Shown: one piece after another, positions 1 to 64,000 of the stretch | Layout of the letters: each line of letters opens with the position of its first letter | Numbering within the stretch: position 1 is the stretch's first letter | Assembly: GCA_029717555.1 (NCBI GenBank) | Contig: JAMDHS010000053.1 | Span: forward strand, 1 to 64,000 | From: Peribolospora baueri | Taxonomy: Eukaryota > Basidiomycota > Peribolosporomycetes > Peribolosporales > Peribolosporaceae | Length of the DNA stretch: 64,000 bases | Direction of reading: 5' to 3' | Program-made: the position numbers and the translations under genes | The notes under the pieces: model-generated | Database searches by the model: none | The model's input: only the letters and a program-made list of their open reading frames with translations | Told to the model about the DNA's origin: nothing

Positions 1-237
1 GAGCTGCGAGACAGTACCGGCGTCGTTGCCGCCTGGCTGGCATGAGATACACACGCTCGCTTCGTTGTCGCCGTCCCGCTCCGTGGCGGCGGCGGTGACT
101 TGCTGATGGAGAGCTGCGAGACAGTACCGGCGTCGTTGCCGCCTGGCTGGCATGAGATACACACGCTCGCTTCGTTGTCGCCGTCCCGCTCCGTGGCGGC
201 GGCGGTGACTTGCTGATGGAGAGCTGCGAGACAGTAC
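1..237. repeat. 110-bp tandem repeat, two copies plus a stub
   Basis: The unit beginning GAGCTGCGAGACAGTACC repeats with a period of 110 bp at positions 1, 111 and 221. The first two copies look identical and the third stops after about 17 bases, where the neighbouring TIR element begins. The array may continue to the left of the window. No reading frame in it looks like a gene. Confidence 0.9.
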
Positions 238-630
238 GGTCCGCCGGCATGTCGCGTCGCGTGGCTCATTTCCGACGGATAATATAATAAAAGCCCGCGG
301 AGGAGATGCGAGGCGACGCTTGCGCACGTGACCCGGTGCGCTGCAGAGCACCCGCTAGGGTATCGTGCGCACCACCTCGTCTCGTCACGCCAGTTTTGGT
401 GCGGGGACGCACGCGTGTATCGCCTGCACGTCGAGCGCCCGCCCGCGTGTGTGTGGTCGTACAAGCAAGTTTCCAGGCAACGACACCGCAACTTTTCGGC
501 GCAAATCCTTGTATTTCCCGCGGCGTATTGCACTCACTGCCAAGCGCGATCGGCGTACCGCCCGCGTGCGGAGCCTAGAAGCGCAACCTCCCCACGCTCG
601 TTGTAATCCACGCAGACGAAGGACCATATA
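238..630. mobile_element. Short TIR element (MITE-like), copy A, left end missing
   Basis: About 340 bp (roughly 254-593) are identical to 24657-24996. The right end (546-630) is an 85-bp arm ending GGACCATATA. It is the reverse complement, with about one mismatch, of the left arm of copy B at 24563-24647. A whole element would be about 471 bp with 85-bp inverted ends. Copy A lacks its left arm; its left edge is fused to the 110-bp repeat. It encodes no transposase and holds an AT-rich TATA-like stretch near 280-292. The family is unknown; a non-autonomous DNA transposon is the simplest reading. Confidence 0.75.
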
Positions 631-891
631 AACAGCGTCTGCCCAAAGACGCCCGAGACGCGGCCGGTCTGTAAGAAGCGTTTCTTTTTCGTATTACGCT
701 CTGCTTCCGACCATAACCAGCTCCATCTGCCTCCAATCGCGTGCGCATCACGCCCGCCTGCTCCGCCCTCTCCTCCCAACTGCTCCACCGTCGCCCGCCT
801 TCTTCTCGTTCGCCCTTGCAGGACGGGAAAGCTCAGCGGTACGTGACCCGCCCTATTGCTTGCTGAGAGGCTCGTCGGCTGCGACGCTAAG

Positions 892-1494
892 ATGCCTTCC
901 GTGGGTCTGGTCATCCGTCAGTCCTTCCTCTCCGCGCCTCTACGCACCTGTCGTCCACCGGCCGTCTTTCGTCCCTCAGCGCAGACCCGGCACAACATGA
1001 CAGCCACAAAGGAGACCTTCTCTTTCACGGGCACCTTGCAGTACCCATCCAAAGAGTTGCTCGATCTCGCCGCCCGCGTCCTGCTCGCCTATGAAGCGCA
1101 CGACGAGAAGCGTTTTGACGACGCCGACGCCCGAGGGGACGAAGACGAGACGGCGGACGCGAGCGACAACTTGCTCATCACCCACATGCTGTGTGACAGT
1201 CTTGTCCAAGAGCGCCTCGACAAGGAGAAGAAGAACAACAACAACAACGGTCACGACACATCGACGCCGGAGGAGAATCTCTTTCAGCTGCCCCGCATCG
1301 CCGGCGGCAAGGCCTGCTACATCGTCCCAGAGGCCATAGCGCACCATCGCAAGAACAGGGACGAAAAGGCCATGGGTGACCAAGCCGTCCTTCGTGAGGA
1401 CACCCTTCTGGACTTTTTCGAGTTTCTCGCAGAGCCAAAGTGGAAGGGCAAGCGAGGGGATCTGTTCAAGGTCGTCAAGGAGGGCCAAGCTTGA
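892..1494 (+). CDS. Hypothetical protein, possible mitochondrial presequence
   Basis: A single-exon frame of 200 aa starting at the ATG at 892. I do not recognise the family. The first 35 residues carry several Arg, Ser and Pro but no acidic residue, as in a mitochondrial targeting sequence. A second in-frame ATG (MTATKE) follows at about residue 36. The middle is acidic and holds a short Asn run (residues about 117-121). The C-terminal part (DTLLDFFEFLAEPKWKGKRG) looks like a folded, conserved segment. It lies about 260 bp downstream of the TIR element, whose end may contribute to its promoter. No intron signal is needed to keep the frame open. Confidence 0.6.
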   Translation: MPSVGLVIRQSFLSAPLRTCRPPAVFRPSAQTRHNMTATKETFSFTGTLQYPSKELLDLAARVLLAYEAHDEKRFDDADARGDEDETADASDNLLITHMLCDSLVQERLDKEKKNNNNNGHDTSTPEENLFQLPRIAGGKACYIVPEAIAHHRKNRDEKAMGDQAVLREDTLLDFFEFLAEPKWKGKRGDLFKVVKEGQA

Positions 1495-3239
1495 AATGGC
1501 CGCGTGCCCAACTCGAACGACCTGACCTGGCTCTGCTGCGTCTTCACTCTCTCGCGGGCCCATCTGGCATAACGATGTTGTCGTCAGGGTAGGGGGGTGT
1601 GATCACCGTGTCGCGACCCCGTTTACGACCGTCTATTTCCTATAGGCGGTAGATCACTTCTATTGTTCTCGCGTACCCCTTTTTGTACGCTCCGAGCGCC
1701 TATTCCTCTCGAGAAACGTATATATAGAGGATGGGAACCCCACTGTCTGTACTCCCTGTGAGGAGGAACACCATGTAGACACCACCATCTACCAGCTCAC
1801 AGTCGGCCAATATGCTCGGTTACCACCTTGTCCACCTGAAGCCTAGTCGGCCCTGGTCCATCGCATTTGCCGCAGCCCCGGCACCCCCTGCGATTTCTCA
1901 CACCGGACATGCGTCACGTGATCGAGGCACGTGCCGTTCCAGACGCGTACGCGAGGAAGATCTTGGGATTTCCATCATCGGAGCTCGGCCAGCGACTCCT
2001 CTTATATAGTATCGGACATTACCATGCTCCCACATGCGGAGAAGTAGAGAAGGGCTGTGTATCACCCATCAGGCCGTGTCTTCCTTTAAGAAGGGACGTG
2101 GGATGGTGAGCAGTAGGGTAGATAGAAACCGGACATGCGCGGGAATGACCGGACCAGTAGACCAGATCCCACAAGCCCAGCTGTTCTTCTTCCCCCGAGC
2201 CTTCCCTGCATTTCCCCTCCCGCTGGCGACAAGCTTCCCGTGCTTTCACAGCTCGTCGGAGACTCTGGCCCCGGCTTGACTGCCTCTTTCTCTTTTGTGG
2301 AGAGCGCCGTCTGTTGGCGATGCGCCCGAGCCAGTCTCGCGCTCACTCTCGTCCCCCTTTCCCCCCTCCCCACGGCGCCCGCGTGCCCATAGTTCGTGCG
2401 CAGTCCCATACCCAAGACTGCATCCGGTCCTCTCCTCTTCTCCTCCCGCCAGGCTTCTGGAGGCATGTCAGCTGGGCTAAAAGGCAAATACATACGGAAT
2501 ATAATGCATGCATGCATGCTTGTACGAGCGCCGACGGATGGAAACCTGTGCGTGCCAACGTTAACGTTCCCTAAGCTCGTTTTCTTACTGTAGAAACCGC
2601 AATCCGCTAGAAAGCGAGTCCTCATTCTCACGCTACGTTCGCCTCGTCGTCGTGGTCGAGTAAACGGCCATACCCCCCTCCTTCCCCACCCCCACCCCGA
2701 TCGATGTCGACGACGGAATGATCTTGCTTACGGATTCCACAGAACGCCAGGGGAAGTGGGAAGGGTTTTGCCTCCGCGCGCGCAGAGAGACGCGAAAGGG
2801 GAGAGACGCGAAGAGGGGGTAGAAGCGCCGTTTCTTTAACCAACCAACCCCGCCCTCCTTCTCTTTCTTGCCCTCTTCCAGAGACTCCGAGGATGCATGG
2901 ACGGGAAACAAATTGACCGACCGACTGACCAGCCGGCCGAGCCGAGCCGACGAACGAGAGAGACGGAGACGAACCGAGACGAGGAGGGAAAATGAGTGAA
3001 ACGCTAGGGACGAGAACCGTGGGATTGGGGGTAAAAGCTACAGATAGATGTCCGATCGATGTCCGAGTCAAGAGCGTCGTCAGGAGGAGTGGAGAATCTG
3101 TGATGGGCACGGCGGGCGGTCGGTTGACGAGGGGGGGAGCGCGGTGGTAGTAGTCTGCCCCGCCGCAGAACGGGACCAAGTTCCGTGGAATGCAAACTTG
3201 CGTCAGCGGCGGGCCAGAGGAAGGGATGGGGGGAAACTC
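1495..3239. other. Intergenic region between convergent genes
   Basis: The 3' flanks of the hypothetical gene and of CDK1. Open frames of up to 183 codons exist on the minus strand (2086-2631, 2628-3179), but their composition is simple and I find no family signature. A (CATG)n-like palindrome, ATGCATGCATGCATGC, sits near 2503-2518. A TATATATAGAGG stretch lies near 1720. I see no gene I can support. Confidence 0.5.
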
Positions 3240-4756
3240 TCAGAGCTTGTTGGAAGAGGTGAAGTTGGCAAAGTATGGGTGAGAGAGGCAGCGCTTGGCT
3301 GTCGTGTCCGAGGCGAGACGAACAGAAATATGCGTCGCAAGAAAGCGATGCAAGATTAGCATCGGTGCTTGCCTCGGCCAAGGGCGTTCGCTCTCGACGC
3401 CCCGCACACTCACCGCTGATCCTGCCCGCGGGATCGTAGATGAGGAGCTCCTTGAGCATGTTAACGCCTTCCGACTCAAGGTTGGACAGCGACTTTCCGA
3501 GGTCCACGCCGGACCACTGCGGGAAGGACGACTTGTAGTCCGGAAGTGACTGTACGCCCGGCCAGCTGTCCTCGGTGGGAGTGCCCAGTGTTCTGCCACA
3601 CGATGGAGGATCCAAGATGAGTGAACAGTGCCGGTGAAACAAAGAAGAACCACGTCAGGCACGAGCTGCACTCACCGGAAGATGCGGAAGATCTCGTCGA
3701 TCTCAGAGTCGCCTGGGAAGAGGGGCGAGCGCATCACCATCTCGGCAAAGATGCAGCCGACGGACCACATATCGATGGCGGTCGAGTAGTGGCGGGAGCC
3801 CAGGAGCACTTCTGGCGCGCGGTACCAGAGAGTGACGACCTGCGAGGCGATAGGGGGTAGGTCGTGTCAACAGTGGTGGGTCCAATGGCGCAGTAGTGCG
3901 AATGGAAAGCGCACTGCAAACCCACCTCGTGTGTGTACGTCCGAAGGGGAATTCCGAACGCGCGAGCGAGACCAAAGTCAGCGAGCTTGAGGTTGCCTTC
4001 CTTGTCGATGAGCAGGTTCTGCGGCTTTAGGTCGCGGTGGAGGATGCGGTGAGCATGGCAGTAGTAGATTCCTCGGATCAATTGGAGGGTAAATTTCTGT
4101 CAGAAAAGAGAACAGGGGAGAGAACGGCGTATCAATGCTGTGACGAATTGCACATTTGGACATTACGAGAGACTCGCGAGCCGCCCCAAGGGCTGCCCAG
4201 CGTTGACAGAGAAGGAGAGTCAGGAGAGCGGCAGCCCACCTTGACCATGTCAGGGCCGAGGCCATCACTGGCGTTACCGATGGTATCCATATAGCGCTTC
4301 AAATCGAGGTCGAGGAACTCAAAGACCAGGTAGAGCTTCGACTCCATGTGACAAATGTCAAGCAATCTGTCCAGCCGAGGAAAGAGGTAAATGGAAAACG
4401 CTGAGCCAATTCCAGCGTCTCATCAAGACCGGAGCGCACGGATCGCTACACACCTGACGATGTTGTCGTCCTTCAACTCCTTGAGGAGCGAGATCTCCCT
4501 GATCGCCGTCGAAGGCACGCCTTCGTCCTCGGCTTCGAGGCGAATCTTCTTGAGCGCCACGATCTTGCCTGTCCTGGTGTCCCTGGCCTTGTACACAACT
4601 CCATACGTGCCTGGGCAAGAGAAGAAAGAAGACGAGCAAATGAGACCATTTGTCGAAAGCATTCGCCTTCGAGTCCCAGGGCCAGGAGACGAGGCGGGAC
4701 TGCGAGAGTGGCCGCTCACCCTCTCCGACCTTCTCGATCTTCGAGTACTGCTCCAT
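3240..4756 (-). CDS. CDK1: Cyclin-dependent kinase 1 (Cdc2/Cdc28)
   Basis: The master cell-cycle Ser/Thr kinase, active with cyclins in the nucleus. Seven exons can be placed: 4720-4756, 4454-4610, 4240-4366, 3926-4096, 3676-3839, 3414-3592 and 3240-3298. They join in phase to 297 aa, the usual CDK1 length. Visible motifs are the glycine loop GEGTYGVV with the inhibitory Thr/Tyr pair, the catalytic Lys in IVALKK, the cyclin-binding helix [17 protein letters not shown], the catalytic loop [11 protein letters not shown] in [10 protein letters not shown], and the activation Thr in [14 protein letters not shown]. Donors are GTGAGC, GTGTGT, GTGGGC, GTGGGT and GTGAGT. The start is fixed by [13 protein letters not shown]. 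The 630 bp upstream, before the RhoGEF stop, must hold its promoter. Nothing is missing or unusual. Confidence 0.98.
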
Positions 4757-5389
4757 CGATGGGAGGGAGTGTTAGCGGGACAAGTGACGGGGAAGAGGGG
4801 AAGGGAGGGAGTCGTCAAAGGGAGACCGAGGAGTCGAGCGAGCTTGAGGAGAAATGAAAGGGTGTCGGTCGGTGTGATGGTGGTGGAGCGGAAGTAAGCA
4901 GACAGGACGCTGAAAGCTCAACTCGCTTGCTCCGGCCGAAGCGCGCGCTCGACGCGTCGAGCCACGTTGGCAGCCGCTGCGGCATTTCCTCGGCTGCGAC
5001 AATGGGATTCAGCTTGGACAAGGCGTGGCGCTCACGTTTTCGCGAAAGGACGACAAGGAACGGCACAATGAGGAAGGACGAGTCGATATTCAATAGGGGA
5101 GCGAAAAAGAGGAGGGGAGAGAAGACGAAAGAGCCGCGCAAAGAAATAGAGGCATCGCCAGCGTGATTCGGATCAAACGTGAGGGCATGCCCGAGTCGTA
5201 GTACATAGAAGACCGTCATCCAGAGCGTATCGTACGCAGCGTTCGCGCAAAAAAAGAGATAAAGAGCAAAAAGGGGACAAAAAGAAGAAGCAATAGGGAG
5301 GAAAGGACAATACGTCGATAGAGGAGAACGCCACGGAGCGTGGCACATCGGAGAGGCAGGCGAGCTCGACGACACCGAACCGGATCGCT
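4757..5389. promoter_or_regulatory. Upstream region of CDK1 and 3' flank of the RhoGEF gene
   Basis: About 630 bp between the CDK1 start and the stop codon of the next minus-strand gene. It is purine-rich on the plus strand (GAAAGGACGACAAGG-like runs). It holds no supported coding sequence. A promoter role is inferred from position only. Confidence 0.4.
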
Positions 5390-8300
5390 TCACAAGAGGT
5401 CATGCGCGCGAAGTACGGCCTCGTAGTGCTCTCGCAGATCGTTCTGGAGACGCAAATCTCTGCGGAGGGCGCTGTTCGCAGGGAGAGGAACGAAGGCAAA
5501 GGTAGGACGCGTTCGAGTCATCAGCGATGGGTCCAATACGGTCACGCTCTCTCGCACCCTCCCACTCACCCATTCTCGACCTTGAGGCCGTTCAGCTCGG
5601 CCTTTGCCGCTCGCACCTCCTCCCTCAACGCAAGAAGCTCGGCGTCCTCCGGCTCTGCCGTGTCGTCGTACATTCTGTCCAACTCTTCGTTGAAAGCCTG
5701 CCAATGGGAGGGTCAGGTCGGTAAGGAAGGAGGAAAGGGGCGATCAGACACGAGTAAAGGGAAGGAAAAAAGAACGATGAGCTGGGCGATGTCGTGTCGA
5801 TAACGGACAGAATCACACCGTCGATTCAACACGACTCGTCCACCACACCCACCTCGTATAACGTCGTGTTCTCCGCCCGCACCTCTTGCTCCAGCGCGCG
5901 CAACGTGTCGCAAGTCTGCTTGGACGCTTGCAGCTGCCCTCGCAGTCTCGATATCTCTCGCTCCCGCTCTTCGGGATCGGTGCTCGCGGAGGAGAAGCTC
6001 GAGGCGATGTTTGTGGCAGCGCTAGCCGTCTCCTCGACGGGAGACAGATCCGCTTGATCCGCCCAGGTAACGCTTGCCGCCTCTTTCTTCTTCTCCTTCT
6101 CCTCCGCGCCGGCTTCCGACGACGAGCGCTCGCCGTTGTTGCCCTTATCGTCCTCCACCGCGCCCACGCTCGTCGGCGCCGTCGACTTGGTCTGGTCCGT
6201 AAAAGCGGAGCTGCGGCTCGTGGTGGCTGTGCTGATCGTGTCCGAGCCGTTGGCGCTCCTCGCCGCGATGCTCTTCGTTCGACGGCGACCTCCGCCGCCA
6301 AGCGCGCTGCCACCGCTCACGCCTGCCGCCGTGGGGGTGGCGTTGGCCGACCCTGGACCGTTGAGGACCGTGGCTGCAGACGCGGAGAGAGGGACGCCCC
6401 TGGACGCCGAGCTGAAAAGGTTGCGTGATATGGTCTCCAAGCCGAAGAGATGACCGCGAGTACGGAGAACGTTGTTCGTCGGCGTCGTCGGGTTCGAGCC
6501 GGCCCTCGAGCGCTGCGGTCGGAGCTCGAGAACGCTGGGCGGTAACGGCGCGGTGAGGGCCGGAAGCGACTCGGAGAGCTCGACGATGGTCGAGGGCAGC
6601 TTGGACATGAGCACAGTTGTCCGCTCCATGTCCTCGTCGTCCTCGTCCAACGAGGGCGAAGCCTTTGTCCGAACAGAGTACTCGCCAAACTCGACGTCGT
6701 CATCAAAGTGACCCAGGCGAACGATCGTGTGAGGCGGTGCGTGCTCGACGCCGAAGGGCAGCGGATCAGCTCGTCCGGAAGAGTCTACGTGCAGAACCAG
6801 TCTGCCCTGCACAAAGACGAAATTGAAACGATCGATCGATCGAACGCGCGAGCAGTCGTCGTCAGACACCGGACACCGGAGGAAGCTAGCGGTCGCGAGG
6901 AAAAAAAGATACTCGAAGACTTGCTCACCTTATAGGGCTCTCCGAGCCACGCTCTCCTCTCGTACACATTCCACCACACCGCGTTCCTGATCCTCCCTCG
7001 CTCCTCACTCTTCCGCTTGCCCACATCTCCCGCGGACGACGATGACAGCGACGAGGAGGATGAAGAAGAAGGTAAGGAGGCGACAACAACACACTCGTCT
7101 AACCTCGCCTCGCTCCTCCCGTCGCGCGTCTTGCACAACGCCTGGGCCCGCCAGAGGTTCTGCAAGAAGCGCGCCTTGTCGCCCCTATGCGCGTAGGCGC
7201 CGCCCACGCGACTCGAGAAGGAGGCGGCGGGGGCGTTGCGAGAGACGTAGTGACGCACAGGTCGGCCTGACCATCGATCTGTCTGGTCTAGCGGTGGGCG
7301 GGAAAAGGTGAGTTGGAAGTCTGAGGAGGAAGAAGGCAACGCCCGAAGGGTTCAGTGTTGTGAGCGGGATGAGATATTCGCTTCGGGACACGGCGGGAGC
7401 TCACTCACCCTCGCCTCCGACGTCGAGGGCCGTCAGGTCAGCGAGCTCGACGATGCCCTTCCAACTCATGTGGATTTTCCCTTTGCCGCTCGGCGTGACA
7501 AACCCACCGGCGCCTCCGCTGGTGTACATCTTCATGCGGTCGCACAGCCTGTTCAAGTCGTCCAGGCCGGCGAGCTTCCTCCCAGAGGTGGTGGAGGATT
7601 GTCGTTTGACGATGGCGAGCAGGTCAGAGAAGAGGAAGAGGGTGCAATGTAGCGCTTCCCGGGAAGAGGACGCGGCGGCGGCGGTGGAGGAGGGAGGCGG
7701 GGAGAGAGAAGTGGCGGGGAAGGCCAGGGTGGACATGTCGAGCTGCACGTCGTCCACGTCAAGACAATCGATGAAAGTGCGCGTGGAGGAGACCATGGAG
7801 GCCTGTGAGGAAGAGACGCAAATCGAGGGATGTCGCGTAAGGACATGGGGAAGACGAAAGCAAGGCGACCAAATGGAGACTAAAGCGAGACCGAAAAGCA
7901 GTTGCCTTCGCGTTGTCAACACAGAGGAGGCGAGGGCGGAAGAGGCTCACCGGAAATCCCTCGATGGCCCTATCGAGCGCCCAAACGATGGCGGCCCTCT
8001 TGGTGCTCTCATTCGCCTCACAACTGGCGATCCTGCTCGCCGCCTCGATGGCCTGAAGCAAAGGCACTCGCTGAGGGTCCGCGGCGGGCATGTGCTTGAG
8101 CATGCCCTCGAAGAGGAGCTTGTAGCGGGGGATGCGCTGCACGGGCTCCATGAGCAGCTCGCGGAGGCCCACATTTCCGACGCCTGGGGTGGAGTATTTC
8201 ACGCGCTGCGAGATGGGAAAGGAGGTAAAAATCGATTGGTCTTCGCTGTCGGTGAAGGAAGGTGGCCCACCAGATGCAGGGAGGACGGCGATCAAGGATG

Positions 8301-9700
8301 GCTCTCCTGCACGCTCACCTCGACGTACTGGATGAAGCCAGACTTCTTGCTCATAAGCGCCTCGATCTGCTTCGCCTGCTCGAAGCCGGAGAGATATTCG
8401 CTGTAGCAGGAAAAGTTTTCCATCTGGAGCGTGGCGCATAATCAGTTGGTGGGACCAGGGAGATGTCGGGCGCATCGCCAACTCACATGTCTCTTCACGA
8501 GCTCCCCGATCCCCTCTTCAGGCCATCTCCCTTCCTCTAGCTTATCCTCCAGAGCCTCGAGGTCCTCGAGGAACGCGCGGTTGACCTCGCATATCTCGGC
8601 GACGTTGCCGAACAGCGCGCGCGCCTCGAACGGGGGAATGATGGCCGTGTCCTTGTCGCGGGAGAAGCGACGGAGGGGTAGGGCGTACGACTGGGGAGCG
8701 GAGCAAAGGGAGGTACGCGAGAAGGACGCCGAGGAAAAGGGAAGAGGCGAGGGACGGATTAGCAGGGATAGCGGATTTCTCGTATGTTCAGCAGCAGGCG
8801 TGAAATCGCTCGTCGTCAACGCCTCACATTATACAGCGTCTCTATCCTCCTGACGTAGCTCCTCTCCGTCTCGAGAAGCTCCCTAAGACGACTCCTCATC
8901 TTGGACGACAGGGGCCCAGCGTGACCGGAGGCTTTGCTGAAGAGATTCCCGATGAAACTCGATCTCGAAGCGATGCCGCCACCACCACCACCTGCAGTGA
9001 TGATGGAGGCGTCATCGTCGGAGCGTTCGCCGTTGGCGAGGGCTAGAACGCTGCTCACGCTGTTACTGCGCGAGTGACGGGTGAGGGTGGGTCGGCTGAA
9101 ACGGGCGTGGGAGAGAGGTCGGGTGAGCGGAGCTCCGCTGGCGGAAACGGGGCGGAAAGTCTCAGAGGAGGTGGAGGGGCGCGAGTGGTGAGTTTGGTGA
9201 GAAGGTACGGGCGTTCCGAGCCAGCGGAGGATGCGACCTGCGAGCAAGAAAAAGTAGACGGTGAGACAGTGGGAACGGATGTGCCTAGGACATGGCCAGA
9301 GGACCCGACGTCCGTCCGTCCGTCCGTCCGTCCGTCCGTCCGTCCGTCCGGCCCTCCATTTGGCTGTGCCCTAAGCTCACTCACCCAGCTCCCTCGCACC
9401 AGCCCCTCCGGCGCCCTCTACGACGACATCGCAAAAGTGGGTGCGGACAATCTCGTTGGCCGTCCATGCGGGTCGTCGTGGGATGGAGGAGGCAGAGGCA
9501 GCGGCGGCAGCGGTGGCAGCGGCGTAGTAGGACGACGAGGCGGCCGTGGCCGTCGCCGAGCGTTTCCTTCCCGCCCTGTGCGGGGAAGCGGAGCGCTTTT
9601 GGCCGGCCGTGGCGTCAGACGGGGGTTGGCGTCGCCCTCGGTGGTCGGGGGCGATGCGTGATGGGGAGAAAGAAGGAGTGATCGGTGAGGGGGAGAGGGA
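5390..9700 (-). CDS. Rho guanine-nucleotide exchange factor (DH-PH), 5' end unresolved
   Basis: Predicted to load GTP onto Rho-type GTPases at sites of polar growth or septation. Exons fit at 9385-~9700, 8828-9237, 8487-8690, 8319-8423, 7951-8205, 7409-7802, 6929-7320, 5853-6806, 5570-5697 and 5390-5471; about 1,080 aa. The DH domain begins at RLRELLETERSYVRRIETLY and ends after LLMEPVQRIPRYKLLFEGML, the conserved helix of Dbl proteins. A PH-like segment follows (CTLFLFSDLLAIVKR to the WNVYERRAW region). The C-terminal third is Ser/Thr-rich, then coiled coil (EREREISRLRGQLQ, LALREEVRAAKAELNG). No CH or PB1 domain is seen, so it is not an evident Cdc24. The first supported exon has no in-frame ATG up to 9928, so a further 5' exon must lie upstream. 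One intron carries a (GTCC)n run. Confidence 0.87.
9308..9350. repeat. (GTCC)n microsatellite in an intron
   Basis: About ten tandem GTCC units, inside the intron between the RhoGEF exons 9385-~9700 and 8828-9237. It is non-coding in the gene model. Similar shorter CCGT/GTCC runs recur near 26,690 and 30,150. Confidence 0.9.
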
Positions 9701-11526
9701 TGGGTGCGGGCAGAGAGCAGCGGTGGAGTCGAGCGGTCGGTGTTGCGTGTGATTGGATCGTGACGAAAGGCAGAAGGGATAGATAAGTATAGGGCCGAGG
9801 TTGGGAGGAGTGAGACAGTGAGTGAACAGAAAAGAAGGGAGGAAGGATGATGGAGGGGAAGGAAGGGACGAGGGAGGCGCGACGGGTGGCGCTGTGTTTT
9901 TGCCTCGCACGAGATTGTGTGTAGACAATGTCCGGGCGGTGTGACGATGAGCAGAGCAAGAGCAAGAGCAGAGCAGCGCAGCGGGGGGGTCCTTGCATCC
10001 TGACAGTCAGCACCACGAGCACATGCATCCTTTGCCGTCCTCACAGCCGCTGTCGCAGAGCTAGCGCCCACCTTGGCTTCCGTTTCCTCGAGCCCCAGCC
10101 TCAGACCAGCGGCACCCGTGGGTGAGCACGGGCGACGCGTCGCGACGCGACTCCCTCGATCCGGTCACGAGCGGACCCAGAGCCACCCTGAACCGACACG
10201 GGCCGTCACTCGTCCATGCGTCGTGTCTTTCTTTCTCTTCCCTTCTTCACTCCATTCCTTCCCTTTCTTCTTCTCCCGTCCACCCTGCACCCATCCCATC
10301 CCGTCCCGCCTCCGCGTCCTCGCTCCGTCCGCTTCCGTCCCGTTCCTCGACTCGACTCGACTCGAGTCCCCCCCCGACTCGATCCACCCGTTCGGCAGCG
10401 TCCGCTTCCTTCGCCCCTCTCGTTTCTGTCACATCCCAACCATGCGCGCCGGATGAAGAGCGAGAGACGCCAGCCGAGCCAGCCAGCCCCTCCCTCTTCC
10501 AGCCAAGATCCAAGGCGCAGGGCTCGAGGGAAGAAGAGAGTACGGAGATACCCGTCCTCCACGCCCCGCTCCCTCCCATGCAACTCGAGCGCTTGTCCGA
10601 CGCCGCTCAACTCGCTCCATCCGGCCGGCCGGCGGCTGCATCGCCGAAACGCACAGAGAGCGACAGGTGGGCCTCTCCGGCCATTCTTGCGATCGGCTCG
10701 GACGATGGATGGATGGATCGGGGTCAGTCCAAACCTTCCTCCCCGTCGCGGTCCAAGCAAAGCATCTAGTCGAGAGTATCCGACGCGACCCGACGACCCC
10801 TTACAGAGCCCCAGTTGCGTCATTGGAGTAGAGTCTACACATCGTGTGTGAACGCGAGAGCCGCTCCATCCCGTGCCCTCTTTAGGGCATACGGTGATGA
10901 CGGCGAGAGAAAGGCAAGGACAGTCAAAAAGAGAACGTATCTAGCATGCTCTTGAGGCGGCAGCATGTAAAACGGATCCGAAACTTTGCCTCTCTTGGCA
11001 ACTTCCGTCGCCGTCGACTCGGCTGCACCGCACACCGTGCGTGACCAAGATCGAATGATCGACAGCGAGTCACGGACTGGACGTCGCTCCGAGCGTCCGG
11101 GTGGCCACTTCGCACGAGCCGCAGTCGCACGTGAGGGCATGCACGTGATGGGCCATTTTTTTTTTTTGGATCGGGGAGGACAGGCAAGGACGAGACGAGC
11201 GAGGCTGGGACGAGAAAGAAAGAGGTCGTCGGCATCTCGCACGCCTCAGCAACACCGTCGGTGTCAGTAAGGAAGGGCCAGTGATTCGGTGAAGGGGTTG
11301 AATGCGCTAGCGAGAGTAAGTGGGCTGCATCGATGGAGATGGAATGTCCGTATGTGCCTCACGGCGTGAGCCGGCCACGCAGGAGAGGGAAGAAAGAGGG
11401 GAGGAGAATGCTAAGCGGCGGGAAATGGAAGGAGAGAAGACAAAAAAGAAACAGAAGCAAAGGAGGCCAAACGATATGTATACGTATACAGGTCGACTTC
11501 GTCCCATCGCCACGGCAGAACAAACA
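9701..11526. other. Upstream region of the RhoGEF gene, gene content unclear
   Basis: About 1.8 kb that should hold the missing first exon or exons and the promoter of the RhoGEF gene. Long frames on both strands (for example 10122-10769 plus, 10206-10823 minus) overlap each other and are Ser/Pro/Arg-rich, as expected by chance in GC-rich DNA. I cannot choose a start exon. A run of nine or more T lies near 11158-11167. Confidence 0.4.
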
Positions 11527-13243
11527 TCATCTGCGTTGCTCCACCCTTCCTATAAAAGGCTGTGCGCTCGCCGACATCGCCTCCACCGTCACATCTTCTG
11601 CGCTTTCCCCTGCATAGTTTCTCCGGAAAGCCCTGTCATCCATCTCGATCGCAGAGCCGTTCCCTCCGGACCACTCTCCTACTACCTTTTCCCTCGGCCG
11701 CGGTCGCATCCAACCGGGCTTGCGTTCGCCTCCGGCGACCCGTCCCGAGCCATCGTATCCGACCTTGGCCGCGTCCTTAGCGGAGGCCATGACGGCGCCA
11801 ACTCCGTAGAGACGGACCTGGTCCCGGAGCTTGATCTGCTCGGCGTAATAAGCGTGAGTTTCTGAAACGACGGCGAAGCGTTGTCGGACATGGAGGTGGA
11901 AAAGGAAAAGGAAGGAGAGGGCGCACACTTTTGACGTGACACGCGGATGTGTGACGGGAAAAAAGATAGAACAGAGCGTCCCGGTACGAGACGTCACGGA
12001 GAAGGACCAGAGGTGAGCTATACCGAACTGACGCATAAAGGAAAAAGAGACGTAACCACGGCGGGGAAGCGGGACCGTCACTCACCAGCAAGCGCACCAA
12101 CACCCAGAATCACAAAACTGTACAGTTTCCCTCCGCGATCCTGGCCCAAAGGTGGCCCACACACCCCGTTCTGGATGTTGTTATATTGCCCAGGTTGGGA
12201 AGAGGATGAGGCACAGTTGTACGACTGACATTCCTTGTCGGCTGCGCACGGTTGTCCCTGGTCTTTTTGTGCGTGGCAAGTGGAGGAGGGCGCATCACAA
12301 TAGAGGAGAGACCCGCAATTGTCACTGGGAACAGAGTGTACATTGCAGCAAGGCACGTAAGGACGTGTTCAAGTTGGAGGGCCGCGCTCCCTTGGACGAC
12401 AGTGACATGATTTGTTCTTTTCGCGCTGAGATCACACGGCGGTATCAACTCACCGACTGACGACATCTCCATAATTTTGTCCTCCAGATCCGTACACGGT
12501 GTACACAATGTTCTCATTCAAACAAGGCGAGTTGAGTGTAGCATTTTTCCATTGGCAGGCAAAGTGCAGGCAAATAGATGTCGTTCCGGGTGGTTGGGAG
12601 GAATCAGGCGGGGCGCATTCGTCTATGGTCAAAACGAAATTAAGAAAATAACACGTTCGGTAAGATTTCCCTCACGCGGATGAGCAATTCAAGCCGGGCC
12701 AGCGTGACATGGGCGACCCAAATAGCTGACTGACCATCTCGGTTCAGTTGACAAGGGGAGCCTACGGGCAGTACGTCCTGACACGCGTCCTCTTCGTCCG
12801 GGCAAAACTGACCCGGGCCACAGAGAGGCGGAAGTTGCTGCGAACAAACCCAAACATTCGTAATGATACAGTAAGTGGGAGATGAAGCTAGAAAATCGTA
12901 CTCCATCTCTTTCGTCTGACAGCTTCGTCTGCGACGAGAGCACAACAGGTGGACTGTGGGAGTTGACCCATCCGAATCGACTCACAGCAGTCCGGCCATA
13001 GCCCAACGGGTACTCGTCCCTCCTGCAGCCCTTAGGCTGGCAGGTTCCCTGAGCGGAGCAGAACTTCGTGTAGCCACATTCGGACTTGAACTGGTTCGTG
13101 CCCGTGATGAGCTGGTTGCGGGCCTGCGAGCACGGCGCGCCCACTGCCGGCCCTGGGCTGGAGAAGACCGGCGATAAAAGCAGAGCAAGGGAGAGGACGC
13201 AAAGGGAAAACAGGGGTGCCCGGCTGAGAGACGAGGTGGGCAT
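11527..13243 (-). CDS. Cysteine-rich single-pass surface protein, unknown family
   Basis: Five exons join in phase: 12986-13243, 12735-12837, 12454-12622, 12086-12324 and 11527-11861, giving 367 aa. An N-terminal signal peptide (about residues 1-35, LFSLCVLSLALLLSPVFS) is followed by an ectodomain of about 200 aa rich in spaced cysteines (CGPGQFC, CLHFACQW, DNCGSLLYCD, KECQSYNC). A short hydrophobic stretch (YSFVILGVGALAG, near residue 250) should be a membrane span. A charged tail of about 110 aa follows. The cysteine spacing suggests several small disulfide modules, as in receptor ectodomains. I do not recognise a named family and assign no ligand. The last splice, right at the membrane span, is the least certain. 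It is divergent to the glutaredoxin gene, with 443 bp between starts. Confidence 0.8.
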
Positions 13244-13686
13244 CTTGGCCTCGAAAGCACACCGCTGGTGGAGGTGGTCAGTTAAGCGAGAGTCGGGCCG
13301 AGCTCGGGAAGGACGACCGACTGCGCACCTTGAGGGCGGAGAAGGACGCTCGCAAGCGGCGATCGATGTCGGCGTGCTTCCTTCCAGTCCCCCTCGGTCT
13401 AGCTCCAGCAAGTGCTCGGCGTCTTCTCCCTTTGCACTCGGCCACGACTTCTTCGAATGTTCTCGTCCTACCAGGTAACATCAGACAGCCGCCAGCATTT
13501 CGATCCCGCTTGCTTGATTGGCAAGCCTCGGGTCCTGTCCCACCTCCTCACATCCTTCGCAGGGCCTAGGACAAGCTCGACCTTGATCGCCGATTGTCGA
13601 TCATCTCCAGGCCTTGTCTCTGGCGACTATACTTCCTCTCTTCCCGTGATTTTTCCTTGAGCTGGCAGCTTCTGCACCGGGAAACC
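13244..13686. promoter_or_regulatory. Bidirectional promoter region
   Basis: 443 bp between the divergent start codons of the cysteine-rich surface protein and the membrane glutaredoxin. No clear TATA box. Both products are predicted to enter the secretory pathway, so shared control is possible but not shown by the sequence. Confidence 0.45.
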
Positions 13687-14883
13687 ATGCCTACCGACAT
13701 TGAAAAAGGAGAGAATGCCCCCCGGTCCGGCCGATCCTCGCCGTCCGTCGACACGTCCAATGGCAATGGGTATCTGGGCTACCTCTTCCGACGACGCAAG
13801 CTCCTCCTCGTCCTCCTCGTCTCCCCTCTTGTTGTCCTCTTCTACGTCCACTTCATTCTCAAAGCGTCTTTATTTTCTCTATATGACTCGGGCTCTCCGC
13901 CGCCACGATCCGGGGTATTGCCGGTCGTTACCGGGATCGTGCGACCTGGAGGCGCGAGGCTCGACATCGGCCAAGGCGAGGCCGCCGGCTTGGTACCGCC
14001 CGTACGTCATCCGTCAGTAAAGGAGGATCCCGAAAGAGCAAGTTCTTTGGACGACTCCAATAAGTCACCAAAAGGGCCTCCCAGCCGATTCGTGCCGATT
14101 CCCGCAACCCAACCTCCTCCGCCCATTCTTCCACGCTCTTGCCTTCTCCTGTTCAACGCGCTCATGCTCCGCCCTGAAAATCCACGTAACCCCGCGTTCC
14201 AAGTGAGCCGGACTTTCATCCAGGACATGAAGGACGCGATGGCGGCGGAGCGGCTGGAGAAGTGGAGCCCCACAAGGGCGCAAGAGGCTCATAAATTCAT
14301 CCAGTGGATCGGAAAGGTCTTGGGTGATAGGGCGTACGGCACTGGCTCTGGTGGGCTGATGCAACTATGGGTAGAAGGAGGAAGCGTGTGGGAGAAGGAG
14401 ATGTTGAGCGAGCCGGAAAATCGGCTGGTCGTGTACTCCAAGACTTGTGAGTATATTTTTCTGGTCCAGCTAGCTCCGTCTTTTCTCTTCTGACTCGTGC
14501 GCTCTTCTCTCCGCATGGTGTTGCGTATTTTCCGCCTCTTTCCCAGACTGTCCCTTTTCCAAACGAGCCAAAGCTCTCCTGAAAGCCCTCGGAGTTCCGC
14601 ACCGAGTGGTCGAAGTTGACATTCGAAGTGAGTCTCCATTTTCGTTCTTGCGATTCTACACCGCTGAAGGTACGCCAACTGACCTTGTGCTGCATACCTT
14701 GTATTGTCTCTAGCTGACTCAGATCTTGTCAAGGAAGCCCTCAGCGCGTTCACCGGTCACTCCACATTTCCCAATGTCATTCTCGCTGGCGAGAGTTTGG
14801 GAGGCGCAGACGACCTCGATGCTCTGCACTCGAGCGGGAGGCTCGAGGAAATGCTCAAGGAGAAGGGTCTTCTCAAAACGTGA
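13687..14883 (+). CDS. Membrane-anchored monothiol glutaredoxin (Grx6/7 type)
   Basis: Three exons, 13687-14446, 14547-14627 and 14714-14883, give 336 aa. After a Ser-rich cytosolic start there is one membrane anchor (about residues 38-60, RKLLLVLLVSPLVVLFYV), then a linker and a C-terminal glutaredoxin domain. The active site is YCPFS, a single-cysteine (monothiol) site. The glutathione-binding part is recognisable (STFPNVILAGESLGGADDL). Yeast Grx6 and Grx7 have the same layout and work in the early secretory pathway in redox and iron homeostasis; that role is inferred by architecture. The intron between LVVYSKT and YCPFS falls just before the active site. The long linker between anchor and domain makes it larger than the yeast proteins (about 200-230 aa). 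Confidence 0.9.
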
Positions 14884-15339
14884 TACGATGTCCGGGCCTT
14901 TGAGAGCCTTTGTCCATTTCTTCGTCGCGTTCTGTGTCTCTGCAGAATCAGCAAGGATTCGTCTTCTCTCGTCCCCTTCCTTTCACTCGCTCTAGACGGA
15001 TGATCGACTTGCCCAATGGAAGTGTAGTATACCTCGACATATTTGCATTGCCCTTTTCCCACTCTTTATTCACCACCCGTCACCCGAAAGGCTTGAGGAA
15101 AGGAGTGCAAGAATGAAAGGAGGGGAATGGATCGACACGGTCGCGTCTGTGCGCGCACGGCGGGACCTTCCCGCAGCCGAGCGCCGGCGGCCGTGCCTGG
15201 AACCGCCCCGGACGGTTGAATTGTGGACTCAATATATTCTTGCAGTGCGAGAAGACCAACACTCCCATTCCCACTCTCGCCTTTTTGCCCCCCTGAGACT
15301 CTCCACCGGCATCAGCAGCTAGCTAAAGTTCCTTCTCCC
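14884..15339. other. Intergenic region
   Basis: The 3' flank of the glutaredoxin gene and the promoter side of the metallopeptidase gene (both plus strand). A TCAATATATTC stretch near 15230 is the only AT-rich, TATA-like site. No supported gene. Confidence 0.4.
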
Positions 15340-18300
15340 ATGCCCTCCTTCCAGGACGACTACCGTCCACACATCACCAACCTCCGCGATGGCGAGGTAG
15401 TGTTCGACGTGCGTGCCTGTTTCCCGCGTATACTCACCCTCACTGGCTGACCGCAAATGATATATGCGGGTTCCTCGCGCGACTTTGCATCTAATGTCTG
15501 TAATTGCTCGCTCACTTGTTCGCCCACTGGCCTGTTTCACTCTGCACAGCGCCTCGTGCTCGTGCATGGCACCGTCGGCCCAGTGGGCAAGTTCTTCGAT
15601 GCTTCGATCCTAATGGACGGCAGCGGCCAGTTTGCGCCGCAAATGTGGCAGGTAACGGATGGTGCGCTAGCGGAAGACGGTCGTTCTTTTGACGCATCGG
15701 GCTGGGCGTTGACCAAGTTGGTTGCTGGTCCTCCGCCCGCACTCTCTCACAGGCTATTTCAAGGCCCTCGTCCCCCTCAGCCCCGGCCCCCAGACTCTTC
15801 GCTTCAGTTATGTCCCTTCTCCCTGTCCTATCCCGACGTCAAGTCTACCCTCTCTCGATCCTTCGTGGCCCTTTGCGACGCTCAACGTCACTTACACCCC
15901 TCGGCCGCACAATCCGCCTCTACATCTCGCCGTCCTCGTGGCCAAGGATAGCGAGCTGAAAGTCGATTGCCCGCCGGAAAGAAGAGGCATTGACGACGGC
16001 CTAGACGTGGTCCTTCGCAAGTTTGCGCTCCAAGCTTACATGTGGCAGGTGGGGTACACGTGGGAGAAGCCCGCTACGGGTGGGAGAAGCCCGCTACGGG
16101 AAGGAGGGTATTGTCCTTTCCGTTCTCACTCACTCTTGTTATCCTCTGTCTTCGAACGCCGCTCGCCGACGGTTTCAAACACCCCTCTCTGCTTCCCAGG
16201 CATATACCACCGAGCAGATGCGTCGACATGGGCTCGGTCGTCGCTCGTTCCGTTTCGACGAGGTCGACAACGCAGATATAGTTCAAGACATTGCTCAGCT
16301 ACCCAAGATCCATATTCTCAGAAGTCAAAGGACGATGAAAGAGATTAGAGAGAAAGATAACGCTCAGCAGTACCAGGGCGGTAAGTGAAGCGGTCTTTCG
16401 TCTTCTTGCTAGCAAGAGCTGTTTCTCGTTTCGCTCCGTTAACCCATGAGCACTCGTCTTTACTTTTCTCTATTCTGTGCGTCTGACCACATGGACACGA
16501 GCAGCCAAACGAGGCGCTGCAATGCTCGACTTCACGGTGGACGTTCTCGAATCTCCATCCTGCCCTCCCGAGATTTTACACGACAACGGTGCTCACGTCG
16601 CTTGCCTGACATTGGACACTCAATGGGACCCTCGCATTCGGCTTTTGCGCGGTCATGCCGCCGTAGGGTTTGGCGGTCCGGGACAAGGACTCAAGGTGGG
16701 CGTATGCGGGAGTCATTGGATCCATGCCGCTCCTCGCGGTCTGGAGGAGGTTACAATGAAGTTCCTGGACGAGGGGAGGACGGATGAGAGGTTTTGCGTG
16801 AACGATCTCGGCGAGGTGAGCTCCGTTGCGAAGGACTTGCAAAGACGCGCTGTTGTCTGCTGTCGTCCTGATGAGAATGTGGTCCTTGCTTCTTTGGCGC
16901 ATCGTCGAAAGTGTGGAACGAGTGAGTCGCTCCAAAAGCCATACTCGTTCCGGTCGCGTTTTACTTGCGCTCATTAGTTTCCCCACCTTTATGACATGCG
17001 GATTTGTAGATTGGGAGGTGAGATTTTGCACCCACCTCTTGCTCATGGCTGATGAGACTGGACTGATTGAGTTCATATCGGACGCTGAAGACGCTGAACA
17101 TCGGTTCTGGGTGAGTAGACGAGACGTGGCAGTGACATCCGAGGACGCGGTTGGCTGAAAAAGCCGTCTTTCCGCGCCGCGCCCCTGCTTCCCCATTAGC
17201 GCGTTTCTCCATGAGGTGAGGGGAGGAAGGGATAGAGAACAGGTGTACCGTGCTGGAAGCGTAGCTGATCTCTGCGGTCTTTGTCCGCAAGACCGGACAT
17301 GCGTTCAACAATCCTCACCATCCATCCGGCATCATGGCCCGAGGTTAGTTCCTAGCGGCCGACGATGTGTCCAGACTCGCCGATTTTTTGGTCCTTACGC
17401 AAGCGCTCTGTCACCTCGACAGGCTATCAAGAGTGGAACCGCGCCTTCATGACCCGCGAAGGGCATTCCACCCGCACAGGCTCGCGTTTCAAGCGGCCGA
17501 TCGCGGAGGACGACAGCGACCTGAATCACTGGCATAGGTTGGCTGCCATCCGTTTCCGGTTCCATCCTTCTTTCCGTCTGCCGTCCGACCCGCCGTTGCC
17601 CAGTCTCCGGGAGGCCCAATTCCAAGGCCATCAAGGGTGGAAGACGTACTTGGACTCCTGGCCGTCGTGGCAGCCTGTCGACGAGGGCATCGTGCTCTCC
17701 TGCGCAGCCGGTATCGCCCTCGTGGAGATCGAAGTGGATGATCAGTTCAAGAGCCACATAGAGTGGCCATTTGTTGACCCTCCGTCGCAGCCAGCCCCAC
17801 CCACAAGCATCCTGATCACGCCACAGTACCTTTCGCAGCGCATCGGAAGGGACGCAATGAGCTGCAAGGTCACCATGAAAGCGCTCGCCACGAACCACAA
17901 TGACGCGACTTTGCCGGATTTCAGAGGCGCGTCCGAGAGAATGCTTGTCCAGGGCGTCGAAGGCCCCGTCGTGAAAGGCGTTGCGTTTGGGCAGGAGTCG
18001 GAAAACCCGAGGCTGAGATGGATGGTGCCTCTGCCGAGCGCATTCGGTCGTGGACGAGGACCGAGATTGACGAGGGTAACTGTGGGTGAACGATGCGCTC
18101 CAAGTCCATCTCTGTTTCGCACAGACACGGAGACGATTTCGCTCTTCTCTTTCTCCGACGTCAGGTCCATTCAGGCGCCTGCTTGGATGGTATCTCGTTC
18201 AAGTTCGCCGACGGCAGTCGCATAGTCGTTGGTTCTGATTCGGGAGGCTCACCTCACCACTTTGATTTGCACGCGGGCGAGACGGTTGAGAAGCTCCACG

Positions 18301-18633
18301 TGCGCTCTGGCGTTTGGCTAGACGCGGTGCAGGTCGTCACTAGCAGTGGTCGGGTGAGCCCTATGTATGGGGGAACTGGAGGAGGGCTTCGGACCATCGG
18401 TGAGCGAGTTGTGCTCCTGGTCTCATATCGTACTAACGCCTCTTGAGATGACCGATACATTACGATCGACATCGTATCCCCCACTTCCATCTCCTGTAGA
18501 GCCTCCTCCGGGGCACACTCTTGTGGGCCTGTACGGATCGAGCATGGACGGCGGCGGGGGCCGACTTGGCTGGACCGCCTCCCTCGGTGAGTGGAGCGTT
18601 CGTCGTCTCGCCAGCCGCATGTCCGAGGGTTGA
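15340..18633 (+). CDS. Zinc metallopeptidase (YIL108W type) with jacalin-like C-terminus
   Basis: A multi-exon gene beginning MPSFQDDYRPHITNL. The zinc site is HETGH: AFLHE ends one short exon at about 17216, and TGHAFNNPHHPSGIMARG follows after an intron. That matches the fungal putative metallopeptidase family of yeast YIL108W (HExGHAF with a downstream HHPSGIM). The C-terminal 150-200 residues (ISFKFADGSRIVVGSDSGG, GETVEKLHVRSGVWLDAVQ, GLYGSSMDGGGGRLGW) have the repeating pattern of a jacalin-like beta-prism lectin fold. Substrate and location are unknown. Exons between about 16,815 and 17,200 are not resolved. The 3' end is either the TGA at 18631-18633 or, if a GTGAGT intron after WTASLG is used, a stop at 18731-18733. 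One intron holds a 20-bp direct duplication near 16,060-16,100. Confidence 0.8.
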
Positions 18634-20593
18634 TCGCTGGCGTGGGCTGGCTTGCTGATGGCTGTCGTCGATCGTCCTCTCTTGGCCTCGGGTCGTTTCG
18701 CGTCGCGTAGGAGGACTCTATCAAAGATTATGATCCCCTAAGTGCTTGCACGCTTTAAACCATAGACGCCGCCTTGTAACTCTTCCAATGGGGATGTAAA
18801 CGTGTATACGCGCTGAAAGGCTGTATGGACGAAAGCTTGCACGACCGGCCGACACATCCTCCATCCTCTGGTGTGTGTAGCTCTCATGGCGTCCTTCAAC
18901 CTTCCTGTGGTCCACGCGTATCCGTCTCCCACGACACTGGCACGTATTCTTCTGGCGGTGCCTGCAATGGAAGACAAAAGTCAGTTGAGAGCGATGTAAA
19001 CAAAACAGGGCGACGAGAGGGTTAGGGATCATATACGCGCATTGTTCCTCTGCACGTTTCTTTCGTCGAAGGATCCAAAAACTGCCTGCCTCCCTCCAAC
19101 CCACCGGGACGCCCTTCAGCTTCATGCTTATCGTTCATTTTTTTTGTTTTGAAGCGCGCCTTGTCTTGAGCGGCTGTCTTGGAGCGGTTGCGTGCCGTCC
19201 TAGAATCAAGCGTCTTCTCTATCCGCCCAAGTCGCGACAAAGTGCTTGCCTTGGAGAGAGGTCGTACGTCGCATTTTGGCAATCGTATACTTGACATGAT
19301 TGGGGTTGAGTCGCCTGCAAAACATGAATCAAGAAACATGAGCGGGGTGTGAGAGTCCCAGAGTGAATATGGTGCTGCGTATATCGACGGTCGAATCGAT
19401 GCTGAGGAATGTCGAAGTCTGTGGTACGACAGACTGAACCGCCAGCCGTGAGCTCACGCACGCGGACCAGATCGAAAACTAACACATCGAGCCTTCTCTG
19501 GAAGATCAAGGACGCCTACTCCATCGACAAGAAGAGTCTACTCGTCCGTAGGCCTAAGCCTGTGCATAGAAGAAGGAGCAAGTCGGCAAGCAAGTGCACA
19601 GTCGTAAACCAAGGCCACGGCACAAAGTCACGCTCACTTCTTCATCTCTTGCAGGACGAGCGCCTTTCGGGGAAGGAGGGAAGGGTCCTCCTCTGAGTCG
19701 CCCTTCCGCTCACGTTCACGTTTTAACCTTATACTCATATCGGGCCCCCACCGAACCGCTGACCGGCACCGGAGTGCACGCAGCTAAATTTTGTGATGGT
19801 GAAGGTGCTTGGCGGTCGGAGAAGAGCGCAGATGATAATCAAGACTGCAAGTGTGTGCGTGCGACATTAGACTGTCAGCGGGACGTGACATGGTCAAATA
19901 GATGGCCAGCACAATATGACATACCAATGAGTAGGAAGTAGACGATGGGTTCTCAGGCGATGGAAACATCATAGAAGACGAAGAGCGATAATAGAAGAAA
20001 CACTTCAACGACCGGGGACTGGGCGACTCGCGTAATCGACGCGACAGGGTGTAGCGTGCGCTAAAGTGCAAGAGTAAAAAAAAAAACATTGGCACAACTG
20101 CAAGAATTGAGGTTTTACACTCTGCTGTGAGCTCGTACATCTTATATTGGACGTTTACACCGTGCCCGCGGCGTAAGGAAAAAAAAAAAAAAGTTCGGAT
20201 GAGGCGACGGGAAGCACGATCGAGGTCTTGGTCGTTGGCCGGCGGGGGTTCCGTGTGACTATGGTAGGTAAGAGAGAGTCAGGAGCGCCATGTGCGGAAG
20301 CCCATCGCCGAAGAAAGTGTGCATCGTGCCTTCGTCTCGGCTTCTAAAATACCGGCTTCTAGAAGACCGGCCTTGCTCATTCCCGCGCCGCAACGCCGCA
20401 CGAAGTCGCTTTCGAAGTGGAGGTGCGCTGCGCCTCTCCGAGTTTGTTTGTTTGTTTGTTTTTTTCATCCTACTTTCATGGGGCAGCTAGGGAACGACCG
20501 GCCAGATGCCCTCAGTCACGGACTGTTTCGGATTCGTTCGAGAACGGTCTGGACGGAAACGAGGAGGCAAAACTGGAGACGGCATCATGGACG
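18634..20593. other. About 2 kb without a supported gene
   Basis: Open frames of 79 to 118 codons exist on both strands (19409-19696 plus; 18738-18977, 19022-19339, 19219-19509 and 19784-20140 minus). They overlap, lack recognisable domains, and I cannot join them into a convincing spliced gene. Poly-A/poly-T runs occur near 19137, 20070 and 20180. The region is more AT-rich than the housekeeping DNA and borders the mobile-element block, so decayed insertions are likely. Confidence 0.4.
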
Positions 20594-20599
20594 TCCGTA

Positions 20600-21215
20600 G
20601 GTACAATTTACGAGCTCTTTCATCGCCGAAGCGGCGAAGCGCGCACGGAAGCTCGTGGGAAGAAGGCCCATGCGCTGCCCAGGGTCGGAGGGATTCGGGA
20701 GGCTCTGGATTCCACTGAGGTCAGCGATATATATATATAAAAGGACCAGTGTGCCCTCTGCGCCAGGTGCCCCGCACGTTCGCCCGCTTTAACAGTTTTA
20801 ATTAAGGATTAAGGAAGCAACTGCAGAAACCGCTAAAGCAACTGCCGAAAGAAAAGGTTATAAAGATTATAGGATCTATACGCGCCGCCAGGCCCGGAGG
20901 GTTAAAACTAACCGGAAGAAGAAAGTAGGGGTATAAAATTGTGTCACGGAGAAAACGGGCGGAGGATCTCTGGATATACAATATTATCAGTGATTCGGTC
21001 GGTATTGTTTGGGGAGCAGAGCAGGGAAAGGCCATCGACATCAGTGGTCCTGGTATAAAGGACTAGTCTCCGCCCGGGGCGTGTTTTCCCCCGGGAACTC
21101 ATACGTGTAACAGGACAGAACTGCTTCCCGTGCACTTAGGATCGACTCATACAGTAGACCGGTCGCACACCGAGCCAACCCGAACCAGAACCAAGTCGAG
21201 ATACGGTCCCCGACA
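20600..21215 (+). repeat. 5' LTR of the chromovirus fossil, interrupted
   Basis: It matches the 3' LTR in blocks: GCGGCGAAGCGCGCACGGA near 20,630, GACTAGTCTCCGCCCGGGGC near 21,060, and the end GGTCCCCGACA at 21,215. A 300-bp insertion separates the blocks. The left edge is uncertain. Confidence 0.75.
20741..21055. mobile_element. Small insertion nested in the 5' LTR
   Basis: About 300 bp are present here and absent from the 3' LTR. The sequence TATAAAGGAC (with one extra A on the left) flanks both sides, as a target-site duplication of about 10 bp would. The inner ends show a short imperfect inverted match (GGACCAGTG and CAGTGGTCC). The insert is AT-richer than its host. It contains a short basic frame (ERKGYKDYRIYTRRQARR) of unknown origin. 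Confidence 0.55.
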
Positions 21216-24114
21216 GTAGTTCCACCCACCTCATCACCCCGTTCCCTGTGTGACAACCGGACCAGCGTCAGCAATGCCGCCAAGGACCACCGCCAGCGCG
21301 GCAGCAGCAGCCGCAGAATCGACAAACGACCCTGTCGCCACTCTTGTCGAATAACTCTCCGACCGCGTCAAGGCTCTCGAGGAGGCAAATCGAAGCCGAC
21401 GGGAAAGCCTTCGAGAGCTGGAGGAGGAGCGCGCCCTCTTCCTCGCAGCCGGAGAGCCTTGCGTCGCCGACCGTCGCCAAGGAGCCTAGCCTCGACGGTG
21501 TAGGAGGAAGAGGAGTGGAGACGAGAGGCAGGAGGAAGGGAAACCTGCAGGGTCAGGCCCTGATGGCAAGCTCGTCAGCAGGATCGATGGACGCGACGAT
21601 GCCAGGCAGCGGCCAGGTCGCAAGGCGGAAGCGGCTGAGTGACGAGGAGAAGAGGCGCCTCCAAGAGCTAGGAGCTAGGATGGCGTTTCACATGCGGCAC
21701 GGCGGGACACATCACGAGGGAGTGCCCGACGAGGACGGCAGCAAGGGGCACAACGAAGCCGGCGGCGAAGGTGAACACGGCGTATGTGGTCACCAAGGGC
21801 GAGGAATCCAACTTTGTTTGTCTCATGTTGCCGCGAGCCCAGCCGGAGAGCAGCACGCTGCTGTTCACGACCGTCGAGATGCATGGACACGGGGCGCCCG
21901 TACCCGCGAAGGCGCTAGTCGACTGCGCTGCGTCCATGACGTTCATCTCCGAAGACTTTGTCCAGGCACGCTCGCTGCGCACCTACTCTCTCAGCGAGCC
22001 AGGCCCCGTCACCCGGTTCGGAGGAGCCGTGAAGGACGACGTAACCAGAGAGGCGACATTCTTAGTTGCCCCGACGCGCGGCTGGGACCTCATGCTGAGC
22101 CAGCCGTTCCTCATCAAGAACGGAATCCAACTGGACTTCGCCGTACCGAGATACCGTATCGACGGCGCAGTAGTCCCATTCGACCCACCGACGAGGCCGA
22201 CGAATGTTGACGCAACCCCGGGACGACGCGCTAGCCAGAGCTCAAGCGCCCCCGATGTGCGGTTCGTCTCGGCTCTCGAGTTTCAGCAGCCGTTGCAGCT
22301 GGAAAGACATGCCCGCGCGACGAGCCTGGTCGAGCTCGGTAGCTCCAAGGCTACGGCCAACGTCGTAGCGGATGTCGACGAAGACCCGGAAGACGACCTA
22401 GGGGACAAGGATGAGATTGGCGCCCTCATCCCGTCAAATCATCACGAGTTCGTGAGCGTCTTCTCGAAGGCGAAAGGAGTCAGCTACCGCCAGTCACGAA
22501 GAGCACGACGACCATGTTCACCGTATTCTGCAAAGCCTCAAGGATGTTGGCTCGTACGCCAGTCCGAAGAAGTGCCAATTACAGTCGAGTGCAGTGTCTC
22601 CTGGAGAGGAGGCAGTACTGCGAAGGGAACGTCACGTCCGTCGAAGTCCTTAGAGCGCTGATGTGGTTCGTCACGAAACCGTCTTCTCAACCGCCGCCAA
22701 GCCCGGTGGGCGACCAAGCTCGCGACTTCGATTTCACGATCGCCTATGGACCGGGCCTGGAGGGCGGCAAACCCGACGCATTGACGCGCAGGAGCGACGT
22801 CTATTGGGGGGGGGGGGGGAAGAGACGCCCACGCGACCCACCAACGGCAAGACCCGCACGAAGGAGCTGAACTTTATGGCGCTGTTGCGGCCGGATCGGC
22901 TCAAGGCGGAAGCGAACGCGTTGGAGGTAGCGACATTGACGACGGTCCCGGACGACATCATCTTGCTCGTCAAGGAGGCGCAAGCCAAGGACGAGAAGAT
23001 AGCAGGATGGGTAGCCGAGCTCCGTAGCTCAGAAGCGACGAAGCTCAGGGACAAAGGCTACCACTCGCTTTTGGAGATACGCGCGAGCTTAGAGGCGGGG
23101 TCGGCGGAATATCAGGAGTACGCGGCCGACCTCCGCTTACTTCACGAATACCTACGACAAGAAATGCGCCGCGCGCAAGCAGCGTACGCGGCCGACTACG
23201 ACAAGAGGCGCTCGACGGTACCCGAGTACCGACCCGGCGAGAAAGTGTGGCCGTCGACCGAGAACCTGAAGACGAAGAGGCCGATGAAGAAACTCGATAT
23301 CAAGCATCTAGGGCCCCTCAAGGTTCTCGCGAAGGTGTCGAGCCATGCCCACAAGCTCAACTTGCCGCCTAAAGTCAAAGTGCATCCTGTTTTCCATGTC
23401 AGCCTACTCGAACCCTACTGACCGAACAGGATCGCCAACCGAAAACAGCCACCGCCACCTCCGGTCGAGGTCTAGGGCGAGGCTGAGTTCGAGGCGGAGG
23501 CGATCTTGGATTCGAAGCTGACGCGAGGAGACAGGTTGTGGTACCTCGTCAAGTGGATGGGATACCAGGGCGCGGAGGAAACGACGTGGGAGCCGTCAGA
23601 GCACCTCGAGCGAAGTGAGGAGCTAGTGGACGAGTTTCACGCACAGTACCCGCAGAAGCCCAAGCCTGGTGACGAGTTCGAGCCCAAGGGAAAACGGGCT
23701 CGACGAAGTTGACCAAGACAAGAACATACACGATTCGGCTTCGAGCTAGCGAAGTGAGTCCAGCAGCGACTGCAGGGAAGAGGGGAGCATCGCAAGATCG
23801 AACCACCGCACGGTGGTGGGTCGCGAGCTCGCCGCGCAGATCCCCAACCCCACGGCCAACACCCACGAACCGACTCCATCCGAAGGCACCACCGCCACTT
23901 CGTCAATATTCGCCTCCACGTCAACTCCGCCGTAATCAGATCAGCAAGCATCGAAGGAACGAAGGGTGCCGCACAAGCGGTCGCGGGGCCCCTCGGCGTT
24001 CCTACACTTACGGCGAGACGCGGATGGCGGAGCTGGGACGAAGCGCGGGGATGGGAAGGAGAGTTTGCAGAGGATGTGCGACGAGGACGCCGCACCTGGG
24101 AAGAGACGGGCTGA

Positions 24115-24412
24115 TGTAAGGCCCCGGGCCAGGGGAACGGTTGCCGATGCTGGTCGCAGCTGCCGTAGCGAGCGGCCGAAGCGGCGAAGCGCGCACGGAC
24201 GTTCGTGGGAAGAACCCGATCCGGTTCGTGTATATATAAAGAACTAGTCTCCGCCCGGGGCGAGTTTTCTCCCTGGTGGAACTCATACGTGCAACCAGGA
24301 CAGGACTGCTTCCTGTGCACTTAGGACCGTCAGCCGCCGACAGACGCTTCCTCGATCGTCGCACACCGCACCGACCCGTCAGCCCAGTAAAATCGAGGTA
24401 CGGTCCCCGACA
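24115..24412 (+). repeat. 3' LTR of the chromovirus fossil
   Basis: About 298 bp beginning TGTAAGGCCC and ending CCCCGACA, the TG...CA ends usual for LTRs. A TATATATAAAG box lies at about 24,230, and a shared block GACTAGTCTCCGCCCGGGGC-like follows it. Confidence 0.75.
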
Positions 24413-24562
24413 GGCACCGGTGTCAGTGCTATGCAATATGAGGTATGTTTAGTATGCATATAGACCGGTGTTTTGGCTGGGGAACAAGCGGGAAAGGGAG
24501 ATCGCTATGCACTATGCGAAGGTGTGCTTATGGACCCGTATGCTAATAGATAGGGTTGACTG

Positions 24563-24996
24563 TATATGGTCCTTCGTCTGCGTGGATTACAACGAGCGTG
24601 GGGAGGTTGCGCTTCTAGGCTCCGCACGCGGGCGGAACGCCGATCGCACGGTCGCCGCGTCGCGTGGCTCATTTCCGACGGATAATATAATAAAAGCCCG
24701 CGGAGGAGATGCGAGGCGACGCTTGCGCACGTGACCCGGTGCGCTGCAGAGCACCCGCTAGGGTATCGTGCGCACCACCTCGTCTCGTCACGCCAGTTTT
24801 GGTGCGGGGACGCACGCGTGTATCGCCTGCACGTCGAGCGCCCGCCCGCGTGTGTGTGGTCGTACAAGCAAGTTTCCAGGCAACGACACCGCAACTTTTC
24901 GGCGCAAATCCTTGTATTTCCCGCGGCGTATTGCACTCACTGCCAAGCGCGATCGGCGTACCGCCCGCGTGCGGAGCCTAGAAGCGCAACCTCCGT
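24563..24996. mobile_element. Short TIR element (MITE-like), copy B, right arm incomplete
   Basis: The left arm 24563-24647 (TATATGGTCCTTCGTCTGCG onwards) is the 85-bp inverted partner of the right end of copy A (546-630). The body 24657-24996 is identical to 254-593. The right arm stops about 37 bp early at 24,996. It lies about 150 bp beyond the 3' LTR of the chromovirus fossil and about 340 bp upstream of a secreted-protein gene. No coding capacity. Confidence 0.78.
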
Positions 24997-25339
24997 CCAT
25001 AGTTCTATGGATGGCGCCCATCTTCGCCGGAAGCGGCGACTGGATGGGGGGAAGGTGGGGACCGAGGCGACCGGGCCAGTCGGTAGAGGAGGGAGGTGGT
25101 CGTGTTGTGTGTGCCCAGGAAATTCTATTTAAACCCCTCGTACTTACTCGTACCGCTCGCCCTCCTCCACCTCTCCTACCTCTCTCTACCCATCCTACTC
25201 CAGCGACTCCGCTTCTGGCAAGCAAAGTCTTTCTTCTTCGTTCGCTTCTGGCAAGCTTTTTATCCTCCTTATTCCTCCCATACCTTAAACGCTCCTTGTT
25301 AGGTCCTCTTCTGCTCGCCCCAAGCCTCCGCCTCCCGAC
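24997..25339 (+). promoter_or_regulatory. Promoter of the small secreted protein gene
   Basis: A TATA-like TATTTAAA sits at about 25,126-25,133, roughly 210 bp before the ATG. A long pyrimidine-rich leader (CCTCCTCCACCTCTCCTACC-like) follows, as in highly expressed fungal genes. The small palindrome TCCATAGTTCTATGGA lies at about 24,998. Confidence 0.5.
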
Positions 25340-25866
25340 ATGAAGTTCTCCATCTTCCTCGCTCTCGCCCTCGCCTCCACCGCCCTCGCCGCCCCCGTGA
25401 CCATCTACCGCGGCGGCAATGCCAGCAAGCCCGTCACCAAGCTGTGAGTCGAACGGGCCCATGGTTTGATAAGACCGGGAGGGCAACGCTGACCTGACCG
25501 CACCGTGGCTCGATCCGTCCGTCGCTTTTCTTTGACCGCAACAGCCGCCCAGAAGACATGACTGAGGAGAAGACCAGTCCGGTACCGAACCCGATTCCGA
25601 GCCAGCAAGGCACGGAATGCGGCGTGTCATGCTCGTCGAACCCTAATAGCAACATCAGAGGCAAACAGTGGTCGATCGACTCGGACAAAGTGAACGGGAG
25701 CCAGGACTTTACGGCCACCCATACGCCCACCGATGACGATAAGGACCACTATTCGATTCAGTCCAACAAGAAAATGTCGCCGACTGAATATCAGGACAAG
25801 GTCAACGGGCTGCCGTGGTCCAAGGTGTCGCGGAGGGAGTACGAGTACGAGCCGGCGATGTACTAG
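25340..25866 (+). CDS. Small secreted protein, unknown function
   Basis: Two exons, 25340-25443 and 25545-25866, give 141 aa. The first 18 residues (MKFSIFLALALASTALAA) are a textbook signal peptide. The mature part is polar, has two cysteines only (CGVSC), and repeats the short motif DKVNG twice (IDSDKVNGSQ and YQDKVNGLPW). No membrane span and no recognised domain. The donor is GTGAGT and the acceptor GCAACAG. Secretion, small size and a position next to mobile elements resemble effector candidates of plant-associated fungi, but the habit of this fungus is unknown. An extracellular or cell-wall role is equally possible. Confidence 0.8.
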
Positions 25867-26779
25867 ACGCGTGGTGTGGCATGTCGGGGGGGAAGGAAGG
25901 AAGGAAGGAAGGAAGCCGTCGTCCTTTTCTTCTTCCTGCTTCACCGTAATCGCATCGTGTACTATTACTACCCCGTCCTCTCGTCTCGTCTCGTCGTTCA
26001 TTGGCTTGAGCAATAGATTAACGGACCGATAATCGATCGAAGCGCCGCTGCACTGCACTGCGCTGCGGATGGATGGGATGGTGATGTGATGGACGGCAAC
26101 TTCGGGACGCTCGTTGGGCCCGCACGCTGTCCCTATCCAATCTGATCCGATCTGATTCGATGCGATGCGATTCGACGGACGACGGACTGGTATAGATCAC
26201 CGTCGGTTTTCTCAGCAGCGCCGTCAGTCCGTCCGTCAAGTCAGAGTCGTGTCTGCCTGTTAACGTGTCAAGCGGCGTTTGGTCCGGCTGGAAAATATCA
26301 TCCACCTCACTGCGTAAGCGTCTGTGTGTGTGCGGTCGACCCGTGACGGGTGTGTATCATTCCTGAGGCAGTAGACGAGATGAGGGACGACGACGACGGT
26401 TTACAAAAGGCGATTCCAATGGAAAACTCCTGTGCTGTACGAAGAGGAGATTGGCCGGCCGTGGGAGCGTGGGGGCTTTTTGAGCGTCCAAGACGTCGAC
26501 GACACGGTCACTATAAAAAGAGAGAGAGAGAGAAAGACAAGAACCCCCGAGATGTGTCGTGTCAAGATCGAAGAAGGGGCTCGGGCGCCAAACGGCGGAC
26601 GGTGCGATATCGAAGGCGAAATAAAAAACCGAAACTGAGAAAGGGTCGAGGCGAGGCGAGGCGAGGTGGGAGGGAGCGGAGCGAAGGGAACCGTCCTGAC
26701 CGACGGACCGACGGACGGACGACGAACGGACGTCCGTCTTGACCTTCCTCCCTCCGATCCCCTCGACAATCCGATCCGA
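25867..26779. other. Intergenic, low-complexity DNA
   Basis: A (GGAA)n run at about 25,893-25,915, CTCGT repeats near 25,980, and GAGGC and GACG repeats near 26,650-26,740. No frame I would call a gene. It separates two genes that end towards each other. Confidence 0.5.
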
Positions 26780-29054
26780 TCACTCCATCGGGTTGGTACG
26801 AGCGCCAGAATTCTGATGAGCGACACAGAGAGCGACGCTGGTCAGTAGCTACACGGTGGAGGGAGTGAGAGCAGAGAGCATACACGACTGACGCGTGCAC
26901 GCTCCGAGACGACTACCGTCGACACAATACGACACGCACCTCGAGATCGTCCCCATCAGTCCGGCCCGCCCCACAGCACAGCCAATCGGTCCACCACGAC
27001 AATCTTGCGGTCCCCCCTTCTTCTTCTCCCTCCCCTTGTCCTTGTCCTTGTCGCCGCCCCGCCCCCGCCGCGCTATCTCGTTCCCTTTGTTCCCTTGCCG
27101 CTCGTACCGCCGGATTCTCGACCCCTGCCGCGCTCGTTCCAGCTCCAGCTCCGACTCCAGCTTCGACTTCGACTCCAGGCTCGCCGTCGGCGGGCAAGTG
27201 CCTACTCTGCCGGTGGTACGCGGCAGTATGGTGATTGGCGGGAGTGGGCGTGATGAGCGGGCGGCGGTGGCGTCGGGTGGTGGAGTCAAAGCTCGGCGAG
27301 CGTACCTTGACCGTCGGAGGTGGGGCAGCGGCGGCGGCGGGGACGGAGAGCGTCATATCCGCTCGGCTTCGCGGTTGCTGTCGATGAGCGCTGCTGCTCA
27401 GTAGTCCTCCTCGTCCTGCCGCGGTCGTCGCCGTCGCCGTCGCCGTCGCTAAAGGCGGAGAGGACGGCCGACGTCCTGACCCGTCGCGTACCCGCACCGC
27501 CGCCGTCGCCGAGACATTCGCATCGGCAAAAGGATCGCTGACGGTACGAGAAGAGCTGGAAGACGTCCGAACGGTCCTGCTGCCACCGCTGCTCCTCCGC
27601 TCGTCTCGTTCTCCATTTTCATTTTCTCCATCTCCATCTCCATCTCCATCTCCGAACGGATTGACGTTCGGACGGGAGGAATCGGAACCGGATGCCAACT
27701 CGGTGCCCTCTCCGACACCGCCACCGCCTTGGGCATAAAAGTGGGCAGAAGAAGAGAGGAGGAGCGAATCGCGGGACAGGACGGCGTCTATGCTTGGCCT
27801 ATCGCCGCCCTGTCGCCCGAGTCCCGGCCGGTGTTGTTGTTGTCGTAGCCGCTTCGCCGGAGAAGAGGCCGTCGCAGAGGGAGGAGACGGTGATGGTCTA
27901 GAAAAGTGGCCGTCGACGTCTCCGTCCGCGCCCGCCTCCACGTCGTCTCCGTCCGCATCGCCGTCTTCAGGGACGGCGCCGAGGAGGGAACGTCGCCGCG
28001 AAGCCGAATGAGAGCGGCTAGCGGCTTGTCCTCCGACCAACTCGGCCGCGCTCGTGCCTCCGACTCCGACTCCGACTCCCGCGGTGAGCCCCAAGCTGAC
28101 ACCAAAGGCGGGCGAGAGAGGCGTGTTGGGAGCCGTCGAATCCGGGCTCGTCACGGTGGCCAGCGGTTGTGCGCCGGGCTCGACGGTCCCGATCCCGTCG
28201 TCGTCCGCCGCGCCGCGGCCATCTCTTCGGCCCAGCAAGCTCGTTCGGCGAGATGAGCCTCGACGGTTGAGCCAGGAGCCGGATCGGGACAGGCCATCGC
28301 CCAAGGAGGGCGCGGGCGCGCCGAGGGAGGAAGAGGAGCGAGACTCTCGGAGAGCCTTGCGGCGCAGCCGCTCGGCTTCTGTCCACCGCTGAAGGTTCTG
28401 TGTGAGAGGAAAGGGAAGACGAGAGATGAGACGCGCCGTTTGCCCGCGCGGCAGAGCCAAGAAGCCGACGCTCACCTCCTGCACTTTTCTGCTCTCCTTG
28501 TCATCTTCGCTCATTGGCGGATAAGTCATCGTGTCCTCCCCCTCCCCGTCGCCATCCCCGTCGCCGTTCTGCGTCGGCTGTTCACCATACCAGCGGCCCT
28601 CCTCATCTGCGTCTCTCTCCCGCCCCTTGCCCTTCCATTTCGGATCGGGGGCGAGACGATCACTACTGCGCGCGGCAACGGCGCCGGAGGAGCCGGGATA
28701 AAGGGTGTACGGAGAGGTGGAGGCGGCCTGGGATGAGGGGGCGAGCGGTGAGCGGAGGTACACGGGGTCACCGTCACCGTCACCGTCGCCGGCGGTGCCG
28801 GCTCCACCTCCACTAAGGTCGCCGCGGTCGTCGTCGTCGTCGTCTACGAGCTTGACGTAGTGTCCGGCAAAGGCGGAAGAAGCGGAGGCGGCGGGGGAGG
28901 CGGCGGGGGAGGCGGAGGAGGCGCCGTTGGAGGCTAGCGAGGCTTTTCGGAAAGGGGCGCCGGCGGAAGAGGGAGGGGAGCGGGGGGCGTTGCCGTTCGC
29001 GAGAGGGTGCTCGGTGGGCGCGACGACGAGGGCGGGCGAGTCCGACGACGGCAT
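26780..29054 (-). CDS. Low-complexity Ser/Gly/Asp-rich protein with C-terminal CC and ARTNPME end
   Basis: Three exons, 28476-29054, 26940-28397 and a last exon of 11 codons at 26780-26812, give 689 aa. The 78-bp first intron is in frame and stop-free, so a naive frame reads through it. The last exon (NSGARTNPME) keeps the frame from ...GDDLE and supplies the natural end. The body is rich in Ser, Gly, Ala and Asp, with runs such as DGDGDGD encoded by GCCGTC/CCATCT microsatellites. A charged helix (RWTEAERLRRKALRESR) lies near residue 195. The C-terminus WWTDWLCCGAG has two cysteines that could be palmitoylated. I recall similar RTNP(F)E endings on uncharacterised basidiomycete proteins but cannot verify this. 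Function unknown. Confidence 0.7.
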
Positions 29055-30439
29055 CTGTCGCGACGGCCGGCGTGAAGCGGATGCTTGGGGGAGAGGAGGA
29101 TGGGGGTAAGCAGAAAGGGGAGAGGGGGGAGAGGGGTAAGAGAGGACGAGAAGGAGTGGGAGCACGCGAAGGCGGCGGCGGCGTCGGAGCGACGGAGGTT
29201 GAGGGCGACAATCGGGAGAGAGGAGAGATGGATGGACGAGGTGGGCGAGGTGGGCGTGGAGCGGGTCAGGCTAGGCGGTGAGGAAGGGACAGACGGGAGG
29301 GAGGCGGTCGAGAAGGGCGAGGGCGGTGGTGGTGATGGACGCGGGCGACGGTGACGGACGACGACGACGACGAGCGCGCACAGGCGCGCCGGCGGAGTTG
29401 GTGCTCGGGCCGATGGAGAGAGCGATGAGGATGGATGGATGACGATGGACGGTGATGATCATTATTATTATTATTAGACGCCCGTCATCGCTGCCTACCT
29501 ACGTTTGTACGAATGTATGTATGTATCTTTGTATTTATCCATCTATCTATATCTATTTATCTACTCGACACACCCTCTCTTCTCTCATCCCCGCCGCTCC
29601 TCGTCGCCATTCGACACCACCACCTCCGCCCTTCCACACCCGCCCTTCTCTTCGCCCCCTCCATCCTCCTCCTCCTCCTCCCACTAGGCCCCACCTCGGC
29701 CGACGACGGCCACCGCCCTGCCGCAGCAACCAAACGCGGTGCGGCGCGGTGCGGTGCGACTCCCGCCCCGTGCCGCTTGCCGGCGGATGGAGGAGGGAGG
29801 GATGGATGGATGGCGAGGCCAGAAACCGAGTCAACGGACTTGCTTGCTCCACACCTTCTTTTCCTCCACCGCTGCCAAAGCGCAAGCCCGTGATGTGATG
29901 GCCAGCGCCAGCCCGCCGTGCGGCTCCTTCCACGTGCGGCGGACGGGTCTGCCCACCGACGGACGGACACTGACCGACCGATGGAGGGACGTCTCTTCTT
30001 GCCTTGCCTTGCCTTGCCTGGCGCCAGCGTGGCGCCCCCGCTCCTTTATCTTCTCCGCGTGTCGTCCATCGCTACTCCTCCACCACGTCCGCCCACCCGC
30101 CCACGTGTCATGCCGATCGACGACCCCGGCCAACGTCCTCCATCCTCCATCCTCCGTCCGTCCGTCCACGTGCGGCGGCCGCGTTCCCGAGCGTCCGTCC
30201 GATTCGAGATGAAATCGACGTCGGAGGCGGTGGTGCGCTTGTCCGCTTAGGACGCGGGGAAAACAGAAAAAGAAAGACGAGGTGGGGAGGAGGGCAAGTT
30301 TAAATGCTCGCCCCGTCGCCATCATCCCACCGCCCGTTGGCTCGTATGTGGCCGGGATATGATTCATTAGCTATTTCGGTCGTCTATCTTCCATCTTCTT
30401 ATTTCGCAGGATTCGCAGCTGAACGGACTACGTCATACT
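29055..30439. other. Microsatellite-rich intergenic region
   Basis: Successive simple repeats: GACGAC near 29,360, ATTATTATT near 29,461, GTATGTAT and ATCTATCT near 29,513-29,570, TCCTCC near 29,665, TGCCTTGCCT near 30,000, and CCGTCCGTCC near 30,155. Frames on either strand mirror these repeats. This side also holds the promoter of the Ser/Gly-rich gene. No gene supported. Confidence 0.55.
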
Positions 30440-30800
30440 TGCCTCCCTCTTTTCACGTCCCATATTCTAACCCATCATAGCTGCCAGACGCGAGCAAGTT
30501 GCCTTGTGGGTTGAAGTGGACGCAGAAGACGAAGGAAGGTATGCCCCGGTCAGGGTGCGAAGCCAGCTTTCCCTGTGATGCGTCATTCATGGACAGGTAA
30601 TAGATGATAGATGAGCCTCAAGGATCCCGTTCGCAACAACTGTATCCGGTCCTCCGCGACATCCTGCCCAGCATTCACGCTTTGACGTATGAAATGATCG
30701 CAAACGACTCATACTCTTCACGTTCCACACCCGTATCGTATCGTCTTATCCTCGCTCGCACTAGCCACGTATTCGGAATCGGGACTCCAGCGCACCATCA
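30440..30800 (-). pseudogene. Relic of a WD40-repeat gene (WDR5/SWD3-like)
   Basis: Two WD40 blocks read on the minus strand. One (about 30,725-30,800) reads WSPDSEYVASASEDKTIR, then the frame shifts before RVWNVKS. The second (about 30,440-30,540) reads FVFCVHFNPQGNLLASGSYD, then shifts before RIWDVKRG. The wording of both blocks is that of WDR5/SWD3-type propellers, the COMPASS subunit class. The DNA between the blocks does not encode the expected linker. Only about one and a half of seven blades are present and each is frame-broken, so this is a decayed fragment. A small part of a spliced gene is ruled out by the stops that follow each shift. Confidence 0.65.
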
Positions 30801-31242
30801 GCGCCTCAAGGATGTAACAAGGACAGGTATGGGTGCCAGATTAATGTGAGGACAGAATCCAAACCGGGCTACAAGCCGGAGCCGCACCTCCTTCATCGGC
30901 TCCCTCTCCCCACCACCGTGTCTGTCCCTACGCCATATTCTCTCCGCACACTGGCCTCCTATTCTCCCTATCTCCTGTAGCTCCATAAAGAAAGAACACC
31001 CGACCTGACGCCTCCCCCCGCCAGGATGAAATCGTAAATGACGTGTGCGCACATTGACGCAGATAGGCGGGCCGACATCTTTTATGACTGACTGCGGCAA
31101 GCGTCCTGAGCGTCCTCGAAATTTTGAAAGCTTCCAGACCAGACGACCGGGTGCGCATGCATTTTCGACAGAGCGGATACCCTGACGCAAGGACGACGAC
31201 GACGACGACGAGCGGCGACCAGAAAGAAATATCGCAATCGAA
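30801..31242 (+). promoter_or_regulatory. Upstream region of MAK16
   Basis: About 440 bp between the WD40 relic and the MAK16 ATG. It ends in GACGACGACGACGACGACGA just before the start codon. No other gene seen. Confidence 0.4.
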
Positions 31243-32963
31243 ATGCAGGCGGACGAGGTCATCTGGCAGGTCATCAACCACGGGCACTGCTCGTACAAGG
31301 TCAAGTGAGTCCTACCCCCGCGCCGCGTCTTTGGCCGAGCCGCCGAACGACGCTCGCTGACGCTCCCTCGTCCTCGTCCTCGTCCTCTGCCGCCTTGGAT
31401 TCCCCCCCCACCCCGCGTTCGGCTCCTCACAGATCCAAAACACACTCCAGCTTCTGCCGGAATGAATACAACGTGACCGGTCTATGCAACCGACAGAGCT
31501 GTCCGCTGGCCAACTCGCGCTATGCCACCGTCAGAGAGAAGGAGGGTGCGTGCCGCGGGCCCAATCGCTGCTGCCCTTGCCCTTCGTCGCCGGCTACCGT
31601 GCTCACATCGCCGCTTCTGTCCCCCGTCTCGCAGGTACGATCTACCTCTACATGAAGACCATCGAGCGAGCGCACTCGCCGGCACACATGTGGGAGAGGA
31701 TCAAGCTTAGCCACAACTACTCCAAGGCTCTTGAGCAGGTGAGCCTTAGCTTTGCTCGGCTTGATGCGTTGGTCGTTCACCGATCTCTCATTCCTTTTTT
31801 CCCTTTTCATTCCTTTTTTCCACTTCCATTCCTTTTTCCCCTCCCCTCCGCCTTTGTCAGATCGACCAACATCTCATCTACTGGCCCAACTTTCTTGTTC
31901 ACAAATGCAAGCAGCGCACCACCAAGATCACACAGTACCTCATCAAGCTGCGCAAGATTCGGATCAAGGCGGAGGAAGCGTGAGTGGAAATGCGTCCGAT
32001 CGCCCTACACGGTTATTCGCTCGCTGACCTTCGTCCCCCTTTCTTTCCCCGTCGCCCAGGCCCAAACTAGTGGGGATCAAGAAAAAGACGGAACGTCGAG
32101 AGGCGACGCGAGAGGCCAAAGCATTGCGAGCCGCCAAGCTCGAGAAGGCGATCGAGAAGGAGCTGATCGAGCGACTCAAGTCCAAGGCGTACGGAGACGC
32201 GCCGCTGAACGTCAACGAGGATGTATGGAGGGCCGTGTTGGACAACGAGAAAGAAAAGGGCAAGGCGGTGTTGGCGAAGGGCAAGGGCAAGGGCGTGGAG
32301 GGCGAGTTGGAGGACGAGCTGGGCTTGGAGACGGACGTGAGTTCCGGCGAGGAGGAGGAGGAAGACGAAGAGGAGGAGGAGGAGGGGATGGGCACGAGAG
32401 AGTTCGTGAGCGACATCAGCGGAGACGAGCTGAGCGACTTGGAGGACGGCTTCGACGACGAGGTGAGCCCATACATTCATACGCCCTGCTCGTTCGCTTC
32501 CCCGACCGCTTCTCCCTTCTCGCTCCGTCCCTCAACCTCACTCTGTCGTCCGTCGGCCCACGTTCGCCACTGCACAGGATCTCGCTGCGGACAGCGACGC
32601 GGACGGTTCGGACGAAGAGAAAGAGAGCTCGGAAGCATCTGCGAGCGGAGGAGACGAAGAGGACGACGACCGACCAAAAGGAGCCGCGAAGCGCAAGGCT
32701 GGCAAACCTCCCGGACGCCCTGCGCCCAGGAAACGACCCACGGCTGGTCGGAGTGAGTGTCGTTCTCGTGCCGCCCTTTTTCGATTCCCATTCGGCGGGC
32801 ACGTGTCCGGGGCTCTGCGTACGCGACCTGACCCCGTATCGCTCCCTTTTTTCCCATCCACCCTTTCATCTTCCCGTCCATCCCCGCAGGAGGTCCGCGC
32901 GTGGAGGTCGAATACGAACACGAGATCGAGCCGCTCACGGCGGACAAGCTCGCCTCGTGGTGA
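31243..32963 (+). CDS. MAK16: MAK16, 60S ribosome biogenesis factor
   Basis: A nucleolar protein needed to build the 60S subunit. Seven exons join in phase: 31243-31304, 31433-31545, 31635-31738, 31861-31979, 32060-32462, 32578-32752 and 32890-32963; 349 aa. The N-terminal L28e-like domain is strongly conserved ([80 protein letters not shown]). The C-terminal third is acidic (a Glu/Asp run near residues 210-225), then basic ([16 protein letters not shown]), as usual in MAK16 proteins. The cysteines of CRNEY and CNRQSC belong to the family's metal-binding motif. The length is slightly above yeast MAK16 because of the acidic region. No defect seen. Confidence 0.97.
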
Positions 32964-33818
32964 TCGACATCATCCATCCGCCTTGGCCGTTCCGTCGTGT
33001 CGTGGGCTGTCGCGTCCGTGTACGTATCCGGCTTTGTGGACATCATCGGGGGTCAATGTCACGTCGGGCAGGAGATGGTCTGACCGTAGGCACCCTGCCG
33101 GTCGGTCGGTCGGTGGTGCGCGACGATGAAGACGTGACCGCCATAAGAAAAAGTAAAAAAAAAAAAGAAAAAAAGAAAAAAAGTCGGGACGAGACCTAAG
33201 CGAAACAACCCAAGTCGTGTCCAGGCATGCCATCCATTTGCGAGCCCACTCCAGCTTGTCGCGCCCTTCGTCGATCTCGAGCGGCGAGCGGACGTAACGG
33301 GGAGAGCTTGAAAGGAATTCGGGGAAGACGAGGAAGCGAGGAAGCGAGGAAGCGAGGAGGTAACACATGGGTCGCGCGCGCCTTCCCTCTGTCCATCCCT
33401 CTCTTGTCGCCGTCGCGGCGGCTCTCGTTTCCATTTCGAGACTGGGGACGCCTCGAACATGCGCAGACGAAAAGGTCTGCCGTCTGCCATCGGCGTCGTA
33501 TATATATCGCCCAGACACGTCGACCTCGTTTGTCGCTTTGCCCTCGTTCCTCCATCGTTAGTTGTAGTATCATGTCTCTCCCTCCGTTCACGTCCTGTCG
33601 TCCCTATGCGATGACCGACCTCATCCATTGCTGACGAATGGACGACAGGGACGCGGAAGTGCAACCGCACCGGCGATAACAAAGAGTAATAGTCCGGGCG
33701 ATACAAACAAACAAACCGAGGTGAAACCAAAACGCGACGCGAAGATGAACGGGCACCTCGCTCTCGCTCCTCCCGAATGAACACCGCTCGCTACCTTGCC
33801 CTTGCCCGACCCTCGTCC
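32964..33818. other. Intergenic region between MAK16 and the ligase gene
   Basis: An A-rich stretch (AAAAAAAAAAAAGAAAAAAAG-like) at about 33,156-33,183, GAAGCGAGGAAGCGAGGAAG repeats near 33,335, and a TATATATATCG stretch near 33,500. Minus-strand frames of up to 241 codons here overlap the next gene's start and have no family signature. Confidence 0.4.
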
Positions 33819-36800
33819 ATGACGCCTTCTCCGCCAAGCCAAAGCCGCCCCCCGCACTGCGATCCAGTGACCTTTTCTTGTTTCTGTAGCCTTCTCTCCT
33901 CGCTCTCCCGAATCAAGCGTCGCACGACGACGGCCGATGGTCGCCACCGCTCTTCTTCTCGCCCGGCGGCCTCGGAGAAAACTCCAAAGGCCATCCGCCT
34001 TCTTCGTGAATGGGTGCTCTCTCACGCTTCCTCTGCCTCCTCCTCCTCCTCGCCCTCCCTCGGCGTCCTCTTTTTCCGACTCTTCTTCCCTGAGCACGAC
34101 CTTCGCAGGCGCTATCAGCTCAAGGAGGCGCGCCTCGCAAAGGCGCTCGCCGACGTGCTCGGCGTGAGCACCTCCGAGGGGAGCCGTGGAAGGAGACTCG
34201 TCGAGTGGGATAAGGGAGACGAGTGGTCGAGCCTTTGTGGACATCAAACCGGACCGACACTGCCAGGTCAAGGCGGCTCCGTCGGCTGCTTGGGCCACCA
34301 CGTCAAGGTGATCGTCGCTCAGTCTGTGCGTCTTCCTTCCATCTCTCTTCTTCTTCGGCGGGCGTCCGGGCCGGTCGATGCGATGATGCTACGGACAGGA
34401 CGGGCTGAACGCTTGCCTTGATACGTCCACTTTCCAAGTCGCCAGCATGCCCGCGGACCATGTCATTAGTAGAGGTCGACGCCTTGCTGGACGAGCTGGC
34501 CATGCACTCTCCGTACAGTGCGGGTGAGTGAAGAGCTCTTCGATCCAGACTTTCGATTGGAAGATAGATGACCGAACGAACCGGACCGGACCTTTGAAAT
34601 TTCGCCACTCCCACCGGCAGTCGCCCCTTCGGCTCCCAGGGGACAGTTCGTCATTCTACAGGACCTCTTTATGGACCTCAAGCCGGTCGAGGCTGGATTT
34701 CTGACGCAAATCATCCTTAAAGACCTCAACCCTCTTCTCTACCCTCCTTGTGCGAACGGTGAGACCCCGCCCGTTTTATCCATACCATGGATCGTCTCGT
34801 CTCTTTCTGACCGCATTCTGACGTGCCCCTCCGCCTGCTAGACTCGTCCTCGGCGCTGCTCGACTCCAACGCCGCCTCCCACTTCAAGCTCGACCTTTGG
34901 ACGGCGATGCGCGTCTGGCACCCTTGGATGCCGCATGTCTATCGAGTGTGCGCAGACCTTGATCGAGCGGCGATCCGCATACATGGCATCGGCCGGAATA
35001 CATCTGTCGATCCGACCAGTAGCGTGTGCACGCCCGAGGTCGGGTTCAACGTCGAGGTGCGTGCCTGTGTGCCACTGTGAACGAGTTGGAAATCGTGCCT
35101 TGCCATCCGCAACACCGCTGCTCAGCGCACATAAATCCCTCCGTTCTGCTACCGTCGACTCCAGATACCGAAATGCATCAAAGGACGGTCATGCCTGCAC
35201 GTCGCCAACGTTTTCAGAAGAGCCGGCCCGGTGTGGGCAGAGACCAAGTGTGATGGCGAACGCATGCAGATCCACGTCGACCTTTCGAGGCCGCGAGAGC
35301 GTCAGATCACCATCTTCTCCAAGTCGAAAAGAGACAGCACCGTCGATCGGCTGGACACCCATCCGTGAGTGCGAGCCTGGATACGTATTCGCAGCCAGGC
35401 GCAAGAAGCTGCTAGAGATTGAAACTTGTCGCACCGTTTCCTTCATCCCCCAGGTCGATCCGTGCCGCCCTCTCGCTTCCTCTTTCGCCCGAAGAACTCG
35501 CCTCGCATCCCCTCCTTGCATCCCGCCGTGATTCGAGGCCGCGGAAGAGCCCTGCATGTGCGGCGTCCATCATCGTTGAAGCCGAAATGGTGGCATATGA
35601 CGAGAGCGAGGCTCGTGAAGCCGAGTTCTACCGCATCGCCAGGTTGAAATCTCGTCCGCTTCTGGGCCAGACGTCCTCGACAAGGTGGGTCAGCCGTGTT
35701 CCATGGATTGGTCTGTGCCTCCTCCTCATCCCTCATCCACCTCTCCACGCCTGGTTGGTCACTTCGCCGATGTGGGGCCATCACACAGACGAGCATCCAG
35801 AGCCGACCCAGACTCTCGATATCACCTACAACTCGTGTTCTTCGACATACTCCTGCTGGACGGACGGAGTTTCTTACACGAGCCGTACACCGAACGCAGG
35901 TTGACGTTGGAACATGTCATCAAGGAGATACCAGGCTTTGTGAGCGTTCAGCTTTGCCCGAACACCAGTCACTTTGAACTTTTCCCAACCGTTGGATTTT
36001 CCATCTTGCCGCACCCTGTTTCGGTTGGCTTCGTCCTAAACAGAGCCGTTTCGTAGACAGAGTCCGGCTCGATTTCTCAGGTAGCAAAGACGAGACCTCG
36101 CCGGGTCTTGGGGCTTTGGAACGTCACTTTGCGCTCATGATTGCCCAACGATACGAAGGGCTCGTGCTCAAGGCCGGTCGCTCGACTTACAACGACCCAC
36201 AGTGGCGCTGGGTGAAACTCAAGGTGGGTGCCTGGTGTCCCCGACCCTGGGCAGTTACGGCGGCGCGGGGAGGCGCGCAGAGACGGCCTTTCTGGACGTA
36301 CTTATTCAAGCTGCTCAACGTGACGCTGCAGAGAGATTATATCCCCGGGTTGGGCGATACTGCCGATTTTGCGATCGTCGCCGCGGGATGGGACAAGGAG
36401 AGGGGAAGACTTCTGAATGGTAAGTATCGGCGTGCGAGCCCAGTGAGAGGGAAAAGGACGTTGGTACGGACTCTTAATCATCACTCGGCGCCTTTGCCTT
36501 CGCAGTCGGCCCAAACGTCCTAACGACCTTCTATGTAGGTTGTTTGCGTAATCGGGACGAGTTATTAGTGAACGTGAGTCGATTTAATACAGAAGGCCAC
36601 ATCAGTCATTTTTTGACGGTCATGCTGTTTCCACCCTGTCCGCGACTTCCGCGGTGCAGCCGGCCGAACGTCCCCAGTTTGAGGTCTTCTTCACCGTCAG
36701 TTGGGGACTCTCTCGAGAACGTCTGGAGGAGCTCAACTTTCGCATCCGGGCTCATGAGATCGTCGAGTGGCCACTTCAAGTGAGTCATGCATGCCTTTCA

Positions 36801-38175
36801 GCAGCCAGTGATGTTCGGCTCACCTAAGCTGGTCGTGGTGGCGGTGGTAGAGGGCAAGCTTGGCCTACGATGTCTTCCTCAGCCCCAGTCTTCGTCCGCC
36901 TGTCATCGCTTTCGCGGAACCCATGCTCTTCGAACTTGTTGGTGCGTCATTCACAAAGGTAGGAGGCAAGGTGAGCTTGGCGTCCGCGTGACTTGCTCCT
37001 ATAAAGCAAAAGCACGCCCATTGATCCGTTGTCATTTTCCCATCAAGTATCTCCAACTTCGCTTCCCTAGGATCACGAAAGTGTGGACCGAGTCCGAACG
37101 TGCGTGGCAGGAAGGTCTCACCTTGCAGGAGCTACAGGACGTTGCCACGCGTTCGGTCCATCAACTCGGGGACGCGGACGGCAGCCAAGCAGCATGGGTG
37201 GAGAGATTGAGGTCTGTCGACGAGCAGCATCGACGGGCAGGAACAGTATGTCCGCCGACCAGGCTCTCTGCAAGTTTCAGAGCTTGCGATACTTATGGGG
37301 AGGAGAAGCTGATGCAAGTCGATTTACGACAGCCTTCATCAATGACGACGCCCAGTCCGAGATGCCTGTCAGAAAGGCAAGGGCTTCCGACCGGAGTTCT
37401 TAGTTCTATTATTAACGTCAACGCATCGTCCGACGGAGATGTTACGACAGTGGGTTCAACTTCTTCGCCAACGTCCATCTCCACCTTTATCCCTACTCCG
37501 TCTCCAGTTAAGAAACGTAGGCTCACCCAGCAATCTCGTCGCGACGAGGGTCACCACGGTCCGGCTGGGCCTATCACAAGAATTTCTGCCGCTGGCGCGG
37601 AGCGGCCGACGGCGAGGCCACTTCTCATCATACTGACGCCGCCTTCGTCAAGAGACGCAGCTCCTGCGGTCAACCCGGCCCAGCCAAGCCCATTATGGAT
37701 CTGCGCACGCAAATACTACTTTCACTTAGTGCGCTCTCGCGTCCCGCGCGACGAGCGACGGGCGTTCGCTCTTGCGATTCCTCTGATACGACGGCTCCAC
37801 TCGACAGAGGCGGCACTCATGGCCGCCGGCTACGTTGGAGGAAGCCGCGGCTTATCGTCAACCACTTCCACCCTGGCCGTCGTTCCGCGAGCAGGAGCGA
37901 GCCCTCCTTCACCTTCCCCGGTTGTCCTATTCATGCCTCTGAGTCAAACTCGCGAGGAGGCAAATGCGCTCGTCGACGAGATACGAGAACGACGGACTCT
38001 CTCCACCGTCGGTCCAGCACCTCCTCAGCCTATCCTTATTATCGATTCTGCCGCTCTCTTGGATTTTCGCTCCCTAGCGTCTCGATTCTGTTCTTGGGAC
38101 GGGTGTGCGGATCGCCTCTGTAACTGTATTCTAGAAGCTCTGCCCGGACGAGTTTGGGAACGCATCTTGGTGTGA
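33819..38175 (+). CDS. ATP-dependent DNA ligase, DNA ligase IV-like
   Basis: Seals DNA nicks through an AMP-lysine intermediate; LIG4 enzymes act in non-homologous end joining. At least 12 exons. The N-terminal DNA-binding domain is seen in FFRLFFPEHDLRRRYQLKE and MSLVEVDALLDELAMHSPYS. Motif I is ETKCDGERMQIH, with the adenylated Lys near residue 337. Motif III is LVFFDILLLDG, motif IV EGLVLK, motif V WVKLK, and the OB-fold domain holds RDYIPGLGDTADFAIVAAGW. FPRITKVW closes the catalytic core. The last exon (about 37,050-38,175) encodes a 370-residue tail in which I see no BRCT signature, unlike true LIG4 with its tandem BRCTs. It may be a fungal LIG4 paralogue rather than LIG4. The ATG at 33819 is preferred over one at 33777. 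Total length is about 1,050-1,100 aa. Confidence 0.88.
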
Positions 38176-38555
38176 TGGGGTCCGCGGAGCACGGGGAGCT
38201 CTTGATGCGCGCATGCGTGTCGAAGACATGACCGGCAACAAGTCACAGATCGTCTTGCTCATGCACGAGTGAAACCAACAAGGATTCCAAACGTGATCGT
38301 CACGATGCCCCCGAGTCCGCCGTTCACCTTCTGGAGCCTGGCTGGTAGGAGCTGAGAACCTGAGTGTATGGGTCCCGACGTGACCACTTGCACCACAACG
38401 AACTTTCGTTAATATCACAGGAGCAGAACAGAGTAAAATTGGGACGACGCTTATGATAACATGCTGGTAACTGATGAGTTGCGGAGATGCGGAGATGCAA
38501 GAAGCGGCAAAAGGGGGTCGTCCGGGAGAGGCAGGTCTTGGACCAGAACATGCGT
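38176..38555. other. Convergent 3' flanks of the ligase and ZW10 genes
   Basis: About 380 bp between two stop codons facing each other. No gene or repeat seen. Confidence 0.5.
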
Positions 38556-41500
38556 TCATTGAGGGTGACTTGAAGAAATCTTGTCGATCAGGGACGCTCG
38601 CTTCGGCGAGTCGGCGCTAATGAGTCACAGACCATGAGGAATGAATTGTCAGGTCAGCTTCTTAACGGTGCAACGAATAAGCATCCATATGAGGCTTACA
38701 AGAGCGACCTGATGAGCCGGCATAGTTCGTCTGGCGAAAAGTCGATGAGCGCGCCAGTCTCGAAGAGATCTGAAGAGGAGGCAATGTGATGAGCGCTCGG
38801 ACCGACCGCTGCCATTAAAATACGGACCGCTGGGAAACTCACAGCCGATGTCGACCAAGGAGCCGGTCAGAATCTCCGCCAAATAACTCATCTTGAACCA
38901 GTGAGGGACGAAGAACGCGACCGTGGACTGTTTGCCTTCCTCTATGACGAAGAGGGTCTCCAAAGATTCTAGTGATCGACACAGGTCGCTGAGCTTGTGA
39001 GATTCTGCTTCACCGATGTCTGGAATGGCCTCGATGTCGGAAATGATCCTATCTAGAGAAGCATCAACCAGCCGGCCTATGGCCTGGTAGTGCAGGTCCG
39101 AGGGCAGCACAGACTAGTAGTGATGAAAGCAATAGTTCAATCACCATTAGCGTCTTGACGTAATTTTCATCACGCTTACGATGTAAGGTTTGATGTCAAT
39201 TCTCTTCCACGCTCACCTTCCACACAGATGCAAGGCGGTGCAGACTGTGCGAGAGCTGTTTCAGCGCTCGATCGCTGGCCTTGAACCGTTGCTCAATGTT
39301 CGCATCAACGAAACCTCCCGCTTCATCCAGGCACTCCATAAGAACTTTGGTTTGCAGCGTCTGGGACGACACGTGTCGTTTGGATGGATGCGACGTCAGG
39401 TACTAGCCGGACTACTGCGACAGCAAAGCAGCTGGGAAACTCACGATTTGGGTATCGTACCACCTCGTTCCCAGCAACTTTACCCTCGCCGCCCTATCAC
39501 TCAGCTTGACACCGTGAGAACCAGGGCCACCGTCAAAAGGGAATTGGACATGGGAGCTTGCAGATTCGATCGCCTCAAGCTCTCTTGAGAGGAAGTCACA
39601 ATCGTTGTGAAACTGCATCGCGAGCGCAGGAACGTTGTTCAGGATTTCCTCATGCACGACCGGGAGGATGGCCTGGTACAGGTCGAAGACGTCGAGGAAG
39701 GCGCGGTACAGCGTCGCCGCGCTGCTTCTGAGCGTTCGATCATCCCCACTAATGGCATTGAATAGCGAACAAAGAGAAGTGAGCGGAGCGAAACTGGACA
39801 TTTCAGCACAGGCTAGTCTCACCTCGAATCCAGGATGAAGACAACATCGTTGAGAATAGATAGTGCGGTAGATACGATCTCCTTCGACCGAATCGATATG
39901 GTATATTGTTCTTTGACTGGAGAAGGGGACGATGACTCCAGACCGGGGGCGGAACGCGGAGAGGTTGAAAGATTCGTTGCTGGTGCTCCGCCTTGAAAAT
40001 CCGCGGACGTTTGCTCCTCCGGCATGGAAAGAGGCTCCGGAACTGCCTCGTCGAGGCCCCATCCATCCTCCTCCTCCATCTCCGTAGAGGGTTGTCCGAC
40101 GTTGGGAGATTCCAACGCTGTCTTGCCGGAACCTGATCCGACCTCCTCCTTCCGCATCTCAGCTCGGCCTCCAGCATCTCGTTGTGGAGGTGCAGTCGAG
40201 GCGCCAGCACCTCCCAGGGAACCGTCGACGCGCCCTTTCTGCGCGGAAGTCCGTGCCACGACCATGAATGACCACCTCTCCCCTTCCACCTTCCACCTCT
40301 CGCCTTCCCATGCCTCGCCCAACAACATCTCCCGCACCCGACTGAGAACTTCTCTCCTCTTTTTCTCCGCAAAATGCATACCGATGTGCGCGGAGAAATG
40401 GCTTAGCGGTTGGAGCTCCGGGTCGGGCCTGCCCCACTCGTTCACCGAGTCCACGTCGCCCGCCTCCGAGTCTCCTCCGTCCACCGACAAGTCCACGCTG
40501 GCGGTCCTCGTACGGGTGAAAGACATTTGACTCTCCGCGCGCGGGATCATGAGCTCTGGCCGCGGCGCCCATCCGAGGACTTGCATCTCGCGCTCGAAAG
40601 AGACAGCTTTCTTGGCGAGCGTCTTGAGCCGTGGCAGCTCCTCTACCGTCGTCGGTATTTGCGGCTCTAAATACCGGGTCAAGGTCGCGGAAGAAACGTC
40701 TGGACCGAGGAGAAAGGCGAAGGAGGTCTGGAGCTGCGAGGAAGAACTGAACGAAGGGCCGGACGAGTCCCGCGTACTGGAGAACAGAGAGACAGCCAAG
40801 AATTTGAACAATCGGAGCAGAGCGTCGAGGGGTGTTTTCGGGGGGTCTTGGCCCTCGCCTTCCTCATCGAAGCCCCAGCCCTCGACCTCCTTCCATGCCA
40901 AGCGTGCCGAACGACCACCTTTGCGACTCCACCCTTCCTCGTCGTGTCCGTCTGCAGGCTCGGGCTCCTCCTCCACGATGACCTCCACCTGAGACGTTTG
41001 GTAAGGCCCAACTGGGGTGTCTAAGATGGGAAGGATAAAGCGCTTCAGAAGTGAGGACTTGAGGGAGAGCAGGCGAGGCGTTAGGTGACCACGGGCAGAC
41101 AGGCTCGAGAGAAGAGCAGAAAGGGGGATGAGCGCGGGGGAGCTGGGCGTGACTAGCGGCCGTCAAGCAAAGCAAACGTTAATCAGGTTGATCTGCACAT
41201 CCGATCAATTCAGCCAATGCGACCCACCTTGGACCTCCGAGTAGATGGTCAACGTCGTTGATCCTTCCAGCGTCCCAAACACGATCGCCCGATCCCAAGC
41301 ATCAATCAGCCTCTCATCCGCCTTGTCTCGCACGGTCTCTAGACGGGCTTCCAGCTCGCCCCAAATCTTAGTCTCGGCGATCCAGATGTCCGCGTCGTCC
41401 TGCCAATGTTTGGCCGCGTCAAAAACAGATCGAGCGTCCGGCCACGAGGAGACCGCCTCCTCCAGTTGTCCTTGCTCAAGAAGCTCCTCGAGTCGCTCAA

Positions 41501-42094
41501 GGGTCAAAGCACATCGTTGCAAACGGGAGATGCCGTCAAGAATGAAAATGGAATGAGAGCTGCGTTGCAGGACGGCCGAGTGCGCTTGTATCTGGGACAA
41601 GAGGGAAGGGGTAAAACCGAGCTGCAGCCGACGGCGGAGGATAAAAGGCGAAACGAGATAAAAGCTTAGCGAGCAACCTGTACCAACGCCGCAACATCGT
41701 AAAGACACTCACCTCTGGGCTGTCTATTCGGCTATCGAGCTCCGCAACGCTCTGCGAAAGATCCGCGAGCGTCAGAGACGTCCGCACCGATGCTTGCGCT
41801 TGGCGCCGGAAGGATGGAAGGTCGGAGTGAACACGAGCGTGAATACGATGCTGTTGCAAGGAGAAGAAGCCAAAGGAAGGATGGGTCAGGTCGTACCCAT
41901 CATCCCTGCGCGGAGCAGGCAGACCGCACCTTGACGTCTTCGATCGCCTCGTTCAACCTCTGAACGTGCGAAGCGATGGACGGGCCTCCGCTCGTGACGT
42001 CTGCGCCGATTCCGTCAAGGAACCGGCCCACATCAAAGACGGTCCTTGCCCGCTCGTGCGGTATCAAGGGTGAAGCGGTCGCCGTCGTCGCCAT
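38556..42094 (-). CDS. ZW10: ZW10 homologue (Dsl1/RZZ tethering subunit)
   Basis: ZW10 proteins serve Golgi-to-ER vesicle tethering (Dsl1/NRZ complex) and, in animals, the kinetochore checkpoint. The protein starts MATTATASPLIPHERARTVF at the ATG at 42094. The N-terminal third is helical (ASHVQRLNEAIEDVK, LTLADLSQSVAELDSRIDSP). A long middle exon (about 39,830-40,990) is acidic and Ser-rich. The C-terminal half has the ZW10 pattern: LYRAFLDVFDLYQAILP, ALAMQFHNDCDFLSRELE, HWFKMSYLAEILTGSLVDIG. The last 13 codons (from SLF|ADSPKRASLIDKI) come from a final exon ending at the TGA at 38556-38558. This matches the family's LFADS..R...I ending and shows that the TAA at the exon edge is not the true stop. 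Estimated length is about 850 aa. Confidence 0.86.
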
Positions 42095-42405
42095 CAGTGC
42101 GCGCTTGCCGTCGTCGTTCGAGAGAACCAAGCCGCCATGGCACAGCGCTCGAGCCAGCGAGCCGGCAGTGCCTTCCAGCCCCCGCGCTCACACAGGACCA
42201 GATGGAGAGGCGTGGGAATATTCCCCTGCTGCGGCGCTGCGGCAACGCGGCGAATTCATTCACCTTCACGCGACTCCATTAACATCTAGATGATCTCACG
42301 CCGCATTTCTTCCGATCACTACTAACTGCGAAGGATTCGGCAAGGACGATGAAGGCGACCAAAAAGGCGTCGGCATCGGTAAAGATAAAAACAGACCAAA
42401 CTCAC
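42095..42405. other. 5' flank of ZW10 and probable left inversion breakpoint
   Basis: 311 bp between the ZW10 start and the splice donor of the minus-strand CLR2 exon. It should hold the ZW10 promoter and part of a former CLR2 intron (GTGAGTTTGGTCTG read on the minus strand at 42405). I see no long inverted repeat with the other side that would explain the inversion. Confidence 0.45.
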
Positions 42406-42664
42406 CACTCGGGACGCCCATCCTTTTCGCCATTTTGGCTCCGACTTTGTTGAGCCAGACGAGCGTGGTGGGGTCGTTGTGAGAGACAGGGTGATAGTAG
42501 TTGACTTGACCCTCGGCGTCAGGAGTGGGGTCAAGATTAGGAGGGCGATCGGTAGAATCACCATCAGTGCGAGGAAAGACAACTTCAACCCCGTGGAGGC
42601 TAAGCCTCGCCCTGAGGGCAGCATCGTCGCCGGCCGAAGGACGTGCTTCGTTTGGATGCTCCAT
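42406..42664 (-). pseudogene. CLR2: CLR2-type silencing gene, exon 1, on the wrong strand
   Basis: A minus-strand frame from the ATG at 42664 (MEHPNEARPSAGDD) to a GTGAGT donor at 42405. It carries the N-terminal signature I associate with basidiomycete cryptic-loci-regulator 2 proteins: VVFPRTDGDSTDRPPN, GQVNYYHPV, WLNKVGAKMAKRMGVPS. It ends in phase 1 (AGT G). The exon that should follow (SEVKYRLRSFPAKYQLYYHR) is on the plus strand at 42930 and begins in exactly the matching phase. On its own strand the frame runs on into 20-30 random residues and stops. So exon 1 looks inverted relative to the rest. Clr2 in fission yeast is part of the SHREC histone deacetylase complex. Confidence 0.72.
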
Positions 42665-42929
42665 TGGTCTTGGACGTATCCCGAAGGCGTTCCCCAGCGA
42701 CGAGGGACACTCCAGCCTTGGGCTTTCAGCCAGGTATATAGGAAATGATGCCAAGGCGAAGGTGAGGGCGCGATGGCAACGAGGAGACCGCGCGAATTGG
42801 CCGTTCGGAGCCTCCTCTGGCTCTGGCTGGTGGCCACGTTCGAAACTGTTCCCGTGTGACCCACCCTACGCGTGACCGGAGCTGATGGATGCCTACCTGG
42901 ACGCATTTCGCTCTTCCTTCCAGCTTCAG

Positions 42930-45473
42930 AAGTCAAGTACAGGCTTCGGTCCTTCCCGGCCAAATATCAGCTTTACTACCACCGCAAGGGTCCCAAACAG
43001 AATCCAAAGCATGACGTCTATCTCTACGGTGCGTCACTACACCTTTTGCCACATACGGTCGTGTCCGTAGTAATCCTGTAGCTACGCTCACTCTCGCGAC
43101 GGATCCGTCACCTTTCTCATCATGAAGGCTGTCCAGGGAAGCACTTTCGGTCGCCCTCCGAATTCTTCGATCATGCCTAGTGGCTTCTCACGGACGAGTC
43201 CTTGAATCCCGAAAACTGTGGTTGCAAGTACGACAAAGGCACTGGCTGGGCAAAGATACGCGGGGCCAAGAATATTGGTGGTACACGTCACAACGCACGT
43301 CAGGGCCGTCCAGGCAACGTGCTCTCGGAGCACCACGCCAATGTTCGCCCGGCGCAGCCCGTTTACAGAGTCGGAACCGCTGCACCGTTCCAGAAGAAGG
43401 AGCGCGACCGCGAGATCCGTCGCGATGGGATCGGCTACCGCAAGGCCGAGCTCGTCTGGGTTCGATTAGACGAATCCGTTGTAAGCGAGAACGGCGCCAA
43501 CAAGGAAGGGGATGATGCCGACGACGATAGGTGGCCTCTCATCGGTGAAGGCGGTCGCATCACTCACTGGCCTGCGATCATCCAGGACACCGTGCTGCTC
43601 TGCGACCCTGCTCCCTCGCCCTCGGCTCGGACTACATCTTCCACTTCAACTCCTCGAACTATCCAGAGAACATGCTACACCTGCCTCCTGCTCGGCACGC
43701 GGGACAACATCGAGCGCTTCAACGATCAGATTCGGCCATGGTTGTCGATGTCGGTCAGCATTGGCCTCTTACAAGAGTCTCATGCACGGCTTCCTTCGCT
43801 CAAGGACAAAGTATTTCTGAAGTGTCCGCGCACGCCCTACTTCAGCATCTTCAATAAGCCAAAGGAAGCGACCTCCAACCAAATTAGCCGGTCTCCTCTC
43901 AAGTCGTTCCAAGACTGTTTGCTACCGTTCATCCTCGGTGTCCAGTACGCCACGGAGGTCTCCCGCGTCTACACGTTTTTTGGCGAGTTCAACATCCCAG
44001 GAAAGCACTTCTCAAGCCCTTTGCCCGCCGATGCGACCGACGCAGAAAAGGCGGAAAACGAAAAGGCGAATGAAGCCTTGCACTAAAATTTGGGTGGGAG
44101 AAGTCGTGCGGCTGCGAATCTCTGAGGATCGTGTTCCCCAGCTCCGCCGTCTCCTCAAGAGATTTTCGAAACCTTTGTCCAGCAAGGCGCGCGACGATGC
44201 GGACGCGATGGAAATCAGCGACGACGAGGACAACGAATTGAACGAGGACAATACCCTTCATAGGGCTTCCTTCGTTGTGGACGTGAACGCCATGTACCGC
44301 GTCAACGGAACGGCGAAGCTGGCTGGCGATCTTTACGAAGTGGTCGAAGGGGCTCAAGAAGGCGGGTCCCAGCCTGGCACGTCCGGCGCCGGTTCCGCGT
44401 CAACGTCTTCCCATTCGGCCTTCAGGGGCAGATATGGCGATGGATTATACACCTCCAGGGATTCGTCCGTCGCCTTGATTCCTTCAACGCTCCTCCTCCC
44501 CGGCCCCGACGCACCCAAGGACACGCATCTCCAGCTGATGAGCCACCCCGAGCACGAATTTATTGTCGACATCAACGACCTGGCCGGTCGTTACTACCCG
44601 AAACTATCTTCACGTTTTGATTTGGGCCTCTCGAAGCAGATGAAGGCGGCGGCGAACCTACCCGACTATGAATGGACGGAGAAGGATTCGGCCAAGGCGT
44701 TCAAGTTGGGCTGCCTCGGTTACCTTTCGGGGAGCGAGAGGTTCATGCCGTGCGAAAAGCACGTACCAAGTCGGTACGATGCGGTCAAGGACAGCGAGAC
44801 CACTTGTCTCAAGGTGATGGTAAGTATGGCGACGTTTCCTCTGGTCGCTGCTTGGAGCATAACGCATCTTGAAGTACGGATTTCCGTTCAGGTCGCCGCG
44901 CTGCATGGGGGGGACGAGGACGACAACCTTGACGACAATATGGGTGTAGACGCGCCTTCTGACGCGCTCATTCCGAACGGGAGAAAAAGCAACTCGGGCG
45001 CGGATGTCGGAAACGCCGGTGACAGAATAATGGCTGCAGAGACGTCAGATGCCTCGAAAACGGATGTGACTGTCTCTCCCCTCGCCAAGCGTGGCCATGG
45101 CGCTGGCGGGCGGAGTAGCTTGTCAGAAGCCACCAAGTCGGTGCCGTCTGACGTGAGGAGAACGCCGTCGCCGGATAGACCGCGTTCATCTGGCGACGCA
45201 CCCACTGCCACCCGAAGTGCAGCGGCATGTGCGGAGGAGCTCGCCTTCGTCCAGCAGAGCGGAGATAGTCCGCCCTCATTCGCCAATGCAGCAGCAGAAG
45301 CTGAAGCGAAAAGGGTCCGACCTCGCCGTTGCTCTCAGCCCGGTCTATCTGTCCAACGCCGGTCAATCTCGTTCTCGCCCATCACATGGTCAGGACCATG
45401 CCGGAGGTCTGGCCGCCGCGTCCAACAAGGCCAGGCATTCCAGTTCTACAGAGAAGAGAAGGAGGGTAGATGA
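42930..45473 (+). pseudogene. CLR2: CLR2-type silencing gene, body, disabled
   Basis: Exon 2 (42930-43028, YRLRSFPAKYQLYYHRKG to DVYLYG) splices to an exon reading GKHFRSPSEFFDHA, then an in-frame TAG at 43178-43180, then WLLTDESLNPENCGCKYDKG. Both sides of the stop belong to one conserved Clr2 block, where a Leu codon is expected. The frame then runs through ELVWVRLDESV, RITHWPAIIQD and YTCLLLGTRDNIERFNDQI to about 44,086. There it ends in TAA and continues in the next frame (KIWVGEVVRLRISED), across a CACTAAAATTT run at about 44,082. The remainder includes an acidic stretch and PEHEFIVDINDLAGRYYPKL. A further frame change near 45,300 is possible, since KRKGSDLAVALSPVYLSNAG in another frame looks more natural. 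The gene lacks a promoter-proximal exon on its own strand. Confidence 0.72.
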
Positions 45474-46209
45474 TGAGCGTGACAGGTTCCCCTGGGCGTG
45501 ACCTGGCGCTGTATGGTTGGAGTACATTCGGTTGCATAGATTCCCTCTCGATTAATCTCCTCGGCCCCTCCGGTCTGTACGTGTCGTCACGTTTTTTTTT
45601 GTCCTACTGTGCTCCCGTCGTCTATCATCCACGTCCTCGGCAGTTTTTTTCTGTTTCCGACGATGCTTCGATCTCGATACTCCGCCTTCTTCTTCGCTGT
45701 TCGTTTCACGATGCTTCTCTCATCGCAATTCACCATCGCAAGTTGTTTGTCGTCTTGTACTTTACCGTCCATCCTTCTTGCATCTATTTCAATGTGTTTG
45801 GATTCCCGAGGCGACTGCCGGAAGAGAGTCGCCGTCGATCAATCAGGAACGCTCCGTCGAATCATCATTTGCAATGGTATACATCCCCCATTGTTCCCCT
45901 TACGTACTCACATGTACTGGTACATGTAACTCATCCTAGCCCCTACCGTATTTCATTTCCAACTGTTTTCGTCTCTTCGGCTCGTTTCCTCCTTACCGCT
46001 TCGACTCTTTTCCCTTCCTCCCCTTCGGCTCGTTTCCTTCCCTCGAACTCCCCTGTATATAAGGGCGAGCCCCCGAGGCATCCCCAAGAAAAAGCCTCCA
46101 CTTCCAAATCGATTTAGCTAGCCTCCGATCTACTCCCAGTTCGCTTCCACCACACCATCTCACTCGCTCACGAGCCCTGCTTCCACTCCGTCCCCGATCA
46201 GCGGCGGAT
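45474..46209 (+). promoter_or_regulatory. Intergenic region with TATA box before the 46,210 gene
   Basis: A good TATATAAG box lies at 46,056-46,063, about 150 bp before the next ATG. T-rich runs lie at about 45,592 and 45,643. Frames here (for example 45470-46117) are Ser/Phe-rich and have no family signature. Confidence 0.55.
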
Positions 46210-47472
46210 ATGACTACGCTCCCCACCGCATCCTCTTCACGACCCCTCCGTCGCTGCCCAGAGCGGCCCTATGTTCAGTCTGCTCGTCTTCCGTCGCTCG
46301 ACACGGACGACTCCGAGGCGGAGCGCAAGCGGCGGTTCAAACTTTTTCTCGATTCGTCCGAGGATGATGAAAACCAGTACGTGGAAAAGGGGGAGAGCGG
46401 AGGCGATACCACCGACGACAAGAACGAGAGAGGGCGGCAGATTGGCTATGAAACCCGTCGTCGAGTGAGCGGCGTTGTCCAAAATCCGCCGGCGGAACCA
46501 GCGCGAGGGGTCGCAGACGAAGAGCGGCAACGTTCGAGACGTCGTGAGTTGTGATTTTTATTCATTCCAGTCACAGGCTTTCTGAACGAGTGCGTCAACG
46601 GGTTAGCGTATAACTGATCTCCGTTCCTGTATTGCTTTCCCGTATTAGAGACAGCTTCCTCCTCGACGTCCAGCGTCGTTGCCCTCTCCACTCCTCCGCA
46701 CGCCCCGCATCCTTTTCGGGGTAGGAGTTTTCAAGACGGCAGTGACGACGAGCCCTGCGGTGGACGGGGAAAGGAACCGGACAGCCAAGAGCGTCAGCAA
46801 GCGCTTCGAAGAGTCGACCAAGTCTTTCTGCGGACGAAAGGACGCCAGATTGGGAACAGGAAGAGAGATAGGGCGGGAGATGACGAGGAAAGGCTGGCAG
46901 CAAGGCGTGCGGCGAAGAGGAGGGCCTCTGATGGAACGATGGGTGAGTCCTCGACTTTTCCCGGATGCATAGGTCACCATACTGCGATGATCGTCGAGGA
47001 TGAACTGCATAAATCGCCTGGGACCTGCACTGCATTCTTGCCTAGGTCAACCGGTCTTCATCCATGACTCCAGCTCGGACGAGGCTGACACAGACGTTTG
47101 CGGTCTTCAACACAGAAACGAAGGTGGAAAGAAGGAGAATGTCAAGTGGACCTACAATCTGTTAACCCCTCCTTCCAATCTTCGCCACAGACCCGCAGCT
47201 GATCCAAGCTGCACACGCCATTCCTCGTGGACCCCCATGCTCCAAGTGACAGCCGTCCGTCCGAACAGGATCAGCACTCTGACCAACAGCCTGGCTCTCA
47301 GCATACATGGGCACACGGTTCCGACCCCAGTACGCTGCCACCATCGGATGACCCGTGGCACTGGTTCTACCAGTGGCATAATCGCCAACGCCACTCTTCT
47401 AAGACCGATCCGTTCGACACGTCTCCAACCTCTTCATCGCAGTCCGACGAGGAGTCCGCTATGCTGCTATGA
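46210..47472 (+). CDS. Hypothetical acidic/basic protein, 3' end duplicated in reverse
   Basis: Exon 1 (46210-46543) reads MTTLPTASSSRPLRRCPERP and KRRFKLFLDSSEDDENQY. Exon 2 (about 46,650-46,941) reads APHPFRGRSFQDGSDDE and ERLAARRAAKRRASDGTM. Exon 3 starts after GCCTAG at about 47,046 (GQPVFIHDSSSDEADTDV). The last exon seems to be DPQLIQAAHAIPRGP followed, one frame over across a CCCCC run at about 47,233, by HAPSDSRPSEQDQHSD and DDPWHWFYQWHNRQRHS to the TGA at 47470. If the run really has five Cs, the end is frame-shifted. Charged clusters suggest a nuclear protein. No family recognised. The last exon is the left arm of a palindrome. A plus-strand exon at 47,821-48,043 could belong to the same gene before the rearrangement. 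Confidence 0.55.
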
Positions 47473-47730
47473 GATTGGAGACGTGCCGAACGGATCGGTC
47501 TCAGAAGAGTGGCGTTGGCGATTATGCCACTGGTAGAACCAGTGCCACGGGTCATCCGATGGTGGCAGCGTACTGGGGTCGGAACCGTGTGCCCATGTAT
47601 GCTGAGAGCCAGGCTGTTGGTCAGAGTGCTGATCCTGTTCGGACGGACGGCTGTCACTTGGAGCATGGGGGTCCACGAGGAATGGCGTGTGCAGCTTGGA
47701 TCAGCTGCGGGTCTGTGGCGAAGATTGGAA
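47173..47730. repeat. Near-perfect inverted duplication (palindrome)
   Basis: The left arm 47173-~47437 and right arm ~47466-47730 are reverse complements, with about three mismatches in roughly 265 bp. They are separated by a spacer of about 30-40 bp containing the end of the 46,210 gene. Both arms keep the same intron-like end (TTCCAATCTTCGCCACAG). The identity implies a recent event or active gene conversion. Confidence 0.93.
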
Positions 47731-48358
47731 AGCGGCCACAAGGGGGCATCTCTTGGTGACCGCAAGTTCCGATGCCCCACCCCCTCTCCGTCCTGACCTT
47801 TTTTTTTGTCATCCACAGCTCCTCGTGTATGTCAGGGAAGGCCGCTGCCCGTCTACGCGCTGTAAGACGACCGACGCATGCCAGCGCGCGGCTCTGGTCA
47901 AGATGGTCTTTGACCACTTCGACGCGAGCGGACCTGGTTGGAAAAGACGGACAACGTTGGCAACCGAGCGCAATCAGAGGGGCGAAAATGAGAAGTTTAG
48001 GCTCGCTTGGGGACCTTTGAAGGCTACGGTGGGTAAAAAATAAGTGAGACGAGGATCGACGAATGACATCGAGAGCCTCACAAATGGCCACCGCCACCAT
48101 TTTCGCTTTGATCCGCAACTCCAGCGTATGGTCGAAAAATCGAAGATCTGATCTCTGAAGAAGTGTGCGCAATGTGGCGACGAAAACCAATACCAGGAAG
48201 TCCACTGGGTATATCCAATCGTACACGTCTATTCTGGCGACCAATACCCTTCTGGGACGAAGATCACCCTACGGTCGTTCTACTCTGAATCGTGTAAAAG
48301 TCTTCGGTTCATTCTTGGCTGGAATTGCAATGGCAGGCGGCCATCGTCACCTTCCATG
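47731..48358 (+). other. Possible orphan exon and flank
   Basis: A strong 3' splice site (CCTTTTTTTTTGTCATCCACAG at about 47,799-47,820) precedes an open plus-strand frame. It reads LLVYVREGRCPSTRCKTTDA ... KMVFDHFDASGPGWKRR and stops at 48,043. It may be the last exon of the 46,210 gene, cut off by the palindrome. No family recognised. 48,044-48,358 shows nothing else. Confidence 0.4.
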
Positions 48359-50300
48359 TCATGACGACACCCATAGCTTCTCCCGGATCCACTCCGCCGT
48401 CGGCTCGCTGACGTTGAGCGCCGGATCGAGCGGGAGCAAGCCGAGGTGGAGCGGGGCTGCTTGCTGCTCGGTTGACAGGAAGTGGTCATGCATGGAGAGC
48501 GCTGCGAGCGCCAAGTACGAGTGCATAGCGTCTGTAGAAGCGGGTCACCGGTGAAGATGAAGAGGGTTGGTGGTCAGCAGACTTCCGCGTGACATCACGG
48601 ACACTCGCAGAAAGAGAAACCTACCCGGATGTTCGCCAGGGACCTTCGTGAACCCTCCTACCAGAGTCTGGTTGCTGAGCAGCCAGACCACATCAGCCTC
48701 CGCATTCATGAGCTGTCCCTCCCCCAACATCTAAAGCAAAGGTGCGAGCGGCCTTCAGTAACGGTAGTAATTTCGACGAAGACAATGACTCCGCAAATTG
48801 GAAGAGGGACGGGGCAGGCGACTAACATGTATGCTGGCGCCTACCCAGAAGGAATAACAACTGTCCGCGGGCTTTTCGAGTCGGCCTTGGAAGCCGCCAT
48901 GACCGCTAGCCTCCTCCTCTTCTTCGTCTCCGTCTTCGTCTTCCCCGTCCTCCTCCTTCCCTTCGTTGTGTGCTGCCTTGTTTGAGCCAACTGCATGCAT
49001 CTTGGAATCAACACCGCCCGGGGCAGAGCTCATCGAGCCTGCAGAGCCAGCGCTGACGGATTTCGCGACGGGATAAGCTGCATACTGTCGCCCGAGCAGC
49101 CACCGGAGCAAGCTCTTCCGGGCGGGAGAATCTAGAGACAGAAGAGAGGCAAGGCTGGAGGGATATTGACGGGAAGCCAGGACCAAGGCAGCAAGCGTGC
49201 AATACGTTGATCCGCCTGTAAATAACAGGGTAGCTTAGTACAACTGTATGGTGCTGAGCGGAAAGTAAGACTCGCTCACCGTGTCCTTCCAATCGCGGTC
49301 TCACGGCATAGCTGCCCTCGTAGGTTCTACACTTTTCCAGAAAAGCGAGAGCTGCGGGAGCGTCGATGAATGACCAGTCGTTGAGCATGTAGCAGATGGC
49401 GAAAGCAGTGAAGACGAAGCGGACGTCCTGTTCTCTGTCGTCTAGTATTGACGGGGAAGACGCGAAGCTGCGGGGGAGGGTGGATGATCACGTATCGTAT
49501 AAATGTGAGATTGAAGATAAAGGTATGCAAGCTAGCAGAATGGTATATAAGCCTACCTCCCATCAGCTGCCTGCATCGATGCGACAAACTCCTTCAGCCC
49601 TTCTTTATCCAATCTGGAAAAATCATCGCGCAAGATTGCAAGAAGGAGCAGAGCGGTATAGCACATCGCTAGGTTGGCAGGGTCAAAAGACAGGCTTGTT
49701 TCGCGCTGATCGATGGTAAAGCAAAATCATCCTTAAGCACAGTGAGAAAAATACTGTTGAAAGGCTTAGATACGCTGCAGCGAAAGCACTCACTGAAGTT
49801 GAGGGCGCATCCCCGGTTACCAATCGCTGGTCCATGCTTGGTGACCCACGGAATCCTCCACCCGCACTCGCGGCTAGAAGGACAAGAAAAGATAAAGCTT
49901 AGTAGGCCGTAGAATCTCCTCCAGAAAGCAGATAGACGAGCACGCACTCACGCAGCTGCTGGGAATAGATCCAATCACACCATTCTCGCCTCTCCTCGTC
50001 AGTAATCTTGCCGCCCTGGCCTTGCGCCTCTCCAAGGAGGTCGAGTGCAGAGAGGCAGAAGTATGCAATTGCAACTCTACCAAGGGGCGTATGACAAGAT
50101 CGGAAGCACAAGACGGAGAAGACGGTCAAATCGTTTCTCCTCATCACGACGTCGCGCATGAACATTTAGAAGACTGCACGTATGTCCCACACTCACCGCT
50201 GGGTATCGGCGCCCTGATACGGCTGAGGCAGCATGCGCACGTTGCGCAGCCAAAATGCTACGTGCTTCTTGCGCTCAAAAGCTGCCCTAGGGGATGACAT
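48359..50300 (-). CDS. CDC43: Geranylgeranyltransferase type I, beta subunit
   Basis: Attaches geranylgeranyl to CaaL-type proteins, chiefly Rho GTPases, with the shared alpha subunit Ram2. The start at 50300 reads MSSPRAAFERKKHVAFWLRN, matching the family's KKH..FF.R start. Exons include 50197-50300, 49952-50076, 49794-49873 and a long one from 49705. Family blocks are VAIAYFCLSALDLLG, GGGFRGSPSM, LSFDPANLAMCYTALLLLAI, FVFTAFAICYMLNDW, CRTYEGSYAVRP, GGSTYCTLAALVL. Zinc ligands are visible: Asp and Cys in ADSCYSFWVGAS, and His in DAMHSYLALAAL. An acidic insert (a Glu/Asp run in the region 48,905-48,960) interrupts the domain before GHGGFQGRLEK. The gene is intact. It is divergent from RAD1 with about 180 bp or less between starts. 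Confidence 0.95.
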
Positions 50301-50477
50301 AGCTGGCGGAAGGCGGTGGTCAGCGACCAGGCGATGACAAGTGGTGAACGTCAAGTGAATGTCGAGGCAGTCGCCGAGCCGGCTGCGGCGCTCGACGGGC
50401 GGTTTAATTTACGCGCAGGCGCGAAGCTGGAGTCGCATCCCTGTTCATCTTCGAACCACGGCGCTAAACAACTGCCA
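50301..50477. promoter_or_regulatory. Compact bidirectional promoter of CDC43 and RAD1
   Basis: 177 bp between the CDC43 ATG and the preferred RAD1 ATG at 50478. An earlier in-frame RAD1 ATG at 50334 would leave only 33 bp, which is why I prefer the later one. No TATA box is evident. Confidence 0.5.
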
Positions 50478-52545
50478 ATGTCGGAAGTGGACGGTGCTCC
50501 GAACGTGAGTCGAAGAGCGTCCCAGGACTCTTCATGCAAGCCGTGGGCGTGGTCAGCCACTATCGACTGAATACACGGGTCATCTCGGACAGGTACTAGA
50601 AGCTCATGTCTCCGACGTCCGCCCTCTCGCCTCGCTGCTCCGAGCAGTGAGCTTCAGCAAGGTGCGAGTGACCCGGAACGTTTGGTACGGATGTATGACG
50701 GAGACAGTGATAGCTGAGAACTGATATGGAAACGGCCACTTTTTGTGTACCGTCACATCGCAGAGGGCGACCGTGGTTGTGTCGGATGCCGGGCTTAAGA
50801 TCACCACCGAGAACGCGAGGTCCGTGCAAGGTAAGAAGGGGGTCAAGTCAAGGTCTCGAGGACCGTGGCTGGAAGCTCGCAGATCTGACTTGCTCACGCG
50901 TGCATGCTCCCGGGACATGGTTTATTACCTATATACAGCTCATGCTTACCTCCACAAGACCATCTTCTCAAGCTATCGATACCATTCTCCCTCGCAACCG
51001 TCTTCCACAACATCCGAGTCGCTTCCAAACGCGTCGATATCCCCACAGTACGATGAGGAGCCCATTGCATTTGAGATCCATCTGCCTTCCTTACTCGAAT
51101 GTCTCAACATCTTCGGCGGCGCGGGCCCCAGCACAGGCTTCGCGACGGCGGGATGGAGGGAGGGAGGGGACGCGATGGGAATGGGCAGGGGAAGAGGCGG
51201 TTCGAGGCGGAGAGATGAGTTTGATGATGAGGACGGGTTTAGGCGCGAGGGGATGGGAGAGGGAAAGACGACGAGCATGAGCATGATCTATGCCGGCGAG
51301 GGCGAACCTTTGGAGCTCGTGTAAGTCTTTTCCTTCTCTCCCCATTTCCATCTCGCCGTTTCTTCGACGCTTCCTCTTCCTGACTGCTTCCATGTGCACC
51401 CTATTAGCCTGGAGGAAGGAGATGCGACTACTCGGTGCAAATTGACGACATATCAGCCGGATGAGCTGCTGAGCTTTCCGTTTGACGATACCAGGAGAGT
51501 ACAAAAGGTTATCATGAAGGTGAGCGCGAAGGTGACAGTGCGGGCGACCCTTCCTCGTTGGACAGAAAACTGCTCGGCCTTTCCGTTAGTAATCGGCGAT
51601 TTCTTCCTCTATACCAGTCCGAATGGCTTCGAGACGCCCTTTCGGAGCTCGATGCTTCATGCTCCCAGCTCACGATCAGCTTCAACCCTCCATCGTCCAC
51701 TAGTTCTCACGCGATGCCTCGACCAACGTCATCCACCGCAGAAACGGGGACAGAGGCGTCTCAGATTATTGGAAACCGTAGGGGGACGAAACAGAAGAGA
51801 AAGGAGAAGAGGCCCCTGTTCCGGATCACGGCCGATGGAGACTTTGGATCTACGGAGGTAAGTCGCCCATGGCAATGCTATGCAGTGCAACTGAGTAGTA
51901 CATGGTACGTGTCCCGATCGAAATGTTGCCGTTGCTTTTCACCTGGTCTAAATCACTCGCAGATGGACTTTCCTAACGATCGCGACGTCCTCGAATTATT
52001 CGAGTGTATCGAGCCGATCGAAAACAGGCGAGCACCTCAGTCGTCTTCACGAATTCGGAACCGTGGAACAATGGCCGATGGAGTGACCGCCGGCTGACCT
52101 CGCCTCGCTTCGGTCTTACCCCGCGTATGTCACATCACCCAACCCAGCTACAAATTCACTCACATCTCCCACGCTCTGAAAGCGCTCCAACAGTCCATCA
52201 AGACCTCCATTCGCACGGATGACCAGGGCCTCATGAGTCTGCAGTTCATGATGCCCGCAGGAACTGGAAGCGCAGGAGCTGGGTCTGGGCTTGCGTCGTC
52301 AGCTGCGGGTAATGGCGTGTCGGGTAACGCGATGGGAAGGGAAATGGAGGCAGCTGTCAAGGGAGGACATGGTTTCGTCGAGTTCCTGGTTAGTCCTTCA
52401 CTTATTCCTCTTCCGTTCGAGCTACACGTCCGTGCAAAGCTAGGGACGTGGCGGGATTCCTTCATGCTTCACGACAGTGGATCTTACTAGCCTCCTCTCT
52501 TCTTACCGCACCGTTCAGTGTCTGCCGCTCGAAGACGACGACTGA
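50478..52545 (+). CDS. RAD1: RAD1/REC1 subunit of the 9-1-1 checkpoint clamp
   Basis: RAD1 forms the PCNA-like 9-1-1 ring with HUS1 and RAD9, loaded at damaged DNA to activate the checkpoint. The product begins MSEVDGAPN, then VLEAHVSDVRPLASLLRAVS, RATVVVSDAGLKITTENARS and AHAYLHKTIFSSYRY, the conserved first half of the clamp fold. Later blocks are FEIHLPSLLECLNIFGGAG, CKLTTYQPDELLSF, LFRITADGDFGSTE, MDFPNDRDVLELFEC and YKFTHISHALKALQQSIKTS. It ends in EFL|CLPLEDDD at the TGA 52543-52545. A Gly/Arg-rich insert (near GMGRGRGGSRRRDE) enlarges it relative to yeast Ddc1-partner Rad17. The same protein in Ustilago is Rec1, a 3'-5' exonuclease claim I do not extend here. All junctions use GTRAGT-type donors. 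Confidence 0.92.
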
Positions 52546-53967
52546 TTTCCCGAGGTCATGCATGCGCTAGAACCGGCCGCCGTCCTTCACCCATTCTTCG
52601 CCTTCCCTTCCTCCGCTCGTATTCGAACCGCACGTCTGGGCATTTCGGCATTCGTTATCCGATCGTCGCTTAGTCACCATCTGGTATCCACTGCCCGGTA
52701 TCGTAGGGCGCCCGCATCGTCAACCAACGTTATATTTCACCCTGGCCATCTAGGCGTCGACCCGTCCAAGCTTCATCGTACGAGCGAGAGACGGAGAGGC
52801 GGCGGAACGGCAGGCTTTTGAGCATTTGGATCGGCTCGTACAAAGCCGATATGGACAGCCTGTTTGGCCTCCACGGGTTAGCGGGAGCACCTTGAACGCC
52901 GCCATATTGTGCTACCTTGGCGTTCGGAGCATGCCATGAGACTAGGCTTTTGACGATGAGGTTTCGAGGAATGGCCTGCAGGGCCGCTTCCCGGCGAGGC
53001 CCGACCGACGAGGAGGCTCAGATCGATAGGAGCGACACCGGCCTTTCGCCTCCTGTTCAAAGAGAGCGGAACCTTGTCTCCTGGCCTGTTCGCATCATTG
53101 CGTTGACGCTTCATGGAACAAGGAGAAGAAGCAGAGGTCGTACTCACTGAGGACGATTGACTTCTCGAATTTGGAAAAGCTTTTCGAGGCAGCGTTCGTG
53201 ATACCCTTGCAGCCCGTGCATGTCCATACGCGTACGTTGCGTAGACCCCGCTCCGGATGACTTCCTTTGGTCGTTGTCGGCGCCGTCGCTTCCGCTCTCC
53301 AATGCGCGAGCCAAATGTGACACGCCTATATCGGTGATGTGTGTTCTTAGGGGCGATCTGCAAACTCCTTGTATTATTGGTCGAGAGCCTTGGCGATCTC
53401 CTCCCGAAGGAAAGGTTGGCCAGGTGGCTACCACCCGAACCTCGATATATCTGCCGAGTTCTCGACCAAATACAAGGAGTTTGTCGATCGCCATCGCCTA
53501 CCGGCTCCCCGGTACAAAGTCAACGACCTTGTATAACTTTCAACGAAGAACCTTCCAACCGTCAGACCTTCATGCAAGCTCTCCGAGCGCCGTCTCGGTC
53601 CTTTTCGCGTCTCATAATTTTGTGTCTGTTTTTCTCTCAAAGAAGGCTCACTCAGCTTGCCAGGGCGACAATCTTCTCATACGTCGTCCTAGGCGCTCTT
53701 CCACCTGTCTTCCAAATGGCTGATAGAGTACAGAACTTCAAAGGTGGTGAGGCAAGGTATCGGAGGTGCCAAGGTCAGGTGCGTGACGAAATGCCGACTT
53801 TCTCAAGCTGCCCGACGAAGAAATAAAACAACGACGTAAAGTGGTCAGCTCCGCGCTCGCATGCACTTCTCCAACCCCACGATTAGCTTTTGTACGAGAC
53901 GTGCATTTACCTTATTCTCTTCCACAGCGCCGGCCGTCACGACGCCGCGTGCTCTCTTACTCGCTTC
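52546..53967. other. Convergent region with retroelement debris
   Basis: 1.4 kb between the RAD1 stop and the OsmC stop. Apart from the Gypsy fragment described separately, open frames of up to 167 codons on both strands overlap and lack signatures. A short inverted repeat (arms 53,353-53,385 and 53,461-53,492, core AAACTCCTTGTATT) lies here. Confidence 0.5.
53366..53535 (+). mobile_element. Fossil Ty3/Gypsy integrase fragment
   Basis: A short plus-strand remnant reads STKYKEFVDRHRLPAPRYKV followed by NDLV, matching the stretch before the SH3-like tail of Ty3/Gypsy integrases (HRLPAPxYxVGDxVWL). It is a broken fragment without LTRs. It differs from the element at 20.6-24.4 kb, which has another wording in this region. 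The age is unknown, probably old. Confidence 0.5.
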
Positions 53968-54540
53968 TTACTTGCTGAGCCGCTTGTTTGTCCACACGTT
54001 CTTCCATTCCAAGCCACTGCGGATGACCGTCTGGCTGATTGGGCACCGCCGCTCCGTCTCATTCTTGAACCGTTCGAAGCCCTTTTCATCCGCGTCCGTC
54101 TCCACCTCCACCACAAGCTCCATGCTCTTCCAGTTCGCGTTCCCCTCTACCCCACGCACCAACACGGAAGGATCCAATTGCGCGTTCACGCTGACCTTCC
54201 ACTCGCCTAGCGTGATGCCGTGATCGCGCGCGACGAGAGAGCCCGTGACCTGGGTGCACGATGCGAGGGCGCCGAGCTGGTAGGCGAGCGGAGTGGGCGC
54301 CGAGTCGGCGCCGCCAAAGGAAGTGTACGCGTCTGCGGTGAACTTGTGCGCCGAGCCGGCGATGGAGATGTTCTGCGCTGCGCCGCGGCCGATGCCGGTG
54401 ATCGACATGGGGATGGTAGAGCCGTTCAGGCAAGGACGGCTAACGTGGAGGGCTCGAGTGGCCACCCGCTGATGGAGAGAGAATGAAGAAGCCGGCCGCA
54501 CGGCGGCGCGAGGCAAGAAGGCGAGACGGTGCAAAGCCAT
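53968..54540 (-). CDS. OsmC-family peroxidase-like protein, probably mitochondrial
   Basis: A single exon of 190 aa from the ATG at 54540. The first 35 residues (MALHRLAFLPRAAVRPASSF) are Arg-rich and lack acids, a likely mitochondrial presequence. The OsmC/Ohr fold follows: SFGGADSAPTPLAYQLGALA with the first conserved Cys in ALASCTQVTG, then the second in RRCPISQTVIRSGLEW. These two cysteines reduce organic hydroperoxides in bacterial OsmC and Ohr. Fungal members are poorly studied, so the substrate is inference. The length is typical once the presequence is removed. No intron, unlike its neighbours. Confidence 0.92.
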   Translation of the reverse strand: MALHRLAFLPRAAVRPASSFSLHQRVATRALHVSRPCLNGSTIPMSITGIGRGAAQNISIAGSAHKFTADAYTSFGGADSAPTPLAYQLGALASCTQVTGSLVARDHGITLGEWKVSVNAQLDPSVLVRGVEGNANWKSMELVVEVETDADEKGFERFKNETERRCPISQTVIRSGLEWKNVWTNKRLSK

Positions 54541-55499
54541 GCTGAGTTCTAGGGAACGAAGTTAGGAAGAGGCGACGTGACACGGGGTGGTTAGGCGAAG
54601 CACTCTCGATCTTCACTTATACCCTCTTGCCGAAGAGAGGGATGTGTGAGTTCTTGCGTGCTCCTGAAGAGAAATTGCCTCAGCATACTGTGCCGTCGTC
54701 TGTCATGTCCGCCTCCGTTATGCCTCCGGCCCGTGACCTGCGCAAGCTAAGGAGTCGTTGAGAGTCATACACCGTACTCCTCCTACGGGCGCCGACGTTG
54801 CCCGGAACGCTACTTGTATGAGTGTCACGACAAGGCTCGGCGATCAGGCCGGCCAGAGGACGAGGAGCGTTCAGGACGCGCTTGGCGAAATTGCCGTTGC
54901 GATGTGGACAAGTCGAAACAGGGTAAGCAGAAAAAAATCGCATCGGATAGCTGCTGTGTGGAGGCACATGGTGATGTCAGACACGGATGCTACACAATTC
55001 CCGGTCTCAACCGAGCTGGATAACGGGAGAATGATCGGAAATGATGCAGATAGTGGAATTGCCGCAGCGTCCACTCCTCAACTGCATCTTTCCATCTCCA
55101 CGATGGAAATAAAAAACGTAAGAAAACAAGTCGTATTCAAACAGATATATATGCTTGCGGATGATTTGGATCAGACGGATCTGACTTGGTGCTACAACAA
55201 GTGGCGTGACCGCTTTGCGGAGCTTGTGGGACAGTTCGAACGACGGTAGGACGGACAGGATCCGCGCGGCACAGGAGAAGCGAGGCAATGTCAGCAGGAA
55301 CGGAAGGAAGATGCACGCAGGCGGGCGTACGAACAGACAAAAAACCGGTCGTTGCGCCGGACCGCTACGCGGTACAGGGTCCGGGATCAAAAAGGGAAGA
55401 AAAAAGGGAGAGGCAGGAGAGGACAGTGCAGATCGCCGCAAAAAGATAGCTGCCATCACCAATAAAGAACCGAACGACCAACGAATGACAAAACCAGTC
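54541..55499. other. Intergenic region with one doubtful frame
   Basis: The OsmC promoter side and the 3' flank of the next minus-strand gene. A plus-strand frame from an ATG at 54818 to 55249 (143 codons, MSVTTRLGDQAGQRTRS onwards, ending near LTWCYNKWRDRFAELVG) is the only candidate. Composition is unremarkable and no family is recognised, so I do not call it a gene. Confidence 0.35.
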
Positions 55500-58302
55500 C
55501 TATGCCTTCCACGGCGGGGAGGGTACCCGATGCGGATCGTCATTGAGAGGGGCAGCTCTGGCACCCTGCACGCCCGTCAAACTTCTCAGTCCGTCGTCGA
55601 CTACCCTCGACGTGGACTTCGAGGGTGACCTCTCCGGCATGGTGAAGGCCGAGAGGGATTTGGGTAAGCCGCTGGCATCTCCTGCCATCGCCCCCTCGCC
55701 CGTCTCGCTCTCTGCTGAGATGGCAGGCGGCGCTGGTGCCGCCGTCTCAGCGCTGGGACTCACGCCGACGGGGCCGGCCTTGGAACTCTCCTTGATGGCA
55801 GGGAGACCGACGAAGCCGAAGCTACCGCTGGCGGGGGACCGGGGAGGTTTCCTCACGGGGCGCGGAGCGAGCTGGCCGCTGGCGGAGCGTCGGAAAAGCG
55901 GAGGCACCATCATGCGCTCGTTTTGCGGGAGCGACGTCTTGGGCTCGCGCTCGAAGCCGCTCGTTTCCCGCGTCGTCGTGGTGTACGTCGTGTATTGTCG
56001 CGTTGTACCGGAAACCGGGATCGCTGACGCAGCGATGTTATGTGAGACGGCGGGCACCGGCGTCGCTCCGTTATTGTCCTCCATGGCCGTGTCGGAATCG
56101 CGAGAGGCCAGGATGTTGGTAACTGGCCGGCCAGCGCCGGGAGCAATGGCAATGGGGAGAGAGCGCGCGTACGCAAAATCTGAGGCGTCCTGTTCGTCGC
56201 TCTCGCGCGAACCTATGAATTTGGGCGCGAGATCGAGAAGCGTCGCCAAGGACGGCCGGTCAAACAAGACGAAACGAAGGAAAAGACAGTGTGGTCAGCA
56301 ACGACGACGCTCACTTTCACCATTCTCCCGTCCGCAGAACTAACCTCTCCTGCCCCAACCCCACCCAAATCCGCCGTCGTCCTTGCCGTCGGAACGCTCC
56401 CTTCCCACGCGCGCCAAGCCGTCCGTAAATTCCCTTCTCCTCCTTCCCGACCACATGTTCCTATGACTCGGCGCATCGCTCGCCAACAGCCCGCTTAGCC
56501 TCAATTCCGCATCTACTGCCTGAGACCTGCCTACCGCGGACGTCGCATTGTTGGACCTCGGGCGCGAGCGGGATCGGTCACGAGAGGAAGACAAGGCGTC
56601 ATTGACAATCCCTTCGCTGCGTCGAGTAGGGGATCGCTGTCGCGCCAAAGCGCCCGTCGTGTCCGGCACGGGGTCGTAGTCGCTCGTGAGCGGCGCGGTA
56701 GTCGTGGCGTCGTGTGCGTTGCGCGAAGCGTGTCCACTTGCGCCGGTGGCGACGGCGGCGATAGTTTGGGAGAGCGAGCCGACGATGGTGGTGGAGTTCC
56801 TGCGGCCCGATTGGGTGCGCGATGAGGAAGGCTGGAAGGAAAGGACGCCGGCCCGATCAGTCTTGACCATCTGGGATGGCGTTGTTCCCGGGTTGGCTGA
56901 CTGCGACGCCAGAGTGGCGCCCGGTAGACTGTCAATCTCCTCCTCTTCGACGGATTCGGTATCGTCGTCTTCGTCCTCTTCACCGATGGTGCGGTCCGAA
57001 GGAGGCGTGGAGGACAGAACGTGCCCCTCCTCTTCCGTGAGCACCTCGTTTTCCTCATGTAAGTCCTCGTCCAGTTCAAATAGAGCGCCTGCGAGCGACG
57101 AAGAAGAAAATAAGCAGACGAAAGGTAAGCATAAAGCATGCTCGGGCGGCGTCAACAGAAGAGAGAAAGGCGACCAGCGCCGGCCACCCACCTTGGTGCT
57201 CATCGGGCAGCTCCTCCTCGCCCGTCTCGCCGCCGCCGTCCTCATCCACAACAATCGTGACCCCGTTAGCGTCGCGCGTTTGGGCCTTCTCCGCAAACAT
57301 GACTCGCTTCTCGCGTCCGTTCGGCGCTTGCGAACTGGTGGGGCTAGCAGAAGGGCCACTTGCTGCCGTCGTGCTCATTCCTGCGCCGGACGAGCGCAGA
57401 ACGGATGACGGCTTCGTCGAGGAAGCCGACGGGCCGCTGAAGAGTTTGGAGAGCTTAGAAGGCGGTGGCGTTGGAGGTCGGGCGGTGGGGAGGTTGCTCT
57501 TCCTGACCTTGCTGTCGCTCTTTCCCGTACTCTCTCGTACCTGCCGTCTCCTCCGTTCTTCTTCCTCCGCTTCCTCCTCCCTCTCCACGGCCTCGTCTCC
57601 CAGTACGCCCACCCGTCCCCTCAACGTCTCCTTCTTCCTCTTCTCCTCCTTCATCTCCCTTTTCCTCCTAATCTCCGCGTCCCTCGCCTCCAACTGCATC
57701 AACTTGAAGCTCATCGCGACGTCATACTCCTCCGGAGCAGCCTTGATTCCACCACCTTTGATACCCATCGCCCCGGCGCCCGCTCGACCAGAGGCCGCTC
57801 CGGAGGGCATGGAAATGCTCATTCCCGACCCTGTGGAGTGCCGGTGTGTGGTTGGGTCGGCGCCAGTGGCGCCTTGACCACCGACGTCGGTGGACTGCGA
57901 GAGGAAAGGCGGAGGTAGGCCAAAGCTGGGCGCCCTCCCCCTCGGCGCCTCGTTCTCCTCGTCGCCGGTCGTGGAGCTGTCGTAAGCCTCGATGTCACTG
58001 CTCTCCGTCGTGCTGGCCGTGGCGGCGTCGGTCTCCTCCTCATCCCCCTCGCCTGCTCTCCGCCGCTTCGACCTCCTCTGCTCGCGAAGCCACGCGGCTA
58101 CGTCAGCCTGGGTGCGTCCGCGGTTGGCGAAGGACATGGAGAGGGTGGAGAGAGGAGCGGACGTGGCTGCCTGGATGCGCGAGGGAGAGACTCGGGGGGG
58201 AAGAGCGAATGGGGGGGAGGTGGCATTCGAGGATTCGGCCATGGCGAAAGAGGAAGCTTGTGCCGCTGAAGAGGAAGGACCTGCTGAAATAGGCACCGCC
58301 AT
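55500..58302 (-). CDS. Hypothetical 855-aa protein, Ser-rich with charged coiled coil
   Basis: Three exons, 57192-58302, 56345-57088 and 55500-56212, join in phase to 855 aa. The protein starts MAVPISAGPSSSAAQ. I do not recognise a family. An early segment (SMSFANRGRTQADVAAWLRE then QRRSKRRR) looks conserved and carries a basic nuclear-type signal. A long charged helix (MQLEARDAEIRRKREMKEEK and the EREEEAEEEERRRR stretch) should be a coiled coil. The motif KRVMFAEKAQTRDANG lies near residue 345. Acidic blocks (EEDEDDDTESVEEEEID), an RS-rich part (SRDRSRSRPRS) and a Ser/Pro-rich tail follow. Disorder and charge suggest a nuclear or cytoskeletal scaffold; this is a guess. It is divergent from the p24 gene with 653 bp between starts. 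Confidence 0.78.
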
Positions 58303-58955
58303 TTTGGTCGTCCGGTAGCGTCGATCGGTGTCCGCTCCCCGCGTTACCTCCAGACGGGGACAGATGGCGGTGGTAGCGGCGCAGGCGAACGCAAGGGTCG
58401 AGGGGAAAGAGGGCAGACCGGATGTGGTCGAAGCGGCCTCCCTACGTATAAGTCAGGCGGAGGTGGGAGGAGACGAGAAGGTGGGGGGAAGGTGAGGCGG
58501 CCGATGGGCAGACACTGATAAGTACAAGTCCAGTCGGAAAGAGGGGCGTATCGAACGCAATCATGGAACTGGCTAGCCGGGCTACTGCCTCGCGACGAGG
58601 GATGGCCGGCTTTGTGGGTCGTCGTCGAGAAGAAGAAGACTGCCCGAGTCAGCCAGCCAGGCAAGCCGGTGAGAGTCAGTCGCCCACCGGCCAAGCACAG
58701 GCGGGGAAATTTTGAGAAAACGTGACCCGCTTCGGACAAGACCGGCATTAGGCGGGGTGGGGATGATGGTTCGGGCACGTGACGACTTCCCACGCGCTTC
58801 GCTCGTGGGCCCGCGGGTGCCGGCTGGCACCCGCGGTCGGCTGACAGACAACTGGACGTTGAGAAGGAACGACTGGCAACTTCCTCACCGCCAAGCTTGA
58901 ACAGACCAGACCAGCTTCTCAGTCGTCTTCGTTTGGTGCAGTCCGTTTTGCGACG
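58303..58955. promoter_or_regulatory. Divergent promoter region
   Basis: 653 bp between the start of the 855-aa protein gene and the p24 gene. A GC-rich inverted repeat (GCGGGTGCCGGCTGGCACCCGC, arms of 9-10 bp) lies near 58,811-58,832. No clear TATA box. Confidence 0.5.
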
Positions 58956-60111
58956 ATGGCCGGACCGTCGTCATCCTCCTTTTCGCCTCTCCGACTTACG
59001 AGGATCCTCTTCCTCGCTTTACCCTTTCTGCTGAGCGTCAACGCGGTATGTCTTCTCCCCCGGTCCGTGTCACGCTCGCAATCCCCTCGCTCTTCTTCAC
59101 CCACTGTTCCTTCTCCCTGCAGCTGTATTTCTACCTTGAGGCGGACGAGCAGCGCTGTTTCTTGGAGGAGCTGCCGAATGATACCCTAGTAGTAGGTGCG
59201 TGCGAGCAGGGCCTGCCCGATAAATCTGAACCGGCTCAAACTCACAACCAACTTTCTTACACGGCCTCTCTTGGTTGCGACAGGGCACTACATGGCGGAG
59301 GAGTGGCAGGAGAGAGATCAGAAGTTTGTGATCAATCAGCATTTGGGGATCAACATCAAGGTCAAGGTGAGTCGGCGGCGATCCTCTCTCGTCGTTGGCG
59401 CCCCTCGTCCAAGGACGTTAGAATGGGCGCGATGGATGTAGGGCGTTATGGACCTCGCGCGTGCGTATCTCACTCACCATTGCGCACTCCGACCCCATTC
59501 CCCAACCTGCCACACTTCGGCACAGGAAGTGCACACGGACCACGACGTCGTGAACACGCGCGGCTCGACGCAGGGCAAGTTCACCTTCACCTCTCACGAA
59601 GCGGGCGACCACCAGATCTGCCTGTCGACCAATTACACCTCGACGGCATCGTGGATGACGTCGGAGCAAGCGCCGCAAGTGCGCTTGCACCTCGACATCA
59701 TCATCGGCGACGCCAAGCCGGACACCAGCCGCGACCGGGAGCACATTCGCGACCTCGCGGGACGGGTAAAGGAACTCAACTCCAAGCTAAGGGACATCCG
59801 ACGCGAGCAGCAGTTTCAGAGGGAGAGGGAGGCCGAGTTTAGGAACTTGAGTGAGGCCACCAACACCAGGGCCGTCTGGTATAGCATGGTCCAGATCGTC
59901 GTCCTCCTCGGCACGTGCGTTTGGCAGCTGAGGAACCTCAGGGTGAGTCGTCCCGACGTTCATCTCCAGCACGACATGCCCGCCGCCGCTCCTCAGACAA
60001 TCTTCCGAGTTTACGAAGGACCCACCCGAATTGACCATTGTCTCAATCGCTTTTGCCAACATGTGTGCTGGAACTCAACAGGACTTTTTCGAAGACCGCA
60101 AACTCCGCTAG
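58956..60111 (+). CDS. p24/EMP24 family cargo receptor
   Basis: A type I membrane protein of COPI/COPII vesicles between ER and Golgi. Five exons, 58956-59045, 59123-59195, 59284-59366, 59526-59942 and 60082-60111, give 230 aa. The signal peptide (about residues 1-30) ends at VNA. The GOLD domain follows with its paired cysteines (EQRCFLEELP and DHQICLSTNY). Then comes a coiled coil (RDLAGRVKELNSKLRDIRRE and FRNLSEATN), one membrane span (WYSMVQIVVLLGTCVW) and the short cytosolic tail RDFFEDRKLR. The FF pair binds COPII coat and the basic end is a weak COPI signal. The tail comes from a separate 30-bp last exon. Order and tail fit the Erp1/alpha-gamma type, but I cannot name the subfamily. 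Confidence 0.94.
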
Positions 60112-60376
60112 CCGTCCTATCGTTTATATGTCCGTTATTTGCCTGTATGTCCGTCTGTGCCGTCTTTCACTCCGAAAACAGACACGATCCTCTCAGCTTC
60201 CTATCGTTAAATATCGCCGGAGGCCGCTTAGCCCGACGGCTGTCGCGACAATCGCACCTTCCTGGAGACGACGCACTGAGGAAAGCCCGTCTCTTCCATC
60301 ATTTTCATTCCCTCCTTGACATGACCATGAGCTAGTATATTGGTCGGTCGCATCGTCATCGCGAGCGGCCGGCCCT

Positions 60377-62350
60377 TCACGCCACAGTTTCCCACTGCAG
60401 GAAGATCTTCTCCCCGCTCCCACCGCCCATGCTCTTCTTGACCGCCTCGCGCACAGCTCTTCCGAGCTCTTCGTCCGATTGCGAAGGGGCACCGACGGGA
60501 AGGAGGGAGTGTTTGGGCGCAGAGAGCTGCAAGAGGTGGGTGGACGGGGCGAGGCAAGTCGGAGTGGTGTTGGAGGAAGTTTAAAAAATGGACGTTGGCG
60601 CCAGCGCCTGGAGTGAGTATGCGTGCACGCGCCTAGGAGGGTACGATGCGATGCGGGGCGCGGCGCGTTGCGTTGCGAACGAACGAACGCAGCGGATCGC
60701 AGCGCCAGACGGACAAAAAAAAAGGTCGGGACAACCAGTCGGAGAAAAACACACACCTCCCCGCGCTCGAACATCTCCACAAGCTCCGTCGTGAGATCTT
60801 CCCTCTCTACGCGCGTCTTCATCCAGTACCATCGAGCTGGGAAAACGCAAACCGGGAGCCGGAGGGGCGGTTAGCTTTGGCGTTCGCGCCCGAATCTCAT
60901 TCGAAAATGCAGGAGAACTGGAGGAGAGAGAATGACGACAGACTCATCCAGAAGCCCTTGCAGGTGATGTCCTTGAAGATGAAGAGCGAGGCTGGCAGGG
61001 TCAGGGGCGACATGGACATGGCACCGTAGGTATACATGAGCCCGTGTCGGCTGGGACGAGGATGAAAAGAAAGGAAGACAGGAAGGTCAGCGTCGTTTGC
61101 TCGACGGGCAAATCGCCCTTCGAGCGATGCTCCCCGCATGCGAAGGCGCGATCCCCGGACGTCGCTACTCACCCAAGATGGTGGGCCATGGCAGTCGTCT
61201 CCTTCCCGCAAACGCAGTTGAGCGCCAACTTGATCTGTCTGTCGTTCGCCCATTCCTTTATCTGTTTCGGACCGTTGTGGCTGTCGAAGAGCTCGCTGTA
61301 CGTCATTACGTGCGTCGTTTCGGGCGAGCCGAGGGATTGGAGGGATTGAGTTAGGGACGGGAGATCCGGTCTGATGGGAAAAACAGAAATAAGCGCAAGG
61401 GAAAGGAGGAGTTCGTCATCTCGACAAGCAAGATGGGTAAAGAGCTATTGGAGACGACGCACCTGTTACGGACAAAGTTGATCGTCTCGACGCCCATCTT
61501 GTGTGCGATTTGGATCACAGCTTGACCGACAGCGGCTTCAAGGCGCCGACAACAGCCAGCAGTAGTATGTTAGCACGCAGAGTCCTCCCGATGCGCGTGC
61601 TCAAGGTGACTCTCTTGCAGAATCGCTCACAGTTCGCCCCATTCTGCATGATCACGTCCCCCTCCTCGACACGTCCCTCTCTGAGCATGCAAAGCGCCGT
61701 AGCAGGGTTCACCATGAGTGTGGCCGCCTCCACCTGATCAATATCCTTCTTCTTCCCACGGGTCTTTCCACGCTCCACCCTGATGAGCTTTTCGAGGAGC
61801 AAGTCGGCGTGCGAGGTCCATGTGCCCACTTGGGGCAGTGAGGGGATAACCCAGTCACCTGGGCGGAAGTCAGCCTTGGCGGTTGAACTTGAGTCGGATA
61901 CGGCGACCACTTCGCCTACCCCTTCGTTGCCGCCAACGTAGGAAGGATTGGGGGTGCCGATGTTGTCCCGCTTTCGAGGTTTGGAAGGGTCTGCGATTTG
62001 TTGGTCGGCAGCGAGTGAAAAGCGCGCTTAATCTCCCTCCTGTCGGGCGTCCCGCGTTGAAAGGAGCTCGCGGACAACTTACAAACGCCCTGGACAACGT
62101 TGAAATCGGCAGGGTTCAGACTAGAAGTCAACCATTTGACCCGAACATGACCGGGCGCCAGCTCAGGGAGGTCAAACGTGTGCCCTCGCAGGACTTTGGT
62201 CGGGTCGCCGAAATCCTCGTAGACGATCGCGCGCGCGCGTTGGTGTAGCGGTGGGACGGTCATGAAGGTCCTCGCGAGCCGCAGAGCAGCGCTCCCCCCA
62301 TGGAGAGGAGCGCCGTTGCGAAGGGGGGACGAGAGAGCTGCTCGCAGCAT
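60377..62350 (-). CDS. ETR1: Mitochondrial enoyl thioester reductase (ETR1/MECR)
   Basis: The last step of mitochondrial fatty acid synthesis, an NADPH-dependent reduction of trans-2-enoyl-ACP. That pathway feeds lipoic acid and respiratory competence. The ATG at 62350 begins an Arg-rich presequence (MLRAALSSPLRNGAPLHGGS). A second in-frame ATG follows at residue 29 (MTVPPLHQRARAIVYEDFGD). Family blocks on the medium-chain reductase fold are VKWLTSSLNPADFNVVQG, YVGGNEGVGEVVAVS, GDWVIPSLPQVGTWTSHA, AATLMVNPATALCML, VIMQNGANC, VGQAVIQIAHKMGVETINF, LALNCVCGKETTAMAHHL, LMYTYGAMSMSPLTLPASLF. The tail ends in GEKIFLQWETVA at the stop 60377-60379. At least seven exons; only some borders are certain. 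It is divergent from QTRT2 with 481 bp between starts. Confidence 0.93.
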
Positions 62351-62831
62351 GGTTCGGGTCGGTCGTCGTCGGTAGCGTCTTTTGATACCGATCGAACGGC
62401 AAGATTTGACGTCCTGAATGACGCCGCTTTAAAAAACTGTGCTGACTAAGCAGGAAGAATGGCTGCTGCCTCTGAACCTGCTCTGTATTCGAACAAGGCG
62501 AGCAAGGTGTCCATCTTTTCTTAATGCCTGGAAGGACTTGCTTAGCCTACGCAAAGCCGGGCCAGTCCTGTCATCGTCACTCACTCACGGTGGGGAGTGG
62601 GCGAGGAAGGCTGCCCGTCATGGGCACCACTGGACACACCACTGCTGCGGCTTCCGCCCGCTTCTTCTTGGCGGCCAATCTGGGAGTGCTTCTGCACCAC
62701 GATACACCTCGTAACGAGCCTGGGACGGGCTGGGCTCCTCTGCTCGCAAGCTTACCCTTTTTCTATGCTCGCGCCTTTCATCTCCACAACTTGCGGTCAA
62801 TCTGTCTCTCAAAAGATCACTCCTAGCGCCA
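62351..62831. promoter_or_regulatory. Divergent promoter of ETR1 and QTRT2
   Basis: 481 bp between the two ATGs. A plus-strand frame (62439-62714) crosses it but looks like chance. A TTTAAAAAAC stretch near 62,428 is the only AT-rich core candidate. Confidence 0.45.
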
Positions 62832-64000
62832 ATGAGCGCAACCTTCCGTCAGCCTCCGTACGCCCACGCAGGCCCCAGTGCCTCCTCTCTGGATTTCCGT
62901 CTTCTGGCCCCTTCTCCGGGCTCAGGAGCCGCTCAAGCGCCCAGAGCCGGAGAGCTTCGTATACTTCTAATGCCCAATGGAAGTTTTGTTCATGAAAATG
63001 ATGTAGCCGATGGAGCGAATACGCTTGCCGAGGAGACCGTCATCAAGACGCCGGGGCTTGTGGCGTCGACCAGGAGAGGGACGGTTCCCCATCTGACGAG
63101 GGACAATCTGGACAAGTTCCCGTCGCCCGAGGCGGTGTTCTTGCCGATGGAGCATTTGTGAGGATTGGATTCGTATATCTTTCGGAGTTGACATGACTCT
63201 CGGCACTCAGCGCTTCTTACTTATGCCTGACTCTCCTGGGACCCAGTCTAGACCCTCTTCCTCAGCCTCCACCTTCCACATCCTGGCCGCACGGTATCCA
63301 TTCCTTCCTCGGGTTCCAAGGATTCGAAGGCGACCCTGACGTGCCCAACCGGCCTCGAAAGGTGGTCTGTATGGGCTTACGAGATCCTGCGGACGGGACG
63401 GACCTGCCATACAACACCGACGCCTGGGTCACCGTCAGGACGGGCAGGGGATATCGCAAGGTCTCTTCCTCAGTGTACTACTCCTACCTTTCCGCTTACT
63501 CCCCAGACATCATTATCGCTTTTGCGGATGATCCGACCGTAACAAATCCGCCGCCTGGCGCAAAGCGCGTTGAGAAGAGCATTGTGAGGAGCTTGAAATG
63601 GCTCGAGGAAGGCATTCGGGCGAGAGATCGAGTGAGTCGGTCAATGAATGGGCTGGTCACATGAATGAAGGGAGAGAGCCACGAGCTTACGATTTTGAAA
63701 CGAAACCCTTGAAGATGCCGTCGAGGCCACACATCTTTGCCCAACTCATCGGCTCCAATTCCGTCGAACACCGAGAATCGTTCGCCCAATCGCTTCTCGA
63801 GCGCGTGTCCAATGGGCCGGCTAACGTTTGCGGTGACGAGCATTCAGCTTCGACCTCGGCGATGGGGAGTCTCGACGATGATGTGGCCGGATATGCACTT
63901 CCTCTGACCTTCCTGCGGCGATACACAGGCGTGGCCGTCCCCCGATCATCGCAAAGCGCCGTCGATGATCAGCGAAACGTTGCTGCCTCCCATCAACATC
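62832..64000 (+). CDS. QTRT2: Queuine tRNA-ribosyltransferase accessory subunit 2, 3' end outside
   Basis: The non-catalytic partner of QTRT1 in the enzyme that exchanges guanine 34 for salvaged queuine in tRNAs for Asp, Asn, His and Tyr. The ATG at 62832 begins a frame with RLLAPSPGSGAAQAPRAG and TPGLVASTRRGTVPHLTRDN, the conserved N-terminal TGT-like block. The next exon (from about 63,246) reads LPQPPPSTSWPHGIHSFLGF and YYSYLSAYSPDIIIAFADD. A third (from about 63,681) reads KPLKMPSRPHIFAQLIGSNS and SLDDDVAGYALPLTFLRRYT and runs past the window end. These match QTRT2 rather than QTRT1. Fungi cannot make queuine, so this points to salvage from food or partners. The 3' zinc-site region is not in the window. 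Confidence 0.85.

What the first reader, a model, noticed from the sequence alone, without database searches (positions are those of the whole stretch)
42406..45473. CLR2-type silencing gene split across strands by a small inversion
Exon 1 (minus strand, 42664 to 42406) ends GVPS plus one base before GTGAGT. Exon 2 (plus strand, from 42930) begins with the two bases completing that codon and reads straight into YRLRSFPAKYQLYYHR. The two halves of one conserved N-terminal region therefore lie on opposite strands 265 bp apart with compatible splice phase. The sequence shows the two exons directly; an inversion of about 0.5 kb with breakpoints near 42,300-42,400 and 42,880-42,925 is inference. 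The CLR2 assignment rests on the family's DGD...P, W..KVG, YLYG, FRSP.EFF and C.CK patterns.
Basis: partly seen in the sequence, partly recalled or inferred. Interest (0 to 1): 0.8.

Follow-up and report, generated by a model that had tools for sequence, protein, structure and literature searches.

The report
Broken silencing gene with flipped exon
A fungal gene for a chromatin-silencing protein appears to be dead: its likely first exon lies backwards just upstream, and the rest carries a stop codon and a probable break in the reading frame.

Summary
A minus-strand ORF (42664-42406) ends in phase 1 at GTGAGT. A plus-strand Clr2 exon starts at 42930 in the matching phase, 265 bp away. The plus-strand part is Clr2: Clr2_transil scores 70-77 bits (cut-off 27), and S. 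pombe Clr2 (5ikj) matches at E 1.3e-8.
That the minus-strand ORF is the missing first exon is likely, but no homology shows it: Pfam, PDB and the two protein searches that included it found no relative. Support: it is the only phase-1 candidate of at least 25 codons with a consensus donor between ZW10 and exon 2, and the best coding frame of six. Such an ORF arises in 139 of 2000 shuffles.
The adjacent ZW10 gene reads intact for 948 codons. No other Clr2_transil locus was found in the 22-Mb assembly.
Best reading: a young unitary CLR2 pseudogene with a micro-inversion of exon 1. No inverted repeats mark the ends. Ordinary kind of event, moderate interest.

The parts
42406..42664 (-). Putative CLR2 exon 1, 86 codons plus 1 base, donor GTGAGT at 42405; proposed to be inverted
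   Evidence: only phase-1 candidate of at least 25 codons with a consensus-like donor; best of six frames by coding score; no homology hit
42326..42405 (-). 5' part of the former intron 1; also an 80-nt GT...CAG intron-like stretch as it now lies
   Evidence: Sequence; ZW10 introns are 73-121 nt. Use of the CAG is inference
42665..42929 (.). 265 bp between the two halves: inferred former CLR2 promoter/5'UTR (inverted) plus the 3' end of intron 1; right breakpoint somewhere near its right end
   Evidence: the exact breakpoint is not determinable here
42930..43028 (+). CLR2 exon 2, carries motif C2SM1 (L, P, Y, L all kept)
   Evidence: PF16761 positions 1-34 at 42938-43036; motif residues from PMC3903592
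43029..43127 (+). CLR2 intron 2 (acceptor at 43127; 43136 is an alternative)
   Evidence: 76.7 bits; 69.9 bits with the later acceptor
43128..44083 (+). CLR2 exon 3, first part; motif C2SM2 with an in-frame TAG at 43178-43180
   Evidence: PF16761 positions 36-67 with 1 TAG inside; 5ikj alignment
43178..43180 (+). In-frame TAG between the His178 and Leu182 equivalents of C2SM2
   Evidence: the single GT-AG stretch of 50-130 nt that would remove it in frame has no consensus donor and would cut out C2SM2
44084..44088 (+). Frame change; the GAE of C2SM3 is not found in any plus frame of 43128-45501
   Evidence: GAE shared by all twelve sequences per PMC3903592
44088..44819 (+). CLR2 exon 3, second part, in another frame; weak Clr2 (PF10383) similarity below cut-off
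   Evidence: 18.8 bits against cut-off 25; coding score
44820..44892 (+). Candidate last intron (GTAAGT...TTCAG)
   Evidence: Read; not tested otherwise
44893..45501 (+). Low-complexity CLR2 C-terminal region; the favoured frame changes again near 45200-45300, so the gene end is uncertain
38556..42094 (-). Divergent neighbour ZW10, 948 aa, 8 GT-AG introns, reads intact; control for sequence quality
   Evidence: ZW10_C2 88.4 bits

Best explanation
This is a recently disabled, single-copy (unitary) CLR2 gene of a fungus. A micro-inversion of about 0.5-0.6 kb, probably two breaks rejoined by end joining, turned exon 1, the 5' part of intron 1 and the CLR2 promoter around, between the divergent gene ZW10 and exon 2. 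The plus-strand remainder now lacks a promoter and an in-frame start. Exon 1 now points at the ZW10 leader and could at most give a short peptide of about 100 residues. Independently, a stop codon in C2SM2 and a probable frame break at C2SM3 disable the rest. Shown: the opposite strands, the matching phases, the Clr2 domain, the stop, the frame change, intact ZW10, and no second copy found in the assembly. Inferred: that exon 1 belongs to CLR2, the inversion and its mechanism, and the loss of function.
For: PF16761 in the plus-strand exons, one locus only in the assembly, 76.7 bits when exons 2-3 are joined. S. pombe Clr2 5ikj E 1.3e-8. The eight conserved C2SM1 and C2SM2 residues are kept at the published spacing. 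Only phase-1 first-exon candidate of at least 25 codons with a consensus-like donor lies on the minus strand. Exon 1 is the best of six frames and scores like exon 3 (0.035 and 0.038). TAG at 43178, frame change at about 44084 and no GAE in 43128-45501. ZW10 next door reads 948 codons without a lesion. The DNA of 42150-43140 matches only itself in the genome. No inverted repeat joins the two breakpoint zones beyond chance.
Against: Exon 1 has no Pfam, PDB or protein-database hit and adds nothing to the Clr2 match. Its coding score is only at the 14th percentile of 162 in-frame chunks (96th of 810 off-frame chunks), and the first half of it scores negative. A similar ORF arises in 139 of 2000 shuffles. 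The frame change could formally be bridged by an intron: 12 GT-AG stretches of 50-130 nt have the right length, 2 of them with a loosely consensus donor (GTACGC at 43945) but purine-rich acceptors; they would remove a stretch with a good coding score. The frames beyond the lesions are still long and open (301 codons, and 244 in the stretch tested), which also fits a live gene with local sequence errors. An assembly error cannot be excluded without reads. PF10383 is below cut-off and not found by the genome search.
Confidence: 0.6

Rival explanations
1. Assembly or consensus error: CLR2 is intact in the organism, and the contig holds a mis-oriented 0.5-kb piece plus small errors at the stop and the frame change.
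For: The lesions cluster in one gene while its frames are otherwise open; no reads were available; a 265-nt inverted repeat lies 1.7 kb downstream, and palindromes can disturb assemblers (general knowledge).
Against: ZW10, directly adjacent, is clean over 948 codons. No N in the window, no inverted repeat around the flipped piece that would let an assembler turn it, unique sequence.
Confidence: 0.2
2. The minus-strand ORF is not CLR2. The CLR2 remnant simply lost its 5' end, or starts with a very short or distant exon, and 42664-42406 is a chance ORF or a small gene of its own with an 80-nt intron ending at 42326.
For: No homology of exon 1 found (in its own genome only weak further matches, E 0.047 and 0.58); chance rate of 139 in 2000 shuffles; a 3-codon plus-strand candidate with a consensus-like donor exists at 42202-42212; GT...CAG of ordinary length on the minus strand itself.
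Against: Phase match of the only sizeable candidate, coding score equal to CLR2 exon 3, position right where the first exon should lie. Recalled, not tested: Clr2 N-termini with DG...P, VNY and W..KVG-like patterns before the Y.L..FP motif.
Confidence: 0.17
3. The gene is live and makes its mRNA by trans-splicing a minus-strand exon 1 transcript to a plus-strand exon 2 transcript.
For: Intact donor at 42405 and acceptor at 42929 with matching phase.
Against: The stop at 43178 would still end the product inside C2SM2. The matching phase is expected from common descent alone.
Confidence: 0.03

Closest known systems
Clr2 of Schizosaccharomyces pombe (SHREC subunit; PDB 5ikj; UniProt O13881)
   Same: Clr2_transil domain, motifs C2SM1 and C2SM2 with all eight conserved residues, weak C-terminal Clr2 similarity behind them
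   Different: Here a stop lies inside C2SM2, the frame changes at C2SM3 whose GAE is missing, and the likely first exon lies on the other strand
Unitary pseudogenes
   Same: Single copy, disabling lesions, no intact copy found in the assembly, intact neighbour
   Different: One of the lesions is an inverted first exon with a still matching splice phase; no orthologue was available to prove the loss
Trans-spliced genes with exons on both strands, such as Drosophila mod(mdg4) (recalled)
   Same: Exons of one protein on opposite strands with a usable donor and acceptor
   Different: The downstream part is itself broken, and there is no transcript evidence

Membership tests
Clr2 (fungal SHREC silencing subunit) | Clr2_transil domain PF16761 | tested here: met
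   37.7 and 29.4 bits exon by exon; 76.7 bits with exons 2-3 joined and X at the stop; cut-off 27
Clr2 (fungal SHREC silencing subunit) | C2SM1: Leu133, Pro137, Tyr140, Leu142 | tested here: met
   YRLRSFPAKYQL in exon 2 keeps all four at the same spacing
Clr2 (fungal SHREC silencing subunit) | C2SM2: Arg170, Phe175, His178, Leu182 | tested here: met
   FRSPSEFFDHA-stop-WL keeps all four residues, but a TAG lies between His and Leu
Clr2 (fungal SHREC silencing subunit) | C2SM3: Gly374-Ala375-Glu376 | tested here: not met
   No GAE in any of the three plus frames of 43128-45501. A remnant of a Clr2 gene, not shown to be a working member
Clr2 (fungal SHREC silencing subunit) | C-terminal Clr2 domain PF10383 | tested here: inconclusive
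   18.8 bits, E 0.0029, below cut-off 25; 16.2 bits in the joined reading; no genome hit at E 0.001
Clr2 (fungal SHREC silencing subunit) | N-terminal region before C2SM1 encoded upstream | tested here: inconclusive
   86-residue ORF in the right phase but on the minus strand, without homology hits
Clr2 (fungal SHREC silencing subunit) | Assembly with Clr1, Clr3 and Mit1 into SHREC | not testable with these tools
   Needs biochemistry; the partner genes were not searched
Unitary pseudogene | Disabling lesions in an otherwise recognisable gene | tested here: met
   TAG at 43178-43180, frame change at about 44084, no ATG in the open frame 42860 onwards that runs into exon 2
Unitary pseudogene | No intact copy elsewhere in the genome | tested here: met
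   PF16761 found at this locus only in 178 contigs; within the limits of the search and of an assembly that may be incomplete
Unitary pseudogene | Intact orthologue in relatives | not testable with these tools
   No fungal relatives reached (searches gave none)
Micro-inversion | Collinear order in relatives, breakpoints confirmed by reads | not testable with these tools
   No reads, no relatives

The most novel reading that the evidence does not exclude
A fungus that keeps an H3K9 methyltransferase-like gene and an Argonaute gene has recently lost the SHREC subunit Clr2, the first or an early step being a flip of the ZW10-CLR2 promoter segment with exon 1. The flipped exon still carries its donor and could now splice into the ZW10 leader.
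Probability: 0.25. Interest if true: 0.45.

Novelty: new member of a known kind. Interest (0 to 1): 0.3.

Why it matters
If the contig is right, it is a young natural loss of a heterochromatin factor in a fungus, with the frames still open enough to suggest a recent event. It would allow a test of whether SHREC can run without Clr2. It also warns gene annotators: an exon in perfect phase on the wrong strand points to an inversion or a misassembly, and the rest of the gene should be checked for further lesions before a split gene is proposed.

Tried and rejected
Protein searches with the C-terminal half, with residues 1-250 of the joined reading and with exon 1 gave 1541, 2468 and 1 word-sharing candidates and no hit at E 0.001, 1 and 10, so no orthologue, synteny or dN/dS test was possible; only bear on exon 1. 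PDB searches with exon 3, exon 1 and the C-terminal part gave nothing at E 10. The organism was not identified: a phenylalanine ammonia-lyase exon scores higher against entries that I recall as plant enzymes (52 bits; one names Joinvillea) than against 1t6j (43 bits; recalled as the Rhodosporidium enzyme), and the 18S search failed. A switch flanked by inverted repeats was rejected: none of the 15 inverted pairs in 41900-43300 joins the two zones, the best ungapped match between them is 8, and 73 of 100 shuffles do as well. Loss of the whole heterochromatin pathway was rejected as too strong: Pre-SET, SET (15 matches at E up to 1, one of them 1.8 kb behind the Pre-SET) and Piwi matches are present; RdRP and chromo shadow were not found, but those searches had no positive control. 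An intron instead of the TAG: one GT-AG stretch of fitting length, no consensus donor, rejected. Papers: abstract, section list and 12 of 16 found passages of PMC3903592 were seen; all others only as search listings (one search found none). I saw no report of a Clr2 loss in a basidiomycete in these listings, but the terms were few.

Full report
What is there. The window is part of contig C127 (159,438 bp) of an unnamed 22.14-Mb assembly in 178 contigs. The window has 58.5% GC and no N. The gene content and introns are those of a fungus, probably a basidiomycete (inference). The plus strand from 42930 continues with two bases and then VKYRLRSFPAKYQLYYHRKGP.

The plus-strand part is CLR2. A six-frame search with PF16761 finds two adjacent stretches, 42938-43036 (profile 1-34) and 43130-43231 (profile 36-67), and no other place in the assembly. 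Joined across intron 2 (43029-43127) they score 76.7 bits against a cut-off of 27, 69.9 with the later acceptor. Against the PDB the only clear match is S. pombe Clr2, 5ikj, E 1.3e-8 (9 distinct sequences at E up to 10, the rest at E 0.14 or worse, 7 of them MeCP2, with a shorter query, an unrelated designed protein 5xg5 reaches 0.011). The conserved residues of the published silencing motifs C2SM1 (Leu133, Pro137, Tyr140, Leu142) and C2SM2 (Arg170, Phe175, His178, Leu182), as given in PMC3903592 (passages seen), are all present at the right spacing. The C-terminal Clr2 domain PF10383 is only hinted at: 18.8 bits, below its cut-off of 25, and missed in the genome search.

The gene is broken beyond the split. 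An in-frame TAG lies at 43178-43180, inside C2SM2, between the equivalents of His178 and Leu182. The only GT-AG stretch of 50-130 nt that would remove it in frame has no consensus donor and would cut out C2SM2 itself. The reading frame changes near 44084-44088, and the Gly-Ala-Glu that PMC3903592 reports in all twelve sequences of C2SM3 is not found in any plus frame of 43128-45501. An intron could formally bridge this change: 12 GT-AG stretches have a fitting length, 2 with a loosely consensus donor (GTACGC at 43945) and poor AAAAG acceptors; they would remove part of a stretch with a good coding score. So the stop is the firm lesion and the frame break a probable one. A further change of the favoured frame near 45200-45300 is possible, but that region is low in information.

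Sequence quality. The divergent neighbour, minus strand 42094-38556, is ZW10. Spliced at eight GT-AG introns of 73-121 nt, it reads 948 residues without a lesion and matches ZW10_C2 at 88.4 bits, ZW10_C at 42.1 and Zw10_middle at 28.0, all over their cut-offs. One clean gene next door makes a generally poor sequence unlikely, but does not exclude local errors.

Is the minus-strand ORF the CLR2 first exon? For: between the ZW10 start and exon 2 (42095-42929) there are five ATG frames of at least 25 codons that reach a consensus-like donor, and only the 86-codon one is in phase 1; the two on the plus strand are 25 and 27 codons and phase 0. With any length and any GT the plus strand offers three phase-1 frames, of 3, 10 and 33 codons, only the 3-codon one with a consensus-like donor; all would need introns of about 480-760 nt. 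The open frame that runs into exon 2 begins at 42860 and has no ATG before exon 2. A self-trained coding model (200 kb of genome plus two parts of the window) ranks the minus-strand frame best of six, 0.035 against 0.038 for CLR2 exon 3; a simpler codon model agrees (0.086, best of six; 60th percentile of 274 in-frame and 94th of 1370 off-frame chunks). Against: in the better model it lies at the 96th percentile of 810 off-frame chunks but only at the 14th of 162 in-frame chunks, and its first half scores negative. It has no Pfam hit, no PDB hit and no database relative; in its own genome only two weak further matches (E 0.047 and 0.58). Adding it to exons 2-3 lowers the Clr2_transil score slightly (74.4 against 76.7 bits) and does not extend the 5ikj alignment. 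In 139 of 2000 shuffles such an exon-like frame arises by chance. The DGD, VNY and W..KVG pattern of Clr2 N-termini is recalled; no call tests it. I put this step at about 0.75.

How it most likely came about. If exon 1 is CLR2's, the simplest event is an inversion of about 0.5-0.6 kb holding exon 1, the 5' part of intron 1 and the promoter. ZW10's introns suggest the original intron 1 was 73-121 nt, so the distance from 42405 to the left breakpoint plus the distance from the right breakpoint to 42929 should sum to about that (inference). No inverted repeat connects the zones 42230-42405 and 42800-42930: the best ungapped match is 8, equalled or exceeded in 73 of 100 shuffles, and none of the 15 inverted pairs found in 41900-43300 joins them. 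This fits two breaks with end joining better than recombination between repeats or a site-specific switch. As it lies, the donor at 42405 faces a CAG at 42326, making an 80-nt stretch, so a transcript of exon 1 could give a peptide of about 101 residues or run into the ZW10 leader (inference). The plus-strand rest lacks a start. Whether the flip, the stop or the frame change came first cannot be told; the long open stretches left (301 codons after the stop, 244 in the tested stretch after the frame change) suggest that all are recent.

Context. The assembly holds a Pre-SET match (C55:232038-232280), a sub-threshold first SET half from 232598 (15.8 bits, cut-off 22.4), a SET C-terminal half (C55:234111-234236), and a Piwi match (C96). 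RdRP and chromo shadow were not found, without a positive control. So at least part of a silencing machinery seems to remain.

Verdict. Interest is moderate, because the kind of event is ordinary and the decisive data (reads, relatives, RNA) are missing.

Noticed in passing
47168-47735: Inverted repeat, two arms of 265 nt, 98% complementary, 38 nt apart, 1.7 kb downstream of the CLR2 remnant; possibly a fold-back element or an inverted duplication.
   Followed up: partly
21672-22658: Weak matches, below cut-off, to retroviral-type aspartyl proteases: probably a remnant of an LTR retrotransposon; observed only.
   Followed up: no
45157-45501: The favoured reading frame of the CLR2 C-terminus seems to switch from the frame ending at 45473 to the one ending at 45501; a further frame break is possible.
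   Followed up: partly
L023 (G000:C55:230538-233780): Clr4-like gene with Pre-SET; its SET halves lie roughly 1.3 kb apart, with a His-Glu-Asp-Val-type repeat near the end of L023; its integrity was not worked out.
   Followed up: partly
L003-L010: 5S rRNA genes are dispersed: 9 matches on nine different contigs among 47 of 1428 candidates scored.
   Followed up: no
17356-18222: Metallopep (PF12044) putative peptidase fragment, 48.3 bits.
   Followed up: no
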